Shown: positions 1 to 64,000 of the stretch, piece after piece
How the letters are laid out: every line of letters begins with the position of its first letter
How positions within the stretch are numbered: position 1 is the stretch's first letter
Virus record (IMG/VR): IMGVR_UViG_3300034105_002437
Span: 47,220 to 111,219 of that record
Length of the DNA stretch: 64,000 bases
Reading direction: 5' to 3' (one strand)
DNA from: a virus
Translations under genes and position numbers: made by a program
The notes under the pieces: model-generated
What the model was told of the DNA's origin: nothing
What the model saw: the letters and a program-made list of their open reading frames with translations, nothing else
The model's database searches: none

Positions 1-73
1 GAAACGGTAATTGCTGCAGCTAATTCCGTTGAGCATAGCAAATAGTGCGTCAGCAAAACAAATGGTAGTTTAT

Positions 74-148
74 GGAGGTATAACTTAACGGCGAAAGTAG
101 CTGGCTTTTAACCAGTAAATCAGAGTTCGATTCTCTGTGCCTCTACCA
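74..148 (+). tRNA. tRNA-Lys(TTT)
   Basis: Cloverleaf with acceptor GGAGGTA/TGCCTCT (two wobbles), anticodon loop CTTTTAA (TTT), TTCGATT T-loop and encoded CCA. First tRNA of the array in this window; bases 1-73 upstream show no gene. Confidence 0.93.
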
Positions 149-153
149 TATAA

Positions 154-220
154 AAACACATTTCAATAGTTTCGACTGTGATGGATAGTTTCTGTTTAGT
201 ACAGTATCCGAAGTGTGTTT
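154..220 (+). ncRNA. Structured hairpin RNA between tRNA-Lys and tRNA-Tyr
   Basis: An 11-bp basal stem (AAACACATTTC at 154-164 with GAAGTGTGTTT at 210-220, one G-U pair) encloses a nested hairpin: GGATA 183-187 with TATCC 205-209, and CTGT 192-195 with ACAG 201-204 closing a 5-nt loop. It has no coding potential and is not a cloverleaf. It may be a small RNA or a processing signal in the tRNA precursor. The structure is read from the sequence; the role is unknown. Confidence 0.5.
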
Positions 221-226
221 CTATAT

Positions 227-319
227 GGAGCAATTGATGCTATGGCGTGTGCATCGGCGGACTGTAAATCCGTCCCCTCCGGGTAAACAATCTTGGTTCG
301 ACTCCAAGTTGCTCCACCA
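227..319 (+). tRNA. tRNA-Tyr(GTA)
   Basis: Acceptor GGAGCAA/TTGCTCC, anticodon GTA, a long class II variable arm as expected for Tyr, T-loop TTCGACT, discriminator A and encoded CCA. Confidence 0.96.
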
Positions 320-509
320 AATCCCGGTACTACTTCCGTTAAAGTAGCGTTTGATTAGCGATAGAGATCCGGTGGCAGAAGACCGTTAGCGGAGTAATCC
401 TGAATCTGATAGGCAGAATCTCACTGCACACAGACTCCGAATAAATGAGATGGACAGAGTAACTGCTCAATTAAGGGCTGGCGTGGAACCCAGTAGCTTA
501 TACTAATTT
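320..509 (+). ncRNA. Long structured spacer in the tRNA array
   Basis: About 190 nt between tRNA-Tyr and tRNA-Asp with no start-led ORF and no cloverleaf. It holds a perfect hairpin CTACTT/AAGTAG (330-335 with 342-346 side, 6-nt loop) and a CGGAGT/ACTCCG pairing across roughly 50 nt. Other spacers in the array are 0-60 nt, so a separate RNA is plausible. No known RNA family was recognised. Confidence 0.35.
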
Positions 510-584
510 GGTCTCAAAGTGTTCATGGACGCACGTATGCCTGTCACGCATAAAGAAGGGGATCGTTACCCCTTGGGACCGCCA
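510..584 (+). tRNA. tRNA-Asp(GTC)
   Basis: Acceptor GGTCTCA/TGGGACC, anticodon stem ATGC/GCAT around loop CTGTCAC (GTC), discriminator G as usual for Asp, CCA encoded. Confidence 0.95.
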
Positions 585-592
585 AGTTTTAT

Positions 593-668
593 TCCGCAGT
601 AGCTCAGTCGGTAGAGTAGATGACTGTTAATCATTTGGTCGGTGGTTCGAGCCCACCCTGTGGAGCCA
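593..668 (+). tRNA. tRNA-Asn(GTT)
   Basis: Acceptor TCCGCAG/CTGTGGA, anticodon GTT, T-loop TTCGAGC, discriminator G (typical for Asn), CCA encoded. Confidence 0.95.
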
Positions 669-676
669 ATTTTTTC

Positions 677-753
677 CCGTGTGTAGCTCAGCTAGGTAGA
701 GCTCTTGGTTTGGGACCAAGTGGTCGCATGTTCGAATCGTGTCACACGGACCA
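677..753 (+). tRNA. tRNA-Pro(TGG)
   Basis: Acceptor CCGTGTG/CACACGG, perfect anticodon stem CTTGG/CCAAG around TTTGGGA (TGG), discriminator A, CCA encoded. Confidence 0.95.
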
Positions 754-762
754 ATTTCGCCT

Positions 763-798
763 TTGTTGACGGCGTATAATAGGATAAGTTGTCAACAA
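763..798 (+). repeat. 8-bp inverted repeat around a -10-like element
   Basis: TTGTTGAC (763-770) and GTCAACAA (791-798) are perfect inverted copies flanking GGCGTATAATAGG, in the spacer between tRNA-Pro and tRNA-Ala. TATAAT at 775-780 resembles a -10 box but there is no clear -35 box 17 bp upstream. It may be an operator or an RNA processing hairpin. Confidence 0.4.
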
Positions 799-806
799 CA
801 AATTTT

Positions 807-881
807 GGGCTGGTAGTGATAATGGGAGCACAGGGGCTTTGCAAGCCTTTAGTCGGGGTTCGATCCCCCGCCGGTCCACCA
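807..881 (+). tRNA. tRNA-Ala(TGC)
   Basis: Acceptor GGGCTGG/CCGGTCC (two wobbles), anticodon stem AGGGC/GCCTT around TTTGCAA (TGC), strong T-stem, discriminator A, CCA encoded. Confidence 0.94.
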
Positions 882-886
882 AATTC

Positions 887-961
887 GGTTCAGTAGCACA
901 GTGGTAGTGCAACTCCTTCATACGGAGTAGGTCGTTGGCTCGTATCCAACCTGAACCACCA
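887..961 (+). tRNA. tRNA-Met/Ile2(CAT), elongator type
   Basis: Perfect acceptor GGTTCAG/CTGAACC, anticodon stem ACTCC/GGAGT around TTCATAC (CAT), CCA encoded. The paired 1-72 position makes this an elongator-type tRNA. A modified CAT (lysidine) would make it Ile2; sequence alone does not decide. Confidence 0.92.
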
Positions 962-965
962 GTAT

Positions 966-1041
966 GGGTCTTTAACTCAGTGAACAGAGTACTTGGCTAC
1001 GAACCAAGAAGTCGTAGGTTTGAATCCTACAAGACCCTCCA
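966..1041 (+). tRNA. tRNA-Arg(ACG)
   Basis: Perfect acceptor GGGTCTT/AAGACCC, anticodon stem CTTGG/CCAAG around CTACGAA (ACG), CCA encoded. Only 4 nt separate it from tRNA-Met. Confidence 0.95.
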
Positions 1042-1267
1042 AGCCGTTCCGCTTTGTTAGCGGATACTGTGACCCACAGGATAGAAGTGAGGTGACTCTC
1101 ACGGGTGGTAGTCTTTAAACCGAAAGGCCGCTGGCAGTGCGATAACGGTCCTGGTCGGGAAGCGGGTGGAGGGTGTGTGTTACAAGGCGTTGAACCAAAC
1201 GGGGAGCCAAGTAACAACGGTGCGAGCTGACACACTAAATTACCGCCGCAGGACGCAGAGCATTTAT
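1042..1267 (+). ncRNA. 226-nt structured non-coding spacer
   Basis: It contains three consecutive perfect hairpins: TCCGCT/AGCGGA (1048-1064, 5-nt loop), CTGTG/CACAG (loop ACC) and GTGAG/CTCAC (6-nt loop). Longer-range pairings follow, such as GTGTGT with ACACAC and CGTTG with CAACG. It is more GC-rich than flanking genes and has no cloverleaf. A discrete non-coding RNA is likely but no family was recognised. Confidence 0.45.
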
Positions 1268-1341
1268 ACCCCGTTAGCTCAAAGGTAGAGCACCCGGCTG
1301 ATAACCGGGAGACAGAGGATCGTTACCTCTACAGGGTACCA
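1268..1341 (+). tRNA. tRNA-Ile(GAT)
   Basis: Anticodon stem CCCGG/CCGGG around CTGATAA (GAT), D-arm GCTC/GAGC, CCA encoded. The acceptor ACCCCGT/ACAGGGT has one C-A mismatch at the fifth pair. Confidence 0.9.
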
Positions 1342-1347
1342 AATTTT

Positions 1348-1421
1348 TTCTCGCTGGTGTAATGGCAGCATAGCGGTCTCCAAAACCGTTGGTTGGGGTT
1401 CGAGTCCCTAGCGGGAAGCCA
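1348..1421 (+). tRNA. tRNA-Trp(CCA)
   Basis: Acceptor TTCTCGC/GCGGGAA, anticodon loop CTCCAAA (CCA), discriminator G (the Trp identity base), encoded CCA. It ends 21 nt before the next start codon. Confidence 0.94.
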
Positions 1422-1442
1422 ATTTTTATAAAGGTGATTGAT

Positions 1443-1931
1443 ATGAAAAAGTTCGACATAGAAGAAGTCAAAACATTCCTTGCAAAACAAGGACAAGATA
1501 CCAAAGTGTACCTTGGTGCTGACTCTGAAAGAATTAGAGTTAACGGTGTTTGGTATGCTGATTATGCTTTGGCTGTCGTAGTTCATATTGATGGCCGCCA
1601 CGGTTGTAAGATATTTGGTTATGTAGATAGAGAAATGGATTATGACCATAAGAAAAGTAAACCTGCTATGCGTCTGATGACAGAAGTATACAAGGTTTCA
1701 GAATTGTTCCAAAACTTGGCTGACGTATTAGAAGATTTTCATGTTGAAGTTCATTTGGACTTGAACAAATCTGATGAATTCGGAAGTTCATGTGTTGTGC
1801 AACAAGCAATAGGTTATATCAAAGGTACATGTAACATGACACCGATGGTTAAACCAGATGCACCTGCTGCTAGTTTCTGTGCCGATAGATTGAAAAGAAT
1901 CTTGGCCGAACAAGAAGCAGTGCATGTCTAA
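1443..1931 (+). CDS. YkuK/DUF458-like RNase H-fold protein
   Basis: 162-residue soluble protein. The start at 1443 follows an AAAGGTGAT ribosome-binding site; an earlier in-frame ATG lies inside tRNA-Trp. The N-terminal YLGADSERI and the later VHLDLN resemble the acidic strands of the DUF458/YkuK family, predicted RNase H-like nucleases. It sits alone among tRNA genes, which would suit a role in RNA turnover, but that is inference. The family call is from memory of its pattern. Confidence 0.6.
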   Translation: MKKFDIEEVKTFLAKQGQDTKVYLGADSERIRVNGVWYADYALAVVVHIDGRHGCKIFGYVDREMDYDHKKSKPAMRLMTEVYKVSELFQNLADVLEDFHVEVHLDLNKSDEFGSSCVVQQAIGYIKGTCNMTPMVKPDAPAASFCADRLKRILAEQEAVHV

Positions 1932-1937
1932 CAGACC

Positions 1938-2045
1938 CCCAAAGTAATTAAGTTTACTTTGGGCAGTGCTTAGTGTAGTGGTCTGCACCTCTCGCTGTGA
2001 CCGAGATAGTATGAGTTCGATCCTCATAGTGCTGCCCAAAGTAAA
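1938..2045 (+). repeat. Repeat pair extending the tRNA-His acceptor stem
   Basis: TTTACTTTGGG just before the tRNA-His body and CCCAAAGTAAA overlapping its 3' end are perfect complements, so the acceptor helix can run about 11 bp past the normal end. CCCAAAGTAA at 1938-1947 can instead pair with TTACTTTGGG at 1954-1963, forming a competing upstream hairpin. This could control 5' processing. Seen directly; function unknown. Confidence 0.6.
1963..2038 (+). tRNA. tRNA-His(GTG)
   Basis: Anticodon loop CTGTGAC (GTG). The encoded G at -1 (1963) can pair with C73, the hallmark of tRNA-His. Acceptor CAGTGCT/AGTGCTG, T-loop TTCGATC, CCA encoded at 2036-2038. Confidence 0.93.
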
Positions 2046-2048
2046 TTT

Positions 2049-2123
2049 GCCTTGTTAACTCAGCGGTAGAGTGTCTCCCTTACAAGGAGAAGGTCGGCGG
2101 TTCGATCCCGTCACAAGGTACCA
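2049..2123 (+). tRNA. tRNA-Val(TAC)
   Basis: Acceptor GCCTTGT/ACAAGGT, perfect anticodon stem TCTCC/GGAGA around CTTACAA (TAC), CCA encoded. Confidence 0.95.
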
Positions 2124-2127
2124 ACAT

Positions 2128-2203
2128 GCTGCTTTAGCTGATGTGGTCATAGCGCTGGTTTGAAGAACCAGTGAAAGAGGTTCGATCCCTCTAGGCAGCA
2201 CCA
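2128..2203 (+). tRNA. tRNA-Phe(GAA)
   Basis: Acceptor GCTGCTT/AGGCAGC, anticodon stem CTGGT/ACCAG around TTGAAGA (GAA), T-loop TTCGATC, CCA encoded. Confidence 0.94.
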
Positions 2204-2211
2204 ATTATTAT

Positions 2212-2288
2212 ACCCAAGTGACGAAATTGGCAAACGTGTCTCTCTCAAAAGGAGAATTTTGTGGGTTCGAATCCCATCTTGGGTACCA
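2212..2288 (+). tRNA. tRNA-Leu(CAA) with a short variable loop
   Basis: Acceptor ACCCAAG/CTTGGGT, anticodon loop CTCAAAA (CAA), discriminator A, CCA encoded. The D-arm is Leu-like (GAAATTGGCA). The variable region is only about five bases (ATTTT) instead of the long class II arm usual for bacterial Leu tRNAs. Confidence 0.88.
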
Positions 2289-2289
2289 T

Positions 2290-2363
2290 GCTCTCATAGT
2301 ATAATGGCATTACACATCCTTGGTAAGGATGAAAACCAAGTTCAATCCTTGGTGGGAGCACCA
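2290..2363 (+). tRNA. tRNA-Thr(GGT)
   Basis: Acceptor GCTCTCA/TGGGAGC, anticodon stem CATCC/GGATG around TTGGTAA (GGT), discriminator A, CCA encoded. A possible minus-strand ORF ends inside it. Confidence 0.93.
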
Positions 2364-2512
2364 ATATTTTTTATTTCATCCAGTACAAAAAGCTGTTGCC
2401 TTGTTTCAAAGGATGGTGTAAAATCATTGCTGTTGGTGAATGATTTTGTTTCTTGATATGATTCCAATTTATTGGCCATATCGTATAAATCTTTAACATA
2501 ATTTTTTTCCAT
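2342..2512 (-). CDS. Possible 56-residue minus-strand protein in the tRNA array
   Basis: Open frame beginning MEKNYVKDLYDMANKLES, of ordinary hydrophilic composition, not recognised. It fills the only large gap between tRNAs on this side. AATAAATACTT lies directly before the ATG and resembles the late-promoter core of this phage, but no ribosome-binding site is visible and the 3' end overlaps tRNA-Thr. It may be a real late gene or chance. Confidence 0.3.
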   Translation of the reverse strand: MEKNYVKDLYDMANKLESYQETKSFTNSNDFTPSFETRQQLFVLDEIKNIGAPTKD

Positions 2513-2525
2513 AGAAGTATTTATT

Positions 2526-2602
2526 GCCCCGGTGACGGAATTGGTATACGTGTTGGTCTTAGAAGCCAAATTTTGAGAGTTCGAGTCTCTCCTGGGGCAC
2601 CA
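2526..2602 (+). tRNA. tRNA-Leu(TAG) with a short variable loop
   Basis: Acceptor GCCCCGG/CTGGGGC, anticodon stem TTGGT/GCCAA around CTTAGAA (TAG), discriminator A, CCA encoded. Like tRNA-Leu(CAA) it has a five-base variable loop (ATTTT), unlike the class II tRNA-Leu(TAA) at 2762. Confidence 0.9.
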
Positions 2603-2610
2603 AGTTTTTA

Positions 2611-2678
2611 GTTACAGTCAGTACTGTGGGAAGTACAGGTGGACAACACCAGGACAAGGTTCGAATCCAAACTGTAAT
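2611..2678 (+). pseudogene. Degenerate tRNA-like element
   Basis: A perfect 7-bp acceptor TTACAGT/ACTGTAA, a D-stem GTAC/GTAC and a TTCGAAT T-loop are present. The T-stem keeps only two pairs, the anticodon arm (GGTG/CACC) has no U33 in a normal loop, and no CCA is encoded. It lies in line with real tRNA genes, so it is probably a decayed tRNA or a tRNA-like RNA. Confidence 0.5.
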
Positions 2679-2682
2679 TTTT

Positions 2683-2757
2683 CTGGCGTTAGTATAATGG
2701 ACAATACAGTAGGCTTCTACCCTTCTAATGGGAGTTCGATTCTCTCACGCCGGACCA
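2683..2757 (+). tRNA. tRNA-Arg(TCT)
   Basis: Acceptor CTGGCGT/ACGCCGG, anticodon loop CTTCTAC (TCT), one mismatch in the anticodon stem, T-loop TTCGATT, CCA encoded. Confidence 0.9.
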
Positions 2758-2761
2758 GATT

Positions 2762-2844
2762 GCGAGTATGGTGGAATAGGTAGACACAAGAGACTTAAAA
2801 TCTCTCGCTTCGGCGTACCGGTTCGATTCCGGTTACTCGTACCA
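2762..2844 (+). tRNA. tRNA-Leu(TAA), class II
   Basis: Acceptor GCGAGTA/TACTCGT, anticodon stem AGAGA/TCTCT around CTTAAAA (TAA), long variable arm CGCTTCGGCG with a TTCG loop, discriminator A, CCA encoded. Confidence 0.95.
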
Positions 2845-2862
2845 AGTATACCAAAATATTGG

Positions 2863-2891
2863 TTGACAGTTGAATAGAAAGCATATATAAT
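2863..2891 (+). promoter_or_regulatory. Consensus sigma70 promoter for the distal tRNA genes
   Basis: TTGACA (2863-2868), a 17-bp spacer and TATAAT (2886-2891): full consensus on both boxes. Predicted start just upstream of tRNA-Gly(GCC). Confidence 0.85.
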
Positions 2892-2900
2892 AACTCTATT

Positions 2901-2975
2901 GCGGGTATGGTGCTAGTGGTAACACAAGACCTTGCCAAGGTTTAGTTGTGAGTTCGATTCTCACTACCCGCTCCA
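2901..2975 (+). tRNA. tRNA-Gly(GCC)
   Basis: Perfect acceptor GCGGGTA/TACCCGC, anticodon GCC in a CCTTGCCAAGG arm, discriminator T (usual for Gly), CCA encoded. Confidence 0.95.
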
Positions 2976-2980
2976 GATTC

Positions 2981-3054
2981 GCCCTATTAGTATAATGGTA
3001 TTACACCTGTTTTGTAATCAGGTTACGGCAGTTCGATTCTGTCATGGGGCACCA
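2981..3054 (+). tRNA. tRNA-Thr(TGT)
   Basis: Acceptor GCCCTAT/ATGGGGC, anticodon loop TTTGTAA (TGT) on a CCTG/CAGG stem, discriminator A, CCA encoded. Confidence 0.94.
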
Positions 3055-3062
3055 AATAAGTA

Positions 3063-3091
3063 TTGACTACAACAGATTTTTAGTGTATAAT
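3063..3091 (+). promoter_or_regulatory. Sigma70-like promoter upstream of tRNA-Gly(TCC)
   Basis: TTGACT (3063-3068), 17-bp spacer, TATAAT (3086-3091). It would transcribe tRNA-Gly(TCC), the degenerate tRNA and the co-chaperonin gene. Confidence 0.8.
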
Positions 3092-3100
3092 AGTTTATGT

Positions 3101-3174
3101 GCGGGATTAGTTTAATGGTAAAACAGCAGATTTCCAATCTTCGGTCATCAGTTCGATTCTGATATCCCGCTCCA
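3101..3174 (+). tRNA. tRNA-Gly(TCC)
   Basis: Perfect acceptor GCGGGAT/ATCCCGC, anticodon arm AGATTTCCAATCT (TCC), discriminator T, CCA encoded. Confidence 0.95.
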
Positions 3175-3180
3175 TTTAAT

Positions 3181-3247
3181 GCGGTCGTTATAGAACAGTT
3201 TAGGTGTCCAACTTAAGCAGTATGTGCGAATCATACAGGCCGCTCCA
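3181..3247 (+). pseudogene. D-arm-poor Gly-like tRNA remnant
   Basis: Acceptor GCGGTCG/AGGCCGC pairs except for the last position, the T-arm GTATG/CATAC is intact, and discriminator T plus CCA are present. The D-arm is almost absent and the T-loop reads TGCGAAT. The best anticodon fold gives TCC but with G at position 33; a CCA reading needs a poor stem. Probably a decayed copy of the neighbouring tRNA-Gly, though a functional truncated tRNA cannot be excluded. Confidence 0.5.
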
Positions 3248-3265
3248 TTTATTTTTGAGGTCATT

Positions 3266-3511
3266 ATGAACATCACACCACTTGCAAATAAAATTGTTAT
3301 TAAACGAATCGAAGGTTCTAAGCAAACAGAATCAGGCATCATTCTACAGAGAACAGATGAACCTGATAGAGCAGAAGTTATGGCCATCGGTCCTGATGTT
3401 GATGAAGTTTCTGTTGGTGATATTGTTCTTTTGGATTGGAATGCTGCAATGAAATCCGGCGACTACTATGTTGCCAAAATTGATGGCGTAGTTTTCGTAT
3501 ACGGAGAATAA
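3266..3511 (+). CDS. GroES-like co-chaperonin
   Basis: 81 residues with the whole GroES fold pattern: start ITPLANKIVIKRIE, mobile-loop tail SGIIL, VMAIGP, VSVGDIVLL and a C-terminal VDGVVFVYGE-like strand. It should cap the host GroEL ring, as T4 gp31 does for capsid-protein folding. It is shorter than E. coli GroES (97 residues), mainly in the mobile and roof loops. ATG 3266 follows TGAGGTC; an upstream in-frame ATG lies in the tRNA remnant. Confidence 0.85.
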   Translation: MNITPLANKIVIKRIEGSKQTESGIILQRTDEPDRAEVMAIGPDVDEVSVGDIVLLDWNAAMKSGDYYVAKIDGVVFVYGE

Positions 3512-3512
3512 A

Positions 3513-3734
3513 ATGTCTGATGGTGGTAAAGGTTCTAACCCAAGACCATTTAGTGTTTCACAGGAAACATTTGGTGATAACTTTGATGCAATCTTTCGTA
3601 AGCCATCACCAAAAGAAATAGAAGATGCTAAAGCCGAACAAGAAGAATTCGATAGAATCTTAGAAGATAATCTTAAACGCACTAGGCATGAATTCGATAA
3701 AAACGTTATTATGAAACCTGAATTTTTCGAATAA
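3513..3734 (+). CDS. Small conserved phage protein, unknown function
   Basis: 73 residues starting MSDGGKGSNPRPFSV, highly charged, with a predicted helix in the second half (KEIEDAKAEQEEF). It starts one base after the co-chaperonin stop, so the two are probably co-translated. I associate this start with small proteins in other T4-like phages but know no function. Confidence 0.65.
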   Translation: MSDGGKGSNPRPFSVSQETFGDNFDAIFRKPSPKEIEDAKAEQEEFDRILEDNLKRTRHEFDKNVIMKPEFFE

Positions 3735-3741
3735 ATATTAT

Positions 3742-3814
3742 AGCGGGTTGGTGAAACAGTATCACAGTGGGCTCATAATCCTCAGTTCCGGTGCAAATCC
3801 GTGACCCGCAACCA
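3742..3814 (+). tRNA. Initiator-like tRNA-fMet(CAT)
   Basis: Anticodon loop CTCATAA (CAT). The first base pair of the acceptor is mismatched (A1-A72), the 3' end reads CCCGCAACCA as in bacterial tRNA-fMet, the anticodon stem is G-rich on its 5' side, and the T-loop is TGCAAAT, like the initiator TTCAAAT. These are initiator features; the elongator CAT tRNA at 887 lacks them. Confidence 0.82.
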
Positions 3815-3815
3815 A

Positions 3816-4589
3816 TTACTCTCTATACATATTAGATAAGAATTCTGCCTCAGGAATTCTAGTTCTTGTATTCTTACTACCAAGAACAACAACAATCCTA
3901 TTCCCAATATTAGTGTCCAAGAATAATGTTATGCATCCACCAGATGCACTAATGTATCCTGTTTTACTGACAACAATATTTTGGTGAGTGCCAATCAATG
4001 GATTGGTATTACGAAAAACAAACCACTTATTTTTAATTTGTATTTTTATTTCAGACTTACGGCTAGCGTATCTGATGTTGCCATAGAAACTCGCTTCTCT
4101 TGTAAGTTTAATTAATTGTCTTGCAGTACTAACATTTCGTGCATCTAATCCAGTTGGTTCATACACAACCGTATTTGTCATTTCCAAACTTCTAATTTTT
4201 TGGTTCATTGCTTGTACACATTCGACCAATCCACCAGGATAATGTTCACAAAGAGTTAGTGCAGCTCTATTGTCACTGGCTGTTATTGTTAGGTTTATTA
4301 ATTCCAACCTAGTTAATTTTTGATTGTTTCTTGGTAACTTGTCGGCCAATTTTGTTGTCATTGTTATTTTTTCATCAACATTTTGGTTTGCATCTAAGAC
4401 AACCATAACAGTCAACAGTTTTGTTATACTAGCAATTGGCCGGACCACATCAATATTTTCACCATCAATAATATTACCACGTATATCCGATATCAACCAG
4501 GATTTTGCGGTGATGGGTTTTGCTGAGACAACTTGTTGATTAAAAAGTATGGTGAAAAATAGCAAATAAGTAAAAATTTTGTATAACAA
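3816..4589 (-). CDS. D-alanyl-D-alanine peptidase (PBP7/S11 family), secreted
   Basis: 257 residues with an N-terminal signal peptide (hydrophobic 5-17, Ala at 23). All three S11 motifs are present: SITK at 54-57 (catalytic Ser54, Lys57), SDN at 105-107 and KTG at 209-211. Related enzymes (PBP7, DacA) cut D-Ala peptides or crosslinks in periplasmic peptidoglycan. It lacks the C-terminal membrane anchor domain of DacA and matches the short PBP7 type. Last gene of a minus-strand operon with two other small exported or membrane proteins, so it probably remodels the host wall late in infection. Confidence 0.88.
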   Translation of the reverse strand: MLYKIFTYLLFFTILFNQQVVSAKPITAKSWLISDIRGNIIDGENIDVVRPIASITKLLTVMVVLDANQNVDEKITMTTKLADKLPRNNQKLTRLELINLTITASDNRAALTLCEHYPGGLVECVQAMNQKIRSLEMTNTVVYEPTGLDARNVSTARQLIKLTREASFYGNIRYASRKSEIKIQIKNKWFVFRNTNPLIGTHQNIVVSKTGYISASGGCITLFLDTNIGNRIVVVLGSKNTRTRIPEAEFLSNMYRE

Positions 4590-4614
4590 TCAAACACCTC
4601 ATCAAAGTTTTGAA

Positions 4615-4905
4615 TCATGGTGATTCAATTTGTGGTTTACAAGCTCTAGCATTATTAAATGAGGTTGTGTATATGGATTTCTTTTCACCTTTTTGACTGG
4701 TGGTAACCAAACATTTGTATTCACAGACTTGTAATCCTTTTTCATTCGTAAAACTCTTTTCCAATTGACAATAGTTCTTATCGTTAATTGAAGATGCTTT
4801 TGTATATATGATAGCATCCGGCATAAAATTTATATTGATGGTCGGATGAGTAACCATCAACGTTGCACTGGTTGTCAACAATGTAAAAAGTAATTTATTT
4901 TTCAT
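4615..4905 (-). CDS. Small exported Cys-containing protein
   Basis: 96 residues starting MKNKLLFTLLTTSATLM, a probable signal peptide, then a hydrophilic region with four cysteines that could form disulfides in the periplasm. Its ATG overlaps the stop of the upstream 48-residue gene (ATGA), so the two are translationally coupled. No recognised family. Confidence 0.7.
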   Translation of the reverse strand: MKNKLLFTLLTTSATLMVTHPTININFMPDAIIYTKASSINDKNYCQLEKSFTNEKGLQVCEYKCLVTTSQKGEKKSIYTTSFNNARACKPQIESP

Positions 4906-5048
4906 CTATAGTCTTTGGTATACCACCAAACAAAGGTCAATAGTCCTGATCCGACCAATAGAATGAATACGTAAAAGAATAAAATAAATTTACCAAGACC
5001 AACATTGTCAAATACCCATTCTAAAAATGTGTACTTATTTTTTTTCAT
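4902..5048 (-). CDS. 48-residue single-pass membrane protein
   Basis: Reads MKKNKYTFLEWVFDNVGLGK, then one hydrophobic segment (about 20-42) and a YTKDYR tail. It starts inside the last codons of the upstream coiled-coil gene and ends in an ATGA overlap with the next gene, fitting a compact operon. Function unknown; its topology would suit an inner-membrane accessory protein. Confidence 0.7.
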   Translation of the reverse strand: MKKNKYTFLEWVFDNVGLGKFILFFYVFILLVGSGLLTFVWWYTKDYR

Positions 5049-5862
5049 CTGGTGTTATTAGTTTTTTGTTTTCTTCTTGATTTTTCTCATCAAGATATTT
5101 GATTGCTTGTAAAATTCTTTCGGTTCTTAATTGCTTCTCTCTTTCCAACTCTTGTTGGTATGTTCTTTGATGCAATTCTGGCCATCTTTTTTTCTTATCA
5201 AAATGTATCCAGGTAAACAAAGCACCCATTATGACAAAAATCATTATTATTCCAACAATCAATGAAATTTCCATTGAAAGGGCTTCCATTCTTTTTCTGC
5301 GTTTTGCCGCTTTGATTGCATCTTCTTTTTCTCTGACCAATCTAGCAACTTTTTGTTCCTGTATAATTTGTCCACGCATTTCTTGGAATCGTGTCCACAA
5401 ATCTTTTAGGTCTGCTGGTACGTGATAAATCATTTGTTCACGCAATTCAACTTCCATCTGTTCAAGTCTGGAACGAATCAATACACGTTGCAATGCTCTA
5501 CGGCTTAGTGATACATCACCAACGTATACCTCTTTAGATTTCTTTTCTTCTTCATAGAACAATTCTTCAATCTTGTCCATAGCATCAAAGAATGTTCCCA
5601 ATTGGTCTCCAATGACGGACATAACATCATTTGGATCCTTCTCAATATTTGCTCTTGTTTCTTTTTTCTTTTGCTCAAACTGTTGGCGTTGTTCTTTGGT
5701 AGCCGGTTTGTTTTCATGTTGCTTGTTGAATTGCTTATCCAAATCGTCAAGCACACCCTTCACATCACCGGCTGCGCTTTTGATATCTTTGTAGAGTTGG
5801 CAACCTTTCTTTATGGCTGCCACAGCCCCATTTGCAAGGGCCAGGAGGGTTAACGGATCCAT
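5035..5862 (-). CDS. Coiled-coil membrane protein, possible late/virion protein
   Basis: 275 residues. It begins MDPLTLLALANGAVAAIKKG, continues as a long charged helical region (about 40-195), has one strong transmembrane segment near 198-220, then a charged helical tail. First gene of the minus-strand operon and directly downstream of a late-type TATAAATA. No catalytic motif seen. The start has no strong ribosome-binding site. It may be structural or involved in late envelope changes. Confidence 0.65.
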   Translation of the reverse strand: MDPLTLLALANGAVAAIKKGCQLYKDIKSAAGDVKGVLDDLDKQFNKQHENKPATKEQRQQFEQKKKETRANIEKDPNDVMSVIGDQLGTFFDAMDKIEELFYEEEKKSKEVYVGDVSLSRRALQRVLIRSRLEQMEVELREQMIYHVPADLKDLWTRFQEMRGQIIQEQKVARLVREKEDAIKAAKRRKRMEALSMEISLIVGIIMIFVIMGALFTWIHFDKKKRWPELHQRTYQQELEREKQLRTERILQAIKYLDEKNQEENKKLITPDEKK

Positions 5863-5881
5863 CTTTTATACCATTTTTGTA

Positions 5882-5910
5882 TTGACTTTATGACAAAACA
5901 ATGATATACT
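5882..5910 (+). promoter_or_regulatory. Sigma70-like promoter for the polymerase operon
   Basis: TTGACT (5882-5887), 17-bp spacer, TATACT (5905-5910). It reads rightwards into the Sm-like gene and DNA polymerase, and lies against an oppositely directed late promoter. Confidence 0.75.
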
Positions 5911-5935
5911 ACGATCTCAAAACACACTATATACT

Positions 5936-5943
5936 TATTTATA
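5936..5943 (-). promoter_or_regulatory. T4-type late promoter, leftward
   Basis: Reverse complement reads TATAAATAAG, the consensus of T4 late promoters (recognised by the phage sigma-like gp55 in T4). It would drive the minus-strand operon at 5862-3816. Confidence 0.7.
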
Positions 5944-5985
5944 TGGTATTCTTTTGTTTATCCCATATCCTATAAAGGTTTTATT

Positions 5986-6297
5986 ATGACTATAATTGTA
6001 CTCAAACTCATCACCCACGAAGAAGTTTTAGGTGAAGTGAAATCCGAAACACCATCAACATTTACCTTATCTAATCCCGTAGCAATTGCTGTTGTGCGAG
6101 GCCAAGATGGCCAACCCAATGTTGGATTTGCGCCATTTCCAACGCACGCTAACCATGGCAAAAATTCAACTATTGACATTGACAAGAAGAATGTAGTATA
6201 CTACTATATTCCTGCTGAAGATTTTATTACAAACTACAATGAAATTTTTGGTTCAGGTATCATTCTCCCAGGACAAAAACAAATTATTACAGGTTAA
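5986..6297 (+). CDS. Small beta-rich (Sm-like) conserved phage protein
   Basis: 103 residues. The opening VLKLITHEEVLGEV and the following NPVAIAVVRG strands resemble the Sm-like fold of a small protein often found before DNA polymerase in T4-like phages of aquatic bacteria. Its stop overlaps the polymerase start (TTAATGG), implying coupled translation. Exact role unknown. Confidence 0.6.
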   Translation: MTIIVLKLITHEEVLGEVKSETPSTFTLSNPVAIAVVRGQDGQPNVGFAPFPTHANHGKNSTIDIDKKNVVYYYIPAEDFITNYNEIFGSGIILPGQKQIITG

Positions 6298-8852
6298 TGG
6301 CTAATTTCTACACAAATGTTCAATCTTTCGGTGGCAAGATTCTTTATCGTGGTGTCAAAGACGGTAAACGAATCAAACTAAAGATTGATTATGAACCACA
6401 ATTGTATCTTCCTGCTCGGCGTGGTAATGGTACACACAAATCTCTTGATGGTATAGACCTCGTACCAAAGCGATTTGATGGCATCCGTGAAGCAAGAGAC
6501 TATGTAAAACAATTTGAAGATGTTGCTGGTGGTACAAAAATCTATGGTAACACCAGATTTGAATATGCATTTATCGCAGAACAACATACCGAAATGGTTG
6601 ATTGGGATGCTGATAAAGTTTCTGTTGGTGTAATTGATATTGAGGTTGGTTCAGAGAATGGTTTTCCAGACCCATATCTGGCCAACGAACCAATCACCGC
6701 AATTGCCATAACCTATCTAAATGGCATGACCCATGTTTTTGGTTGTGGTGATTACAATAATTATGACGATAATGTAACATACGTAAAATGCAGAGATGAA
6801 TGGTCTCTTTGCAAAAGATTCTTGGAATTGTGGTCACACAATACACCAGATGTTATCACTGGTTGGAACACCAAGTTCTTTGATATACCATATCTTGTGA
6901 ATCGTTTTCGTAAGATTCTTGGTGAAGATGAAACTAGAAAATTATCTCCGTGGAACTTTATCACAGAACGAAAAACCAATATCAATGGCCGACAATTGAT
7001 TGCATATAGTCTTGTTGGTGTTGAATCACTCGACTATATTGAATTATACAAATGGTATGCGCCGGGTGGTAAGTCACAAGAATCGTATCGATTGGATAAT
7101 ATCGCACAGGTGGAACTTGGTGAAGGTAAAATCTCATATGATGAATTCGATAACCTTCATGCATTGTATCGCCTCAACTTCCAAAAGTTTATTGAATACA
7201 ACATCAAAGACGTTAAGTTGATTATAAAATTGGAAGACAAACTTAAGCTTTTGGAATTGGCCTTAACTCTTGCATATGATACCAAATGTAACTATGAAGA
7301 TGTATTTGCACAAACACGTATGTGGGATGCACTGACATATTCGTATCTGTTGAATCGTGGTATCATTGTACCACCCCGTGAAGTACAAGATAAAGATGCT
7401 GCGTTTGAAGGTGCGTATGTAAAAGACCCACAAGTTGGTATGCACAATTGGGTTGCATCGTTTGACTTGAATAGTTTGTATCCACATTTGATGATGCAGT
7501 ATAACATTTCACCAGAGACACTAATCGAACCACAAGACTATACACCTGAAATGCGAGAAGTTATTTCTCAAGGTGTAAGCGTTGATAAATTGTTGATTAA
7601 GTCGGTTAATCTATCAAATCTGACTGATTGCACAATTACACCAAACGGACAATTTTTTCGCACAGATAAGATTGGTTTCTTACCTGCAATGATGGAAGAG
7701 ATGTATCAAGACCGTAAAAAGTTTAAGAAGATGATGTTGATTGCTCAACAGGAGTATGAAAATGAAAAAGACGAATTCAAAAAATACGAAATTGACAAAC
7801 GTGTGGCTAGATTTAATAACCTACAACTCGCAAAGAAAGTATCCCTCAACTCTGCCTACGGCGCTTTGGGAAGCCAGTATTTTAGGTTTTATGACCTACG
7901 CATGGCTCTGGGAGTTACAACAGCAGGCCAACTATCAATCAAATGGATTGAAGCAAAAATCAACCAGTACATGAATAAGCTTTTGTCCACAGACAATGTG
8001 GACTATGTGATTGCATCAGACACAGATTCTATTTACCTACGCCTTGGTGATTTGGTTAACAAGGTCTATGGTGTTGATGGTGTTGTTAAAATGCCTGCAC
8101 AAAAGATTATTGAATTTATGGATCGTGTTTGTGAAGACAAATTACAACCACACATTGATAGATCATACCAAGAGTTGGCAGATTATGTTCATGCATTTGC
8201 ACAAAAGATGCAGATGAAACGTGAAGGTCTTTCTGATAAGGGTGTGTGGACTGCCAAGAAGCGTTATATTCTAAATGTGTATAACAATGAAGGTGTGCAG
8301 TATGCTGAACCACACATGAAGGTGATGGGTTTGGAAATGATTAAATCATCCACACCATCTGCCATCCGTGAGAAGATGAAATTATCTATTAAGTTGATGA
8401 TGACTGGTACAGAACAAGAGGTGCAAGACTTTATTGCCAAGTTTAGGCAGGAGTTTAAAACACTGCCTGCGGAAGAAATATCTTTCCCTAGAGGATTGAA
8501 TGGGCTAAATACTTATTCCGATCCAGTAATGTTGTTCAAAAAAGGCACACCAATCCATGTTCGTGGTGCGATTGTGTACAATCATTATCTGAAACAAAAA
8601 GATTTGACTAAGAAGTACCCATTGATTCAAGAAGGTGAAAAACTTAAATTTACCTATCTGAAAATGCCAAATCATTTCAAAAATGATGTGATTTCTTTCC
8701 CATCAAGAATACCAAAAGAGTTTGAGCTTGACAACTACATCGACTATGATGTACAATTCGACAAGGCCTTTCTGGAACCAATCAGTGTAATTCTACGTTG
8801 CATGAATTGGTCGGCTGAAAAAACAAATTCATTAGAGGACTTTTTTACATGA
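6297..8852 (+). CDS. DNA polymerase, family B (T4 gp43-like)
   Basis: 851 residues. Proofreading exonuclease motifs: Exo I DIE (114-116), Exo II with Asn191/Asp196 (GWNTKFFD) and Exo III YNIKDV (301-306). Polymerase motifs: A DLNSLYP (390-396), B KKVSLNSAYG (from 513) and C DTDS (575-578). It replicates the phage genome together with the helicase, primase and UvsX encoded nearby. Slightly shorter than T4 gp43 (898). The complete set of catalytic residues suggests an active enzyme. Confidence 0.97.
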   Translation: MANFYTNVQSFGGKILYRGVKDGKRIKLKIDYEPQLYLPARRGNGTHKSLDGIDLVPKRFDGIREARDYVKQFEDVAGGTKIYGNTRFEYAFIAEQHTEMVDWDADKVSVGVIDIEVGSENGFPDPYLANEPITAIAITYLNGMTHVFGCGDYNNYDDNVTYVKCRDEWSLCKRFLELWSHNTPDVITGWNTKFFDIPYLVNRFRKILGEDETRKLSPWNFITERKTNINGRQLIAYSLVGVESLDYIELYKWYAPGGKSQESYRLDNIAQVELGEGKISYDEFDNLHALYRLNFQKFIEYNIKDVKLIIKLEDKLKLLELALTLAYDTKCNYEDVFAQTRMWDALTYSYLLNRGIIVPPREVQDKDAAFEGAYVKDPQVGMHNWVASFDLNSLYPHLMMQYNISPETLIEPQDYTPEMREVISQGVSVDKLLIKSVNLSNLTDCTITPNGQFFRTDKIGFLPAMMEEMYQDRKKFKKMMLIAQQEYENEKDEFKKYEIDKRVARFNNLQLAKKVSLNSAYGALGSQYFRFYDLRMALGVTTAGQLSIKWIEAKINQYMNKLLSTDNVDYVIASDTDSIYLRLGDLVNKVYGVDGVVKMPAQKIIEFMDRVCEDKLQPHIDRSYQELADYVHAFAQKMQMKREGLSDKGVWTAKKRYILNVYNNEGVQYAEPHMKVMGLEMIKSSTPSAIREKMKLSIKLMMTGTEQEVQDFIAKFRQEFKTLPAEEISFPRGLNGLNTYSDPVMLFKKGTPIHVRGAIVYNHYLKQKDLTKKYPLIQEGEKLKFTYLKMPNHFKNDVISFPSRIPKEFELDNYIDYDVQFDKAFLEPISVILRCMNWSAEKTNSLEDFFT

Positions 8853-9844
8853 TTTTCCTAACATTCCTGACAGCAATGGCGCTGTCGGGAGTTGCTGCTT
8901 ATTATTCTGTCATTGGATTGGCAGCAATATTTCCAGGTTCGTTTTGGCCTGTTGTTCTTATGGGTTCTGTACTTGAAGGTGCAAAACTGGTAACTGTTTC
9001 TTGGTTGTATCGTAATTGGAAAGAAATTCCAATACTGATGAAATCATATCTGGTTATAGCCTGTTTCATTTTGATGCTTATTACATCAATGGGCATTTTT
9101 GGTTATTTGTCAAAGGCACACCTGGAACATTCTTCTGATGCTGCACCATTGGTAAATAAAATTGCACTCATTGATGAAAAGATAAAAGTATCTAAGGAGA
9201 ATGTTGATGTTAATCGCAAGGCACTCAAACAGATGGATGAGGCTGTGGACCAAGTTATGGGTCGCTCAAGTGATGAAAAGGGTGCCGAGAAAGCAGTGGT
9301 TATCCGTAGAGGGCAACAAAAGGAACGTGGAAGAATCTTTGCTGAAATCGAAGCCGAACAGAAAAAAATTGGCAGTCTTAATGAGGAACGGATGCCTATG
9401 GCCACAGAAGCTCAGAAGACCGCTGCGGACTTAGGACCAATTAAATATGTTGCAGAATTAATTTATGGTTCTGGTGATGCCGATGTGGTAGACAAAGCAG
9501 TCCGCCTGGTAATCATGTTAATCATGGTTGTATTTGACCCGTTAGCTGTGTTATTATTGATTGCAGCAAACATGTCGATGCAAGATAGGCGTGTAAAGGA
9601 AATTGTACAAAAGCCGAATGAAGAATTGCCACCTGCGCCACCAATCAAAGAAGAATTGATAGAAGAACCTGAATCCAAAAAGGAAGAAACTGTAGAGATT
9701 AGAAAAGACAACATGATTATAATTGATGAAGCCACTGGTGAATCAATACCACCAATTACTTCATCTGAACAACAATTACCTAAAAAGTTAGAACCTAAGT
9801 ATGATTATGATGAACCATATTCGTTTCGTGAAAAAGGAAAATAA
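8849..9844 (+). CDS. Multi-pass membrane protein with a coiled-coil middle
   Basis: 331 residues. Hydrophobic segments near 1-25, 30-50 and 63-87, then a long charged helical stretch (105-180), then another membrane segment near 217-240 (LIMVVFDPLAVLLLIAAN), and an acidic Pro-rich tail. It overlaps the polymerase stop by four bases. It may tie replication or DNA entry to the membrane, but that rests only on its operon position. Family not recognised. Confidence 0.65.
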   Translation: MIFLTFLTAMALSGVAAYYSVIGLAAIFPGSFWPVVLMGSVLEGAKLVTVSWLYRNWKEIPILMKSYLVIACFILMLITSMGIFGYLSKAHLEHSSDAAPLVNKIALIDEKIKVSKENVDVNRKALKQMDEAVDQVMGRSSDEKGAEKAVVIRRGQQKERGRIFAEIEAEQKKIGSLNEERMPMATEAQKTAADLGPIKYVAELIYGSGDADVVDKAVRLVIMLIMVVFDPLAVLLLIAANMSMQDRRVKEIVQKPNEELPPAPPIKEELIEEPESKKEETVEIRKDNMIIIDEATGESIPPITSSEQQLPKKLEPKYDYDEPYSFREKGK

Positions 9845-10912
9845 ATGAGCATTCTCGACAAAATTAAAAAGAACAGCAGTATCAAAGATTCTGCCATCTT
9901 ATCAAAATCAAAATTCTTTAATGATAAAGATATGATTCCAACCGCAGTGCCAATCATTAACGTGGCACTTTCTGGTAAGTTAGACGGTGGTCTAACACCA
10001 GGTCTTACAATGTGGGCCGGTCCATCTAAACACTTTAAGACAGCATTCAGTTTATTGATGGCCAAATCTTACTTGGACAAATATCCAGATGCAGCACTCC
10101 TATTCTATGATTCGGAGTTTGGTACTCCACAGTCTTATTTTGACAGTTTTGGTATTGACACAGAGCGGGTGCTCCATACTCCTCTTACAGATATTGAACA
10201 ACTCAAGTTCGACATAATGGCTCAATTGACACAACTTGAGCGTGGTGATAAATTGATTATCGTCATTGATTCAATTGGCAACTTAGCATCAAAGAAAGAA
10301 GTTGAAGATGCTTTGGCTGAAAAATCAGTTGCTGATATGTCTAGAGCAAAACAAGTCAAGTCTTTGTTCCGTATGGTAACACCACACTTGTCTTTAAAAG
10401 ATATTCCAATGGTTGTTGTTAATCACACATACATGGAAATTGGAATGTTCCCGAAAGCAATCGTTGGTGGTGGTACTGGTTCATACTACTCTGCTGATAA
10501 TATTTTCATCATCGGTCGCCAACAAGAAAAAGACGGTACAGAAGTTACCGGTTACAATTTTATTATTAACGTAGAGAAAAGTAGATATGTCAAAGAAAAA
10601 TCTAAGATACCTGTTAGCGTATCTTTTGACGGTGGTATTAGCACTTGGTCTGGTTTGCTCGACCTTGCTTTGGAATCCAAGCATGTGGTCAAACCAAAGA
10701 ATGGTTGGTACCAACGTGTTGATTCTGACGGTGTGATTGAAGAAAAGAATTACCGTGAAAAAGAAACTGACACTAAAGATTTCTGGATGCCTATTCTTAA
10801 ACAGAAATCTTTCCGTGATTTTGTTGAGAACAAATATCGTGTAGCAGCCGGTGAAATTATGACAAGCAACATTGACGAAACATTCGATGTTGAAACTATG
10901 AATGGTGCATGA
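9845..10912 (+). CDS. uvsX: UvsX-like RecA-family recombinase
   Basis: 355 residues. Walker A GPSKHFKT (59-66), as in T4 UvsX rather than the host RecA GPESSGKT. Walker B at about 137-142 (KLIIVID), then a VVVNHTY segment and a VGGGTGSYYSAD loop. It would coat single-stranded DNA and catalyse strand exchange, starting recombination-dependent replication. Its stop overlaps the next gene's start, placing it in the core replication operon. Confidence 0.93.
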   Translation: MSILDKIKKNSSIKDSAILSKSKFFNDKDMIPTAVPIINVALSGKLDGGLTPGLTMWAGPSKHFKTAFSLLMAKSYLDKYPDAALLFYDSEFGTPQSYFDSFGIDTERVLHTPLTDIEQLKFDIMAQLTQLERGDKLIIVIDSIGNLASKKEVEDALAEKSVADMSRAKQVKSLFRMVTPHLSLKDIPMVVVNHTYMEIGMFPKAIVGGGTGSYYSADNIFIIGRQQEKDGTEVTGYNFIINVEKSRYVKEKSKIPVSVSFDGGISTWSGLLDLALESKHVVKPKNGWYQRVDSDGVIEEKNYREKETDTKDFWMPILKQKSFRDFVENKYRVAAGEIMTSNIDETFDVETMNGA

Positions 10913-11232
10913 TGATAGAAGGTATTGATTATTGCTTCATCTATCCAAAAGATGACAAGTCTTCCGTTCATATTAAATTTTTGGATGGACCATACAAAGA
11001 TACCATCTTCAAGTATGGTAAGGTAAAGTTCAAAGAAGAAAATGAACAAGTCTATTTACTTTTTGCTTACGATGTGTTAGAATCGACAGTCAAGAAGCCA
11101 GCCAAACTGGAAAAAGATGGCGACTTTAAAAATTATATTGGTGACTTATTGGTAGAAATAATGTCATCTAACATGGAACAGGAAGTGGTTGATGAAACTG
11201 GAACAGACGATCTTAAAGAATCTAATTTATAA
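10909..11232 (+). CDS. Conserved hypothetical protein of the replication operon
   Basis: 107 residues (106 if the second ATG is used), beta-rich in the first 60 residues with an acidic tail. It overlaps UvsX by four bases and its 3' end overlaps the helicase start by 41 bases. In T4-like phages small recombination or helicase-loading factors sit in such positions, but no UvsY or gp59 signature is visible. Confidence 0.65.
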   Translation: MMIEGIDYCFIYPKDDKSSVHIKFLDGPYKDTIFKYGKVKFKEENEQVYLLFAYDVLESTVKKPAKLEKDGDFKNYIGDLLVEIMSSNMEQEVVDETGTDDLKESNL

Positions 11233-12586
11233 TGAAGAATATCTACGCAAGGTTTTGCCATTCTTAAAATCGGAATATTTTACAGACAGAACAGATAAGA
11301 CATTATACCATGAAATTGCATCGTTCACAGAAACTTACAATTCTCCACCAACGATTGAAGCGCTTGTATTGGCCGTCAAAGAGAGGCGTAACCTCACAGA
11401 TGATGAAGTGGAGAAGTGTGAAACTTATCTCCAAGAAATTGCAAAAACTAAGGATGAAGAATCCAAGGTTCAATGGCTTACTGACAAAACCGAACAATTC
11501 TGTCAAGAGAAAGCGATATACAATGCAGTACTGGGGGCTATTTCCATACTTGACGGGAAAGACAAGACCCAAGACAAAGGTGCGATTCCCAAGGTATTAT
11601 CGGACGCTCTGGCTGTAAGTTTCGATAATTCAGTTGGCCATGACTATCTAGAAAACTCGGAAGAACGATATGAATTCTACCATCGTAAAGAAGAACGAAT
11701 CCCCTTTGATTTGGATTTCTTTAACAAGATCACAAAAGGTGGTCTACCTACTAAAACGCTTAATATCGCTCTTGCCGGAACTGGCGTGGGAAAAAGTTTG
11801 TTCATGTGCCATGTGGCTGCGGGCTGTATGGTACAAGGCAAGAATGCACTTTACATCACCATGGAAATGGCTGAAGAAAAGATCGCAGAAAGAATAGATG
11901 CGAATCTATTGAATGTTACAGTTGATGACCTTGTAAATTTACCTAAAGAGATGTATGATAAGAAGATTGCTAAGCTCCGTGAAAAGACTATTGGAAAACT
12001 CATCATTAAAGAGTACCCTACAGCATCTGCGAGCACCACTCATTTTCGCACCTTACTCAATGAGCTTAACCTTAAAAAGTCTTTTGTTCCTGATATTATC
12101 TTTATTGATTATCTTAACATTTGTTGTAGTGCTAGAGTTAAAGCTGGTGCTAACGTCAACAGTTACACCTATGTTAAGGCTATTGCCGAAGAATTGCGTG
12201 GACTTGCAGTTGAATACGGAGTACCAATTGTATCTGCAACACAAACAACAAGAAGTGGTTTTACTTCATCCGACCCAGGACTTGAGGACACAAGTGAGAG
12301 TTTTGGTCTGCCAGCAACCGCAGACTTGATGTTTGCTTTGATTTCTTCCGAAGAATTGGAAGAACTTGGTCAGATTATGGTCAAACAGTTGAAGAATCGT
12401 TACTCGGATCCAACAATGTATAAACGATTCACCTTGGGTATTGACAGAGCAAAGATGCGCCTGTATGATGTGGATCAATCTGGTCAAAATGGCATCACTG
12501 ATTCCGGTCAACCAGATAAACCACTCAACACATTTGGCAATAGAGAAAAACCACAAAAGAAATCATTTGATGGATTTAAAGTATGA
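11192..12586 (+). CDS. DnaB-type replicative helicase (T4 gp41-like)
   Basis: 464 residues. An N-terminal helical domain is followed by a RecA-like core: Walker A AGTGVGKS (195-202), Walker B region DIIFIDYLN (301-309) and a C-terminal arginine-finger region. It unwinds the lagging strand template as a hexamer and partners the primase at 31746. ATG 11192 after AGGAAGTGG is preferred; a TTG one codon earlier is possible. It overlaps the previous gene by 41 bases. Confidence 0.93.
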   Translation: MKLEQTILKNLIYNEEYLRKVLPFLKSEYFTDRTDKTLYHEIASFTETYNSPPTIEALVLAVKERRNLTDDEVEKCETYLQEIAKTKDEESKVQWLTDKTEQFCQEKAIYNAVLGAISILDGKDKTQDKGAIPKVLSDALAVSFDNSVGHDYLENSEERYEFYHRKEERIPFDLDFFNKITKGGLPTKTLNIALAGTGVGKSLFMCHVAAGCMVQGKNALYITMEMAEEKIAERIDANLLNVTVDDLVNLPKEMYDKKIAKLREKTIGKLIIKEYPTASASTTHFRTLLNELNLKKSFVPDIIFIDYLNICCSARVKAGANVNSYTYVKAIAEELRGLAVEYGVPIVSATQTTRSGFTSSDPGLEDTSESFGLPATADLMFALISSEELEELGQIMVKQLKNRYSDPTMYKRFTLGIDRAKMRLYDVDQSGQNGITDSGQPDKPLNTFGNREKPQKKSFDGFKV

Positions 12587-13689
12587 ATTTAACCAAAGAT
12601 GATGCATTACATTGTGCCAAAGTATTTCAAGATTACTTTGGTAACTTTCATCGTGTCGATGATTATATGCGTGACCAGAAATTGGCATCTTTGTCTGGTC
12701 TATCTTCCAATCCTTTGTTTCCATTAGAAGATGATTTATTCTCAGACTTCACAATGCATCCAAATGATATGGATTTTGAAGTACTAGAAATACCACAAGA
12801 GACTTGGGAAACATTACTCAATATTACCAGTTCACATATCAACATTTCACCAGTTGGCCGTCAGATAAGATTGGCCGTCAAAGAGAAGAACACAGGAAAG
12901 TTCGTTGGATTCATTCGATTAGGTTCACCTGTAATCAACATGAAACCACGCAATGAAATGCTTGGACAAGTGTTTACACAGAAACCGGAATGGTCCAAAC
13001 GATTCAATGGGTCTGCAATGATGGGTTTTGTGATTGTACCAGCGCAACCTTTCGGTTTCAATTACCTTGGCGGAAAGTTACTTGCAGGTATATGTACATC
13101 ACATGAAGTCCGTGAGATTGCAAACAAAAAGTATGGTATGAATCTGTGTTTGTTTGAGACTACCAGTTTGTATGGAAGTTCTAAGACCGTATCACAATAT
13201 GATGGTATGAAACCATATATTCGTTATAAAGGTTTGACTGACAGTGATTTCATTCCCATGATGCATGGTAAACCTTATGAAGATTTACGCAACTTTGTGG
13301 AAGATAAGGTTGGTGATATTGTTGATGAAGATGTTTCAAGTAAGAAGTTAAAGACTACCATGAGGATTATAGCTTTAACTAAAGCTGCACTTAAAGGCCA
13401 ACCTGAAGGGGCATCATTCATGGAAACGATTGTCAATGCAAAAAAGTTGACAGAGCAAAAAAGATATTACATCAGTGATTATGGTTACAAAAACATGGTA
13501 GACTACGTTAACTGTAAGACCGATATGCTTATTCCTGGTGAAAACTATGAGAAACACAATCTGGTAAACTTGATTGCATGGTGGAAGAACAAGGCATCAA
13601 ACCGATTCGACACACTAAAGACTGAAAATAGATTGAGAACCGAATTAGAGGTTTGGACTTCTGGAAAGCCTATTGATATTATCAGATAA
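12583..13689 (+). CDS. DUF4338/DruA-like protein
   Basis: 368 residues. The middle region reads GFIRLGSPV, then GFVIVPAQPFGFNYLGGK, then LAGICTSHEVRE, LCLFETTSLYGSSK and MKPYIRYKGLTDSDF. This order of strands matches what I remember of DUF4338 (DruA), found in the bacterial Druantia defence system and in phages. It overlaps the helicase gene by four bases, suggesting a replication or recombination role. Domain call from pattern memory, so moderate confidence; the molecular activity is uncertain. Confidence 0.55.
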   Translation: MNLTKDDALHCAKVFQDYFGNFHRVDDYMRDQKLASLSGLSSNPLFPLEDDLFSDFTMHPNDMDFEVLEIPQETWETLLNITSSHINISPVGRQIRLAVKEKNTGKFVGFIRLGSPVINMKPRNEMLGQVFTQKPEWSKRFNGSAMMGFVIVPAQPFGFNYLGGKLLAGICTSHEVREIANKKYGMNLCLFETTSLYGSSKTVSQYDGMKPYIRYKGLTDSDFIPMMHGKPYEDLRNFVEDKVGDIVDEDVSSKKLKTTMRIIALTKAALKGQPEGASFMETIVNAKKLTEQKRYYISDYGYKNMVDYVNCKTDMLIPGENYEKHNLVNLIAWWKNKASNRFDTLKTENRLRTELEVWTSGKPIDIIR

Positions 13690-13692
13690 ATA
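13685..13692 (+). promoter_or_regulatory. Late-type promoter core
   Basis: GATAAATA followed by CTTTTATTTGG, 19 bases before the next start. It resembles the T4 late consensus TATAAATA, and lies in the last codons and stop of the DruA-like gene. Confidence 0.5.
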
Positions 13693-13710
13693 CTTTTATT
13701 TGGGGTGAAA

Positions 13711-14418
13711 ATGGATACCAACAATAAAGGTTTTTTATATGAAAATACAATTAATAAAAATTTAAAAGCTGCAGGTGTGCAGAAAAAGTCTTTTGCTGGT
13801 GCAGGTGCAGATTCGAATGCTCCGGATGCAGAAATAACTTTTAAAGGTAAAGATTACAAAGTTGAAGTTAAGTTGGATTTAAATGTTGATTTCGGACAAG
13901 GTTCACTTGATTATGATTTAGATAAAGAAAAATGGAAACTCGGCGGCGCAAAGACTGCATCAGCAGAACAAATGAGAGAGTTTTTAACACAAATTGGTGT
14001 TCTTGATATGGTGAATAAAGAATGGGGACCAAAAGGTCCCCCAAGACGTTATACCGTACCAACAAGTAAATATAAAAAAGAAGATGTTGATTTTGACTAT
14101 AAAAATTTCAAAGATTTTTTTGTTGATATACCAAAAACTTCAGTAGCAAATTATTATAATAGTAAAAAAACATATTATATACAAATTGGTGGTTATGGTT
14201 TATACCATATGGGTAAAGACATTGCTAAATTAGGCACAGAAGAATTTAAATTAAATTTGCGTTTGAGAGTTAGATTGAAACGTGGTGGAAGTAATCCAAT
14301 TTACAACTATCGATTCACCACAGCAATTCAGGCGGTAAAGAATTCCTTGAAAAAATCAGATTCTGACCTTGATGATAAAGATTATTTAAAGGCTTTGGCT
14401 GCTAGAGGTAAAAAATAA
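13711..14418 (+). CDS. PD-(D/E)XK nuclease-like protein
   Basis: 235 residues from ATG 13711 (preceded by TGGGGTG; a GTG at 13705 is possible). Near the N-terminus PDAEITFKGKDYKVEVK has the spacing of a PD-(D/E)XK site: Asp in PD, then Glu-x-Lys. The rest is Lys- and Tyr-rich. The upstream late-type promoter suggests expression with virion genes, so it may act during packaging or DNA entry. Activity is inferred from one motif. Confidence 0.5.
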   Translation: MDTNNKGFLYENTINKNLKAAGVQKKSFAGAGADSNAPDAEITFKGKDYKVEVKLDLNVDFGQGSLDYDLDKEKWKLGGAKTASAEQMREFLTQIGVLDMVNKEWGPKGPPRRYTVPTSKYKKEDVDFDYKNFKDFFVDIPKTSVANYYNSKKTYYIQIGGYGLYHMGKDIAKLGTEEFKLNLRLRVRLKRGGSNPIYNYRFTTAIQAVKNSLKKSDSDLDDKDYLKALAARGKK

Positions 14419-14720
14419 TGCCACTAACCGATTTTGATAAAATTTTAAAGAGTTACGAAGATTCAGAAGATGATTTTGGATTCTCTGCCGTATCTGAGCA
14501 AGAATATAACTCAGCCATCAAAGAGAGTGTTAAGACTGTTGAGACAGTTAAAAATACTTTATCTGAAACTGAACAACGAATGGTTGAACTTGAGAAGATG
14601 ATTATTCCTTTCCTAAAGAAACTACATAGTACAGGTGATAAAGAATACATCTATTGGCCAAACCGTAAACCTGCAATTGAAAAACAAATAGAGAAAATAT
14701 TAAAACTGACTAGAGGATGA
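14418..14720 (+). CDS. Small helical protein, conserved hypothetical
   Basis: 100 residues with an acidic start (MPLTDFDKILKSYEDSED), a long helix about 30-65 and YIYWPNRK near the C-terminus, a motif I associate with a small T4-like phage protein. It overlaps the nuclease-like gene by one base, so they probably form a pair. Function unknown. Confidence 0.6.
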   Translation: MPLTDFDKILKSYEDSEDDFGFSAVSEQEYNSAIKESVKTVETVKNTLSETEQRMVELEKMIIPFLKKLHSTGDKEYIYWPNRKPAIEKQIEKILKLTRG

Positions 14721-14723
14721 TTT

Positions 14724-15434
14724 ATGTCTGCGACTGTGATTTTGCCAACTACTGGTGTTCCGGAGTTGAGAAGTGCTGTTCAAAGTGTACTTGAACAAAC
14801 CTATGATACTAAATGTTATGTTGTTGCTGATGGTTTTAAATGCCATTCAAACACTAGAATAATAACAGATGATTTTTTAAGCCGAAAAAATCTGGAAAGA
14901 TGTTATTTGCCTATCAATGTTGGTGCCAATGGTTTTTATGGTCACCGAACCTATGCCGCATTCACACACTTAATTGATACCAAATATGTTTTGTATTTGG
15001 ACCAAGATTGTTGGCTCGATCCAGACCACGTTGAAAATTGTATTCAAACAATTGAACAAAATGATTTGGATTGGTCATATTCACTCAGAAAAATATATGA
15101 CAAAGATGGCAATTATATTACAAATGATGACTGTGAATCATTAGGTAAATGGCAATCTTATCATGGTATCAATCATATAGATACAAATTGCTATTGCCTC
15201 AAGACTGAAATTGCGATAAAATTAGCACAAGTCTGGCATGGCGGTTGGGGACAAGATAGAGTTTGGTTACAGGTGTTATCACAACATTTTCCTAAGTATG
15301 AATGTACCAGAAAATACACAGTAAATTATAGAGTAGATGGTAATGCAGGTTCAGTCAATGCCGACTTCTTTCACAATGGTAATAAAATAATGAATGAAAA
15401 ATATAATGGAGTTTTCCCGTGGCAAAAAATTTAA
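14724..15434 (+). CDS. GT-A glycosyltransferase (family 2-like)
   Basis: 236 residues. The start SATVILPTTGVPELRSAVQS is the nucleotide-sugar strand of family 2 enzymes; YLDQDCW (DQD at 93-95) is the DxD metal site; GGWGQDRVW is a late catalytic loop. No membrane segment. First gene of a seven-gene sugar cassette. The acceptor (virion protein, DNA base or host glycan) is not shown by the sequence. Confidence 0.8.
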   Translation: MSATVILPTTGVPELRSAVQSVLEQTYDTKCYVVADGFKCHSNTRIITDDFLSRKNLERCYLPINVGANGFYGHRTYAAFTHLIDTKYVLYLDQDCWLDPDHVENCIQTIEQNDLDWSYSLRKIYDKDGNYITNDDCESLGKWQSYHGINHIDTNCYCLKTEIAIKLAQVWHGGWGQDRVWLQVLSQHFPKYECTRKYTVNYRVDGNAGSVNADFFHNGNKIMNEKYNGVFPWQKI

Positions 15435-16276
15435 TAATCGGTGCTTTTACAGGTTACAATTACAATCAATTGAAACCATGGGTTGAATCAATTGATTCTT
15501 GTGGTTTTGTTGGTGACAAAGTGATGGTTGTTGGTGATGCATCGCAAGACACTAGGAACGAATTACTCAAACAAGGTTTTCGGTTACATGATATGCCAAG
15601 AATTAATGCACCAATACATGTTGCAAGATTTTGGTCAATCTATGACTTTCTTCATAACAACTGGGAAGAATATGATATTGTTGTAACCACAGATGTTAAA
15701 GATGTATATTTCCAAAGAGACCCTTGTGCATGGATTAAGGAATACACAGACAAACCATTGGTTGCTGGTTCCGAATCTTTACGTTATAAAGACGAATCTT
15801 GGGGTGATGAAAATTTGATGCAGGCTTATGGTCCAGAAGTTTACGAAAGATTCAAAAACAATATCATCTATAACGTAGGAACCTTTGGTGGCCAATCCGA
15901 TTATGTTAGAGATATGTGTTTCAACATCTTCACCAATTCACTCAACAGGCCAATTCCTATTGTTGACCAGGCGGTCTATAATGTTTTAATCAATACACAA
16001 CCTTATAAAGATAATGTATTGTTTACCAACCAGGAAGATGGCTGGGCGGTACAACTTGGCACTACTGGTGACCCATCTAAGATGGAACGTTTCCGACCAA
16101 ACTTAACTGAACCCGAACCACTATTTGATTACAATAAAAAAGTAATTACAACATCGGCCGGTGAACCACATTGCATTGTACATCAGTATGATCGTGTTCC
16201 ACTTTGGCAGAGTTTGGTTAGAAACATGTTTAACCAAGAAGACCCCAATCAATTTTTTACATTTAGGACTACATAA
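15419..16276 (+). CDS. Putative glycosyltransferase with a TDVKD motif
   Basis: 285 residues from GTG 15419, 16 bases inside the previous gene and preceded by GGAG. YDIVVTTDVKDVYFQRDP (TDVKDV at 91-96) is the DxD-like site seen in capsule- and galactosyl-type transferases; later YNVGTFGGQSDY and VDQAVYN fit the acceptor side. Part of the same operon. Confidence 0.65.
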   Translation: MAKNLIIGAFTGYNYNQLKPWVESIDSCGFVGDKVMVVGDASQDTRNELLKQGFRLHDMPRINAPIHVARFWSIYDFLHNNWEEYDIVVTTDVKDVYFQRDPCAWIKEYTDKPLVAGSESLRYKDESWGDENLMQAYGPEVYERFKNNIIYNVGTFGGQSDYVRDMCFNIFTNSLNRPIPIVDQAVYNVLINTQPYKDNVLFTNQEDGWAVQLGTTGDPSKMERFRPNLTEPEPLFDYNKKVITTSAGEPHCIVHQYDRVPLWQSLVRNMFNQEDPNQFFTFRTT

Positions 16277-16746
16277 TGAGTGAATTAATAATGATTCCAG
16301 TAAAAACAGAATCTGATGTTGAAACGTTGCGGCAAATTAGAAATGTTTGCAAAAATTTTATGACAAGACATACCGATGAAATAACATACGAACAACAACA
16401 AAACTGGTATAAAAACATTGACAAAGACACCAATAAACTTTATTTGTTACATAAAATATATTGTGGATCCGTTGGTGATATTATTGGTTATGGATACATA
16501 AGAATTGAAGATGGTTGTGTACTATTAACGGGTGGTTTAATTGAATCTGAGAGAGCTAAAGGATATGGCCACATCCTTTTTGAATATCTTGTAAAGAATT
16601 CTGAACAGTTTAAAATACCAATTAAATTAGAGGTATTAAAAACAAACATGAAAGCATTTTCTGTTTACAACAAAATTGGTTTTAGGGTTACCGCAGACGA
16701 TGGTAAAGTAATTAAAATGGAGTATTATTATGATTCAGTTATTTAA
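16276..16746 (+). CDS. GNAT-family N-acetyltransferase
   Basis: 156 residues. IGYGYIRIEDGCVLLTGGLI gives the central strands, SERAKGYGHILFEYL the acetyl-CoA loop, and VYNKIGFRV the typical C-terminal strand. It directly precedes a sugar aminotransferase, so it probably N-acylates an amino sugar nucleotide. It overlaps the next gene by 17 bases. Confidence 0.8.
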   Translation: MSELIMIPVKTESDVETLRQIRNVCKNFMTRHTDEITYEQQQNWYKNIDKDTNKLYLLHKIYCGSVGDIIGYGYIRIEDGCVLLTGGLIESERAKGYGHILFEYLVKNSEQFKIPIKLEVLKTNMKAFSVYNKIGFRVTADDGKVIKMEYYYDSVI

Positions 16747-17806
16747 AGTTAGAATGTCGGAGAGAGCTCCGGAAGAAGTTGGTAAAGTTTTACTATCCGG
16801 ATTTATTGGCCAAGGTTCAAAAGTTGAAGAATTTGAAACTGCTTTACAAAAAGAATTAAAAACCAGTCAAAGACCGGTAACAATAAATTCTTGCACCTCA
16901 GCAATTGATTTGGCTCTACATCTATGTGGTGTACAACCTGGTGATGAAGTTATTGCAACTCCACAAACTTGTTTTGCTTCACAAGTGGGTATCATTCATC
17001 GGCACGCTAGAATTAGATGGGCAGATATTGACCCTGTAACCGGACTAATGGATCCAGAATCTGCTAGGAAATTGGTTAACGAAAAAACAAAAGCAATTGT
17101 TGCAGTTAATTGGGCAGGTAGAATTTGTGATTTTAAAACACTAAAGTCATTTGGTGTTCCTGTTATTGAAGATGCTGCACATACATGGGATTCTTTTCTG
17201 GAAGAAAAACCTGAACGTGGTGATTACATTTGTTATAGTCTACAAGCAATTAAGTTTTTAACAAGTGCTGATGGTGGTCTTTTGGTTTGTCCAAATGAAG
17301 AAAAAACAGAAGAAGCTAAAATTCTTAGATGGTATGGTTTAGACAGAACTAAATCAGAATCATTTAGGTGTACACAAAATATTAAAAGAGCTGGCCACAA
17401 ATATCATATGAATGATGTTAATGCTATGATTGGTTTATGTAACATCCCAGAAGCCAGAGAATCCGTGTTACAACAAAGACAAAATGCAAAATTTCTTATT
17501 GAGAATGTTAAGAATCCAAATTTAATAATGCCAACATATGATGAAACTTGTTCATTTTGGTTGTTAAGTATGCATGTCTTATCTGGAAGAAAAGCAGAAT
17601 TTATAAAATATTTGGAAACCAATGGTATTGTTTCCAGTCCAGTACACTTTAGAAATGACATGTACGATTCAACAATTCAATTCAAAGAAGGTGAATTGCC
17701 TGGTGTTACCAGTTTTGATGCATCTCAAACCTGTGTTCCTATTGGTTGGTGGTTGAGTGAATCTGATTTGCTTAAAATTGTAGATGTAATGAATAAATTT
17801 AATTGA
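16730..17806 (+). CDS. DegT/DnrJ/EryC1-type sugar aminotransferase
   Basis: 358 residues. PLP-dependent fold: Asp148 in VIEDAAHTWDS, Lys175 in SLQAIKFLTSADGG as the Schiff-base lysine, and a GGLLVC strand. Such enzymes transfer an amino group to a keto-sugar nucleotide. With the GNAT just upstream it could make an N-acetylated amino sugar. No sugar dehydratase is seen in the cassette, so the keto-sugar would come from the host or elsewhere in the phage. Confidence 0.88.
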   Translation: MIQLFKVRMSERAPEEVGKVLLSGFIGQGSKVEEFETALQKELKTSQRPVTINSCTSAIDLALHLCGVQPGDEVIATPQTCFASQVGIIHRHARIRWADIDPVTGLMDPESARKLVNEKTKAIVAVNWAGRICDFKTLKSFGVPVIEDAAHTWDSFLEEKPERGDYICYSLQAIKFLTSADGGLLVCPNEEKTEEAKILRWYGLDRTKSESFRCTQNIKRAGHKYHMNDVNAMIGLCNIPEARESVLQQRQNAKFLIENVKNPNLIMPTYDETCSFWLLSMHVLSGRKAEFIKYLETNGIVSSPVHFRNDMYDSTIQFKEGELPGVTSFDASQTCVPIGWWLSESDLLKIVDVMNKFN

Positions 17807-18543
17807 TGGCTTCTTTATCATTTTACATTCCTGGATTTTACGAAGAAGCTTCAATTGAAGTTATTAAAAGTATACGTAAATTTTATCCAGAAAACACTAT
17901 TATTATATCTTCCGATTCTGGTCCTAACTATTATGATGTTTCAAAAGAATACAATTGTAATTTTCAATATTACGATTATCATATAGGATATTCCGTAAAA
18001 CCTTACGGCCTAACAAAGTACAAAGCTTTAGAATTTCTTAAAAGATTTTATGTTGCTTGCCTTTTATCCAAAGAAACACATATAATGTGTGCTGAAGATG
18101 ATATTACTTTATTGGGTAAAGTTCATATAGAAGATTCTTGGGAATTATATGCACATCCAGTAACAAATTGGGTACCAGAGTTTTTATTGGATTTTTGTAA
18201 ACAAGTTTCTGGTGTTTATCCATCTAGGCCATATTACGGTGCCGGCGGAGGCACCATCTTTAAAGTCGATACATTCATACAAAATTACTTTTTCATAGTA
18301 AATATATTCGAACAACACTATGAAGAAATACAAAAACATTATCCAACTTTTGGTTACTATGATTGTTTTTTGACGATATTCTATTTCTTATGTGGAAAAG
18401 AATATGTAATCAATAATGGCATATTCGAAATTAAGCCATTCAACAAAAATTTCGATCTTTCTACTGTGGATAGTACAAAATATCCCATAGTACATCTTTA
18501 CAAAAATCATTATCCCAAAGATTACGGAGGCTTTTTATGGTGA
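17806..18543 (+). CDS. Putative GT-A glycosyltransferase
   Basis: 245 residues from ATG 17806, overlapping the aminotransferase stop (TGATG). The start SLSFYIPGFYEEASIEVIKS resembles a nucleotide-sugar strand; MCAEDDITLLG may be the DxD site, and YYGAGGGTIFKVD an acceptor-side loop. More AT-rich than the replication genes. Confidence 0.55.
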   Translation: MASLSFYIPGFYEEASIEVIKSIRKFYPENTIIISSDSGPNYYDVSKEYNCNFQYYDYHIGYSVKPYGLTKYKALEFLKRFYVACLLSKETHIMCAEDDITLLGKVHIEDSWELYAHPVTNWVPEFLLDFCKQVSGVYPSRPYYGAGGGTIFKVDTFIQNYFFIVNIFEQHYEEIQKHYPTFGYYDCFLTIFYFLCGKEYVINNGIFEIKPFNKNFDLSTVDSTKYPIVHLYKNHYPKDYGGFLW

Positions 18544-19070
18544 ACACATATATTACATTACACAAATGTCCAGGTTTCGGACTTACAGAACTTCTATCAA
18601 ATAAGATTGATGTTGTTGGTCTTGAAATTGGTTGTGATGTTGCTGCAACAACTGAATATTTATTGGAAACTCTTCCGAGTTTAACATTACATTCTATTGA
18701 TCCATATACACAATATATGGATTGGAATGGCACAATTGTTCCTAGTCGTGAAAATGATTATCAGACTGCCATGAATAAATTGAAAAAATATGGCAAACGA
18801 TTCTTTATGCATAAAAAAGATTCTGCTGTATGTTATGATGAATTCGAAGATGGTTTCTTTGATTTTATTTTTGTTGACGGTATACACACATATGATGGAG
18901 TAATGTCAGATTGTATGAAATATTATTCTAAAGTTAAACCTGGAGGCATCTTTTCTGGCCACGATTTCAGTATGATACCTGATGTTAACAGAGCGGTCAA
19001 TGAGTTTGCAGCTTTACATGGTAAACAAATATTGAACACAGAAGTTGATGTTTGGTATTGGTACAAATAA
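18537..19070 (+). CDS. SAM-dependent methyltransferase, class I
   Basis: 177 residues. Motif I VGLEIGCDVA (about 27-36), acidic loop SIDPYTQY, FDFIFVDGIHTYDG as motif II/III, and LKPGG-like KVKPGGIFSGHDF. This is the Methyltransf_24 pattern seen in sugar and peptide methylases. In this cassette it probably methylates the glycan product. Confidence 0.8.
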   Translation: MVNTYITLHKCPGFGLTELLSNKIDVVGLEIGCDVAATTEYLLETLPSLTLHSIDPYTQYMDWNGTIVPSRENDYQTAMNKLKKYGKRFFMHKKDSAVCYDEFEDGFFDFIFVDGIHTYDGVMSDCMKYYSKVKPGGIFSGHDFSMIPDVNRAVNEFAALHGKQILNTEVDVWYWYK

Positions 19071-19072
19071 AA

Positions 19073-19882
19073 ATGAAAAAATACATATATTATCACATAT
19101 ATCTGACAGATGAAACTGGATGTTGGTATAATTTATTCTTAGATCAATTGTATGATGTTATTGATTCTGGTCTATATGACAATATAGAAAAGATGTATGT
19201 TGTTTGTATTGGCCGCAGAAGTGAGATAGAATTATTTGCGGGCATATGTAATTGTTATCACAAGATTGAAATTTTAAATAAGCTTTATCTAGATGAGGAT
19301 AAAGTAGAGGATTTGTCATTGGCATACACCTCCACTGTTGATTATGAAAAAAATAATTTACATGATGAAACTTCAACAATGTGTCATTTACAAGAACATG
19401 CAAAAAGAGAAGATGCACAGTTCTTATACTTCCACTCAAAAGGAGTTACAGCTGCATGGAGAATGAAGGTGGAAAGACACTCACAAGCTTTCATTAATTA
19501 TTACCTATGGAGAAAATTCTTGGCTTGGGGATGTATTGAAAACTGGAGAATTTGTACAGAAAAATTAGAGAACCATTCTTGCGCCGGTGTTAATTTTGGT
19601 TCATGGCCTGTACCTCATTATTCTGGTACATTTTGGTGGACAAAATCTGAATATGTTAGAAAACTACCAAACATTAAAGAAAATGATTGGTGGACAAACT
19701 TAATGAAAACTACACCATTGAACACCTATGATTCCAACAGAGGTAAACCAGAGATGTGGATTGGCACACGCTTTGATAATGATTTTTATAATATTATTAG
19801 TTCAAGTATAATGCCACCACAAGGAACACCAATACAAAATCATTGGCCAAGGTCAAAATATGAAGGTGCTGTTAATAAATGA
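19073..19882 (+). CDS. Glycan-cassette protein, possible glycosyltransferase
   Basis: 269 residues from ATG 19073 (an earlier ATG at 19052 would overlap the methyltransferase). FLYFHSKGVTAAWRM and a VPHYSGTFWWTKSEYV stretch are typical of a group of putative nucleotide-sugar transferases in capsule clusters. No classic DxD is obvious. Family assignment is tentative. Confidence 0.5.
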   Translation: MKKYIYYHIYLTDETGCWYNLFLDQLYDVIDSGLYDNIEKMYVVCIGRRSEIELFAGICNCYHKIEILNKLYLDEDKVEDLSLAYTSTVDYEKNNLHDETSTMCHLQEHAKREDAQFLYFHSKGVTAAWRMKVERHSQAFINYYLWRKFLAWGCIENWRICTEKLENHSCAGVNFGSWPVPHYSGTFWWTKSEYVRKLPNIKENDWWTNLMKTTPLNTYDSNRGKPEMWIGTRFDNDFYNIISSSIMPPQGTPIQNHWPRSKYEGAVNK

Positions 19883-20577
19883 AAAACATTTTTATAGTTA
19901 CCTCATGTTTACAACCATCTTTCCAAGGATACAATGTAATTAATTTTGAAGATCGTTACACACAAACTATTGAGACTTTCGATAGTGTCAGAAGGCAAAC
20001 GAAAGATTCTTTGATTGTATTTTCAGATAGTTCTGTGCATCCATTGGATGATTGGAAAATGGATGTCATAAAATCCAAGGTTGATATATTTCTTGATTTC
20101 AGTAAAAATGAACAAGCTCAAGAGATTAATAAACATGGATTAAAAAGTGTAGGTGAAAACTTTCTATTATTAAGTAGTATACATCACCTAAAAAGTCTTT
20201 ATGATTTTACAACTATGCAAGGCCGAATGTTTAAATTGGGTGCAAGAGTAAATTTACAAGATTCTTTTGATTTAAAAGATTATGATAATTGTTATGGTAA
20301 ATATGTATTTAAAAAAAGGTTAAACAGCTGGATGCCAGAAGAAATACAAAATTCATATGGTTCCACACACATACTGGAAACCAGACTATATTCATGGTGT
20401 TTTTCTTTAATTGATGAATATATTCAAGTTATACATAAAAATTTTGAATTGTTCAATAGAGGTCTAGATACAGAACACTCACATCTAATTAACATTCCTT
20501 CAGACAAATTATTGGAATATGATATGGTAAACACTGGATGTGTTTTGGCTCTGAATGGTGAATATATGTTGGATTGA
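19879..20577 (+). CDS. Glycan-cassette protein of unknown activity
   Basis: 232 residues. The N-terminal IFIVTSCLQP strand and LIVFSDSSVHPLDDW look like the start of a GT-A Rossmann-like domain. The rest is not recognised. It overlaps the previous gene by four bases and is the last gene before a late promoter. Confidence 0.45.
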   Translation: MKNIFIVTSCLQPSFQGYNVINFEDRYTQTIETFDSVRRQTKDSLIVFSDSSVHPLDDWKMDVIKSKVDIFLDFSKNEQAQEINKHGLKSVGENFLLLSSIHHLKSLYDFTTMQGRMFKLGARVNLQDSFDLKDYDNCYGKYVFKKRLNSWMPEEIQNSYGSTHILETRLYSWCFSLIDEYIQVIHKNFELFNRGLDTEHSHLINIPSDKLLEYDMVNTGCVLALNGEYMLD

Positions 20578-20632
20578 GCATTATATATCTAATCGAATAA
20601 TTCAAAAAACCGTAATGTAACTTAAAAAGTTG

Positions 20633-20640
20633 TATAAATA
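20633..20640 (+). promoter_or_regulatory. T4-type late promoter
   Basis: Exact TATAAATA in an intergenic region, 45 bases before the first capsid-targeted gene. It opens the late block 20685-28806. Confidence 0.75.
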
Positions 20641-20684
20641 ACCTCACGGGCAACCAAAGTGTGTTGCGTTTCTATAGGTAAACA

Positions 20685-21887
20685 ATGTTATCTTTCAAGA
20701 GCTTTTTAACCGAACAAGAGGATCCCGATGAGGGCGCCAGCCGTCAGATTAAACACCTGACGCATGTGGAAGACCGTCCCCTACAAACAGGTGAAAAAGG
20801 CACAGCACATGCTATCAAGTCATTGACAGCTTCAGCTGAACACATCAAGGCAGGTAAGAAGACTTCCGAACTTACCACAAAATATGATGGTTCACCTGCA
20901 CTTGTTTATGGTCACCATCCAACCACTGGTAAATTCTTTGTTGCATCCAAATCAGCTTTCAACAAGACACCAAAGATTAACTATACACCAAAAGACATTG
21001 ATAAGAACCACGGACACGCACCTGGCCTAGCTGCCAAGTTAAAAGATGCGCTGACTCATTTGTTCAAGACTTCACCTAAACAAGGTGTTTATCAAGGTGA
21101 TATGATGTTTGGTACCGACAAGGGTGATAAACAACAAGAGAAAAATGGCGGACATTCTTTCCATCCAAATCCGTCTGGTCTAACTTATACTGCTCACGGC
21201 CAACATGCTGCCGATGTTAAGAAAGCAAAAATTGGTGTTGTGACACACTTGTCATATCAAGGTAAAGATGCAGGCAATTTAAATGTATCACACGAAGTTG
21301 ACCATGAAAACTTCAAGAAACATCCAGATGTATTCTCAGTTGATCCAAGAATGGACACAGCAAAAGTTCATTTCAGTCCAGAAGAACAAAAGAAATTCAA
21401 CAAACATATTGCAATGGCTCAATCGGTACATGACACCCATGGTGATGACATGTATGCTGGTACAAAAGCACATCATGGAGTTGGTGGTTCATTGGAAACC
21501 TATATGAATCATACAGTTAGAACAAGTGAAGAACCCAATCATCAAAACTTTAAGAATTGGTTAGAAACCGATACAAATAAAAAAATTGATAAACTTAAAG
21601 TTGAAAAGAATCGTACAGCCAAACAAGCTGATCTTAAAGCTGAACTTGGTAAAATTGAAAGAAATAAAAAACACTATAACAATGTATTTAAAATGCATGG
21701 CCATTTACAAAAGGCCAAAGATACTCTCATTGGTGTTATGAATCAACACCAAGAATTTCAACACTCACATGCCGGTGAAGATGCTAATCCAGAAGGATAT
21801 GTTTTCCATCACAATAACGAATCGGACAAATTTGTTAATCGTGCGGAATTCTCTAAGAGAAATTTTGCTGGGATCAGAAACATATGA
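20685..21887 (+). CDS. Ligase-like nucleotidyltransferase with capsid-targeting N-terminus
   Basis: 400 residues. Residues 1-10, MLSFKSFLTE, match the T4 capsid-targeting pattern (short, Phe-rich, ending L-x-E, a gp21-type cut site). The body has covalent-nucleotidyltransferase motifs: I TKYDGSP, a GDMM motif and IV NPEGYVFHH, followed by a Lys/Arg-rich stretch. It could join or cap nucleic acid using a Lys-NMP intermediate. An RNA or DNA ligase packaged into the head is my reading; activity is not proven. The start follows a late promoter. Confidence 0.65.
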   Translation: MLSFKSFLTEQEDPDEGASRQIKHLTHVEDRPLQTGEKGTAHAIKSLTASAEHIKAGKKTSELTTKYDGSPALVYGHHPTTGKFFVASKSAFNKTPKINYTPKDIDKNHGHAPGLAAKLKDALTHLFKTSPKQGVYQGDMMFGTDKGDKQQEKNGGHSFHPNPSGLTYTAHGQHAADVKKAKIGVVTHLSYQGKDAGNLNVSHEVDHENFKKHPDVFSVDPRMDTAKVHFSPEEQKKFNKHIAMAQSVHDTHGDDMYAGTKAHHGVGGSLETYMNHTVRTSEEPNHQNFKNWLETDTNKKIDKLKVEKNRTAKQADLKAELGKIERNKKHYNNVFKMHGHLQKAKDTLIGVMNQHQEFQHSHAGEDANPEGYVFHHNNESDKFVNRAEFSKRNFAGIRNI

Positions 21888-23686
21888 AAAAGTTTTTAGA
21901 AAAAATACAAGAAGATGCACAGACGCATACACCTGCGGTAATGGCATTTGGTCGGATGAATCCTCCAACTATTGGCCATGAGAAATTGGTTGATAAGGTA
22001 AAGCAGATAGCAAAAGACTATAAAGCACCGCACCATATTATTGTTTCACATTCTATGGATGCAAAGAAGAACCCACTAGACACCACAAGCAAAATCAAAC
22101 ACGCAAAGAGATTCTTTCCTGGTGCAAATATAACTTCATCCAGTAAAGAGAAACCAACTTTCTTGCAACACGCTGCAGCATTACATGCAGCTGGCCACGA
22201 TCACTTGATAATGGTTGCAGGTTCAGATAGAACCTCTGAGTATGAACAAAAACTAAATCAATACAACGGTGAAGGTCCAGGCAAACTATTCAACTTTAAA
22301 AAGATTGAAGTTAAGTCTGCTGGCCAGCGTGATCCTGATGCCGAAGGTGCAGAAGGTATGTCAGCCTCCAAGATGCGTGAACATGCAAAGAGTGGTGACT
22401 TCAACTCCTTCAAACAAGGTGTACCAGCACACGTACCTGAGAAACATGCAAAAGAATTGTTCCGTGATGTTCGTAAAGGTATGGGTATAAATGAGAATTA
22501 CAATCGTGGTCTTTTCAGAGCCATATTTGTGACAGGTGGTCCTGGTTCTGGTAAAGACATTATCATTCGTGAAGCAATTCCAGAAACTAAGGCTGTAGAA
22601 TTGAATTCAGTACAGGCTTTCGAATATCTAATGGATAAACAAAAGTTATCTGAAAAGACAAATGACCACCGCAGAGAAGCAATCCGCAATCGTGGCCCAT
22701 TGATTATTAATGGACCGGCAGATGACCACTCCAGAATACTTACCATCAAAGAAGAACTAGAAGAATTAGGTTATAGTACCACTATGGTATTTGTTGACAC
22801 AACCAACGAAGCCAGTAAAGAGAGAAATGAAAGATTGACAAAAACACTTGCCGAATCAATTAGATATGATAAGTGGAAACTTGCACAGACAAGTAAGCAA
22901 GCATACATTCAAAACTTTCAGAATTTTATGGAATTCAATAACAGTACTACATTAGATGAAATTGAAGAAGATATTTCTGACACTTACGAAAAAATAAATA
23001 CATTTATTGAGAACAGAAAATTTAATGAAATTGCGTTCTCTTGGTTGGAAAATCACGGTAAATATAATATAACTGACTCTGTTTTTAAGGAAGATGAAAA
23101 TGTTAAAAAGAATTTTAGATTTGTTGAAAATTACAAAACCAAGCGCACCGGTACAGGACAAGCATCCACTGGACATCCAAAAGTATCAGCCGGAACAGGC
23201 CCCAGTGCAGACGGTCCAAGTGACATTACCCCAGACAATCGTGCAGGAGACTCCAACGCCGACAATATCAAGTGGGACAGAAACGCCAAGCGTGGAGGTT
23301 ACACCTTCAGAACCTACACCGAAGACTCCGGCCCCACAGTTAAAGTCTACCCAGCCCCGAAAGAAAGCAACTTCAGCAAAGACAAAGAAAAAATAAAGAA
23401 AAAAGGCTTGGTTGATTCTCCTACTGTTAGTCAGAGGATGAGGAATGTTTCAGGAATCAGCCAAGAATTTGATACTCGCCAACAGGGAACAGTATACCCT
23501 ATGTCTGGTCTTGGCGATGTGACATATAGAGAACAAGTCGATTTTAAACGATTTAGAGAATCATTTAATGATCCATCGGATTCCGAAATGGGAGTAGCTG
23601 GTGTTTTAGGTGGTTCTACAAATAAAGAGCCAATGGAAAATCCAAACGATAAGATGGGTTACTTTAACAAGAAGAAAAAGAAATGA
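21884..23686 (+). CDS. Nucleotidyltransferase-kinase fusion with capsid-targeting N-terminus
   Basis: 600 residues. The start MKKFLEKIQE is another possible capsid-targeting peptide. Residues about 18-205 are a cytidylyltransferase-like domain: GRMNPPTIGH carries the TxGH site, and MSASKMREH the SxSxxR site. A P-loop kinase follows with GGPGSGKD and an RERN/LTKTLAES region. The C-terminal 200 residues are low complexity. The layout resembles NadR (adenylyltransferase plus kinase), but substrates are unknown. It overlaps the ligase-like gene by four bases. Confidence 0.7.
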   Translation: MKKFLEKIQEDAQTHTPAVMAFGRMNPPTIGHEKLVDKVKQIAKDYKAPHHIIVSHSMDAKKNPLDTTSKIKHAKRFFPGANITSSSKEKPTFLQHAAALHAAGHDHLIMVAGSDRTSEYEQKLNQYNGEGPGKLFNFKKIEVKSAGQRDPDAEGAEGMSASKMREHAKSGDFNSFKQGVPAHVPEKHAKELFRDVRKGMGINENYNRGLFRAIFVTGGPGSGKDIIIREAIPETKAVELNSVQAFEYLMDKQKLSEKTNDHRREAIRNRGPLIINGPADDHSRILTIKEELEELGYSTTMVFVDTTNEASKERNERLTKTLAESIRYDKWKLAQTSKQAYIQNFQNFMEFNNSTTLDEIEEDISDTYEKINTFIENRKFNEIAFSWLENHGKYNITDSVFKEDENVKKNFRFVENYKTKRTGTGQASTGHPKVSAGTGPSADGPSDITPDNRAGDSNADNIKWDRNAKRGGYTFRTYTEDSGPTVKVYPAPKESNFSKDKEKIKKKGLVDSPTVSQRMRNVSGISQEFDTRQQGTVYPMSGLGDVTYREQVDFKRFRESFNDPSDSEMGVAGVLGGSTNKEPMENPNDKMGYFNKKKKK

Positions 23687-23895
23687 AAAAATTCACAGAG
23701 TTTGTCAAAGAATCGACACCAGCAACACAGCAACATGACGCTCAGGAATTGAAGCGTCAAAAAACCCATTTGATGAATAAATCAAAAGAGTATTCTGACC
23801 AGGCTGAAAAAGAGAAACACTTTGGCCACGGCGGAGCAGCGGAAGCTAAAGGTGAAACAATGGCCCAGGCCGCACAAAATGTTAAAAAGTTTTAA
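23683..23895 (+). CDS. 70-residue protein with capsid-targeting-like start
   Basis: Begins MKKFTEFVKESTPA, matching the short Phe-rich leader of its neighbours with a V-x-E end. The remainder is charged, helical and Ala/Gly-rich. Probably a small internal head protein. It overlaps both adjacent genes. Confidence 0.6.
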   Translation: MKKFTEFVKESTPATQQHDAQELKRQKTHLMNKSKEYSDQAEKEKHFGHGGAAEAKGETMAQAAQNVKKF

Positions 23896-24184
23896 AGAAT
23901 TCATGATAGAAACTGCCGCATGGCAGCGTTCTGCTGGAAAAAATCCAGATGGTGGCTTAAATAGAAAAGGTATTGCATCTTATCGTGCAGAAAATCCTGG
24001 TTCAAAATTGTCGATGGCTGTTACAACAAAACCATCAAAATTAAAACCTGGATCTAAGGCAGCAAATAGACGTAAATCCTTTTGTGCTAGAATGTCGGGA
24101 ATGAAAAAGAGATTAACTTCTGCGGCAACCGCCAAGGATCCAGATTCAAGAATCAATAAATCACTACGCAAGTGGAATTGCTAA
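23879..24184 (+). CDS. DUF6321-like basic internal protein
   Basis: 101 residues from ATG 23879, overlapping the previous gene by 17 bases. Starts MLKSFKEFMIETAAW, again like the capsid-targeting peptide. The C-terminal half (KPGSKAANRRKSFCARMSGM, then PDSRINKSLRKWNC) is strongly basic and is a pattern I know from many phages as DUF6321. It could bind DNA inside the head; no activity known. Confidence 0.7.
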   Translation: MLKSFKEFMIETAAWQRSAGKNPDGGLNRKGIASYRAENPGSKLSMAVTTKPSKLKPGSKAANRRKSFCARMSGMKKRLTSAATAKDPDSRINKSLRKWNC

Positions 24185-24199
24185 AAACGGAGAACAAAA

Positions 24200-25087
24200 A
24201 TGATAGACCTAAGAAAAAAAGATGACATGATTGCAGCAATTGAACAAATTCTTCAACAAGAAGCACTCAAGGGCAATCAACATTTAATTGATAAAAATAA
24301 AAACAACAAAGTTGATCCAGAAGATTTTAAAATTCTTCGTGGTGAAAAGAAAACTGTCAAAGAAGAAGAAACTGTTGATGAAGGCATCAAAGAACTTGCC
24401 AAGAAAGCTTTCAAAGCAGTTACTGGTGGTTCAGATGAAGACCAACGTAAAGACCTACAACGCAAGATGGGTCTACCACAAACTGGTAAGAAACCAACTC
24501 CTCAAAAAGAAGAAGTTGTTGATGAAAGCCTACTAGGCCAATTGAGAGATCGTGGTAATGTTGCTACAGGTCAAAAACAACAAGATCGTAAGAATTTTGA
24601 TACAAATACTGGTGCTGCATTAAAACCAAATAGCACAATTAGTGGTATTAGAGCTAAGATGCAAAACAAAGTCCAAGAGGAATCTGAACAAATTGATGAG
24701 TTGTCTAAAAGCACTCTTGGTTCTTATATTAAAAAAGCAGCTGCTGACTCCACAATTTCTCGTAAAATTGGAGCTGATTTTGAAAATCGAGCAAATTCAA
24801 AAAGAAGTCCTGCAATGAAAGATGCATCTACAGCACTTTCAGATAAGTTTAAATCCGATTCACGTAAACGTAAAGCTAATGTCGATAAAGCAGTTGATCG
24901 TTTAACAAAAGAAGAAAAACAACCAAAAACTCTCCGCCAATTTAAAGAAGGCTGGGAAGAAATGATGGCCGATGTTAAGAAACGTGCAGAGCCAAAACCA
25001 AATGGTGGTTCAGGTGTCAAACAAGGTTCTCGTTACGGTGGTTCTAAACAAAAAGACACACCAGAACAGGACACAGAAAAAAAGTAA
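24200..25087 (+). CDS. Charged internal/scaffold-like protein with repeated cleavage-like motifs (0 frame)
   Basis: 295 residues in frame 0. EETVDEGIKE, EEVVDESLLG and SEQIDELSKS are repeated [IV]-D-E motifs that resemble T4 prohead-protease sites ([LI]xE). DKNKNNKVDPED near residue 30 fits an EF-hand calcium loop. It ends at a TAA directly after A AAA AAG, and a further 54 codons continue in the -1 frame. Strong ribosome-binding site GGAG before ATG. Confidence 0.7.
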   Translation: MIDLRKKDDMIAAIEQILQQEALKGNQHLIDKNKNNKVDPEDFKILRGEKKTVKEEETVDEGIKELAKKAFKAVTGGSDEDQRKDLQRKMGLPQTGKKPTPQKEEVVDESLLGQLRDRGNVATGQKQQDRKNFDTNTGAALKPNSTISGIRAKMQNKVQEESEQIDELSKSTLGSYIKKAAADSTISRKIGADFENRANSKRSPAMKDASTALSDKFKSDSRKRKANVDKAVDRLTKEEKQPKTLRQFKEGWEEMMADVKKRAEPKPNGGSGVKQGSRYGGSKQKDTPEQDTEKK

Positions 25088-25128
25088 CTGAGGCAAAAGG
25101 ACCAACCAGTCAGGAAGACGGACCTTTT
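25068..25128 (+). promoter_or_regulatory. Candidate programmed -1 ribosomal frameshift site
   Basis: Slippery heptamer A AAA AAG at 25078-25084 is in the zero frame and directly followed by TAA; it is the same heptamer as E. coli dnaX. AGGA (25068-25071) lies six bases upstream as a possible internal Shine-Dalgarno. Ten bases downstream AAAAGGACC (25095-25103) can pair with GGACCTTTT (25120-25128) with one A-A mismatch. Confidence 0.65.
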
Positions 25129-25248
25129 GTCTCTAACATCAATGATGCAGAAGATTTGAAGCCATTGAATCACGCAAGATACTTGGCCAAAAAATCTTTG
25201 AAAAGAGTTAAGAACGAAATGATGGGTAAAGCAGGTACATCAGAATAA
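25084..25248 (+). CDS. -1 frame C-terminal extension of the preceding gene
   Basis: 54 codons (VTEAKGPTSQ to GKAGTSE) open in the -1 frame right from the slippery site, ending TAA 25246-25248. Residues DAEDLKPLNHARYLAKKS have normal coding character and resemble C-termini I remember from phage head-associated proteins. There is no separate start codon or ribosome-binding site suited to it. The fused product would be 349 residues. A mutation or sequencing error at the A-run is the alternative. Confidence 0.6.
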   Translation, partial: VTEAKGPTSQEDGPFVSNINDAEDLKPLNHARYLAKKSLKRVKNEMMGKAGTSE

Positions 25249-25256
25249 GGTAAAAA

Positions 25257-26837
25257 ATGAGCAAAGCGCTAACAATAAAATCAATAGTAAAAGGCACCGC
25301 AGATAAGCCAACTTTCGGTACCAATCCTAGAGATCCGTGGTCCGCAAAAGCAAACATTGCGGAAGATGCTGCTTTAAACACATACTTGAAATCTAGAGGT
25401 ATCAATCCAGAATTTGCAACAAAAGACCAGAAGGTTTCGCATTCCAAGACAGGACAATTCATCAAGTGGAAAAGAGACCACATGATAGAGTCCATCACAG
25501 AAGCAATTGACAAGATGGATGTTATCATGTTTGATATTCCATTGTTGATTCGTATGTTAGAGTATGCTCGTGAAGATGCAAAGACTGATATGGATTTGCA
25601 CAAGGTTGTTGAGAAGTTAATACACATTCGTAAAAAAGGTGTGTTGACTATGAAAGACTATACCTTTGTGACAAGGCTAAGAGAAGGCCTTGAACTTGAT
25701 GAAAATCATGTTGCAATCGCAATGGGTCAAATGATGGACGATGAAGGTAGTATGGTTTTGAATCAGTTGGACCAAATGGAACGTGCCGTAAACATGGTTC
25801 GTGATTACATTGGTACAGACTATGAAAAACAACTACCTGCATGGGTTCAGTCAAAACTAACATTGGCATCCGACTATATTGATACTGTTGGTAACTATCT
25901 AAACAGTAAGAATGAAGATGTTAATGAAGCTGCATCAGCTTCTATCCGTATGTACAAGGCCTTGCAACAAGCCAAAGAGAAACGTGAACGTGAAGAACGC
26001 TTGGGTAACGAACTGTTGAACAAGAAACCACCAGAACAAAAGCCTGTACAAAAAGAGGAAGTGAAAGACGAATATGCTCGTAAGGTCAACAAATATTTAA
26101 AAAAGAAATATGCACCAGAACAGAAACCTGTGCAAAAAGAGGAAGTTGAAATTGACGAAGGATGGAAAAGAGCATTAGGTGCTACCGCAATAGCAGGCAC
26201 TATGGCCCTGGCCAGTGGTGCCCACGCAAGAGTCAGTGGTGACCATGTGGACAACCCAGAAATTAATCGACTAACAGGTCAACCAAAAGTTACACAACAA
26301 ATTTCTCCTGGCGCCACAAAACCCGCAGCGACAAATCCAGGGTTTAAGAAAGAATACTTACAAAGCGTTGCAGATGGAACACACCCAAGACCTTTGATTA
26401 GTAAAGAACGTGCTCAGGAATTACTTCAACAACATAAAGACAGTGATAAAGGCACTCAAAAGAACGAAAACTATCAGGACCCAATGGCCGCAACATCTAT
26501 GCCAAACGGCGGAGCAAACAGTCCAGATGATGTTATGCCAAAAGATAAAAATAAGAAACTGATTCAAATGTCTAAGTCTGCTCGAATTATTAAGTCCATC
26601 TACAAAAGGAAGGGCATGAAAGAGGAGATTTATGACCACGAAAAGGAAGATAAGTCTGTTGCAACCTATGGTAAGAAACCAAAAATCCAAAGAGCAACAG
26701 ATAATTCCAATATGGAGAAACCACAAGCCGCTGCAGTTATGACGGGTGGCACCACCTTAACTGGTGAAAAGAGAGATACCATCGAAATCGATCCTATGAT
26801 GAAGATGCGTAGTAGACCCGATTCTGGAAAAAGATAA
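25257..26837 (+). CDS. Conserved head-associated protein
   Basis: 526 residues, mostly helical and charged. LPAWVQSKLTLASDYIDTVG is a segment I associate with late proteins of T4-like phages. Two near-identical repeats PEQKPVQKEEV lie before an EIDEGWKRALGA cut-like site, after which an Ala-rich hydrophobic stretch (ALGATAIAGTMALASGAHA) follows. It may be processed in the prohead. ATG follows AAGGT nine bases after the frameshift-product stop. Confidence 0.6.
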   Translation: MSKALTIKSIVKGTADKPTFGTNPRDPWSAKANIAEDAALNTYLKSRGINPEFATKDQKVSHSKTGQFIKWKRDHMIESITEAIDKMDVIMFDIPLLIRMLEYAREDAKTDMDLHKVVEKLIHIRKKGVLTMKDYTFVTRLREGLELDENHVAIAMGQMMDDEGSMVLNQLDQMERAVNMVRDYIGTDYEKQLPAWVQSKLTLASDYIDTVGNYLNSKNEDVNEAASASIRMYKALQQAKEKREREERLGNELLNKKPPEQKPVQKEEVKDEYARKVNKYLKKKYAPEQKPVQKEEVEIDEGWKRALGATAIAGTMALASGAHARVSGDHVDNPEINRLTGQPKVTQQISPGATKPAATNPGFKKEYLQSVADGTHPRPLISKERAQELLQQHKDSDKGTQKNENYQDPMAATSMPNGGANSPDDVMPKDKNKKLIQMSKSARIIKSIYKRKGMKEEIYDHEKEDKSVATYGKKPKIQRATDNSNMEKPQAAAVMTGGTTLTGEKRDTIEIDPMMKMRSRPDSGKR

Positions 26838-26840
26838 ATA
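26833..26840 (+). promoter_or_regulatory. Late-type promoter core
   Basis: GATAAATA at the end of the previous gene, 33 bases before the next ATG, which has a strong AAGGAG site. Confidence 0.55.
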
Positions 26841-26872
26841 GTAACATAACCCTCGGTTAAAAGGAGAATAAA

Positions 26873-27742
26873 ATGTCATCTTGGGGAAATAACGATAACG
26901 CAGCTAACGCACCATACTGGGCTGTTGAAACAGTACAAACAACAAATGCACCGGTTGCATCCGCACCAACAGCAGCAAACGTTGCATTGTTGTATGGTAA
27001 CACACAATTCCAGGCATATACACAAGGTATGACTGTTGGATTATTCATGGTAGATGCTACAGAAACCACTGCTGGTGGTGATAATGTAGTAGATATCTCA
27101 TTGTCAAATCAAGGTGCAGGATATGTTGAAGCACCTGGTGTTTCTATTGTAGCTAGTGCTGGTGCATATAGTGCAAGTGCCACCGCTACTATTTCTGCTG
27201 GACTGGTGAGTAATATTACAGTTGCAAACACTGGTGTTGGTTACACATCAACTCCAGCAGTTACAATTCAAGTACCTGTTTTAACTGTTCCTACAGCTAC
27301 AGTAATTGTTGCCAATAACGTAATAATGTATACCGCACACGGGCAAGCAAATAGTGCGGCTCTTGTTTTCAACTGGGGCGGCTCTGCTAACATTAATGGT
27401 CTAACAAACGCAAACACATACTATGTTGTGCCTGTTGATGCAAATCGTTTCTCGTTGGCCAACACCGCAGCCCTTGCAGCAAACAATTCTGTTATTGACC
27501 TTTCATCAACTGGTGAAACAGGACAATTCTTTACTATTGTTGATGCAACCAGAGCAACAGCAATTGCAAGTCGTGGTTTAAGTCAAAGTGTTGATGGATC
27601 AGAACATGCAACACACACTGGTTGGAACATAAAAACAGTTGGTTCCGGTGGCCGTGCAGGTCGTGTTCAGTATGAAACGTTAGTTGCCATTTCCGAAATT
27701 ATAGGTGATGGTTCGGACGATATTACTTTACCTGACGCTTAA
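26873..27742 (+). CDS. Virion structural protein with beta repeats
   Basis: 289 residues, rich in Ala, Thr, Val and Gly. Internal repeats GAGYVEAPGVSI and GVGYTSTPAVTI are typical of phage tail/baseplate or decoration beta domains. The C-terminal GRAGRVQYETLVAISEI is a segment I connect with T4-like structural proteins. Own late promoter, excellent ribosome-binding site and a hairpin terminator after the stop suggest high late expression. Position in the virion is unknown. Confidence 0.65.
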   Translation: MSSWGNNDNAANAPYWAVETVQTTNAPVASAPTAANVALLYGNTQFQAYTQGMTVGLFMVDATETTAGGDNVVDISLSNQGAGYVEAPGVSIVASAGAYSASATATISAGLVSNITVANTGVGYTSTPAVTIQVPVLTVPTATVIVANNVIMYTAHGQANSAALVFNWGGSANINGLTNANTYYVVPVDANRFSLANTAALAANNSVIDLSSTGETGQFFTIVDATRATAIASRGLSQSVDGSEHATHTGWNIKTVGSGGRAGRVQYETLVAISEIIGDGSDDITLPDA

Positions 27743-27746
27743 TAAA

Positions 27747-27762
27747 AGGGGCTTCGGCCCCT
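27747..27762 (+). terminator. UUCG hairpin terminator
   Basis: AGGGGC-TTCG-GCCCCT, a perfect 6-bp stem with a stable tetraloop directly after the structural gene's stop. The following U-run is weak (TCTATAAT), so it may be a partial terminator or an mRNA 3' stabiliser. Confidence 0.65.
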
Positions 27763-27769
27763 CTATAAT

Positions 27770-28156
27770 ATGTTTGATGAATTGAATGAAGATAATTTTA
27801 TGATGTATGCTATGAAATGCTATACATCACCACACTGTATTATGTCGGAATTTGAGGGAGATATTAAAAGAACGAAATACCTGAAAAGGTTATTCCGTAG
27901 ATACAAGATAACAAAATCCCTCAAAGAACGATTGATTATAAACCATATCATTTTATTGAACAATGTTTTTGGTCCAGAAGCAACTGCAAGAATATTGTTC
28001 TATAAGACTGATGTTCGTGATTATGATATTCTAAAAACTTTTTTGGATTATCTAGATATCATGCCTGATTTTGTTTATGGTGTAAATGGAAAAACTATAG
28101 TATCATCAGAAATACCACTAGATATAAATGTCGCAGAGATATTAAGAAACATATGA
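27770..28156 (+). CDS. Conserved hypothetical late protein
   Basis: 128 residues, helical, with NFMMYAMKCYTSPHCIMSEF and RTKYLKRLFRRYK, a combination found in small proteins near structural genes of T4-like phages. It overlaps the next gene by four bases. Function unknown. Confidence 0.65.
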   Translation: MFDELNEDNFMMYAMKCYTSPHCIMSEFEGDIKRTKYLKRLFRRYKITKSLKERLIINHIILLNNVFGPEATARILFYKTDVRDYDILKTFLDYLDIMPDFVYGVNGKTIVSSEIPLDINVAEILRNI

Positions 28157-28806
28157 AAACATTCAAAGATTACTTAGAAGAAAAAGGTCGTTGCTGGCCA
28201 GGTCATAGACCTGTTCCGGGTAAAAAACCTTTTTCTCCAGGTAGCTGCACAAAAGAAGAACTTGAATTGCAAGAAGATTTGCGAAAGTGGTTTAAACAAA
28301 AATGGGTTCGCATGGACACCAAGGGAAACATTAAAGGTGATTGTGCTCGTGAACCTGGTGAAGGCAAACCAAAATGCCTACCTCAATCAAAAGCACAAGC
28401 ATTAGGCAAAGAAGGTCGTGCCAGTGCAGCAAGAAGAAAACGCAGAGAAGATCCTAATCCAGAACGCCGTGGTGCACCTATCAATGTTGCTACCGAAGAA
28501 GTTGAACAGATTGATGAAAAAAATGTTCCAACTAGTCCGGAAAAATGGGCTCGAGCAAAAGCAGCTGCTAAATCAAAATTTGCAGTATATCCATCAGCAT
28601 ATGCAAATGGCTGGGCGTCCAAAAAATATAAATCAATGGGTGGTGGATGGAGAGCAACATCGGAAGAAGTCATGTCAGCTGCACCAACTAACGCTGTCGG
28701 CACTGGTAACATTGCAGGTTCAGGTGGTGCAGGTGGAGAACCAGGTGTTTCTAAGAAAAGAAATCCACTAATGTCATTCTATAAACGAAAACCTCCAAAG
28801 ATGTAA
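28153..28806 (+). CDS. DUF5872-like protein with capsid-targeting start
   Basis: 217 residues. MKTFKDYLEE closely matches the T4 internal-protein leader (MKTYQEFIAE). The middle WVRMDTKGNIKGDCAREPG and PSAYANGWASKKYKSMGGGW match a small basic domain I know as DUF5872. EEVEQIDEKNV is another possible prohead-protease site. Likely packaged with the DNA; activity unknown. Confidence 0.65.
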   Translation: MKTFKDYLEEKGRCWPGHRPVPGKKPFSPGSCTKEELELQEDLRKWFKQKWVRMDTKGNIKGDCAREPGEGKPKCLPQSKAQALGKEGRASAARRKRREDPNPERRGAPINVATEEVEQIDEKNVPTSPEKWARAKAAAKSKFAVYPSAYANGWASKKYKSMGGGWRATSEEVMSAAPTNAVGTGNIAGSGGAGGEPGVSKKRNPLMSFYKRKPPKM

Positions 28807-28807
28807 T

Positions 28808-29254
28808 ATGTGGATTCTTCAATGGTTGCCTAACTGGATCTTTTACGGGATATTTTTTGCAGGTCTATTAGGTCTGTTGGCCACTTATATAATGAAATTT
28901 ATACCGCTTGTGTATGTGTATCGGACACCAATACAAGCGGTTTCTGTTTTGTTGATTGCAATAGGCACTTATATGTCCGGTGCAATATCAAATGAAGAAG
29001 CATGGCAGAGTAGAGTGAAAGAGATGGAAGCTAAAGTGGAAGCGGCTGCGGTAGAATCAGCACAAGAGAATGTAAAGATAGTTGAAAAGGTTGTAAAGAA
29101 AACCGAATACATCAAAACCCGTGGCCAAGATGTTGTTAAATACATCGACAAAGAGATTGTCAAATATGATACTAAGTTTCTTCCAGGCGGTCAATGCGAG
29201 ATACCAAAAGAATTTATTGAAGCACATAATAGAGCTGCCGAGGCACCTAAATGA
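28808..29254 (+). CDS. Putative i-spanin-like membrane protein
   Basis: 148 residues with two hydrophobic segments near 7-30 and 40-60, then a long charged coiled coil (68-125) and a short C-terminal CEIPKEFIEAHN. The next gene overlaps by four bases and encodes a lipoprotein, the arrangement of Rz/Rz1 spanin pairs that fuse inner and outer membranes during lysis. Classical Rz has one N-terminal membrane segment, so this is a variant. Confidence 0.6.
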   Translation: MWILQWLPNWIFYGIFFAGLLGLLATYIMKFIPLVYVYRTPIQAVSVLLIAIGTYMSGAISNEEAWQSRVKEMEAKVEAAAVESAQENVKIVEKVVKKTEYIKTRGQDVVKYIDKEIVKYDTKFLPGGQCEIPKEFIEAHNRAAEAPK

Positions 29255-29559
29255 AAAACATTGAAAAACAACAAAAGATTAGCACTATCCTGTTTGTTAT
29301 AATAACAGCAATATTCTTTTTTGCAATGTTATCGGGATGTTCAACTACAGTTCCAGTCACAGCTAAATTTCCAAATGCGCCAGAACAATTACTAGCTAAA
29401 TGCCCTCAATTAGAAAAATTAGGTAATGAAGTAAAATTGAGTGATATAAGTAAGACGATTACTGCAAACTATACAACTTATTATGAATGTGCTGTGAAAC
29501 ATGATGCCTTTATTGAATGGTATAACGTACAGAAAAACATTTTTGAAAGTGTAAAATAA
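29251..29559 (+). CDS. Putative o-spanin lipoprotein
   Basis: 102 residues. Hydrophobic 11-27 followed by lipobox LSGC with Cys30 as the lipidated residue, then a mature part with two more Cys (CPQL, YECAV). Overlaps the i-spanin candidate (ATGA) and the endolysin, which strongly suggests the outer-membrane half of the spanin pair. Confidence 0.65.
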   Translation: MKNIEKQQKISTILFVIITAIFFFAMLSGCSTTVPVTAKFPNAPEQLLAKCPQLEKLGNEVKLSDISKTITANYTTYYECAVKHDAFIEWYNVQKNIFESVK

Positions 29560-30182
29560 TGGAACTATCTAAAGAACAACTAAAACAATTATTGCCGAAG
29601 AATCCATACATTGACCAGTGGCATCATGCCCTAGAGCAGTTGTTGCCAGAATATGAAATCAATACACCACAACGTATTGCAGCTTTCATTGCACAATGTT
29701 CACATGAATCTGGTGGTTTCACAGCATTACAAGAAAATCTAAACTACAAGCCACCAACTCTACGCAAGTTGTTTGCTAAGTATTTTCCTAATGATGAAAT
29801 TGCAATACAGTATGCATCTAAGCCAAATAAACAAGAAGCTATTGCTAATAGGATATATGCTAGCCGTATGGGCAATGGCGATGAATCTTCTGGTGATGGC
29901 TATAGGTATCGTGGCCGTGGTCTTATCCAGTTGACTGGTAAAGACAACTACACATTCTTTGCTGGCTCATTACAAATTTCTGTAGAAGAAGCAGCCGAGT
30001 ACATGGCAACATTTGAAGGAGCCGCACAGTCAGCTTGCTGGTTCTGGGAAACAAACAACTTGAACCAATGGGCGGACAAAGGTGATATTGTTACATTGAC
30101 AAAACGAATCAACGGTGGTACCATTGGTCTTGATGACCGAATCAAACATTACGAACATGCACTTCATGTTTTAGGAGTTTGA
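29559..30182 (+). CDS. GH19 endolysin
   Basis: 207 residues forming one chitinase-class-I-type (glycoside hydrolase 19) domain. CSHESGGF gives the first catalytic Glu (Glu50), and GDGYRYRGRGLIQLTGKDNY is the second hallmark block. No signal peptide, so it needs a holin to reach peptidoglycan. It hydrolyses the glycan backbone at lysis. It shares one base with the o-spanin stop. Confidence 0.93.
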   Translation: MELSKEQLKQLLPKNPYIDQWHHALEQLLPEYEINTPQRIAAFIAQCSHESGGFTALQENLNYKPPTLRKLFAKYFPNDEIAIQYASKPNKQEAIANRIYASRMGNGDESSGDGYRYRGRGLIQLTGKDNYTFFAGSLQISVEEAAEYMATFEGAAQSACWFWETNNLNQWADKGDIVTLTKRINGGTIGLDDRIKHYEHALHVLGV

Positions 30183-30183
30183 T

Positions 30184-30483
30184 ATGAACGATAAAAAACT
30201 ATTTTTTGTTGCAATGGGCTTACTAGTATTGCCGCTTGCACTAGCCTTCTTTGGAGGTGATAGATTTCGTTATCCATGTCAAGACCCAGATAACTGGGAA
30301 AAAGATATTTGTAAATTACCAAGATGTGATGTGACAAGAACATGTCCTGAACATATTTTTAAAGGTCAACGTGACCCCAGAATAGGACCCCCAAAAGATG
30401 GACAAACTCAAACAACTACGGCAGTGGTTCCAACACCGGCTTGCCAAGCACCAACAACACAAGGAGCAAATTGTGGAAAATAA
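30184..30483 (+). CDS. Small exported Cys-rich protein
   Basis: 99 residues. N-terminal hydrophobic segment (5-23), then YPCQDPDNWEKDICKLPRC and RTCPEHIFKG, with six Cys and a Thr/Pro/Gln-rich tail. A pattern I associate with small genes beside lysis genes in T4-like phages. Probably membrane anchored, facing the periplasm. Role unknown. Confidence 0.6.
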   Translation: MNDKKLFFVAMGLLVLPLALAFFGGDRFRYPCQDPDNWEKDICKLPRCDVTRTCPEHIFKGQRDPRIGPPKDGQTQTTTAVVPTPACQAPTTQGANCGK

Positions 30484-30487
30484 TCAA

Positions 30488-30970
30488 ATGTACACCGAAG
30501 ACCAGTTGATGGCTAGATTGAAATTCTTTATTGGAATTTGCTTAGCCCTAACACTAACAGGCATTGTATTCGTTGTTCTATACTCAATCATTTTTGTTAC
30601 ACAGCCATTGAATGCTATCAGTCCTATTGACCAGAAATTCTTTGAGTTGATTATTCCTATCGCTACATTCTTGACTGGTACTCTATCTGGTATCATGTTG
30701 GCGGGTAACGATAAGGATGCACAGAAGGCTGCACTACAAGCGGCTAACAAAGGCTGGGACAAACCACCAACACCAATACAAAAAAATGAAACAACAACCA
30801 GCGCACCTTCCTTCTCTCCAACACCTAGCGTTTCTTCAACAGTCACGAACTCGTTTGGAACACAATCAATGGGCAGCGGAAATAGCTTTGGAAGCGTATC
30901 TCAGCCCCAAGTTGTCACAGGCTTCGGAGGCAAACCAGCCCCAGCGCCAGCCCCACAACCAGAACTATAA
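30488..30970 (+). CDS. Two-TM holin-like protein
   Basis: 160 residues from ATG 30488 (preceded by GGAAAAT). Hydrophobic segments near 13-36 and 55-77, then a Pro/Ser/Gly-rich soluble tail. An in-frame ATG at 30398 would add 30 residues but lies inside the previous gene. Membrane layout and position beside the endolysin suggest a holin or lysis regulator. Confidence 0.55.
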   Translation: MYTEDQLMARLKFFIGICLALTLTGIVFVVLYSIIFVTQPLNAISPIDQKFFELIIPIATFLTGTLSGIMLAGNDKDAQKAALQAANKGWDKPPTPIQKNETTTSAPSFSPTPSVSSTVTNSFGTQSMGSGNSFGSVSQPQVVTGFGGKPAPAPAPQPEL

Positions 30971-31186
30971 ATGAACTTCATACTAAGTATGTTATCAGAC
31001 GGCACTAATAGTACCGTTTCTAGTAAAAGAGTAGTTACCCTTCTCGCATTCTTGTTATGCGGCGGAGGGTACATTGCTATGGTATATGGTTACCCAATAG
31101 ATTCAAAGATTTTTGATTCTATGATGTATATTGTAATAGCAGGCTTAGGTTTTACAGCATCCGAAAAATTCACTAAAAAGGAATAA
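30971..31186 (+). CDS. Small two-TM protein, holin candidate
   Basis: 71 residues, MNFILSMLSDGTNSTVSSKR followed by two hydrophobic segments (about 22-40 and 50-64) and a charged C-terminus ASEKFTKKE. This matches the size and layout of class II holins. With the previous gene and that at 31396 there are three holin candidates; the functional one cannot be chosen from sequence. Confidence 0.6.
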   Translation: MNFILSMLSDGTNSTVSSKRVVTLLAFLLCGGGYIAMVYGYPIDSKIFDSMMYIVIAGLGFTASEKFTKKE

Positions 31187-31188
31187 AA

Positions 31189-31395
31189 ATGAAATCAGTA
31201 GTATTATCCATCGCTTTATTGTTTGGTATGTCAACAGCAGTTTACGCTGAGGCTGAAAAAACAAAAGTGTGTGTTGATGTTAAAGACAAAGAAGGTAAGC
31301 CTGTTAAAGATGCCAAAGGCAATGTAAAACAGAATTGCAAGGAAATGAAAGTGCATAAGAAACTAGAGGGCACAGAAGTTCCTGTGAAAAAATAA
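31189..31395 (+). CDS. Small periplasmic protein
   Basis: 68 residues. Signal peptide MKSVVLSIALLFGMSTAVYA, cleaved near residue 20, then a Lys-rich mature part with two Cys and a DKEGKPVKDAKGNV repeat-like turn. No family recognised. Confidence 0.65.
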   Translation: MKSVVLSIALLFGMSTAVYAEAEKTKVCVDVKDKEGKPVKDAKGNVKQNCKEMKVHKKLEGTEVPVKK

Positions 31396-31701
31396 ATGGC
31401 AACCACTGTAGAAAGAATTGGTATAGTTGAAACTAAGGTAGAAAACCTTAGTGAAAAGCTGGATGACTTGAAGGTTGATGTTAAGGAGATGCATGATTGC
31501 CTTGACAAGACCAGAGACAGCTTGACAGATAAACTAAATGAGATGTATAATGCATCGTGTGAGCAACACTCCGAATTGGCCAAGAAGATTGGTAACCTGG
31601 AACAAATCCGTCAAAAAATGATTTGGATGGTAGCTGGTGGTGTTGCATTTGCCGGCATTCTTTCCGGTCATTTTGAAAAAATCGTTGCTTTTATCAATTG
31701 A
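31396..31701 (+). CDS. Coiled-coil protein with C-terminal TM segment
   Basis: 101 residues. Heptad-rich 1-70 and a C-terminal hydrophobic segment (76-92, WMVAGGVAFAGILSG). The layout resembles XhlA-type haemolysin/holin partners. It directly follows the lysis genes and precedes a new promoter. Confidence 0.55.
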   Translation: MATTVERIGIVETKVENLSEKLDDLKVDVKEMHDCLDKTRDSLTDKLNEMYNASCEQHSELAKKIGNLEQIRQKMIWMVAGGVAFAGILSGHFEKIVAFIN

Positions 31702-31713
31702 TTGTTGTATAAT
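31685..31713 (+). promoter_or_regulatory. Sigma70-like promoter for primase and nucleotide genes
   Basis: TTGCTT (31685-31690), 17-bp spacer, TATAAT (31708-31713), overlapping the end of the preceding gene and 33 bases before the primase start. Confidence 0.7.
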
Positions 31714-31745
31714 CTAGATTCTTTGCAATCTTTCTACTTTTTGTT

Positions 31746-32756
31746 ATGTCCGTTTTTATTGATAGAACCTTTCTGCTAAGGGTATCCCCGAAGCTTCAAA
31801 AATTCACACAGAAGAAGACTGACCTGTATAACTTCAGGTGTCCTCTCTGTGGCGATTCTTCCAAAAACAAAACCAAAGCTCGTGGTTATATTTTTGCCAA
31901 AAAGAACAACTACTTTTATATGTGCCACAATTGTGGTGCATCCATTAACTTTTATAATTTTCTGGAAAAAGTAGACGAATCTCTTTGTAAAGAATATGCT
32001 TTGGAACGGTATAAAAATGCCGACACGGGAACTAAAAATGAAAAACCAACCTTTGATGAATTTAAAACTGAAGCACCAAAGTTCAAAAAGAAATTGCAAA
32101 TTCCTTCCATTGAATCGTTACCAGAAGCGCATTTTGCTAAGGCATATGTTCAATCCCGTAAAATTCCAGAGGCCTTTCATTCGGACTTATATTTTGCAGA
32201 GGACTTTAAAGGCTTTGTTGAAAAACTCGGTATCGAAAAGGAAGGTCTCAAGGAAGAGGACCCAAGATTGGTAATTCCTTTCTATGATGAAGATAAGAAT
32301 CTAGTGGCCTTTCAAGGTCGAGCACTTGGTGAATCTAAGCTTAGATATATTACCATAAAGACCGACAACGACAACCACAAGTTGTTCGGCACAGACAGGA
32401 TCAATCAGGAAGAGATGATTTATGTTGTGGAAGGTCCTATTGACTCCATGTTCTTAGAGAATGCCGTGGCCACTGCCGATTCAAATTTGATGGCCGCAGC
32501 TAAACATTTCGACAAGTCTAAGATTGTATTGGTGTACGATAATGAACCACGAAATAAAGAACTACATAAGCAGATGGACAAGGCCATTGAGGAACACTAC
32601 AATGTGGTAATCTGGCCAGAAATGATTGAAGAAAAAGATGTAAATGATATGGTTTTGAATGGATTCTCACCTGACGAAATCCAAGATATCATAAGTAAAC
32701 ATACATTTGTGAATCTTAGAGCAAAAATGGAATTTATCAACTGGAAAAAGACTTGA
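31746..32756 (+). CDS. DNA primase (T4 gp61-like)
   Basis: 336 residues. N-terminal zinc finger: CPLC (Cys32, Cys35) and CHNC (Cys60, Cys63), which reads the template start. Toprim core: VVEGPID (227-233) and VYDNEP (263-268), giving the acidic metal residues. It makes RNA primers for lagging-strand synthesis with the helicase at 11192. Confidence 0.93.
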   Translation: MSVFIDRTFLLRVSPKLQKFTQKKTDLYNFRCPLCGDSSKNKTKARGYIFAKKNNYFYMCHNCGASINFYNFLEKVDESLCKEYALERYKNADTGTKNEKPTFDEFKTEAPKFKKKLQIPSIESLPEAHFAKAYVQSRKIPEAFHSDLYFAEDFKGFVEKLGIEKEGLKEEDPRLVIPFYDEDKNLVAFQGRALGESKLRYITIKTDNDNHKLFGTDRINQEEMIYVVEGPIDSMFLENAVATADSNLMAAAKHFDKSKIVLVYDNEPRNKELHKQMDKAIEEHYNVVIWPEMIEEKDVNDMVLNGFSPDEIQDIISKHTFVNLRAKMEFINWKKT

Positions 32757-32770
32757 ATGGAGATTTTGTT

Positions 32771-33415
32771 ATGAATGTAAAATTGATATCATACACACAG
32801 GGAGCAGACGGCAAGAATTTGTTGGAACAGGTTGCATATGCAGCCAGAGTCTCAAATCCTGCCAATCAAAATAATAGCGATACAGCTGAAAAGTTGGTTC
32901 GTTATCTTATCAAAAATCAACATTGGTCACCATTAGAAATGGTGAACATTTGTCTGGAGATAGAAACTACTAGAGATATTGCAAGGCAGATTTTGCGGCA
33001 TCGTTCCTTTTCCTTTCAGGAATTCAGCCAGCGTTATGCTGTTGCGGACCTTGGTTGGGAATTAAAAGAAGCCAGATTACAAGATACTAAAAATAGACAA
33101 AACAGTATTGTGACTGACAACTTGGCCTTACAGGCCTGGTGGGAAACACAACAAAAAAGAGTTATAGATGCATCTCAAAGTGCATATGATTGGGCCATTC
33201 AAAATGGCATAGCAAAAGAACAAGCGAGGGCAGTGCTGCCGGAGGGTATAACAGTTTCTCGCTTATACATGAACGGAACGCTTCGTAGTTGGGTTCACTA
33301 TATACAACTCCGCAGTGAAAAGGGAACACAAAAAGAACATCGTGATGTTGCGATACATTGTGCAGGTGTAATTGAACCAATTTTTCCTATGATTAAGGAA
33401 TATGTAAATGCCTAA
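32771..33415 (+). CDS. thyX: Flavin-dependent thymidylate synthase
   Basis: 214 residues from ATG 32771 with GGAG nine bases upstream (ATG 32753 would add six residues). The signature RHRSFSFQEFSQRY at 76-89 matches RHRxxSxxxxSxRY. It converts dUMP to dTMP using FAD, NADPH and methylene-tetrahydrofolate. T4 itself has the unrelated ThyA-type enzyme. Confidence 0.96.
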   Translation: MNVKLISYTQGADGKNLLEQVAYAARVSNPANQNNSDTAEKLVRYLIKNQHWSPLEMVNICLEIETTRDIARQILRHRSFSFQEFSQRYAVADLGWELKEARLQDTKNRQNSIVTDNLALQAWWETQQKRVIDASQSAYDWAIQNGIAKEQARAVLPEGITVSRLYMNGTLRSWVHYIQLRSEKGTQKEHRDVAIHCAGVIEPIFPMIKEYVNA

Positions 33416-34205
33416 ACTTATTAATGATGTGAATTGGTTATCTTTAAGAGAAGGATTTTTAAACAATGAACCTTTTAATCATGTCATCATTGATAATTTT
33501 TTTACGGAAGAAACGGTAAATAATCTTTTATTGGAATTTCCAGATTATGAAAGTGAGAAATGGGATTTTCATTATTCGAATGCGATTGAAAATAAAAAGG
33601 CTTGCAACCATTGGGATAAATTTCCAAAAACAACATACTTGGTTATGAGTTATCTTTGTGGACCAGAATTCAAAAAGATTGTGAAAGATATTACAGGACA
33701 AAAAAGTGTTCAAGCTGATGTTGGATTACATGGCGGTGGATGGCATGCTCATAAAACAAATGGTAAATTAAACATTCATTTGGATTATTCAATACATCCA
33801 AAATTAGGTTTAGAGAGAAAATATAATTTAATAATTTATTTAACACCAAATTGGTTACCTGAATGGGGTGGAGAACTGGAATTGTGGTCGCATGACAATG
33901 AAACAAATAGTGCAAAAGAATGTGTTAAAAGTATAGAAAATAAATTTAATCGTGCGGTGTTATTTCACACATTACAAAATTCTTGGCACGGTTTACCAGA
34001 CAACTTAAATTGTCCAGATGGTGAAATGAGGAGAAGTCTTGCTATATACTATGTCACAGAACCAAGTGAAATTGCATCTCCAAGAAGTAAGGCTCTATTT
34101 GTTCCACATGGTGACCAAGTAAATGATGAATCTGTATTAAAATTGATAGAACAGCGAAGCAATATTGAAACAGCAAATCTGGTGTATAGAGAGAATAAAA
34201 AATAA
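33408..34205 (+). CDS. 2-oxoglutarate/Fe(II)-dependent oxygenase
   Basis: 265 residues. Iron triad: His124 and Asp126 (NIHLDYS) and His194 (NSWHGLP); MRRSLAIYY supplies the Arg that binds 2-oxoglutarate. This is the prolyl-4-hydroxylase-like fold, common in T4-like phages of aquatic bacteria. Substrate unknown (protein or nucleic acid). It overlaps thyX by eight bases. Confidence 0.85.
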   Translation: MPKLINDVNWLSLREGFLNNEPFNHVIIDNFFTEETVNNLLLEFPDYESEKWDFHYSNAIENKKACNHWDKFPKTTYLVMSYLCGPEFKKIVKDITGQKSVQADVGLHGGGWHAHKTNGKLNIHLDYSIHPKLGLERKYNLIIYLTPNWLPEWGGELELWSHDNETNSAKECVKSIENKFNRAVLFHTLQNSWHGLPDNLNCPDGEMRRSLAIYYVTEPSEIASPRSKALFVPHGDQVNDESVLKLIEQRSNIETANLVYRENKK

Positions 34206-34232
34206 TGTATTGTAATAATAAGGAGTATATCA

Positions 34233-34592
34233 ATGAACAGTAAAGACGATGTTAAAACATTTATGATTGCATGTGGCCAAACTAAAAATGATTTTGGTCC
34301 TCAGGCAGAATTGTATGTCGATTTGGTTATTGAAGAATTTAAAGAACTTATGACAGCATATGGCAACAGAGACAAAGTGGAAATTGCCGATGCATGTGCA
34401 GATTTGAAATGGGTCATTGAAGGATTGGAACACTCTTTAAATATTCCACAACAAGAAGTGTGGGATGAAGTATCAAGAAGCAATTTGGCCAAAATCAGCC
34501 CTAGTGGTAAAGTAGAAAAAAGAGAAGATGGTAAAGTGTTGAAACCTGAAGGTTGGACACCACCTAATATTAAAGCAATTATAAAGAGGTAA
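34233..34592 (+). CDS. MazG/HisE-like pyrophosphohydrolase
   Basis: 119 residues. LVIEEFKEL gives the first acidic metal site and EIADACADLKWV the second, the pattern of all-alpha NTP pyrophosphatases. It may remove unwanted (d)NTPs or lower alarmones, fitting its place before NrdA. Strong AAGGAG ribosome-binding site. Confidence 0.8.
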   Translation: MNSKDDVKTFMIACGQTKNDFGPQAELYVDLVIEEFKELMTAYGNRDKVEIADACADLKWVIEGLEHSLNIPQQEVWDEVSRSNLAKISPSGKVEKREDGKVLKPEGWTPPNIKAIIKR

Positions 34593-34598
34593 AAAGAT

Positions 34599-36383
34599 AT
34601 GGAATATATGGGTGTCAAAATAGACTTGGAAAAAGATAAACTATTTGATGAATTGGGAATAAAACGATTACAAGAATCGTACATGAAAGATGATGAAACC
34701 TCACCACAACAAAGATTTGCGTTTGTATCAAAAAGTTTTGGAAGTAATCCTGAACATGCTCAGCGCCTTTACGATTACGCCTCTAATCATTGGCTCAGTT
34801 ATTCTACTCCAATTCTTTCTTTTGGTCGTTCTAAGCGTGGGATGCCTATTTCGTGTTTCCTTAACTACATTGAAGATACTGCGGAGGGTCTAGTTGAAAA
34901 CTTATCTGAAACCAATTGGCTTAGTATGTACGGCGGCGGAGTGGGTATTGGCTTCGGCATTAGGTCTGCTGATGACAAGTCTACTGGTGTTATGCCTCAC
35001 CTTAAAATTTATGATGCATCTTCTTTGGCTTATCGTCAAGGCCGGACTCGCCGTGGTTCTTATGCCGCTTATCTTGACATATCTCACCCTGATATTATTC
35101 CGTTCCTAGAAATGCGTAAACCAACAGGTGACCAAAATGTACGTTGCCTGAATTTACATCATGGTATTAATATCACCGATGACTTCATGTCACTTATTGA
35201 AAAATGTATGTTGGATCCAGAAGCAGACGATAGTTGGCAATTGAGAGATCCACACTCTGGTGAAGCGAGAGAAGTGGTCTCTGCAAAACATCTTTGGCAA
35301 CAGATTCTTGAAATGCGTATGCACACCGGTGAACCATACATTCACTATATTGATACAAGCAATAGAATGTTGCCACAGTTTCTAAAAGACAAAGGATTGA
35401 AAGTGCATCAATCAAATCTTTGTTCAGAAATTATTTTACCAACTAATGAACAACGTACCGCAGTGTGTTGTTTGTCCTCTTTAAATTTGGAACACTATGA
35501 TGAATGGAAAGACCATCCTACTTTTCTTCGTGATGTTGCTGAAATGCTTGACAATGTTCTTCAGTATTTTATCGATAATGCTCCTTCCACCATTCAGCGT
35601 GCAAAGTATTCTGCCAGTCGTGAGCGCAGCATTGGTGTCGGTGCTTTGGGTTTCCATGCTTATCTACAACGGAAGGGTGTCGCTTTTGAAGGTGTAATGG
35701 CCAAAGTCACAAACAATCAAATGTTCAAACAAATTAGAAGGGGATTAGATGAAGCTAATATCAGTTTGGGAAAAGAACGTGGCGAAGCTCCAGATGCTGT
35801 TGGCAGCGGTCAACGTTTCAGTCATCTTATGGCTATTGCTCCAAATGCTTCTTCGTCTATCATTATGGGAAATACTAGCCCTAGTATCGAACCTTATCGT
35901 GCTAATGCTTATCGTCAGGACACGTTATCTGGCGCATTTCTAAACAAGAATCGTTGGCTAGATATAATCATCAAAGGTCTAACACAAACAGAGGAAGAAT
36001 ATAATGATATTTGGTCATCAATTATTGCAAATGATGGTTCAGTTCAACATTTGAATATTCTTGATGAAAATCAAAAAGCAGTATTCAAAACATCCATGGA
36101 AATTGACCAACGTTGGGTGATTGAATTAGCTGCTGACCGACAAATGTACATCGATCAAGCACAATCGTTGAATTTGTTCTTCCGTCCAGATGCACACATC
36201 AAGTACATTCATGCAATACACTTCATGGCATGGAAGAAGGGTGTGAAAACACTTTACTACTGCCGTTCAGAGAAATTGGCCAAGGCAGACAAAGTATCCA
36301 AGAAAATTGAACGACAAGTTATCAAAGAACTGGATATGATTCAAGTAGCACAAGGAAATGACTGTATAGCCTGTGAGGGTTGA
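34599..36383 (+). CDS. nrdA: Ribonucleotide reductase large subunit, class Ia
   Basis: 594 residues. No N-terminal ATP cone, so overall dATP inhibition is probably lost. Catalytic residues: Cys86 in MPISCFLNY, N273-x-C275-x-E277 in SNLCSEI, Cys290/291 in AVCCLSS, the P-loop PNASSSIIMGNTSPSIEP and a C-terminal CIACEG redox pair. It reduces NDPs to dNDPs with NrdB; electrons could come from the thioredoxin at 37476. Confidence 0.96.
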   Translation: MEYMGVKIDLEKDKLFDELGIKRLQESYMKDDETSPQQRFAFVSKSFGSNPEHAQRLYDYASNHWLSYSTPILSFGRSKRGMPISCFLNYIEDTAEGLVENLSETNWLSMYGGGVGIGFGIRSADDKSTGVMPHLKIYDASSLAYRQGRTRRGSYAAYLDISHPDIIPFLEMRKPTGDQNVRCLNLHHGINITDDFMSLIEKCMLDPEADDSWQLRDPHSGEAREVVSAKHLWQQILEMRMHTGEPYIHYIDTSNRMLPQFLKDKGLKVHQSNLCSEIILPTNEQRTAVCCLSSLNLEHYDEWKDHPTFLRDVAEMLDNVLQYFIDNAPSTIQRAKYSASRERSIGVGALGFHAYLQRKGVAFEGVMAKVTNNQMFKQIRRGLDEANISLGKERGEAPDAVGSGQRFSHLMAIAPNASSSIIMGNTSPSIEPYRANAYRQDTLSGAFLNKNRWLDIIIKGLTQTEEEYNDIWSSIIANDGSVQHLNILDENQKAVFKTSMEIDQRWVIELAADRQMYIDQAQSLNLFFRPDAHIKYIHAIHFMAWKKGVKTLYYCRSEKLAKADKVSKKIERQVIKELDMIQVAQGNDCIACEG

Positions 36384-37022
36384 ATGAAACCCACTATAGC
36401 ATTGTTTATACATGATCCAAAGTGCTCAGTGCAAAGTGGTAATGGAATTATCAAAGCCTTAAATTCAAAGTACGAATTCAAAATATTTTCAAAGAATGAG
36501 TTGGAAGATGATTTCTTTGATGATGTACAAATGATTGCAGTACCGGGTGGCTTTGGTGATTCCGATTCATATGATAGATTATTTAATTACAATGCATATC
36601 GTGTGAAAGAATTTGTAAAGAATGGTGGTCACTATCTTGGTATTTGCATGGGTGCATATTGGGCAGGTAAACACTATCTCGATATTCTAGGTGTTGTAAA
36701 AGTTGAACAATATATAAAAAGACCAAACACAGATACAAGGCGACCACATGCAAAGAATATGCCAATCGTATGGAATGGCATAGATGATAACATGTTCTTT
36801 TATGACGGCTGTGCATTTGGACCAGGTCAGTATGAGATTGTTGCAAAGTATATGAATGATGATCCGATGGCTATCATAAAAGGTAGAATTGGTCTTATTG
36901 GTTGTCATCCCGAAAGTCAACCGCATTGGTATGAGAGTTACAGTTGGATGAAAGGCAAGTATCATAATGGTAGACACCACACACAACTGTTGGAATTTGT
37001 AGATAAATTAATGAAAAAATAA
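36384..37022 (+). CDS. Class I glutamine amidotransferase-like (BPL_N-like) protein
   Basis: 212 residues. VPGGFGDSDSYD and GGHYLGICMGAYWAG carry the oxyanion loop and nucleophile Cys of the amidotransferase fold; IGCHPE is the later His site. It resembles the N-terminal domain of biotin-protein-ligase-like proteins. It directly follows nrdA. Substrate unknown. Confidence 0.65.
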   Translation: MKPTIALFIHDPKCSVQSGNGIIKALNSKYEFKIFSKNELEDDFFDDVQMIAVPGGFGDSDSYDRLFNYNAYRVKEFVKNGGHYLGICMGAYWAGKHYLDILGVVKVEQYIKRPNTDTRRPHAKNMPIVWNGIDDNMFFYDGCAFGPGQYEIVAKYMNDDPMAIIKGRIGLIGCHPESQPHWYESYSWMKGKYHNGRHHTQLLEFVDKLMKK

Positions 37023-37033
37023 TAAAGGAAAAA

Positions 37034-37474
37034 ATGAAAAAAATAATTATAGGCGTAATAGCCATGTTATCAATTGTAGCCTTTGCACAAGGCAAACAAA
37101 AGGATGGTGTCATCTATGATGCAGTTATCACCAGAGTTATTGATGGTGATACTGTAGCATTTCAAGCACCATTTCTACCTGCACCATTGAAGCAGGAACT
37201 ATCTATTCGTGTGTTCGGTGTTGATACACCAGAAAAAGGACATAGAGCCCAATGCCCAAGCGAGGATCAAAGAGGACAGGCTGCATCCGCATTTACTAAG
37301 TCACAAATAAATGCTGCTGTCAAACGTCAGGTCATTCTAATGGATTGGGACAAATATGGCGGCCGTGTGTTGGGTGATGTTATTCTTGATGGTAAGAGTT
37401 TGCGTCAGATGTTAATATCAAATGGTTATGCCCGTGAGTATTACGGTGAAGCCAAACAAAGCTGGTGCAATTGA
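37034..37474 (+). CDS. Secreted thermonuclease (SNase-like)
   Basis: 146 residues. Signal peptide (hydrophobic 3-18, cut after AFAQG). RVIDGDT, RVFGVDTPE and DKYGGRVLGDV match the staphylococcal nuclease active site. It would cut DNA or RNA in the periplasm or outside the cell, possibly degrading competing DNA. Odd company for reductase genes. Confidence 0.88.
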   Translation: MKKIIIGVIAMLSIVAFAQGKQKDGVIYDAVITRVIDGDTVAFQAPFLPAPLKQELSIRVFGVDTPEKGHRAQCPSEDQRGQAASAFTKSQINAAVKRQVILMDWDKYGGRVLGDVILDGKSLRQMLISNGYAREYYGEAKQSWCN

Positions 37475-37475
37475 T

Positions 37476-37721
37476 ATGAGAATTTTAAGATTTACAGCAT
37501 CATGGTGTGGTCCATGCAAATTATTGGCAAAGAATTTGGAAGAAGCCGACATTAGTATACCAATTGAAGTTGTTGATGTTGATGTTCATTCCGATGTTGC
37601 AGTAGAATACGGCATTCGTGGTGTACCAACATTAATTTTATTAGATGAAAATGATAATATATCTAAAAGACTTGTTGGTAATAAAACAGTTTCAGAATTA
37701 AGGGAATGGATCAATGATTAA
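37476..37721 (+). CDS. Thioredoxin/glutaredoxin-like protein
   Basis: 81 residues from ATG 37476. FTASWCGPCK (Cys11, Cys14) is the thioredoxin active site and GVPTLILL carries the cis-Pro. It lies between nrdA and nrdB, so it probably re-reduces the ribonucleotide reductase. A longer in-frame start lies inside the nuclease gene. Confidence 0.93.
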   Translation: MRILRFTASWCGPCKLLAKNLEEADISIPIEVVDVDVHSDVAVEYGIRGVPTLILLDENDNISKRLVGNKTVSELREWIND

Positions 37722-38706
37722 GAAAACCGCAACCAGATTAACAGATGAAAGAAATAGTTTTAAACCTTTCAACTATCCATGGGCTTATGATGCATGGTTG
37801 AAACATGAACAGTCACATTGGTTACACACAGAGGTACCAATGGCTGAAGATGTGAAAGATTGGAAGAAAAAACTATCAACAGAAGAAAAGCAATTTCTAA
37901 CACACATCTTCCGATTCTTTACACAAGGTGATATTGATGTGGCTGGTGGGTATGTTAAAAATTATCTGCCGTATTTTCCACAACCAGAAGTTCGTATGAT
38001 GTTGATGGGTTTCGCTGCAAGAGAAGCACTTCATGTGGCCGCATATAGTCATTTAATTGAAACACTTGGACTACCAGAAACAACATACAACCAATTCTTA
38101 GATTATCAGGAGATGAAAGATAAACACGATTATGTTTTGGATATCTCTAATACGAATGGTGACCTCTCTAGTACTGCTACTCACATTGCTGTTTTTTCCG
38201 CTTTTACCGAAGGTATGCAGCTTTTTAGTTCTTTTATCATGTTGCTTAATTTTCCACGCCACGGTAAAATGAAAGGTATGGGACAGATTGTTACTTGGTC
38301 TATTGTTGATGAAACAATGCACGCTGAATCAATGATTAAATTGTTCCGTACATACATTGAAGAAAATAAAGAAATCTGGAATGATGAACTTAAAGGTAAG
38401 ATATATACAATTGCTGAGAAGATGGTTCAATTAGAAGATAAGTTTATTGATTTAGCATTTAGTATGCAAGCTATAGAAGGTCTAACCAATGCTGATGTTA
38501 AACAATACATTCGTTATATTGCTGACCGTAGACTTATTAGTCTTGGCCTAAAAGGCATCTTTAAAGTGAAGAAGAACCCATTACCTTGGGTTGAAGAAAT
38601 GATTAATGCACCAACACATACCAATTTCTTTGAGAATCGTGCTACTGACTATGCTAAGGGTGCGTTGTCGGGTAATTGGGGTGATGTTTGGGCTAAAGCA
38701 GCTTAA
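37714..38706 (+). CDS. nrdB: Ribonucleotide reductase small subunit, class I
   Basis: 330 residues. Metal ligands: Glu104 and His107 in REALHVAAY, Glu166, and Glu200/His203 in DETMH. Tyr111 sits where the radical Tyr is expected (H+4), so a tyrosyl radical enzyme is likely. The C-terminus lacks the classic acidic-Tyr tail of E. coli but ends NWGDVWAKAA. Overlaps thioredoxin by eight bases. Confidence 0.95.
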   Translation: MIKKTATRLTDERNSFKPFNYPWAYDAWLKHEQSHWLHTEVPMAEDVKDWKKKLSTEEKQFLTHIFRFFTQGDIDVAGGYVKNYLPYFPQPEVRMMLMGFAAREALHVAAYSHLIETLGLPETTYNQFLDYQEMKDKHDYVLDISNTNGDLSSTATHIAVFSAFTEGMQLFSSFIMLLNFPRHGKMKGMGQIVTWSIVDETMHAESMIKLFRTYIEENKEIWNDELKGKIYTIAEKMVQLEDKFIDLAFSMQAIEGLTNADVKQYIRYIADRRLISLGLKGIFKVKKNPLPWVEEMINAPTHTNFFENRATDYAKGALSGNWGDVWAKAA

Positions 38707-38715
38707 AGGAAGAAA

Positions 38716-38904
38716 ATGGGAACAAAAACAATAACAGCAGAATGTTTAAACTGTGAATCGAGCTATGATATGATTTATATGGAAGAATTAGTATCGGAAG
38801 AATATCCGGAGTTTTGCCCATTTTGTGGTGAGACAATAGAATCATTAACCGAAGAAGAAGAAGATAATGAAGATGATGATTCCGATGAAGACAAATGGGA
38901 ATAA
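38716..38904 (+). CDS. Small zinc-ribbon protein
   Basis: 62 residues with ECLNCESS and FCPFCGET (two CxxC pairs) followed by a very acidic tail. Probably a structural zinc site for binding nucleic acid or protein. AAAGGAAG before ATG. Confidence 0.7.
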   Translation: MGTKTITAECLNCESSYDMIYMEELVSEEYPEFCPFCGETIESLTEEEEDNEDDDSDEDKWE

Positions 38905-39308
38905 ACTGGACACATAAAAGTGAAGATTTTACAGAAGATTTAATTGGTGACAATTACGGTTTTGTGTATATTATAACAAATCAAGTTACCAATAAAAAAT
39001 ACATTGGTAAGAAATTCTTTTATTCATCAAGAACAAAACAAGTAAAGGGTAAGAAGAAAAAATTCAAAGTTTCTTCGGACTGGCAAACTTACTATGGTAG
39101 CAATGAGGAATTGAAAAAAGATGTTATAATGCATGGCCAAGATTTGTTTAGCCGAGAAATCATACATCTGTGCAAAAGTAAAGGTGAATGTGGTTATCTT
39201 GAAGCTAAAGAACAATTTGTTCACGGTGCTTTAGAAACAGATAACTATTACAATTCTTGGATTATGGTAAGAGTAAGAAAGTCACACATTAAAGGTTTGC
39301 AATGTTAG
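38895..39308 (+). CDS. GIY-YIG endonuclease domain protein
   Basis: 137 residues. NYGFVYIITNQVTNKKYIGKK contains the VYI...YIG core, and the later LEAKEQFVHG supplies the acidic metal residue. It is free-standing, without a DNA-binding domain, as in T4 Seg-type homing enzymes. It overlaps the zinc-ribbon gene by ten bases. Confidence 0.78.
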   Translation: MGINWTHKSEDFTEDLIGDNYGFVYIITNQVTNKKYIGKKFFYSSRTKQVKGKKKKFKVSSDWQTYYGSNEELKKDVIMHGQDLFSREIIHLCKSKGECGYLEAKEQFVHGALETDNYYNSWIMVRVRKSHIKGLQC

Positions 39309-39640
39309 AGTACTTGAAAGATATTGAGGAATATGATGCTTTGTTTTTCATGCCTCATCCAGATGTGGACATACACATCCAATCAAATAGATACAAAAAT
39401 CCTGGAACACCAATAGATGTTAGCTCTATTGGACCAAGTTGGCACGTTTTGTTGTTTACCTGCAACGAAGATACCGACACACTGGAAAACTTGGATGCAT
39501 TTGATGCCGTACTGAGTGATCCTAGAGAGTATATCTCAACATTAATACCACAAGGTTGGTTTGGTATAGTTGCCAAAAAAACAACCACATCCAATTCTTT
39601 TATGTCTGATGCGCTTGACAAAATTAAGAGTTTGATGTAA
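39302..39640 (+). CDS. Hypothetical protein
   Basis: 112 residues, soluble, with no recognised motif (FFMPHPDVDIHIQSN early, IPQGWFGIVAKK late). It overlaps the GIY-YIG gene by seven bases. The promoter for RNase H lies in its last codons. Confidence 0.6.
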   Translation: MLEYLKDIEEYDALFFMPHPDVDIHIQSNRYKNPGTPIDVSSIGPSWHVLLFTCNEDTDTLENLDAFDAVLSDPREYISTLIPQGWFGIVAKKTTTSNSFMSDALDKIKSLM

Positions 39641-39643
39641 AAT
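39615..39643 (+). promoter_or_regulatory. Sigma70-like promoter for RNase H
   Basis: TTGACA (39615-39620), 17-bp spacer, TAAAAT (39638-39643). Confidence 0.7.
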
Positions 39644-39669
39644 AGAATCTTTGAAACTGAAAGTATACT

Positions 39670-40533
39670 ATGATTCTTGTTGACCTTAACCAGGTATTGT
39701 TGGCTGGACTGATGGCACAAATTGCCAGTCAAAAGGGTGTTAAATTAGAAGAAGGTCTTATCAGACATATGGTCCTGAACATCATCAGGACGCACCTAAA
39801 GAACTTCCGTAAAGAATATGGTGAAGTTGTACTCTGTAGTGACAACCGCAAATACTGGCGCAAGGAGTTCTTTCCTTTCTACAAGGCCGGCCGCAAGAAA
39901 ACAAGAGAAAAATCAGACCTTGATTGGCACATGATTTTTGACATGCTTGCAAAATTCAAACAAGAGTTGCGTGACAATTTCCCCTACAAAGTTGTTGATG
40001 TTGAGGGAGCAGAAGCGGATGATATCATTGGTACACTTGTACCTCGCCATATCATGCACGAAAACCTCCTAATCATTTCAAGTGATGGTGATTTTCTACA
40101 ATTACAGATGTATAATGGTAGAAGTGAATTTACTGTCAAGCAATATAATCCTGCACAAAAGAAATTTCTCATTTCGGAAAATCCAATAGCCGAATTGAAA
40201 GAAAAAATCATCCGTGGAGATAAAGGTGACGGCATACCGAATGTGTTATCAGTATCGGATTGTTTTGTACGTGATATTCGTCAAACACCAATCAACAAAG
40301 GTAAACTTGATAAATTGATGGAAAAAGATTATGGTCTATGGGAAGACGAAAATGCTAGAATTGGTTTTTCTCGCAACCAGACACTCATCGACCTCAGAAA
40401 TATACCAGGCGATATCAAAGAGAAAATCATAAATACTTATGAAGAAACTAAACCAGCACCCAAAGGTAAAATTTTGGATTATTTAATTGCCAACAAACTG
40501 AAAAGTTTAATTGATGTTATTGAGGAATTTTAA
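39670..40533 (+). CDS. RNase H / 5'-3' exonuclease (T4 Rnh, FEN-like)
   Basis: 287 residues. Acidic cluster: Asp5 (VDLN), Asp58 (SDNRKYWR), EGAEADD (112-118), SSDGDF (Asp139, Asp141) and GDKGDGIPN. It removes RNA primers from Okazaki fragments. The helical arch Lys/Arg region KAGRKKTREKS is present. Confidence 0.93.
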   Translation: MILVDLNQVLLAGLMAQIASQKGVKLEEGLIRHMVLNIIRTHLKNFRKEYGEVVLCSDNRKYWRKEFFPFYKAGRKKTREKSDLDWHMIFDMLAKFKQELRDNFPYKVVDVEGAEADDIIGTLVPRHIMHENLLIISSDGDFLQLQMYNGRSEFTVKQYNPAQKKFLISENPIAELKEKIIRGDKGDGIPNVLSVSDCFVRDIRQTPINKGKLDKLMEKDYGLWEDENARIGFSRNQTLIDLRNIPGDIKEKIINTYEETKPAPKGKILDYLIANKLKSLIDVIEEF

Positions 40534-40958
40534 TGAAACCGTTGTATGAAATATTTGACGCAATTGATGATGCTCAAAGTAGAAAAGAGAGAATGGACAT
40601 AATTAGCCAAAATTTGTCACAACCACTAGTTGATGTTTTCAAGTTAACATATCATCCAGATTTTCAATGGAAGATAAAAGAAATACCTGAAAATTATAAA
40701 GTGCCAACTGATATGTTACCTGGTATCACGCATGATAGTCTAGCACACCAGCTGCGTAGATTGTATATGTTTCAAGAAGGCAATCCAATGGCCGAAACAT
40801 TGACAGATAGAAGAAGAAATGAACTACTGATTCAAATGTTGGAATCAATCGAACCAAGAGAAGCGGAAATCTTATTGGGTATATTCCAAAAAGATTTGGG
40901 AGTAAAAGGTATTAACTATAAATTTGTAAAAGAGGCATTTCCAGACCTTCTACCATAA
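40533..40958 (+). CDS. Conserved hypothetical (DUF6433-like)
   Basis: 141 residues, helical, with LTYHPDFQWKIKEIPENYK and LSQPLVDVFK. I associate this with DUF6433, a small protein beside RNase H in T4-like phages. It shares a base with RNase H and with the next gene. Function unknown. Confidence 0.65.
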   Translation: MKPLYEIFDAIDDAQSRKERMDIISQNLSQPLVDVFKLTYHPDFQWKIKEIPENYKVPTDMLPGITHDSLAHQLRRLYMFQEGNPMAETLTDRRRNELLIQMLESIEPREAEILLGIFQKDLGVKGINYKFVKEAFPDLLP

Positions 40959-41326
40959 TGGACAGAGAAAAAATAATTGTCATATCCGGTGAATTTGATC
41001 CTCCTTCTTATAATGAATTTAAATTATTAAAAAAATGCAAGTCAATGTGTGATTGGCTTGTTGTTGGCGTACATTCTGATGCTTACATGAAGTTACTCAG
41101 AAATGGCTATAAAAACACACTCGACCAAAGGAAAGAAGTAGTAGGAAGTTTTCCATTTGTTGATGAAGTGTTCTCATATAATGATAAAGATGGAACATCA
41201 TGCAATTTGTTGAAATTAATAAAAATATGTTACCCAATGTCGAATATAATCTATGTGTCGCAAACAGACATAACAAATATGCCAGAATCTCGTATTCGTG
41301 GCATAACCTTTGAGACTATTAAATAA
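40958..41326 (+). CDS. Cytidylyltransferase-like protein with an altered active site
   Basis: 122 residues in a small Rossmann-like domain. GEFDPPSYNEFKLL is the position of the HxGH motif but reads SYNE, so both His are gone. The C-terminal MPESRIRGI keeps the SxxR element. The fold may be kept as a binding protein. Compare the intact TxGH in the enzyme at 21884. Confidence 0.65.
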   Translation: MDREKIIVISGEFDPPSYNEFKLLKKCKSMCDWLVVGVHSDAYMKLLRNGYKNTLDQRKEVVGSFPFVDEVFSYNDKDGTSCNLLKLIKICYPMSNIIYVSQTDITNMPESRIRGITFETIK

Positions 41327-41340
41327 GGAGTTAAATTAAA

Positions 41341-41526
41341 GTGTCAAAATTTTCCGGTAAGTTTCGCAATTACGATGATGATGAAAATGCAAATTTTCAA
41401 CCAAGAAAAAAGAAAAGGGATCAACAAAAAACCACAAGAAGTAAATCTAATTATGATGATTATGATTATTTCATGGGTAATGAGGACTATCAAAAATCTG
41501 GTAGAAGAAAAGCAAAACAATTCTAG
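41341..41526 (+). CDS. Small basic phage protein
   Basis: 61 residues from GTG 41341 after AGGAG. Starts MSKFSGKFRNYDDDEN, then a Lys/Arg-rich stretch. Typical of a small protein seen in other T4-like phages; no function known. Confidence 0.65.
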   Translation: MSKFSGKFRNYDDDENANFQPRKKKRDQQKTTRSKSNYDDYDYFMGNEDYQKSGRRKAKQF

Positions 41527-41543
41527 TGTTGTTTTTGTGCAAC
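41524..41543 (+). repeat. 20-bp element shared with 58533-58552
   Basis: TAGTGTTGTTTTTGTGCAAC differs by one base from the copy at 58533. In both, TAG is the stop of the preceding gene and a promoter follows within 30 bases. GTGTTG and CAACAC can form a 6-bp hairpin. Confidence 0.6.
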
Positions 41544-41550
41544 ACACATA

Positions 41551-41578
41551 TTGACAAATACCTTGAATAGTGTATAAT
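41551..41578 (+). promoter_or_regulatory. Consensus sigma70 promoter
   Basis: TTGACA (41551-41556), 16-bp spacer, TATAAT (41573-41578); precedes the gene at 41603. Confidence 0.82.
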
Positions 41579-41602
41579 ACACTTATTCGTTGGAGAAATT
41601 TT

Positions 41603-41938
41603 ATGATGTTCTATGTACGTTCACCTAAGTCCAAGGCCAAAAAAGTGCCTAAGGCTAAGCTCGAGCAATACGAAAAATGGTTGGAATCACACCAACCAAC
41701 AAAACCACTTAAAATCCAAAAAACCAACAATACATTGTCTTATAAGCTGTCAACACCTGTTGGCCGTGAAACCAAGCAATACAAATCGTTAAATACTGGT
41801 GAAGTTGGTGCAACCAAAGCTGATCCAAAGGTTTATACTGGCACAAACATGCTGGGTATTGCAACAATGCATAAATCCAACGCTGTTCCCGTGTTTAACA
41901 CTGAAGCAGCTGTTGAAATTTCAAACATGAGGCGCTAA
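41603..41938 (+). CDS. Conserved hypothetical early protein
   Basis: 111 residues from ATG 41603 after GGAG. MMFYVRSPKSKAKKVPKAKL is basic; the rest is soluble. I have seen this start in other phages without a function. First gene after a strong promoter. Confidence 0.65.
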   Translation: MMFYVRSPKSKAKKVPKAKLEQYEKWLESHQPTKPLKIQKTNNTLSYKLSTPVGRETKQYKSLNTGEVGATKADPKVYTGTNMLGIATMHKSNAVPVFNTEAAVEISNMRR

Positions 41939-41939
41939 A

Positions 41940-42092
41940 ATGAGTAAAAAACTGAGTTTTGTTGTAAAATTGCAACGACCGGTGTGTCGAACACCAATCA
42001 AGCCTGTGCAAGCGCATAAAAATGTCGCAAAATACAGTCGTAAAAATGATAAAAAGACAATTTTGTCGCAAATCACTGAGCTAGGAGCATAA
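41940..42092 (+). CDS. 50-residue basic protein
   Basis: MSKKLSFVVKLQRPVCRT and many Lys; ends LSQITELGA, encoded by the first copy of an 18-bp direct repeat. Starts one base after the previous stop. Function unknown. Confidence 0.55.
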   Translation: MSKKLSFVVKLQRPVCRTPIKPVQAHKNVAKYSRKNDKKTILSQITELGA

Positions 42093-42112
42093 AATGTCGC
42101 AAATCACTGAGC
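42064..42112 (+). repeat. 18-bp direct repeat, 31 bp apart
   Basis: TGTCGCAAATCACTGAGC occurs at 42064-42081 and 42095-42112. The second copy is the start of the next gene and the first the end of the previous gene, so a recent tandem duplication joined them. Confidence 0.85.
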
Positions 42113-42231
42113 CAAAACAAGAACCGATTGAATGGCAACCTTTGGATAAAGTTGTACGTGAGTGGGCAGTCATGTCCCAATTCGAAAATGACCAAGATTG
42201 GTACAATAAACTGAAGGAACAGTGCGAATGA
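42094..42231 (+). CDS. 45-residue hypothetical protein
   Basis: MSQITEPKQEPIEWQPLDKV and a Trp-containing C-terminus (DWYNKLKEQCE). Good AGGAG site. Overlaps the AbrB-like gene (ATGA). Confidence 0.6.
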   Translation: MSQITEPKQEPIEWQPLDKVVREWAVMSQFENDQDWYNKLKEQCE

Positions 42232-42428
42232 GCAAAATTTACAACTACGAAGAAATTTTCGAAGAAATACCTGGCGATCCTGACAACATTTTGCTAAAAT
42301 TTCCACCGGAAATGTTGGAACAAACCGGTTGGAAAGAAGGCGACACTATAAACATTAAAATTGTTAACGGAAGTTTACATATTTCAAAAAATGATGTTGC
42401 AGAAAAACAACTCAGCCTTGATTTTTGA
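42228..42428 (+). CDS. AbrB/MazE-like DNA-binding protein
   Basis: 66 residues from ATG 42228. LLKFPPEMLEQTGWKEGDTI followed by KIVNGSLHISK matches the swapped-hairpin AbrB/MazE fold, which binds DNA as a dimer. No toxin partner is evident next to it. It could regulate the promoter just downstream. Confidence 0.65.
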   Translation: MSKIYNYEEIFEEIPGDPDNILLKFPPEMLEQTGWKEGDTINIKIVNGSLHISKNDVAEKQLSLDF

Positions 42429-42459
42429 TTGATAGTGTGATATAATAGAGTTATCACAC
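42418..42459 (+). promoter_or_regulatory. Promoter with a palindromic operator-like site
   Basis: TTGATT (42418-42423), 17-bp spacer, TATAAT (42441-42446). GTGTGATA (42435-42442) and TATCACAC (42452-42459) form an 8-bp inverted repeat over the -10 box and start site. Confidence 0.7.
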
Positions 42460-42469
42460 AGGAGTTTTC

Positions 42470-44566
42470 ATGGAATTGATTGAATCTAAATCGTTGCTGG
42501 CCAAATTGATGGCTACAGAGAATCTAACGATTGAACAGCGCCCGGTACAAACAGCATCCTTTGATGTTCGTAATCGTGTTTTGGTTGTACCCATCCTCGA
42601 CAAGAATATTTCAAATGAAATTTATGATTTATTCATGGGACACGAAGTTGGTCATGCTCTTTACACTCCGATGGAGGGTATGCTTAAAGTAAGAAAGCTA
42701 AAATTAAATAGTGATGTTGCCAATGTGGTTGAAGATTCCCGCATTGAACGCAAAATCAAATACAAATATCCTGGCCTCAAAAATTCTTTTGCAAGAGCTT
42801 ATAAAGAGCTCTTTGAAAAAGATTTCTTTGGTGTTAAAGATTCTGACCTAAACAAATTAAATTTACTTGATAGGATTAACCTTCACTGCAAAGGCGGAGC
42901 TGGATTGCGTATTCAGTTTAATGATATTGAACGTGGTCTGGTTGGAGAAGTTGAAACAACTGAAACCTATGATGAAGTAATTAAAGTAACCAAGAAAATT
43001 ATCGATTACATGAAAATGCAAATCGAAGAAGAAGAAAAACTAAGAATCAAATCAGATGAAGATGGTGATGAATATGATGATGAATCTGATATGTCAGAGG
43101 AAGAAATGGGCTTTGGTTCCGACTATGATGAGGACTATGAAGATTTCGATGGCAATAGTGAATCTGAGGTAAACGTAAACGAAGACGGAGAACAAGTACC
43201 AGCTTCTGGTTCAAAATCCGGAAAAAGTTTGGATGAAAAACTTGAAGAAAAAATCAAGTCACATACTAGTGAAGCATTTCGCCAAAACGAAAAGAAGTTA
43301 TTTGAATCTAAACCTGGAACTTATGCATACGTAAATGTTCCACAATTAGATACAAAATATATTTTTGACCATAAAGAATTGTGGAAAAAATACAAAGAAG
43401 AGGACCATAAGGTTTGCACAGAATCTTATATAAAAATTCGAAATGAAAGTAACAAAGTTGTTTCTTATCTTGTTAAAGAATTTGAAATGCGTAAGAACGC
43501 AGACCAGTTAAAACGTGCTTCTGTTGCAAAGACTGGTGACTTGAATATGAAGAAAATCTTTTCATATCAATTCAACGAAGATATCTTCAAAAAGATTACA
43601 GTTGTACCTGGTGGAAAATCTCATGGTCTTGTGATGTTCCTTGACTGGTCAGGTTCAATGGTTGAACACATTGGTAATACTGTTAAACAGTTAATTAATC
43701 TTGTGTTGTTTTGCAAGAAGGTTAATATACCATATGAAGTATATGCTTTTATTGAAGATTCTGCTGGTAAGCATTACGTAAGACAAAAAGCTGTAAAAGG
43801 AGACCTCTATTTGAGAGGTTTTGGATTATGCAATTTGTTGTCTAGTAGAATGTCTAGTTCGGAATTTACTTATGCAGCTTCTGGTCTTGTGTATATGTCA
43901 GGGCTTTCGAAAAATTATAATAGACCTGGCCACACTCCACATTGGTTGAGTTTATCTGGAACACCATTGAATGAAGCAATCATTTATTCAATGACAATTG
44001 TTCCAGAGTTCCAGAAAAAATATAAATTGCAAATTGTTAACACAATCTTTTTGACAGATGGTGAAGGACACAATTTGCGTGAAGTGTATGATGATAATGG
44101 TTATGATTATATGATGCCGAAAGCCATCAAAGCAGAAACTTTGGTTATTCGTGATCCAATCACCAAGAACCAGGAATCTGTTGACCTAAAATCTTATGCA
44201 TATGATGCACAATCTAAAGCATTGATAAAATTGTTAAGAGCTAGAACCAACTCTAATGTAATTGGTTTCTATATTATCAGTGGTCGTGATTTTGGCCGCA
44301 AAGTGCAACAATGGTTCCCGAAACAAAATAACCACGAATCATTAAAATCAGATTTCCGTAAAAACAAATTTATGGTACTACAGAATAGTGGGTATGATGA
44401 ATATTATATTCTCCGTTCTGGCGGCCTAGATACGGAAGAAGATGCAACTTTTGAGGTTAAAGAAAATTCTACAATCAAAGGAATTGCATCCGCTTTTGCG
44501 AAACACAATGTTAACCGAATTGGTAGCCGTGTGGTATTAAATCGCTTCATTAAACTAGTAGCTTAA
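42470..44566 (+). CDS. HExGH metalloprotease-like and vWA-domain protein (CobT-like)
   Basis: 698 residues. HEVGH at 58-62 (HExxH-type zinc site) with VVEDSRIE at 86-93 as a possible third ligand; very acidic linker 186-242; vWA domain with MIDAS DWSGSM at 392-397 and TDGEG further on. The order resembles CobT/vWA proteins that work with CobS/MoxR-type AAA+ ATPases; such an ATPase lies at 61853. Possibly a phage chaperone or protease that dismantles a host complex. Both catalytic sites look complete. Confidence 0.8.
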   Translation: MELIESKSLLAKLMATENLTIEQRPVQTASFDVRNRVLVVPILDKNISNEIYDLFMGHEVGHALYTPMEGMLKVRKLKLNSDVANVVEDSRIERKIKYKYPGLKNSFARAYKELFEKDFFGVKDSDLNKLNLLDRINLHCKGGAGLRIQFNDIERGLVGEVETTETYDEVIKVTKKIIDYMKMQIEEEEKLRIKSDEDGDEYDDESDMSEEEMGFGSDYDEDYEDFDGNSESEVNVNEDGEQVPASGSKSGKSLDEKLEEKIKSHTSEAFRQNEKKLFESKPGTYAYVNVPQLDTKYIFDHKELWKKYKEEDHKVCTESYIKIRNESNKVVSYLVKEFEMRKNADQLKRASVAKTGDLNMKKIFSYQFNEDIFKKITVVPGGKSHGLVMFLDWSGSMVEHIGNTVKQLINLVLFCKKVNIPYEVYAFIEDSAGKHYVRQKAVKGDLYLRGFGLCNLLSSRMSSSEFTYAASGLVYMSGLSKNYNRPGHTPHWLSLSGTPLNEAIIYSMTIVPEFQKKYKLQIVNTIFLTDGEGHNLREVYDDNGYDYMMPKAIKAETLVIRDPITKNQESVDLKSYAYDAQSKALIKLLRARTNSNVIGFYIISGRDFGRKVQQWFPKQNNHESLKSDFRKNKFMVLQNSGYDEYYILRSGGLDTEEDATFEVKENSTIKGIASAFAKHNVNRIGSRVVLNRFIKLVA

Positions 44567-44577
44567 AAGGAATTAAA

Positions 44578-44796
44578 ATGACTATGTATTCAGAATTTGT
44601 TAACGTTGACAGAAAAGCAACACTCACTCGTTTAGACCAAGGTCTTATGACACAGTGGGTTGTTGAAATGTATATTGATAAAAGAGTTATTCAAAAGGTA
44701 ACATTGGGTGACCAACAAAAGGCCAAATCTTTGGCAGAAAATTTTGTTCGTAATGACGGTCAAGCAGTACAAACATTGCTCAGTGAATTTGTATGA
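44578..44796 (+). CDS. Hypothetical protein
   Basis: 72 residues, MTMYSEFVNVDRKATLTRLD, soluble, no motif. AAGGAA before ATG; overlaps the MazG-like gene by four bases. Confidence 0.6.
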   Translation: MTMYSEFVNVDRKATLTRLDQGLMTQWVVEMYIDKRVIQKVTLGDQQKAKSLAENFVRNDGQAVQTLLSEFV

Positions 44797-45071
44797 AAAT
44801 TGACAAGCAGACTAAAGAGGTTTTATGTATTGCACAGGAAGAATGTGCCGAAGTCACACAAGCCATTTCAAAAATATTCCGATTTGGCTTTGATTCGGTA
44901 CATCCTGTAACCAATAAGACGAACCAACAAAGTCTGGAGGAAGAAGTCGGTGATTTACTGGCGATGGTTGACATTATGATAGAAAAGTGTATAATATCAG
45001 ATTCTAATGTTAATGCAGCCAGACAGGCAAAAAAAGAGAAACTTAAAATTTGGTCAAGTATCGAGGTGTAA
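44793..45071 (+). CDS. MazG-like pyrophosphohydrolase
   Basis: 92 residues. AQEECAEVTQAISKIFRFG and LEEEVGDLLAMVD give the paired ExxE/ExxD metal sites of the MazG fold. Second such gene in the window; it belongs to a different subtype from 34233. Confidence 0.82.
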   Translation: MKIDKQTKEVLCIAQEECAEVTQAISKIFRFGFDSVHPVTNKTNQQSLEEEVGDLLAMVDIMIEKCIISDSNVNAARQAKKEKLKIWSSIEV

Positions 45072-45072
45072 A

Positions 45073-45534
45073 ATGGAATATGATTATGTAAGATTTGAAG
45101 AACTGTTACAGAACCTTTTAGAGGACATGTATTATGATCCAGAGGACTTGACCATTGGTGAAGATATCTCACACATACCTGAAGTCAAAATCATCTTTGA
45201 TGGTTATGGTGATTTGGAAGATGAGGATGAGGATGGTGAATATAGATACACCGAAGGTGGCAACACCAATATGGAATCGTATGCAATCTTTCTACACAAA
45301 GATTCTTTAACCGAAGAATTTGTATTCCCTCCACATGATGTATATGCGTTCACTTTTGGTTCAATGATTCAACATCGACCAAAAGAAGAAGTGTGTATCT
45401 ATGCATGGCATGATGTGATAGATGGTTCATGGGAAATTCTTCCATTGGAAGATAGATTGTCAGAAGATAACTCAATGAACGAAGAAGATGTTATGAAAAT
45501 TTTGGAAGGATTGTATGTCAAATATTATGCATAA
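45073..45534 (+). CDS. Acidic hypothetical protein
   Basis: 153 residues from ATG 45073 (an earlier start overlaps the MazG gene). Very acidic, with DGYGDLEDEDEDGEYRY. No motif; could be a nucleic-acid mimic or binding partner, but nothing shows this. Confidence 0.6.
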   Translation: MEYDYVRFEELLQNLLEDMYYDPEDLTIGEDISHIPEVKIIFDGYGDLEDEDEDGEYRYTEGGNTNMESYAIFLHKDSLTEEFVFPPHDVYAFTFGSMIQHRPKEEVCIYAWHDVIDGSWEILPLEDRLSEDNSMNEEDVMKILEGLYVKYYA

Positions 45535-45973
45535 GTTGATGAACAAGATTGGCCGTTATCGGTTGATTTTGGATAGAGTGACAAAAGAACCGTACATGCA
45601 TCGGTACTATTTGTTTCTCAAAGACCGTAAATGGTTTCCTTTTAATGTGGTATTACACAAGATTATGAAATCAGATGAACCTGTTTTCCATGACCATCCA
45701 TGGCCATTTATGACCATCATCATCAAAGGTGGTTATTGGGAACACACACCAATCTTGGATGATAATGGTAGGCAGATTGTAGACATTGCACGATGGTGTG
45801 GTCCAGGTTCTATCATCATGCGTGGCTCAAAAGATTATCATTGGTTGGAACTACACAACAATGAACCAGTAACCACATTGTTCTTTATGGGTCCACAACT
45901 CCGTGAATGGGGTTTCCTCAAAGACAAATGGATACATAATGAAGAATACTTGAAACAAAGATTGGCAAAATGA
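45515..45973 (+). CDS. Cupin-fold protein
   Basis: 152 residues. VFHDHPWPFMTIIIKGGYWE and GPGSIIMRGSKDYHWLEL fit the two cupin motifs with HxH metal ligands. Such proteins are frequent in phages; substrate unknown. Overlaps the previous gene by 20 bases. Confidence 0.7.
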   Translation: MSNIMHKLMNKIGRYRLILDRVTKEPYMHRYYLFLKDRKWFPFNVVLHKIMKSDEPVFHDHPWPFMTIIIKGGYWEHTPILDDNGRQIVDIARWCGPGSIIMRGSKDYHWLELHNNEPVTTLFFMGPQLREWGFLKDKWIHNEEYLKQRLAK

Positions 45974-46113
45974 ATGATGAACAGATCATGGCCGCATACG
46001 ATAAACTGAAACAACATTTTGGTGATAAGCTTCCAGACCCCGAACACAGCCCACTGCAATTTGCATACTTTGTAAAAATATACAAATACTACTATGAAAA
46101 TCGACAGAATTAA
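45970..46113 (+). CDS. 47-residue hypothetical protein
   Basis: MNDEQIMAAYDKLKQHFGDK, then an aromatic C-terminus (VKIYKYYYENRQN). ATGA overlap with the cupin gene. Confidence 0.55.
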   Translation: MNDEQIMAAYDKLKQHFGDKLPDPEHSPLQFAYFVKIYKYYYENRQN

Positions 46114-46249
46114 AGAATATCACATCCAACAAAGGCGGTTACAAGATCGCCGTCAAGAAGAACGTGTACAAGAGAAAAGAATTCTTGAGGAAAAGCGCAA
46201 AGAGAAAATCCGAAGAATGGATAAGCATCGTATTGATGTTTATGCATAA
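46094..46249 (+). CDS. 51-residue basic helical protein
   Basis: MKIDRIKEYHIQQRRLQDRR, almost entirely Arg/Lys/Glu, a single charged helix. Overlaps the previous gene by 20 bases. May bind nucleic acid; no evidence beyond charge. Confidence 0.5.
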   Translation: MKIDRIKEYHIQQRRLQDRRQEERVQEKRILEEKRKEKIRRMDKHRIDVYA

Positions 46250-46251
46250 TT

Positions 46252-46377
46252 ATGGGATTAAGTGATTGGTCGTTTTTCTTATTTGTTTTCCTCTGTTTCT
46301 CTATATTCTCTGGTGAACCAGATGTATGGGACAAGGCTCACGAATACACAATGCAAAGATTGACAACAAATCCATGA
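46252..46377 (+). CDS. 41-residue single-pass membrane protein
   Basis: Hydrophobic WSFFLFVFLCFSIFSG near the N-terminus, hydrophilic tail. Overlaps the next small gene (CCATGAAG). Confidence 0.5.
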   Translation: MGLSDWSFFLFVFLCFSIFSGEPDVWDKAHEYTMQRLTTNP

Positions 46378-46496
46378 AGTACATCTGGATGGCCATCAAA
46401 ACCGCATTGATACTTTTGTGGTCCTATGCAATGCTTATAGTAATAATTCTAATTGCTGCAATGACATACGGTGGTATCAAAGAGCTTCTAAAATAA
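46374..46496 (+). CDS. 40-residue single-pass membrane protein
   Basis: MKYIWMAIKTALILLWSYAM followed by more hydrophobic residues and a KELLK end. Paired with the preceding small membrane protein. Confidence 0.5.
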   Translation: MKYIWMAIKTALILLWSYAMLIVIILIAAMTYGGIKELLK

Positions 46497-46522
46497 ATTG
46501 GTATTTTCAAGCGCTTCCGGGC

Positions 46523-46551
46523 TTGACATGCACACAGAGACATGATACAAT
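46523..46551 (+). promoter_or_regulatory. Sigma70-like promoter
   Basis: TTGACA (46523-46528), 17-bp spacer, TACAAT (46546-46551); drives the gene at 46580. Confidence 0.78.
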
Positions 46552-46579
46552 ACACCATGTCTTTTTTATTGGAGAAATC

Positions 46580-47215
46580 ATGTTACAATTGAGCAAAGTC
46601 GATTCGAAAAACCTCGAAACCCTTCTTACCCTTACCGATCAATTCGAATTCAATATTACCAAAAAACTGCGGGATAATATTGACTGGGACATGGTATTCT
46701 CGGTTATACAATCGTACAAAAGCACTTACAACGAAAATATGCTGAGGTTCGTCAAATCTCACCTTATTAGTAAAGCCATTCAAAAATACTCTGGTGGTTA
46801 CATGGAGTATGTCAATCAAACCGGATATGATTTTATCACCAAAGATAACTTTAAGATTGAGTTAAAAACTGGGCTTAAAATCTTTCAGAAAAGAAAACAA
46901 CAAACATCCGATATCATTATCAGTAATACGCAGGGTCAATCCACGGACACCAAGGTATTCGAAAAGACATTTGATTACCTATTGATGGTCGAACCTGGTA
47001 TGGCAGGTGTTACCAGTTGGGAGAAGATGCGCCCATACATTAAACCCCGAGGTGACTGTTTCAAAGCACAGATACCAATGACAGAGATAGAAATCTTCAA
47101 GGTGGAACATTCTGTGGAAGATTTCAATTTTGATCTTTCAGATAGGATCGAAGAAGCCTTAGATAAAGCTTTACTGGATATCGAAAAGAAATTTAAAAGA
47201 ATCAGAAGTAAGTGA
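46580..47215 (+). CDS. Restriction-endonuclease-like (PD-(D/E)XK) protein
   Basis: 211 residues from ATG 46580 after GGAG. YDFITKDNFKIELKTGLKIF has Asp...Glu-x-Lys spacing as in type II restriction enzymes, followed by TSDIIISNTQG. It has its own promoter. No methylase gene next to it, so it is probably a phage nuclease rather than an R-M pair. Confidence 0.6.
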   Translation: MLQLSKVDSKNLETLLTLTDQFEFNITKKLRDNIDWDMVFSVIQSYKSTYNENMLRFVKSHLISKAIQKYSGGYMEYVNQTGYDFITKDNFKIELKTGLKIFQKRKQQTSDIIISNTQGQSTDTKVFEKTFDYLLMVEPGMAGVTSWEKMRPYIKPRGDCFKAQIPMTEIEIFKVEHSVEDFNFDLSDRIEEALDKALLDIEKKFKRIRSK

Positions 47216-47484
47216 AAAAATTTGCAATCGCAGGTACATCCAGTCAGTTTTATGATTGGATGCGAAACAATGGCCGTTCTCATACCGATTGGATTTATGT
47301 GAGTGGACTTGATACTATCAGAGGTACCAGTAATCCACACGGTATGTTCATTGGTACCTGGTATGAAAGACCTGATATGCTAGAAGTGGTACATATGCTC
47401 AGACTTTGTACACACATAAAAAATGAGAAACTGGATGAAGTGTTCCAGGTGTATATGAACTATAGATTGGGATTAGAAGGATGA
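47212..47484 (+). CDS. Hypothetical protein
   Basis: 90 residues from GTG 47212 (GTGA overlap). MKKFAIAGTSSQFYDWMRNN resembles a Rossmann-like start but is too short to judge. Confidence 0.55.
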   Translation: MKKFAIAGTSSQFYDWMRNNGRSHTDWIYVSGLDTIRGTSNPHGMFIGTWYERPDMLEVVHMLRLCTHIKNEKLDEVFQVYMNYRLGLEG

Positions 47485-47708
47485 ATGAACGAATTAAAGA
47501 ACTAGTAGAAAAAGCTGGGATATACATTGCATATGACAATAGAGCAGTGCTGGACAAAGAAATAGAATTTTTAGCCGAGTTGATTGTTCGTGAATGTATG
47601 GCATGTTCTATTTGGGTTGGCAAGATGAATACCAATAGTGTTGAACCAATACACACAGCTCACGCTATCAATCAGCGTATCAAAGAACATTTCGGAGTTG
47701 AAGAATGA
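47481..47708 (+). CDS. MNERIKEL-family small protein
   Basis: 75 residues. MNERIKELVEKAG ... FLAELIVRECMACSIWVG ... IKEHFGVEE: a small phage family with at least three relatives here (56856, 57673, 57930). Function unknown. ATGA-type overlaps on both sides. Confidence 0.65.
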   Translation: MNERIKELVEKAGIYIAYDNRAVLDKEIEFLAELIVRECMACSIWVGKMNTNSVEPIHTAHAINQRIKEHFGVEE

Positions 47709-47866
47709 ACACCATCGTGACTCTTGGAGTGCTTGTGTATGATTTTCTATTGGTTGCTGGTACCGCATACCTTGTTGTAGTACATGACTGGTCCATGTGG
47801 ACCTTTCTGTTAACCCTTTTATTCTGTATGAGCATCACTAAGAAGGATAAAAAAGATGAGAGATGA
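47705..47866 (+). CDS. 53-residue two-TM protein
   Basis: MNTIVTLGVLVYDFLLVAGT, then a second hydrophobic stretch around DWSMWTFLLTLLF and a Lys-rich end. ATGA overlap with the previous gene; short overlap with the next. Confidence 0.6.
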   Translation: MNTIVTLGVLVYDFLLVAGTAYLVVVHDWSMWTFLLTLLFCMSITKKDKKDER

Positions 47867-47996
47867 AGACGTACAAAGGCTCATAGAGAACCTTGAGAGG
47901 TCCTTGATGGAAGCCTCCGAGAAAAAAATCCAGGAATCAAAAGAAGAAAAAAAGTTGGACCCATTGGAGGGCCCAGAAAATAAAAAACAGGAATAA
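47856..47996 (+). CDS. 46-residue charged helical protein
   Basis: MRDEDVQRLIENLERSLMEA followed by Lys/Glu repeats. Last plus-strand gene before the GC-rich island; GGCTTTTTTATT downstream may help termination. Confidence 0.5.
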   Translation: MRDEDVQRLIENLERSLMEASEKKIQESKEEKKLDPLEGPENKKQE

Positions 47997-48106
47997 AGAG
48001 TTTGACCAGGTGGGGCTTTTTTATTATATCGCATCCCCATGGCGCCCCCATCCCCTACGCTTACAGTCACCAGCCACCCAGCAACACACACCAGCCAGCT
48101 GGCGAC

Positions 48107-48141
48107 CAAAAAAAGGACTGGGAGCACAGCTCGACCAGTCC
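48107..48141 (-). terminator. Rho-independent terminator, leftward
   Basis: On the minus strand GGACTGG...CCAGTCC (with an inner GAGC/GCTC pair) is followed by TTTTTTT. It lies 40 bases past the stop of the minus-strand GP88-like gene. Confidence 0.85.
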
Positions 48142-48180
48142 CTATAAAGCAGCACGGTTTTCAGTGCTATACCTAACCTT

Positions 48181-48828
48181 TTAAGCGGCTACTGCCAACC
48201 GAATAACCTTGGCCATTTTGCGGCCGTGGGCGGGATAACCAACCACTGCCACGCTTTTGTCATAGCAAGCACGGCAGCCATTGCACTTACCGCCATGCTC
48301 ATATGCACGGCAGAGCGTCACACCAGCAGGCACATTGGACGCATCGGGAAGGATAGTGCTACCATGCACGCCAGCAGTATATGTACCGTCAATAGCATCC
48401 GATGATGGACGCACCATGACATTGGGGAGGGCTTGCATCCGAGCAAGGATGGCCTGGTACTTGGGGAATTTATACATGCGGGTGGGCAACCAGTGCTGTA
48501 CATGGGGAGTAGCCACCATAACGTCATACATTTTGAGCGCCAAGGAGAGGGAGTACATATCACCGCTGTCAAACCAACGGAAGTAGCTCTGCTTTTTGAG
48601 AGCGCTAACCATGGTGTCAACCCAATCAGCCTCTTGCCATGCAAGCTTGTTGTCAGAGCGAACCGCTTTGGTCGCTTTGAAGGAGTAGCAACCAGTGGTA
48701 GCGTAGCAACCAGAGCAAGCGTCAACCAGAGCACCAGAAGCGGTGACGGAACCAGGACAGGTTTCGAGCGCCTGGAGGGACCAGCTGAGGATGTTATCGA
48801 GCTTTGAGGTTTTGGAGAGCTTGTTCAT
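48181..48828 (-). CDS. GP88-like Cys-rich protein
   Basis: 215 residues. LETCPGSVTASGALVDACSG with CYATTGCYSF, and near the end CRAYEHGGKCNGCRACYDKS: clustered Cys that suggest an Fe-S or zinc site, as in the gene-product-88 family of phages. GC-rich compared with the rest of the genome. Own TTGCCA promoter and strong terminator, so a single-gene unit. Function unknown. Confidence 0.6.
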   Translation of the reverse strand: MNKLSKTSKLDNILSWSLQALETCPGSVTASGALVDACSGCYATTGCYSFKATKAVRSDNKLAWQEADWVDTMVSALKKQSYFRWFDSGDMYSLSLALKMYDVMVATPHVQHWLPTRMYKFPKYQAILARMQALPNVMVRPSSDAIDGTYTAGVHGSTILPDASNVPAGVTLCRAYEHGGKCNGCRACYDKSVAVVGYPAHGRKMAKVIRLAVAA

Positions 48829-48861
48829 ATTGTGCTTTGCTTTGTTTGTTTCAATGGTTGT

Positions 48862-48908
48862 ATTATGACAGAACCAGAGAAAATGGCAACCATATACTTT
48901 AGTATTCA
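48862..48908 (-). promoter_or_regulatory. Leftward TTGCCA promoter with conserved upstream box
   Basis: Minus strand: box GAATACTAAAGTATATGG, then TTGCCA (48884-48889), 16-bp spacer, CATAAT (48862-48867). Drives the GP88-like gene. Confidence 0.75.
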
Positions 48909-49052
48909 GCTAACCCACTGGACTATTTGGCTGCCCAGGAGCAACAAAGCGGCGCCGGCAGTGGAGCAACATGCGCTTGCCAAGGCCAGGACAGCTGTGT
49001 TAAAATAAGCGCCCACTAGGAGACCAACAGCGAAAATGAATACTTTTATCAT
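48906..49052 (-). CDS. 48-residue two-TM protein
   Basis: MIKVFIFAVGLLVGAYFNTA followed by a second Ala/Leu-rich hydrophobic stretch. AAAAGGTAACAT before ATG gives a good ribosome-binding site. GC-rich. Its stop overlaps the upstream box of the next promoter. Confidence 0.55.
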   Translation of the reverse strand: MIKVFIFAVGLLVGAYFNTAVLALASACCSTAGAALLLLGSQIVQWVS

Positions 49053-49095
49053 ATGTTACCTTTTGTTTTCAATCAACAGCAAGACCAATTCCTTT

Positions 49096-49121
49096 AAAAA
49101 CCGGGGGGTTGTTCGCCCCGG
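49096..49121 (-). terminator. Rho-independent terminator, leftward
   Basis: Minus strand CCGGGG / CCCCGG hairpin (49101-49106 with 49116-49121), followed by TTTTT; an outer GACCAAT/ATTGGTC pair may extend it. Ends the Ala/Lys-rich gene. Confidence 0.8.
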
Positions 49122-49129
49122 GGGATTGG

Positions 49130-49480
49130 TCAGGCTGTTGCTTTGCGAGCCATGATGGCAGCAGCAATGGCGTTATCTTCAGCACCGAAGGTCACAGCCT
49201 TGGAGGGACGCTTGTTGGCTTTCACTGCCTTGGCACCCACGGCGCCGACCTGCTTTGCAAGCAACTTAGCGAGGCGTGCTTCAGCCTTTGCGATAGCAGC
49301 GGCCTGCTTTTCTGCAGCAGTAGCGGCCTTGGCTTCTGCCTTGACCCGTTTGTCATTGGCAAGAGCGAAGCGCTCATGCTTGACCTGGAGGGACAATTGC
49401 TTGACCTGCTCACGGAAGAATTTAAGGGAGGCACGAGCTGAGACCAATTCAACGGCCAGGGGGGAGAGAGCTTTCGACAT
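49130..49480 (-). CDS. Ala/Lys-rich (histone H1-like) protein
   Basis: 116 residues from the ATG at 49480, which is 8 bases after AAAGGA; an ATG two codons earlier is too close. The middle is helical and Ala/Lys/Glu-rich (KAEAKAATAAEKQAAAIAKA), the end basic. This composition resembles H1-like or nucleoid-associated proteins. DNA binding is plausible, not shown. Confidence 0.55.
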   Translation of the reverse strand: MSKALSPLAVELVSARASLKFFREQVKQLSLQVKHERFALANDKRVKAEAKAATAAEKQAAAIAKAEARLAKLLAKQVGAVGAKAVKANKRPSKAVTFGAEDNAIAAAIMARKATA

Positions 49481-49512
49481 ATACATTTTCCTTTGTTTGT
49501 TTGTATGAATGA

Positions 49513-49560
49513 ATTATACCAGATTTGGTGAAAATGGCAACCGTAAACTTTTGTATTCCA
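49513..49560 (-). promoter_or_regulatory. Leftward TTGCCA promoter with upstream box
   Basis: Minus strand: GGAATACAAAAGTTTACGG, TTGCCA (49535-49540), 16-bp spacer, TATAAT (49513-49518). The leader then has CAAACAAACAAAGGA. Confidence 0.8.
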
Positions 49561-49573
49561 GTTGCCTGTAGTG

Positions 49574-49855
49574 TTATTCTACTTGGTCCAGATGAGCAGC
49601 AGAGTCCAAATAATCGGAGTCTGTAGTACTTTTGGTTTCAAGCATTTCGGACAGGATGTATTTGGCAATATTCATGAGCTTGCGGGACTGGTCAAGCGCC
49701 TGTGCATGGTTGAAGGACTGGAGCTCTTGAGCATCGGAGAGGATGCCCATGATAACCATTTCAATCCCGCTGAAGCGTGCCGTGACGCTGTGGATATACT
49801 GCTCATGGATATCTGCTTCGGTGATCCCGTAGCACTGCTTTTCGAATTCGGTCAT
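49574..49855 (-). CDS. Hypothetical protein of the GC-rich island
   Basis: 93 residues, MTEFEKQCYGITEADIHEQY, helical, no motif recognised. CAAACAAACAAAGGA leader and its own TTGCCA promoter. Confidence 0.6.
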   Translation of the reverse strand: MTEFEKQCYGITEADIHEQYIHSVTARFSGIEMVIMGILSDAQELQSFNHAQALDQSRKLMNIAKYILSEMLETKSTTDSDYLDSAAHLDQVE

Positions 49856-49885
49856 TTTATGTCCTTTGTTTGTTTGTATGAATGA

Positions 49886-49935
49886 ATTATAGGGGATCCT
49901 GCAGGTTTTGGCAACCTGAGAACTTTAGTATTCCA
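49886..49935 (-). promoter_or_regulatory. Leftward TTGCCA promoter with upstream box
   Basis: Minus strand: GGAATACTAAAGTTCTCAGG, TTGCCA (49909-49914), 17-bp spacer, TATAAT (49886-49891). Confidence 0.8.
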
Positions 49936-49948
49936 GTGGCCTGTGTGG

Positions 49949-50161
49949 TTAATAGGACTGGTGGGAATGGCCCAGGCGGTACACTACGGTACCGGCAGGC
50001 AGTCCGCCTTCGTCATTCTCCATGGTGTACGCCTCAGGGAGGCACACGGACGCCAGCTCACCATAGCAATAATAGCCGGATTCGGTTACTACCAAGCGAG
50101 CATCGGCGGGGAGGCGGGACAATGCAGCGATCATATCTGCTACGGTTATATTGGTTTCCAT
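49949..50161 (-). CDS. Hypothetical protein of the GC-rich island
   Basis: 70 residues. ITVADMIAALSRLPADARLV followed by a Tyr-rich loop and a GTVVYRL strand; a small alpha-beta fold I know from phage hypothetical proteins. AAAGGAAAG ribosome-binding site. Confidence 0.6.
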   Translation of the reverse strand: METNITVADMIAALSRLPADARLVVTESGYYCYGELASVCLPEAYTMENDEGGLPAGTVVYRLGHSHQSY

Positions 50162-50193
50162 ATCTTCTTTCCTTTGCGTTTTTCAATGGTTGT

Positions 50194-50240
50194 ATTATGA
50201 CACATCCAAGGGGATTGGCAACCTGAGAACTTTAGTACTC
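50194..50240 (-). promoter_or_regulatory. Leftward TTGCCA promoter with upstream box
   Basis: Minus strand: GGAGTACTAAAGTTCTCAGG, TTGCCA (50216-50221), 16-bp spacer, CATAAT (50194-50199). Faces away from the rightward promoter at 50272. Confidence 0.8.
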
Positions 50241-50255
50241 CATTGGGGCAACTGA

Positions 50256-50299
50256 GAACCTTTGCGCTATATTGCCAGACCGGCTGGTACCTGTATAAT
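50256..50299 (+). promoter_or_regulatory. Rightward TTGCCA promoter with upstream box
   Basis: GAGAACCTTTGCGCTATA, TTGCCA (50272-50277), 16-bp spacer, TATAAT (50294-50299). The next 90 bases before a second promoter hold no gene; a short RNA may arise. Confidence 0.75.
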
Positions 50300-50375
50300 G
50301 GACCCTATTCGAAAGCAGACTGGGGTGGACGCTGGGGCTGCGTGTTGAAAACGGAAGTACTATAGCAACCCAATG

Positions 50376-50421
50376 GAGAACTTTTGTACTATATTGCCAA
50401 ACCCAGGGAAACCTGTATAAT
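50376..50421 (+). promoter_or_regulatory. Rightward TTGCCA promoter with upstream box
   Basis: GAGAACTTTTGTACTATA, TTGCCA (50393-50398), 17-bp spacer, TATAAT (50416-50421). Drives the gene at 50450. Confidence 0.8.
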
Positions 50422-50449
50422 CCACACATATTGTAAACAGGAGTATTAC

Positions 50450-50641
50450 ATGGGAAAAATGTCAGACATTAGTATTCAATTAGAGGAATTCAGAGACCTT
50501 TTGTATTCAAGGGGTCTCGGCGACCCAATGGTGCAGTCGGAAATGAAAACTATTTCATTACTGGGGTTCCGTGATGAAATCGAATGTATTATTTTTGAAT
50601 TCGAAACAGCAGTATTCAACGGGGATTTAGAGAACTTTTGA
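50450..50641 (+). CDS. Small hypothetical early protein
   Basis: 63 residues from ATG 50450 after GGAG. MGKMSDISIQLEEFRDLLYS, helical and acidic. No motif. First gene right of the divergent promoter zone. Confidence 0.6.
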   Translation: MGKMSDISIQLEEFRDLLYSRGLGDPMVQSEMKTISLLGFRDEIECIIFEFETAVFNGDLENF

Positions 50642-50858
50642 GTTACCACTGAGAATGCTTTGTAATGCTTTATGATGACCAAAGTCTAAGTCACAAAGGT
50701 GACACTATGGGCCCGACAGGTAATGCGTTGGTACTACAAAATTGCACTTTATTGCACTTTATGACACTTTTGCATTATTTCACACAGCATCTTAGTACTT
50801 TTTCAGTACACCAGGTCTTGGTGTAACACGGTAGTACTCATTAACATGGAACTCGGAG

Positions 50859-50921
50859 TTATCCACAGCATACCCACAATCCCTGCGATTTGTACACATT
50901 TTATCCACAGAGTTATCCACA
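50859..50921 (+). repeat. Cluster of three perfect DnaA boxes
   Basis: Three copies of TTATCCACA, the strong DnaA site of bacteria, in 63 bp, all on the plus strand. The chance of three exact 9-mers so close is very low in random sequence of this size. Confidence 0.85.
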
Positions 50922-50961
50922 GCATTATAATGAGAACTTTAGTACTCCAGTGGCCTATATG

Positions 50962-51006
50962 AGAACTTTTCTCTTATATTGCCATTCTCTGGATTTTTGA
51001 TATAAT
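50962..51006 (+). promoter_or_regulatory. Rightward TTGCCA promoter
   Basis: GAGAACTTTTCTCTTATA, TTGCCA (50979-50984), 16-bp spacer, TATAAT (51001-51006). The leader ACAAACAAACAAAAG resembles those of the minus-strand island. Confidence 0.78.
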
Positions 51007-51038
51007 GATATCTTACAAACAAACAAAAGATTGAAAAA

Positions 51039-51233
51039 ATGAAACAATTTGAATTAATTTTTGACGGTGTAAGTATTGAGTATACAGGCTATTTCAAAAA
51101 TGAGAAGGAATGTATTACATATACGAAGAAACGTTACAAAAATGGCGGAGAAGGTATACTAATTCATGCAGTTTACCCTGTACTGGAAAATGTGTACTAT
51201 TGTGTTAAAACTGGAAAAGTAGTATCAAAATGA
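51039..51233 (+). CDS. Hypothetical protein
   Basis: 64 residues, MKQFELIFDGVSIEYTGYFK, beta-rich at first. No family. ATGA overlap with the next gene. Confidence 0.6.
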   Translation: MKQFELIFDGVSIEYTGYFKNEKECITYTKKRYKNGGEGILIHAVYPVLENVYYCVKTGKVVSK

Positions 51234-51388
51234 CAAAAAGTGAAACTATAGCACTCATTATCGAGCATATTGTAATGCAAGGGTATTCAGATGCAGATAA
51301 ATTTGTGAACTATGTTACTACAATTCTCCCTATGATGAGTACTTCTGACTTACTGGCCGAATTGAATACTTTAGAACTGGAAATCTGA
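51230..51388 (+). CDS. 52-residue hypothetical protein
   Basis: MTKSETIALIIEHIVMQGYS, two predicted helices. Translationally coupled to the preceding gene; the next ATG follows after two bases. Confidence 0.55.
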   Translation: MTKSETIALIIEHIVMQGYSDADKFVNYVTTILPMMSTSDLLAELNTLELEI

Positions 51389-51390
51389 AA

Positions 51391-51666
51391 ATGAATACTA
51401 TTCACTTCAATAAAAAGTATGAATTAAGACCAAATTACTATGTAATACCTTTTTCTTGCTCTGACTTGAATCTTGTTAATACTGAGGTATTACATCGTGA
51501 CCGGTCAGAAGCTGAACAAAAAGTATTAGATAATATTCGGTATCGTATTACTTTGGCATTACTGGAAAACGGTTTTGAAATGGAATCTGTGAACTTTAGT
51601 TCTATGTCAATTTCTGCAAAGAAAATTGAAACTTACATACTAAAGTACTCCAGTCAGGTAATGTAA
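51391..51666 (+). CDS. Hypothetical protein
   Basis: 91 residues, MNTIHFNKKYELRPNYYVIP, no motif. Its last codons contain an ACTAAAGTACTCCAGTCAGG copy of the promoter box. Confidence 0.58.
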   Translation: MNTIHFNKKYELRPNYYVIPFSCSDLNLVNTEVLHRDRSEAEQKVLDNIRYRITLALLENGFEMESVNFSSMSISAKKIETYILKYSSQVM

Positions 51667-51710
51667 TACTAAGGTGTTAGGTTGCCAAGTCAGGTAAACT
51701 GTGGTATAAT
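51664..51710 (+). promoter_or_regulatory. Rightward TTGCCA promoter with upstream box
   Basis: AATACTAAGGTGTTAGG, TTGCCA (51682-51687), 17-bp spacer, TATAAT (51705-51710). Confidence 0.78.
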
Positions 51711-51740
51711 TGTTTTTTAAATGCGAGAGGTAAAGAAAAA

Positions 51741-51998
51741 ATGCAAAATTCTAAACGTGATGATATTTTGGAAATGGTCGATGAAATGTTGGACATGGAC
51801 GGCCCGGTGATGATCGGTTCTTTGGAATTCTCAAAATCCCAGATTCTGAAGCGTCTGGACCCCGTTGCTTATCGTGAGGCTTGCATTGACTTGATTGATT
51901 CCCACATTAGCGACCTTCAGTATGACCTGGAACGCTCAGATGATGAGGAAGAAATCGTTTGGTTGAAAGAGCAAATCGAAGAACTGGAGGATTTCTAA
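51741..51998 (+). CDS. Acidic helical hypothetical protein
   Basis: 85 residues, MQNSKRDDILEMVDEMLDMD at the start and a long acidic helix (LERSDDEEEIVWLKEQIEEL) at the end. Own promoter. No family known. Confidence 0.6.
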   Translation: MQNSKRDDILEMVDEMLDMDGPVMIGSLEFSKSQILKRLDPVAYREACIDLIDSHISDLQYDLERSDDEEEIVWLKEQIEELEDF

Positions 51999-52238
51999 AT
52001 GCATGAATTAATGCAATATTTCTCCCTGTACCAATCCGGTGTAGGTAGGAATTCGATGCTGCATCAGGTGCCCATGCGTCACCTGAATCAGGTAAGACTT
52101 TTGTTTGCAAAGTCAGGTATCAAGGTGAAGGTCCGTTTTCGTGGACCTCGAGCACACAATCGTGGACGTGGTGTCAACACCAGATCATCCACCTGTTTGA
52201 AGAATGATGCCGTGACTTTTGCAGTTTATCGTGATTAA
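51999..52238 (+). CDS. Basic hypothetical protein
   Basis: 79 residues, with VKVRFRGPRAHNRGRGVNTR in the middle, strongly basic. Starts directly after the acidic protein's stop, so the two could act as a pair. Function unknown. Confidence 0.58.
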   Translation: MHELMQYFSLYQSGVGRNSMLHQVPMRHLNQVRLLFAKSGIKVKVRFRGPRAHNRGRGVNTRSSTCLKNDAVTFAVYRD

Positions 52239-52268
52239 TGGTTAGTAGGTACTAATGAGGTGAATATT

Positions 52269-52436
52269 GTGAATGATAAAGTGAAAAAAGAGAAACCAGA
52301 AATGCCGGTGTGCCCGTCTTGCAAAGCAAAGATGCGTCCATCGTATTTCAATGGTTATTATGAGTCCTTTTCCATGTGGAAATGTGATTGTAAGAAAATC
52401 CCAGGTGCCAAGTCGGTTCGTGGTTCATACGCTTAA
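52269..52436 (+). CDS. 55-residue zinc-ribbon protein
   Basis: From GTG 52269 after GAGG. CPSCKAK and KCDCKK give four Cys for one zinc. The rest is basic. Probably nucleic-acid or protein binding. Confidence 0.6.
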   Translation: MNDKVKKEKPEMPVCPSCKAKMRPSYFNGYYESFSMWKCDCKKIPGAKSVRGSYA

Positions 52437-52447
52437 TGAGGTAAAAA

Positions 52448-52669
52448 ATGGGTAGCAAATTGATGCAATTGGCAATCGACCAGATTCGGTCTGATTTGGA
52501 AGTTGGTGATGTAACGGCAATTCAGGTATTGCTGCAAAAACTGGACAAGGATGACTTGTATTATTTCCTGTCTGAGGAAAATCAGGCATTGGCAAATCAT
52601 TTCGAATATGAATATGATGGCCAACCTGATGAATCTCAGGAATGGGAATCATACGATCCTGATTGTTGA
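52448..52669 (+). CDS. Hypothetical protein
   Basis: 73 residues, MGSKLMQLAIDQIRSDLEVG, acidic towards the end. GAGG before ATG. No motif. Confidence 0.6.
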   Translation: MGSKLMQLAIDQIRSDLEVGDVTAIQVLLQKLDKDDLYYFLSEENQALANHFEYEYDGQPDESQEWESYDPDC

Positions 52670-52736
52670 GATAACATTCAGGTGTTGGTTACTTAGTACT
52701 AACTTATTTTTTGGTTTATATTTTAAAGGTGGTTTT

Positions 52737-52916
52737 ATGAAAGATTTGAATTGGTTGTATATGCTGGATGTGCTGAAAGGTGATAAATTCACTAATATTG
52801 GTCTTCAACAAATGGCAGAATTGAATATCGGCGAGGTCACAGGTTCAAAACAATACCTGAAATTGACGGAACGCCTGTATACACCAACCATTATGGAAAA
52901 ATTTGCGATGAAATAA
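52737..52916 (+). CDS. 59-residue hypothetical protein
   Basis: MKDLNWLYMLDVLKGDKFTN from ATG 52737 after AAAGGTGG. The gap before it contains TTAGTACTAA, a perfect palindrome like the promoter box core. Confidence 0.55.
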   Translation: MKDLNWLYMLDVLKGDKFTNIGLQQMAELNIGEVTGSKQYLKLTERLYTPTIMEKFAMK

Positions 52917-52933
52917 TACTTGACCACAGGGAT

Positions 52934-52981
52934 GGAGTACTTTAGTAGTATATTGCCAAAACCCTATGGTTCCTGTATAAT
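52934..52981 (+). promoter_or_regulatory. Rightward TTGCCA promoter with upstream box
   Basis: GGAGTACTTTAGTAGTATA, TTGCCA (52953-52958), 17-bp spacer, TATAAT (52976-52981), with CCTG just before the -10. Confidence 0.82.
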
Positions 52982-53011
52982 GGGTTTCATTGAGTTGATA
53001 AAGGATAGATT

Positions 53012-53227
53012 GTGAAAAAAATTCGTGTGATTGTAAATGGTGTTTGCTTTTATACCAGTAAAAAGGATATAAAGCAAAAGTGCGTTGGTGATTTCGGTTT
53101 GCAAAATGATGCATTGGCATGGGCATTAGATCAAATGGGTACTAACAAAGGAATTGGTACCACTGTTCGGTACTTTGACCATAACATGAAACAAGAAATT
53201 TTTCAAATTCAATTAACAGAGGTATAA
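53012..53227 (+). CDS. Hypothetical protein
   Basis: 71 residues from GTG 53012 after AAGGA. MKKIRVIVNGVCFYTSKKDI, beta-rich. It is followed directly by the next start codon. Confidence 0.6.
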   Translation: MKKIRVIVNGVCFYTSKKDIKQKCVGDFGLQNDALAWALDQMGTNKGIGTTVRYFDHNMKQEIFQIQLTEV

Positions 53228-53749
53228 ATGGAATTTAACACTGATAAACCTACCCGTTCGGCCATGTACTTGGTCGACCGTGGTATGCAAGGCAAGCATT
53301 ATCGATGGTATAATGCAGAGACTGACACCTGGTCGCTCTGTGGTTCAGATATGAACGAAGCCAATGCCAATAAAGATAAACCATCACCCGTTGGTTTCTT
53401 TCCGTGGATTGGTCCTTTGACTGGTCCTAAATTTGATGCAAACAAAGAGGTCGTGATGGTTAGTGAAGACAAACCAAAATCAACAAAGGCGCCTGCTAAG
53501 AAAATGGCACGCCAACGCACCGCAACGCCTGCCAAACTGGTTATTGTGACAGTTGGCAATACCCGTGTCGGTTCGATTGTGAGAGGCACCAAGACATTGC
53601 ATCCTGATGGTGCCGTTTGGTTCCGTGAAGATCGGCAGAAATGGGTTGCTATGATGAATGGCAAACAAGAAGCGGCACGGCCAACACCTGAAGCGTGTTT
53701 GTCGTTTTTGAAGAAAAAATATAATGTCGATGGCATTGTTTTGAAATAA
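53228..53749 (+). CDS. Hypothetical protein with basic linker
   Basis: 173 residues. The N-terminal half has HYRWYNAETDTWSLCG and FFPWIGPL, a Lys/Ala/Thr linker follows, and a C-terminal VWFREDRQKWVAMMNGKQEA block resembles AP2-like DNA-binding strands. The last is only an impression. Co-transcribed with 53012. Confidence 0.5.
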   Translation: MEFNTDKPTRSAMYLVDRGMQGKHYRWYNAETDTWSLCGSDMNEANANKDKPSPVGFFPWIGPLTGPKFDANKEVVMVSEDKPKSTKAPAKKMARQRTATPAKLVIVTVGNTRVGSIVRGTKTLHPDGAVWFREDRQKWVAMMNGKQEAARPTPEACLSFLKKKYNVDGIVLK

Positions 53750-53759
53750 GGAGTAAATG

Positions 53760-54149
53760 ATGGGTTTAGATATGTACGCTTGGCGTGTCAAAGCAGAGGA
53801 CGCCATTGATGATTTTTCGGTCGCTTCTGGCGATGATGGTTCCAATAAAGTTGAAGAACTGTATTATTGGCGTAAACACCACGACCTCCATGGTTGGATG
53901 GAACGCCTGTACCGTGAAAAGGGTGGTACCAAGGAGTCCTTTAATTGCGTGAAAGTGCGATTGACAATGGAAGACCTGCAGCGATTGGCAGTGGATGTAA
54001 CAAAAGGCCGATTGCCTGAAACCACTGGTTTCTTTTTTGGTGATAATCCACCTGACCCAGATTCTGTTGCACAGGATATGGAATTTATTGGCAAGGCAAT
54101 GGCAGTTGTCGCTGTAGGCGATGCCGTTTATTATGATTCATGGTGGTAA
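53760..54149 (+). CDS. MGLDMYA-family hypothetical protein
   Basis: 129 residues from the second ATG (53760), seven bases after GGAG. MGLDMYAWRVK and ELYYWRKHHDLHGWMERLY are typical of a widespread phage/bacterial hypothetical family. Function unknown. Confidence 0.65.
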   Translation: MGLDMYAWRVKAEDAIDDFSVASGDDGSNKVEELYYWRKHHDLHGWMERLYREKGGTKESFNCVKVRLTMEDLQRLAVDVTKGRLPETTGFFFGDNPPDPDSVAQDMEFIGKAMAVVAVGDAVYYDSWW

Positions 54150-54150
54150 T

Positions 54151-54390
54151 ATGACATACGATAGAAAAGTGATGGTTGAGCTGGATTGGGATACTGTTGA
54201 CAAAATTGTGCAAAACGAATTGCGAGGCGTATACGAATCATTAAAGTATGATTTGGAGCGGCGTGCCGAGGGCAAGACATGGGGCATCTTTGCAACGGAT
54301 GAAGCCGAAGATATTGCACAGATTACGGAACACATCTATGCATTGGAATTGATTTTGAAGTATTATGGTGCATGGAGTGAAAGCCAATGA
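54151..54390 (+). CDS. Hypothetical protein
   Basis: 79 residues from ATG 54151. MTYDRKVMVELDWDTVDKIV, helical with a regular acidic/basic pattern. Starts one base after the previous stop, overlaps the next by four. Confidence 0.58.
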   Translation: MTYDRKVMVELDWDTVDKIVQNELRGVYESLKYDLERRAEGKTWGIFATDEAEDIAQITEHIYALELILKYYGAWSESQ

Positions 54391-54638
54391 AAACGAATGA
54401 AATTAAAAAAGGCATGAGAATCCTTCTAACCAACGGATGGGAAGGAACCATGAAAGACAACGGCCGTGGAGTTACCCGAATTGCTGAAATTGAGGGATTC
54501 TACACGGAGACAGGATCGGTGTATTCGTTTGATATTGCATCCGCACAACCGAACAATGATGGCGTTTGGCACAAAATCGAATACACGGAAAAAGAGTTGA
54601 AAACTCAGGCAATGAATGCCGCCATTTTCGGAGGATGA
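54387..54638 (+). CDS. Conserved hypothetical (MKTNEIKKG type)
   Basis: 83 residues. MKTNEIKKGMRILLTNGWEG and a GFYTETGSVYSFDI strand: small beta-barrel pattern found in other phages. ATGA coupled. Confidence 0.62.
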   Translation: MKTNEIKKGMRILLTNGWEGTMKDNGRGVTRIAEIEGFYTETGSVYSFDIASAQPNNDGVWHKIEYTEKELKTQAMNAAIFGG

Positions 54639-54639
54639 A

Positions 54640-54843
54640 ATGTACGAATTAGAACTTTCTTACTCACAAGATTTTGCGATTGATTCTGCCCTCCGTTTCC
54701 TGTGCGGTCAACCCTGGAGTGTATCCAACGATATCCAGAACGTTTCCAGTGCGTCTGGACTTGATCCTGACCTCATGGAACTGGCGGTGGCCGTTCTATT
54801 TCCGTCTGCCGTGGTCCATGTAGCGACAGGGAAATCGGTTTGA
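54640..54843 (+). CDS. Hypothetical protein
   Basis: 67 residues from ATG 54640 after GGAGG. MYELELSYSQDFAIDSALRF, no motif. Confidence 0.58.
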   Translation: MYELELSYSQDFAIDSALRFLCGQPWSVSNDIQNVSSASGLDPDLMELAVAVLFPSAVVHVATGKSV

Positions 54844-55001
54844 TTATCACTTTGACAGATGAAGAAAACAAGGAAATCCGCATGGCGGCGGCCTTGAACA
54901 CCAAACCAATTCCTGGGAAAAGCATGGGAGAGTGTTTTCAAATAACCTTGATAAACTTGGTCCTTGACAAAATAAGGGAAAAAAACAAAATCAAACAGTA
55001 A
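54840..55001 (+). CDS. 53-residue protein, TTG start
   Basis: From TTG 54840 overlapping the previous stop (TTGA). MIITLTDEENKEIRMAAALN then ITLINLVLDKIREK. Size and helix pattern suggest a small regulator, but the start codon is weak. Confidence 0.42.
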   Translation: MIITLTDEENKEIRMAAALNTKPIPGKSMGECFQITLINLVLDKIREKNKIKQ

Positions 55002-55018
55002 TACTTGACCGGATGGCT

Positions 55019-55065
55019 TGAGTACTTTCGTTGTATATTGCCATCCTCACCAGGACCTGTAGAAT
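55019..55065 (+). promoter_or_regulatory. Rightward TTGCCA promoter with upstream box
   Basis: GAGTACTTTCGTTGTATA, TTGCCA (55038-55043), 16-bp spacer, TAGAAT (55060-55065). Confidence 0.75.
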
Positions 55066-55094
55066 ACGTAGTATTGATTGATTAGGAGTAACTG

Positions 55095-55973
55095 ATGAGC
55101 GAGATTAAATTTGTGAATGGTAAGTATGTTGCCACCGTCAACGGCAAGACCGTCAAGCGTAGCAAGCGTGAGCACCTTGAATATGTGATCCGCAAGGCGA
55201 CCAAAGAGTCCGTGGACTCCGCACCTGTGCAGGAGTCCCGGTTCAGTATCAATGAGCGTTTCGGCTTTGTGTCTGATATGGTTGCAATGCTCGCTTCAGG
55301 TGCTCAGGCATCCGTTGTTGTGACAGGTCCTGGCGGTCTTGGTAAGTCCTTCACTGTATCGCAAACCTTGACAGCTCTTGGCTTCAAGGATGTGTCAGTG
55401 CTTGAAGATTTTGCAGTAGGTACTGTCCTAAAGACTGCCAAGACCTTCCGTGTTATCAAAGGTTACTCCACACCAAAAGGTTTGTACCGCACGCTGTACG
55501 AAAACAAAGATGGCGTTATTGTGTTCGATGATTGTGATTCAGTGCTCAAAGATGCGGTTTCATTGAACCTGCTCAAAGGTGCGCTTGATTCATATTCACG
55601 CCGCATCATCTCATGGCGTGCTGATATCAAAGATGAAGATTTGCCAACATCCTTTGAATTCAAAGGTCGAGTGATTTTCATCTCCAACCTGGCATCATCC
55701 AATATTGACCAGGCTATTATCACCCGCTCGATGGCCGTGGACTTGTCCATGACCAACAAGCAGAAAATCGAGCGTATGCAGCACTTGTTGACTTCAGGTG
55801 AGTTTATGCCTGAGTTTGACAAGACCATCAAGGCTGACGCCATGGGTTTGATTGAACGCCTGCAAGATTCAGTTAAAGAGTTGTCGCTCCGTACCTTGAT
55901 TCAGGTAACAAAGATTCGCCAAGGCGCAGGTAAAAACTGGGCTAATTTGGCAGAGTACACCATTTGCGGTTGA
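55095..55973 (+). CDS. AAA+ ATPase
   Basis: 292 residues. Walker A GPGGLGKS (78-85), Walker B VIVFDDCDSV (141-150), sensor-1-like FISNLASSN, and an Arg in IITRSMAVD that may be the arginine finger. The N-terminal 50 residues are basic. More GC-rich than neighbours. Partner unknown; possibly works with the rII or vWA proteins. First gene of a long operon. Confidence 0.8.
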   Translation: MSEIKFVNGKYVATVNGKTVKRSKREHLEYVIRKATKESVDSAPVQESRFSINERFGFVSDMVAMLASGAQASVVVTGPGGLGKSFTVSQTLTALGFKDVSVLEDFAVGTVLKTAKTFRVIKGYSTPKGLYRTLYENKDGVIVFDDCDSVLKDAVSLNLLKGALDSYSRRIISWRADIKDEDLPTSFEFKGRVIFISNLASSNIDQAIITRSMAVDLSMTNKQKIERMQHLLTSGEFMPEFDKTIKADAMGLIERLQDSVKELSLRTLIQVTKIRQGAGKNWANLAEYTICG

Positions 55974-55984
55974 TGAGGTAAAAT

Positions 55985-56203
55985 ATGGATATACGAATTG
56001 AAGAACTTTACAATCAGTCCGTTCTATACACAATGAACAATTGTGGTCGTAGAGGCCAAGCTTCCTCTAATATGATGTGTGCAGAAAAATTTGCTGAGTT
56101 GATTATTTTAAAATGTGTTGACATATGCGAAGAATATGGTGAAATTGGTAGCGGTGAAACTTTAGCTGCTGAAATTTTAATATATTTTGGAGACGAAGAA
56201 TGA
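55985..56203 (+). CDS. Hypothetical protein, distant MNERIKEL relative
   Basis: 72 residues. MDIRIEELYNQS at the start and KFAELIILKCVDICEEYGE in the middle match the same plan as 47481. ATGA overlap with the next gene. Confidence 0.55.
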   Translation: MDIRIEELYNQSVLYTMNNCGRRGQASSNMMCAEKFAELIILKCVDICEEYGEIGSGETLAAEILIYFGDEE

Positions 56204-56556
56204 AGATAGTAATAAACGATAGTTTTGGTGGTTTCGGTTTATCTGATGCCGCTTTTGAGATATTCCTTGAACGTAAAGGTATATTATGGGAAAAGCGTCA
56301 CCGTGAAGATTATGATTGGTGTGAGTATTACCATGCCGGCCATTTGGGTGATGATGAATACTATTTGTATTCACGGACAATGACTGAGGATCGGTCTGAT
56401 CCTGATTTGGTTGCCATTGTGGAGGAATTGGGTACAAAGGCCAATGGTTTTTGTGCTGACTTGAAAGTGGTAGAAATACCTGATGGTGTGAAATGGCACA
56501 TAAGTGAATATGATGGGCTTGAGCACATTGCTGAAAACCATAGAACTTGGAGATAA
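56200..56556 (+). CDS. Widespread hypothetical protein (FGGFGLS type)
   Basis: 118 residues. IVINDSFGGFGLSDAAFEIF ... LVAIVEELGTKANGFCADLK ... EIPDGVKWHISEYDG-EHIAE: a family seen in many phages and bacteria with no assigned function. Confidence 0.7.
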   Translation: MKIVINDSFGGFGLSDAAFEIFLERKGILWEKRHREDYDWCEYYHAGHLGDDEYYLYSRTMTEDRSDPDLVAIVEELGTKANGFCADLKVVEIPDGVKWHISEYDGLEHIAENHRTWR

Positions 56557-56557
56557 A

Positions 56558-56854
56558 ATGGAATTAGGAGTTTGTCCGACTTGTAATGGCTCAGGGCATA
56601 TGCCTTGTCCAGACCATTTGAGGCGTTATGGTAAAGATTACAATTGGTATGGTTACCGTGCTGAAGATGATACGGTGGACTGTACCAATTGTGGTGGTCA
56701 ATATATGATGGGTCGACCAACAGGTCAGGTTAAATTGAGACCTGATGGTACACCTTGTGTTCACCTTTACAATTCGCAGAGTGCGGGTCATTGTTACACT
56801 AAGTACACCTGTGCCCATTGTGGTGATGTTCATAATATAGATTCGGGTGATTAA
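56558..56854 (+). CDS. Zinc-finger protein (DnaJ-like CxxCxGxG)
   Basis: 98 residues from ATG 56558. CPTCNGSGHMPC resembles the DnaJ zinc motif; DCTNCGG and CAHCGD add further CxxC pairs. Likely two zinc sites. Could bind unfolded protein or nucleic acid. Confidence 0.65.
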   Translation: MELGVCPTCNGSGHMPCPDHLRRYGKDYNWYGYRAEDDTVDCTNCGGQYMMGRPTGQVKLRPDGTPCVHLYNSQSAGHCYTKYTCAHCGDVHNIDSGD

Positions 56855-56855
56855 T

Positions 56856-57002
56856 ATGAATGAAGAACTTAAAAAATTGGTGATTGAGGTGGGTGCGCCT
56901 GTTGAAATGTTGGACGAATTATGGTTCAATGTATTCTGTCAGAAATTTGCTGACCGTCTAATCAAAGAAGTTGAAGACCTTTATGGTGATTGGAAAGAAT
57001 AA
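56856..57002 (+). CDS. 48-residue MNERIKEL-family protein
   Basis: MNEELKKLVIEVG and KFADRLIKEVEDLYGDWKE, a shortened member of the paralogue family. TAATG overlap with the next gene. Confidence 0.55.
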   Translation: MNEELKKLVIEVGAPVEMLDELWFNVFCQKFADRLIKEVEDLYGDWKE

Positions 57003-57466
57003 TGTGGCGCAAAAAACAAATTCAAAGGAATGATATGGATATGGAATATGATGAAAACGAATTCAATGGTTACAATATCAACTATGATATGATTGTCAAG
57101 GCCAAAGATTGCCTTGCTGTGACACGGTTGCTTGCCGCTGATCTGATGCATAATCCATATATGACCGTTGGTGATTTCATGCGTGATTTAACTGATGAAG
57201 ACCTGATTACATTGACTGGTGTTGCTGATGATGAGGACAGTCCAAAATATGAAGATTTGATTTTGATTACACAAATGCTTTGCTCTGCTGAGGGGCTTGA
57301 GAATTCATTTGACCTTGAAGAAATCCAAAATCGAATGTCACAATTTATAATGTTGTTAACCTGTGAGCAATTGGCTCGCAAAGGTATGGTTAAAATCTAT
57401 CGTGAGAATATGTCCTTTGGTCCAGATATGGAGAACAAAATTGTGGTAGAGAAATTGGAAGATTAA
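57002..57466 (+). CDS. Acidic hypothetical protein
   Basis: 154 residues from ATG 57002 (TAATG), or from 57035 after AAAGGA. Long acidic helices; no motif. Directly followed by the next ATG. Confidence 0.55.
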   Translation: MWRKKQIQRNDMDMEYDENEFNGYNINYDMIVKAKDCLAVTRLLAADLMHNPYMTVGDFMRDLTDEDLITLTGVADDEDSPKYEDLILITQMLCSAEGLENSFDLEEIQNRMSQFIMLLTCEQLARKGMVKIYRENMSFGPDMENKIVVEKLED

Positions 57467-57676
57467 ATGCGGTACTATTCTTTTGCATATCCAATTGACG
57501 GTGGTGATTTTATTGAAACAAAATCAGAGGATGATATTCGCAAAGAGTATTGGCCACATTGGTATGGAAAAATGTGTGAGAAATATGGAAAAGAAATTGT
57601 GGATGCCAATTATTGTTTTGAAGATTGTTTGACAGATTGGATTGTTGTGCATTGGGCTTGGGAGGTTACTGAATGA
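57467..57676 (+). CDS. Conserved hypothetical protein
   Basis: 69 residues, rich in Tyr and Trp: MRYYSFAYPIDGGDFIETKS then YWPHWYGKMCEKYG. A pattern seen in other phages. ATGA coupling to the next gene. Confidence 0.6.
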   Translation: MRYYSFAYPIDGGDFIETKSEDDIRKEYWPHWYGKMCEKYGKEIVDANYCFEDCLTDWIVVHWAWEVTE

Positions 57677-57933
57677 ATGAACGATTGAAAGAATTGACAG
57701 TAAAGGCTGGTTTCCCTGATTGGTCTAATCATGCGATTGAATTTGAATTGGATCAGTTTGCTGGATTGATGACTGCCGAATTCATCGGCTTACTTGAATA
57801 TGAAATTGCTATGTTGGAGAAATATAAAACTACATCATGCAATGATTATGACCGCAGATGGCATGAAGGTAAGATTGTGCATTTTCGCAGAATGATTGAC
57901 AAGACTAAGGACCATTTTGGAGTTAAAGAATGA
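57673..57933 (+). CDS. MNERIKEL-family protein
   Basis: 86 residues: MNERLKELTVKAGF ... QFAGLMTAEFIGLLEYEIAM ... KDHFGVKE. Closest paralogue of 47481 in layout. Confidence 0.62.
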   Translation: MNERLKELTVKAGFPDWSNHAIEFELDQFAGLMTAEFIGLLEYEIAMLEKYKTTSCNDYDRRWHEGKIVHFRRMIDKTKDHFGVKE

Positions 57934-58187
57934 ACAATCTGGTATTTGATCTCATTAAGACAGCAACTTTAAACGCCCAGGCAAAAGATCCAGCCCATGC
58001 TGTACCAGAATATCAATACATATATAGCAAAGAACTTATAGACCTTGTGGTCAACGATTGCATTAGTGTTATAGAATGTTTGAGTCCTGGATACAGGGAC
58101 TATCGTGACCAAATTGAAGAAGCATTTCGTGTGGACTGTATAGAAGAAATAAAACAACGTTTTGGAGTAAAGGAATGTACCAATTAA
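57930..58187 (+). CDS. MNERIKEL-family relative
   Basis: 85 residues: LIDLVVNDCISVIECLS and IEEIKQRFGVKE match the family's middle and end, with a diverged start. ATGA coupling before, 13-base overlap after. Confidence 0.58.
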   Translation: MNNLVFDLIKTATLNAQAKDPAHAVPEYQYIYSKELIDLVVNDCISVIECLSPGYRDYRDQIEEAFRVDCIEEIKQRFGVKECTN

Positions 58188-58369
58188 TTTTATTGACTTT
58201 GATAGTTACTAATGGTAAGTTGGAAATGCATCAAAGCAAATTGGATACATTCTACACCGCAAAAGAATGTGAACAATTCAAAATTCTATTAGAGAACAAA
58301 ACTCTAATGAAGTTGAATGCCAATACAACCAATGCCATTATCACATTTGAATGCAGGAGAGAAATTTGA
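58175..58369 (+). CDS. Small hypothetical protein with hydrophobic start
   Basis: 64 residues. MYQLILLTLIVTNGKLEMHQ may be a short signal or strand; CEQF and ECRR carry Cys. AGT AAAGG site before ATG. Confidence 0.55.
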   Translation: MYQLILLTLIVTNGKLEMHQSKLDTFYTAKECEQFKILLENKTLMKLNANTTNAIITFECRREI

Positions 58370-58382
58370 TAGGTATCAACAA

Positions 58383-58535
58383 ATGAATGTATTCTTTGCT
58401 TTATTTTTTACAGTCTGGTCAGGTTGGAGGTTGGTCAATGTGGACTACCAAAAACATCCAACTTGGTATTACCTGTTGGACGGCCTGGTTTTCTCATTCA
58501 ATTTATCTGTAGTACTTTTATATCTATTTTCTTAG
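58383..58535 (+). CDS. 50-residue two-TM protein
   Basis: From ATG 58383. MNVFFALFFTVWSGWRLV and LVFSFNLSVVLLYLF are hydrophobic. It ends at the TAG that starts the second copy of the 20-bp element. Confidence 0.52.
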   Translation: MNVFFALFFTVWSGWRLVNVDYQKHPTWYYLLDGLVFSFNLSVVLLYLFS

Positions 58536-58552
58536 TGTTGTATTTGTGCAAC
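58533..58552 (+). repeat. Second copy of the 20-bp element
   Basis: TAGTGTTGTATTTGTGCAAC; 19 of 20 bases match 41524-41543, in the same place relative to a stop codon and a promoter. Confidence 0.6.
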
Positions 58553-58567
58553 CAATGCAAATAGTTG

Positions 58568-58595
58568 TTGCCATTTACCTTGGATCTGGTATAAT
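58568..58595 (+). promoter_or_regulatory. TTGCCA promoter of the rII operon
   Basis: TTGCCA (58568-58573), 16-bp spacer, TATAAT (58590-58595). The upstream box is not clear here. Confidence 0.75.
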
Positions 58596-58626
58596 AGAGT
58601 CTTACTTTGAATGAAAAAGGTTTGTA

Positions 58627-60774
58627 ATGATTTTGAATAACGCACCTCAGGCGGAAGCCGTGTTATCTAATGTAGGCGAAATCGGTGAATTCCGTATACG
58701 CAATTCTGCTAAGGCCTTCAACATCCTTAGCTCTGGCTTATACGCCAATAAAGTTAAGGCGATCATCCGTGAGCTATCGTGCAATGCGATTGATTCTCAC
58801 ACCGCCGCCGGCACCAAACAGCCGTTTGAGGTGCACCTTCCAACCACACTTGAACCGTGGTTTTCTATCCGTGATTTTGGCACAGGTTTGTCGCATGACC
58901 AAGTGACCAAGATTTACACCACATATTTCGAATCAACCAAAACCGAATCCAATGATTTCATTGGTGCTCTTGGTCTTGGTTCAAAATCTCCATTCTCCTA
59001 CACTGATAACTTCACCGTTACTGCTATTCAAAATGGCCGCAAAGGCATCTACACCGCATTTATCAATGATGTTGGTGTGCCATCTATTGCTCTGATGGGT
59101 GAAGATCAGGTAACAGAATCCAATGGCGTTGAGGTAAAATTCTCCGTCAATGACAGGTATGATTTTGGAAAATTTGCTAATGAAGCAGAAAGTGTGTATC
59201 GTTGGTTCCCTGTGTTGCCTACAATTACAGGTAACGTAATCACAATTGAACCACCATCATACGAAAGTAAAGACATTATTCCTGGTGTCCACGCCAATTA
59301 CGAAGCAAAGCGTTCAATTGCTTTGATGGGCAACATTGCATATCCGATTGATGTACCACAAAAAGAGCAAGAGTTTGAGGGATTGCATCACTTGTTGGGT
59401 TGTGGCCTTATCATGGAATTTGGCATTGGTAAACTGGACTTTCAGGCATCCCGTGAAGGTCTGTCATACATTCCTTTGACTATTGATTCCATTCGTAATA
59501 AGTTGAAAGAGGTTAACAGTGCATTGACCAAAGTCCTTGCTACTGAGGCTGATGCAATCACCTGCCAATGGAAAAAATCAATCTTTCTTTACAATAAGAA
59601 ACGCAAGCCATTGTGGGGTGCTGCAGTTATTGATTATGTGGCTGACACCAAATTTGAATTGTTTAATTTAAAGGATAGTTGGTCAACCAGCCATGACCTT
59701 TTGGCCAGAGAGAAGGATATGGCTGCAATGAATATCCAACTCAAAGGATTTGAATGTGTCCGACACCAGAAATCATTGCCCAATATCAAACCAAGATTTA
59801 GTGTTATTGGTGATGACGATAAACCTTCAAGTTTTTATCGTATTGATGTTTCTGATAATGTTGTATTCATTGTGAATGATGGTCCTGTTGGTGCATTTGA
59901 ACGTGCAAAGTACCATTACCGTAACAATGAACGCAATAAAAGCCGTCAAGATATTTTTGTCTTGAATAAAATTGACAAAACCAAGCGAATGAATCTACAA
60001 GCATTCTATGCAATGCTTCACAATCCACCACAAGAGCAGTGCAAACTGGTTTCGACATTAGATAAGAAACCTTCTGCTGCCCGTTCTGGCATGGGTAAGA
60101 ATGTGAACATTATGATGCTTGAACGCCGTGGTGGTTCCTCACGGTCAAGCAATTCTAATGATTGGGTATGGCGTGATGGCGGCAGTCTGGATAAATTCGA
60201 TGCAAACCACACATATTACTACATTCCTATGTCCGGCTTCAATGCACAATTCAAGACGCAACATGGTTGGAGTGTATCTCAGGTGAAGGACATTTTAACT
60301 GCTACAAAATTGGAAGAGTTTAAAAACACCGTATTTGGTGTCCGTAAAGGTGATATTGATGCTATCAAAGCTAAAAAGAATTGGGTGAATCTGGAGGACC
60401 ACATTGTTGCCACACTAACTGGTATGAATGTTAAAGTTGGTATGTTAACTGTGTACTCAAAGCTTGCCAAGAACAAAATTTTCGAGTATAATTCTGTTAA
60501 GATAATTCGTGGTGTGAATGCTAAGAGTCCTGCAAAAACTCTCCTAGATACTTTTGCTGGCCTGCCACAAACTGATACACACTGGTTGAATCGACTGATG
60601 GTAGCATTTCAAATACAGCACATTGTTCCTGTTGATGATTTGGTTACAAAGTATCAGAAGGTTTTGGCTGAGTTTAAAGAGCGTTATCCTCTGCTCGATA
60701 AACTTGATTATCACTCAAAAGAGGAAGATGTTTGTCATTATGTTAATCTCGTTGATTCTGTGAAAGGTATTTAA
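58627..60774 (+). CDS. rIIA-like GHKL ATPase
   Basis: 715 residues. GHKL ATP site: Glu49-x3-Asn53-x2-Asp56 (ELSCNAID), DFGTGL (83-88) and GLGSKSPF (116-123). Matches T4 rIIA in size and first domain. In T4 rIIA and rIIB are membrane-associated and needed to escape the lambda Rex exclusion; the molecular job is not settled. Followed one base later by rIIB. Confidence 0.9.
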   Translation: MILNNAPQAEAVLSNVGEIGEFRIRNSAKAFNILSSGLYANKVKAIIRELSCNAIDSHTAAGTKQPFEVHLPTTLEPWFSIRDFGTGLSHDQVTKIYTTYFESTKTESNDFIGALGLGSKSPFSYTDNFTVTAIQNGRKGIYTAFINDVGVPSIALMGEDQVTESNGVEVKFSVNDRYDFGKFANEAESVYRWFPVLPTITGNVITIEPPSYESKDIIPGVHANYEAKRSIALMGNIAYPIDVPQKEQEFEGLHHLLGCGLIMEFGIGKLDFQASREGLSYIPLTIDSIRNKLKEVNSALTKVLATEADAITCQWKKSIFLYNKKRKPLWGAAVIDYVADTKFELFNLKDSWSTSHDLLAREKDMAAMNIQLKGFECVRHQKSLPNIKPRFSVIGDDDKPSSFYRIDVSDNVVFIVNDGPVGAFERAKYHYRNNERNKSRQDIFVLNKIDKTKRMNLQAFYAMLHNPPQEQCKLVSTLDKKPSAARSGMGKNVNIMMLERRGGSSRSSNSNDWVWRDGGSLDKFDANHTYYYIPMSGFNAQFKTQHGWSVSQVKDILTATKLEEFKNTVFGVRKGDIDAIKAKKNWVNLEDHIVATLTGMNVKVGMLTVYSKLAKNKIFEYNSVKIIRGVNAKSPAKTLLDTFAGLPQTDTHWLNRLMVAFQIQHIVPVDDLVTKYQKVLAEFKERYPLLDKLDYHSKEEDVCHYVNLVDSVKGI

Positions 60775-60775
60775 A

Positions 60776-61525
60776 ATGTTCCCGTATTTAATTCAAGGTT
60801 CCAATGTCGTGGTTGTTATCAACAACAAGCCACACACCATTTCCAAAACCCATATCACCTACCAAAAGGTAGTTGATGCCATCAAGGCAGGTGATTGGAA
60901 TACTGTGCGTGACACTATTGATCCGAAAAAGGTTGTGCTCAACTATGGTGCAGGTAATATTGCAGTCCAAGGCGAGAAATTGTTTTGGAAAGATGAAGAA
61001 ATGCATGGTGCCATTGTTGCTCGCATGGTGCAAATGTTGCAAGATGGTTTCCCTGTGGACCCATTGGTTGCCTTCATGGAAAACATGATGAGTAACCCAT
61101 CATTCCGTGCTGTGAATGAATTGTATGGTTTCTTGGAAAAAAATAACCTGCCTATCACACCTGATGGCCATTTCTTGGCATACAAGCGAGTGCGTGAGAA
61201 TTACACCGATTGCCATACAGGCAAGATGGACAATTCTGTTGGTAAGGTTGTTGAGATGGAACGCAACAAGGTTGATGACAACCAAAACAACACCTGTTCT
61301 TCAGGTTTGCATTTCTGTAGTGAAAACTATTTGAGATCGTTTGGTGGTGACCGCACTGTGATTGTGAAAATCAATCCACGGGATGTGGTGTCCATTCCAA
61401 CTGACTACGACAATTCAAAAGGTCGTGCCTGTCGTTATGAAGTGATTGGTGAAGTTGGTGTTAATCCAGAAGATAATGTGGAATTCACCGCACCTGTGCA
61501 AGAAAACGCAAACTCTGCTGTTTGA
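60776..61525 (+). CDS. rIIB-like protein
   Basis: 249 residues. VVDAIKAGDWNTVRDTIDP, the LYGFLEKNNLPITPDGHFLAYKRV region (split by a short gap) and the CSSGLHFCSENYL end block match T4 rIIB. Always paired with rIIA. Partner and position make the call strong. Confidence 0.88.
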   Translation: MFPYLIQGSNVVVVINNKPHTISKTHITYQKVVDAIKAGDWNTVRDTIDPKKVVLNYGAGNIAVQGEKLFWKDEEMHGAIVARMVQMLQDGFPVDPLVAFMENMMSNPSFRAVNELYGFLEKNNLPITPDGHFLAYKRVRENYTDCHTGKMDNSVGKVVEMERNKVDDNQNNTCSSGLHFCSENYLRSFGGDRTVIVKINPRDVVSIPTDYDNSKGRACRYEVIGEVGVNPEDNVEFTAPVQENANSAV

Positions 61526-61526
61526 T

Positions 61527-61778
61527 ATGTCCAGTCCTGATGACAAACTGAAGCATTCAAAACGCCTGTTGAAGGATGAGAATGTTATTAAGAAGCAAAC
61601 CAGGATTGCCAAACAAAATGGCATGGATGTTAAAGAACCTCACAAGTTTGTTAAACACCATGCCATGGATTGTGGCAACCCCAAGTGCCCTTTGTGCAGT
61701 AGCCCAAGGAAATTATACAATGAGAAAACCATACAGGAAAAGTCCTTTGAACAAACAGGAAAGTGGAATGAAGAATGA
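61527..61778 (+). CDS. Small zinc-finger-like protein
   Basis: 83 residues from ATG 61527. DCGNPKCPLCSSPRKLY has three Cys plus HHAMD as a possible His ligand; TIQEKSFEQ follows. A small family common in phages. Immediately downstream of rIIB. Confidence 0.62.
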   Translation: MSSPDDKLKHSKRLLKDENVIKKQTRIAKQNGMDVKEPHKFVKHHAMDCGNPKCPLCSSPRKLYNEKTIQEKSFEQTGKWNEE

Positions 61779-61792
61779 TAACTATAGTGTTA

Positions 61793-61822
61793 CTTGCCAC
61801 GCAAGTGATTTTGGCGTATAAT
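61793..61822 (+). promoter_or_regulatory. TTGCCA promoter with a palindrome over the -35
   Basis: TTGCCA (61794-61799), 17-bp spacer, TATAAT (61817-61822). CTTGC-CAC-GCAAG (61793-61805) overlaps the -35 and could be an operator. Confidence 0.72.
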
Positions 61823-61852
61823 ATGGATTGGTTCTATTAATTGGAGTAAATG

Positions 61853-63022
61853 ATGAGTTTGAATCGTAACCAATCTGCCTTTGTTAAAGCTGCTGAAGAT
61901 ATTTTCGGTGTTGGTTCTATACTGACACGGGATGGTATTCAGCACGTTGTTGAAGAAGCAGATATTTCTTTTCCCTACTGGTTTGTAACTAAATCGGAAT
62001 ACCGAGTTGACCGTGGCCGTTACAAGTTGCCTAACATTGGCACAAAACTACCTCCTTCTAGGATTGCTAGTATACCTGCTGGTGCGGAACATGAGCATTA
62101 TGAAGTGGCCTTGGCTGCACAAGTCCTAGAATTCAAACAACCTAGAATGGTTGATGATTCTGATGTATCAATCCCTGTAAAATATCCAGATTATGTCCCT
62201 TTTGGTTTTTATAAAGACCTTAGCAATATTGTTAAGTCTGGTCAATTTTATCCTGTTTTCATCACTGGTCTATCAGGAAATGGTAAGACACTCATGGTTG
62301 AGCAGGTTTGTGCCACACTCCAACGTGAATGTATTCGTGTCAATATCTCAATCGAAACTGACGAATCGGATTTACTTGGTGGTCCTACTCTTGTTGATGG
62401 TAATGTGGTTAATCGTGATGGTCCTGTTATTACGGCCATGAAGCGTGGCGCCATTCTGTTGATTGATGAAGTTGATCGTGGTTCCAATAAGTTGATGTGT
62501 TTACAAGGCATCTTAGAAGGCAAACCATACTACAACAAGAAAAACGGCGAAATGGTTTATCCAAAGAATGGATTCTCCATCATTGCTACTGCAAACACCA
62601 AAGGTCGTGGTAGTGAAGAAGGTCGCTATCTGTCACAGATTCTTGATGATGCATTTCTTGAACGATTCCCCATTACAGTGGAACAGGAATATCCTGATGT
62701 TAAGACTGAAAAGAAAATTCTATCACCATTGATTGATGACCAGGATTTTGTTGAGAAGCTGACACAATGGGCTGATGTTGTTCGCCAATCATTCGACCAA
62801 GGCGCTACGGATGAAATCATTTCCACCCGCCGTTTGGTCCACATTGCTAGAGCATTCAAAATCTTTGGCAACCGCATGAAGGCCATCGAGCTGTGTGTAG
62901 CAAGGTTCGATACTGAAACCAAACTGGCGTTCTTGGACCTCTATTCCAAGGTGGATGCAAAGGTTGATGCACCTACACCAGCAGCCGTGAAGGCAACAAT
63001 CCTGGATGAGATTCCATTCTGA
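61853..63022 (+). CDS. CobS/MoxR-like AAA+ ATPase
   Basis: 389 residues from the second ATG (61853), six bases after GGAG. N-terminal domain to about 110, then Walker A GLSGNGKT (139-146), DLLGGPTLVDG, Walker B LLIDEVD (202-208), sensor-1 IIATANTKGRG and Arg finger FLERFP. MoxR-type ATPases remodel partners that carry vWA domains; the vWA/HExGH protein at 42470 is the likely partner. Confidence 0.85.
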   Translation: MSLNRNQSAFVKAAEDIFGVGSILTRDGIQHVVEEADISFPYWFVTKSEYRVDRGRYKLPNIGTKLPPSRIASIPAGAEHEHYEVALAAQVLEFKQPRMVDDSDVSIPVKYPDYVPFGFYKDLSNIVKSGQFYPVFITGLSGNGKTLMVEQVCATLQRECIRVNISIETDESDLLGGPTLVDGNVVNRDGPVITAMKRGAILLIDEVDRGSNKLMCLQGILEGKPYYNKKNGEMVYPKNGFSIIATANTKGRGSEEGRYLSQILDDAFLERFPITVEQEYPDVKTEKKILSPLIDDQDFVEKLTQWADVVRQSFDQGATDEIISTRRLVHIARAFKIFGNRMKAIELCVARFDTETKLAFLDLYSKVDAKVDAPTPAAVKATILDEIPF

Positions 63023-63045
63023 TGTAAAAAAACAACACTGGATGG

Positions 63046-63074
63046 TTGCCAACATGCCATCTATGTGTTATAAT
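63046..63074 (+). promoter_or_regulatory. TTGCCA promoter
   Basis: TTGCCA (63046-63051), 17-bp spacer, TATAAT (63069-63074). Confidence 0.75.
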
Positions 63075-63117
63075 CATTATGTTGGTACTTTAATCATGTT
63101 ATTTTGAAAGGACTTAA

Positions 63118-63513
63118 ATGTCAAACACTGTTCGCACCGGCAAACCAAATCGCCACGAAAAAATCACCGTTACTTTGCTATCTGGCAAACCGGTATCTCC
63201 CGATGAAATCAAATCCTGCTTCAAAGGCACGGATCAAGAATCGGTTCTCTATCGCCTATCCACAAACATTTACAATATCCGCAAAGATGGTGGTATTGTG
63301 AAGGTACACAAAGAAGGTCGTAGGGTTTCCGCATACCAATTGGTTAACTTTACCGAGTTTGATGCCAATGGCCGTTATGTTGGTAAAGTTAAGGCATCAA
63401 CGATTCCTACACCTCAAGTTCCTATCATTCCACCGCATGTGCCAACTGAACCTATTCCACAATATCCATATGCACCCATCGAGCCACAACCAGAACAATC
63501 AGTAGAAGCCTAA
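63118..63513 (+). CDS. Winged-helix-like protein with Pro-rich tail
   Basis: 131 residues. GKPVSPDEIKSCFKGTDQES followed by YNIRKDGGIVKVHKEGRRVS looks like a helix-turn-helix with a wing; the last 40 residues are Pro-rich. A DNA-binding early regulator is plausible. Own promoter. Confidence 0.55.
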   Translation: MSNTVRTGKPNRHEKITVTLLSGKPVSPDEIKSCFKGTDQESVLYRLSTNIYNIRKDGGIVKVHKEGRRVSAYQLVNFTEFDANGRYVGKVKASTIPTPQVPIIPPHVPTEPIPQYPYAPIEPQPEQSVEA

Positions 63514-63514
63514 T

Positions 63515-63751
63515 ATGTTTAATTTCAAATGGGCTAATCGAACGATTGATTGGCCAAAGTTCGCTGCTGTGGTAGCATTCACCATTTTCTTGGCATGTCT
63601 TAATGCCATTTTGGTGATGTTGTGTTGGAATTTGTTTCTTGTTCCTGCAATTACAGGTTTCAATGAAATTGATTTCATTCAAGCGCTTGGTATCACCGGT
63701 CTTTGTGGCATCCTGTTCAAAGATAACGGCTTTTCGGCATCATACAAATGA
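63515..63751 (+). CDS. Two-TM membrane protein
   Basis: 78 residues with hydrophobic segments about 17-45 and 55-68. Starts one base after the previous stop; ATGA overlap with the next. Confidence 0.6.
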   Translation: MFNFKWANRTIDWPKFAAVVAFTIFLACLNAILVMLCWNLFLVPAITGFNEIDFIQALGITGLCGILFKDNGFSASYK

Positions 63752-63969
63752 ATGACTGGGACAGAGATAATCTGAAATTTATTATGGAAACAGATGATGG
63801 CGCTTTTGATGTATGGCTTGACCAAGCCGATGACCGAGACATTGAATATGCATTGGAATTGATTCGTATGGCTCGGGCTGAATTGATGGTTCAAGAAATG
63901 GAAATTACTGACTCTGTTTCCAATTTTACAGAAGCAAATTTGTTAATTGAAAGGATTAAAAATGTTTAA
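63748..63969 (+). CDS. Acidic hypothetical protein
   Basis: 73 residues, MNDWDRDNLKFIMETDDGAF and DRDIEYALELIRMARAEL. No family recognised. Confidence 0.58.
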   Translation: MNDWDRDNLKFIMETDDGAFDVWLDQADDRDIEYALELIRMARAELMVQEMEITDSVSNFTEANLLIERIKNV

Positions 63970-64000
63970 TAAAAGTGTGAGGTACGGTATGTTTACTGTT
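63962..64000 (+). CDS. Start of a further gene, cut by the window end
   Basis: ATG 63962 after AAAGGA begins MFNKSVRYGMFTV and runs off the window. The overlap with the preceding gene fits local gene packing. Too short to classify. Confidence 0.4.
   Translation, partial: MFNKSVRYGMFTV

Follow-up and report, generated by a model that had tools for sequence, protein, structure and literature searches.

The -1 frameshift signal of the E. coli dnaX gene contains a 5-nt AGUGA linker and a stem of 10-11 bp located 11-12 nt from the P-site codon (PMC7282821), and a Shine-Dalgarno (SD)-like stimulator is found upstream (PMC5009743). Of the sites of this kind tested in E. coli, A_AAA_AAG shifts most readily, and the SD-like elements of -1 sites lie 9-14 nt upstream (PMC5009743). 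The dnaX genes of some bacteria have a reversed layout, with the stop codon of the short product directly after the shift site (PMC5009743). Polymerase slippage is known to occur on runs of nine or more As (PMC5009743). The tail chaperones of T4-like phages are reported to be made without frameshifting, according to Vladimirov 2022 as cited in PMC10885494. The T4 protease gp21 cleaves after L/I-X-E (PMC9026906).

Here a gene from a T4-like phage is compared with these systems. It is located in a window of 64,000 nucleotides (positions 47,220 to 111,219 of the IMG/VR virus record IMGVR_UViG_3300034105_002437), and all coordinates given without a label are those of this window, plus strand. The gene very probably carries a programmed -1 ribosomal frameshift of the dnaX type, where the slippage itself and any ratio of the products are predicted from the sequence and its conservation. 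A preliminary description of the window had proposed such a frameshift, and the proposal gains support from the conserved A7G tract, its phase and the TAA stop, as well as from the single-frame form of distant relatives.

Results and Discussion

The zero-frame gene and its context

The zero-frame gene (24200-25087) starts with an ATG preceded by a GGAG ribosome-binding site and encodes 295 amino acid residues. Its frame of 295 codons ends with GAA (25076), AAA (25079) and AAG (25082), followed by TAA (25085), exactly as first described. The product appears to be a modular late protein with EF-hand-like and repeated modules. It matches PHROG 5709, a family of unknown function (1.5e-7), and the match to EF-hand_7 is weak and below the cut-off; family searches of the protein gave matches only to families of unknown function. 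EF-hand-like loops (DKNKNNKID) are present in this strongly modular protein in the window and in the relatives, and the repeated modules are preceded by motifs of the EEVEQIDE type. A search of the GenBank phages with the 295-aa protein gave no match, and with the protein of a relative the match was limited to a single module, in Prochlorococcus phage P-TIM68.

The T4-like character of the record follows from its DNA polymerase, which is about 50% identical to cyanophage polymerases, and homologues of terminase, portal, head maturation protease, scaffold and major head protein are also present. A motif resembling the T4-type late promoter, TATAAATA, is located at 20633-20640, upstream of the gene block containing the frameshift gene and 52 bp before the ORF at 20685. 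Elsewhere in the record this motif is also found ahead of gp22 and ahead of the gene that precedes gp21; the count of TATAAATA within the window is not above chance on its own. The neighboring genes code for DUF6267, a cytidylyltransferase-like protein, DUF6321 and a 526-aa protein of unknown function, followed by spanin-like and endolysin genes. The motif at 20633 and the downstream lysis genes agree with the earlier assignment of the gene as late. A tail assembly chaperone of the gpG/gpGT type was considered for the frameshift gene and rejected: no chaperone family was matched, and the neighborhood, where a chaperone gene would have a tape-measure gene just downstream, consists of DUF6321, the 526-aa protein and the lysis genes.

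The slippery site and the -1 frame

The heptamer A_AAA_AAG occupies positions 25078-25084 within an A7G tract. It sits in the X_XXY_YYZ phase of the zero frame and abuts the stop codon TAA (25085-25087) on its 3' side. The -1 frame extension spans 25084-25248. Its first codon, Val, is located at 25084-25086, and the frame stays open for 54 codons until the TAA at 25246-25248, in accordance with the original reading of this frame; the predicted products of 295 and 349 residues agree with both frames. The lack of a start codon for the extension was likewise borne out, with neither ATG, GTG nor TTG in its codons 1-24. Only here in the 111-kb record does an in-phase A_AAA_AAG heptamer abut a stop codon and lead into a long -1 frame other than that of a neighboring gene. 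As a separate observation, an in-phase A_AAA_AAG is also found in this record in the gene for the large terminase subunit, five codons before its stop (L249:3025), and the -1 frame there runs about 30 codons beyond the stop of that gene.

Relatives and evolution of the junction

Single-protein scans of IMG/VR, with either the zero-frame protein or the extension as query, yielded many relatives. A pattern scan with AAAAAAGTRAMTGAGGC had many unrelated loci among the matches listed, and the counts given here are based on loci confirmed by tblastn instead. The extension was found in 54 loci, of which 51 have the A7 tract with the frame break and three (L118-L120) are single-frame. All 51 A7 contigs contain the junction GA7GTAA[AC]TGAGGCAAA with the heptamer in the same phase, the invariant TAA and the same -1 extension. 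Thus every contig with a close homologue of the extension keeps both the heptamer and the -1 frame, one of the two outcomes by which the preliminary description proposed to judge the site. The other, single-frame fusion, was found among the more distant relatives. Removal of duplicates leaves 31 distinct A7 variants. It is important to note that the 51 contigs are not independent events, since the A7 variants form one clade and some of the contigs may have been resampled from the same waters.

The -1 frame is coding and is under purifying selection. For 11 representatives, dN/dS after the stem comes to 0.24 when the -1 frame is read, against 3.2 for the zero frame and 1.3 for the third frame, in line with the statement that the -1 frame reads as normal protein. 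The length of the zero-frame protein varies from 156 to 396 residues across the 31 variants, with internal modules gained or lost, and the junction remains constant.

The extension is encoded in a single frame in L038, L055, L067, L068, L072, L118-L120, L236, L243-L245 and L252-L260, and six distinct single-frame forms read A9 in frame. A divergent extension used as query led to 80 loci, nearly all of them single-frame. In L252-L260 the junction is mostly AAA AAA AAA G (A9); slippage on this tract could lead to shortened proteins, which would be the reverse of the arrangement in the window. In three divergent relatives the frame break persists, at A10 in place of A7 and with no stem, and AGG is absent from two of them. 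These A10 tracts (L069:6950-6960, L169:7405-7415 and L211:5459-5469) are candidate transcriptional slippage sites in the same protein family. The three relatives may use polymerase slippage, because runs of nine or more As are known for it. In two further loci the extension domain is a separate gene with its own ATG. This stand-alone gene of 60 aa (L076:6503-6685 and L031:7206-7388) starts with a leader, MKSFKEFKSLME, which is possibly a capsid-targeting and cleavage leader.

Single-frame forms occur widely, and the A7 form in one clade only. This distribution suggests that the frameshift is probably the derived state, that is, a derived way to produce two forms. The extension gave one meaningless match (E = 6) in the GenBank phages, and the GTDB genome scan found no relative of it.

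Elements that may stimulate frameshifting

A stem is predicted between GAGGCAAAAGG (25090-25100) and CCTTTTGTCTC (25123-25133). It contains 11 bp with one G.U pair, has an energy of about -19 kcal/mol and starts 5 nt after the heptamer, which is the dnaX spacing. The pairing of AAAAGGACC with GGACCTTTT proposed initially, at ten bases downstream, has an A.A mismatch inside and forms merely the inner part of this longer stem; it was dropped in favor of the latter. When the 66 nt downstream were shuffled 200 times with dinucleotide content preserved, no shuffle folded as well (z -3.7). Stem energy by itself is modest evidence, because 11% of synonymous-codon resamplings reach the same value, and the case is carried by conservation across the relatives. 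Third codon positions are variable in 6 of the 17 codons of the spacer and stem, compared with 27 of the 32 codons after the stem (Fisher p = 0.001). The covariation test in the A7 clade found none; since the stem is almost invariant, this result neither supports nor denies the pairing. In L104 and L112 a synonymous change GGA to GGT in a glycine codon removes the mismatch above the stem and brings the energy to -26 to -28 kcal/mol, and in L113 one stem pair is lost.

The SD-like AGGA mentioned in the preliminary description is indeed present upstream, at 25068-25071, as a putative stimulator. AGG is found in all 31 A7 variants. Its distance from the heptamer is 10 nt in 18 of them and 7 nt in the other 13, including the window, where the element is short and nearer than the 9-14 nt given for -1 sites (PMC5009743). 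Gln and Lys codons ending in G are a minority in this phage (CAG 52/231, AAG 189/553). The record encodes 28 tRNAs, among which UUU is the only lysine anticodon; the sole lysine tRNA found, tRNA-Lys(UUU), is located at 74-148. The tRNA genes form a cluster covering most amino acids, at 74-3174 of the window and in the preceding L250:9847-15394.

Proposed mechanism and alternative explanations

In the proposed mechanism, tRNA-Lys(UUU) would occupy AAA and AAG of the heptamer as the ribosome ends the 295-codon frame. The stem-loop 5 nt downstream and the upstream AGGA would promote re-pairing one base back, and slow termination at the adjacent UAA might perhaps also aid the slip. The slipped fraction of ribosomes would read 54 more codons, and the 295-aa and 349-aa forms would be produced from one late gene. 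The longer form would gain a flexible linker and a C-terminal helix, starting at a [VILM]-x-E motif.

Transcriptional slippage has to be weighed against this mechanism; here the polymerase would insert an extra A at the A7 tract, and ribosomes would translate the resulting A8 mRNA in a single frame. The site is a pure A tract, and the three A10 relatives keep the frame break without the stem. However, A7 is short, below the length of about nine or more As or Ts that marks such sites, it is never lengthened within the A7 clade, and it is accompanied by features acting on the ribosome, namely the stem at the dnaX distance, AGG, the immediate stop codon and the single lysine tRNA. These make transcriptional slippage improbable in the window. 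With a short, never lengthened tract and signals directed at the ribosome, slippage of the ribosome appears better supported in the A7 clade. The extension could also be translated as a separate small gene, through termination and reinitiation at an internal start codon. The sequences GAGG and AAAGGA do occur after the stop, the domain is a gene with its own ATG in L076 and L031, and TTG is found at -1 codon 25 in 19 of the 31 variants and at codon 28 in 18, about 60% in each case. The TTGs are not conserved, however, and lie behind 24 codons free of ATG, GTG and TTG; conservation of the domain sets in ahead of them, with V-x-E-x-K-x-P, and selection in the -1 frame spans the whole stretch. 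Separate translation is thus very unlikely.

Two further explanations would remove the frameshift altogether. Homopolymers are error-prone and single-frame relatives exist, and the true gene might have A8 and one frame, the tract being a sequencing or assembly error. Six or eight As, which the preliminary description had named as a refuting case, were never seen; the 51 contigs all read A7, and the stem and AGG accompany the tract. Alternatively, the gene might be decaying after a frame-disrupting mutation, the extension being a pseudogene remnant, and the single-frame forms are in fact the common state among the distant relatives. Against such decay, purifying selection still acts on the extension in the split form (dN/dS 0.24), the junction is the same across 31 variants, and no stops within the extension were seen among closed loci. 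Constancy of the junction in the 31 variants, while the zero-frame length varies, effectively rules out both; decay retains a minimal probability and a homopolymer error a still smaller one.

The extension domain and the prohead protease

The structure model of the extension (pTM 0.39) consists of one helix (residues 27-46) and a disordered linker. The codons for V-T-E at the start of the extension (25084-25092) may represent a prohead protease site, with the presumed cut after E. A comparison of 19 extension variants, with identities down to 26%, shows E at position 3 without exception and only V, I, L or M at position 1. This junction motif, [VILM]-x-E, is thus found in 19/19 variants, mostly with V rather than L or I. 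The stand-alone version starts with MKSFKEFKSLME-GRPP, and the domain follows directly after such a motif there too. An S77 protease (G000:25503-25946, 3.8e-34) is encoded in the record, within the gp21 homologue at G000:25446-26090, and a match to PHROG 207, head maturation protease (1.7e-75), is found in the same record. The preliminary description also called the gene head-associated, and it is the prohead-protease-like motifs that point in this direction. A location of the protein in the head is plausible, with a probability somewhat below even. Release of the C-terminal piece by the protease is a reasonable idea, but on balance rather unlikely. Over the zero-frame protein, enrichment of [LIVM]xE is not significant (6 compared with 4.3 expected), and because of this a reading of the entire protein as a processed polyprotein is still speculative.

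The frameshift would most likely set the number of copies of a modular, putatively capsid-internal protein that carry, or deliver, the C-terminal piece. If the piece is released, the cut after VTE would give a peptide beginning AKGPTSQEDGPF, and a fixed sub-stoichiometric number of helical peptides of about 51 residues would be packaged with the modular internal protein. This would represent a gag-pol-like logic in a T4-like phage. Among the relatives, one device would have been exchanged for another: ribosomal slippage (A7 with the stem), probable polymerase slippage (A10) or plain fusion. The combined proposal, that the frameshift doses a peptide cut off by the prohead protease at V(T/N)E|A inside the capsid and that relatives exchange the device, is slightly less likely again than release as such.

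Comparison with known systems

The site would represent a dnaX-like -1 frameshift conserved within one gene family of uncultured T4-like phages. For this group, frameshifting at its usual place, the tail chaperones, is reported absent by the work cited above. The mechanism is already known; the gene family and the phage group are new for it. The extension will escape standard annotation in all these genomes. The relatives form a natural series of single-frame fusion, A10 break without a stem, and A7 break with the stem and SD-like element, which allows the gain of a ribosomal frameshift signal to be traced. The protease-like motif at the junction leads to a specific proposal for the purpose of the two forms.

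The phage gene and E. coli dnaX share A_AAA_AAG, the 5-nt spacer, a stem of 10-11 bp, the upstream SD-like element and a single tRNA-Lys(UUU), and the stop abutting the heptamer matches the reversed layout of dnaX in some bacteria. However, the SD-like element of the phage is shorter and nearer, the gene belongs to a phage structural region and does not code for a polymerase subunit, and here the frameshift gives the longer product. With the capsid proteins of T3/T7 (gene 10), Lactobacillus phage A2 and Listeria A118/A500 (PMC5009743), the gene has in common a late protein, a -1 C-terminal extension and a shift near the end of the frame. Unlike them, it does not code for the major capsid protein and belongs to a T4-like phage, and the slippery site differs from that of T7. 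Its extension is a short helix with a protease-like motif rather than an Ig-like domain. Like that of the gpG/gpGT tail assembly chaperone, the gene is a late phage gene with a -1 slip close to its end. It also resembles the T4 internal proteins and gp21 substrates, with hydrophobic-x-E at a domain junction of a late-looking gene (PMC9026906); homology of the window protein to the T4 internal proteins was not found. Homologues of gp21, gp22 and gp23 are present in the record, as in T4. In contrast to the T4 gp21 substrates, with their L/I, V is the commoner residue at the junction, and capsid location and cleavage are here predictions.
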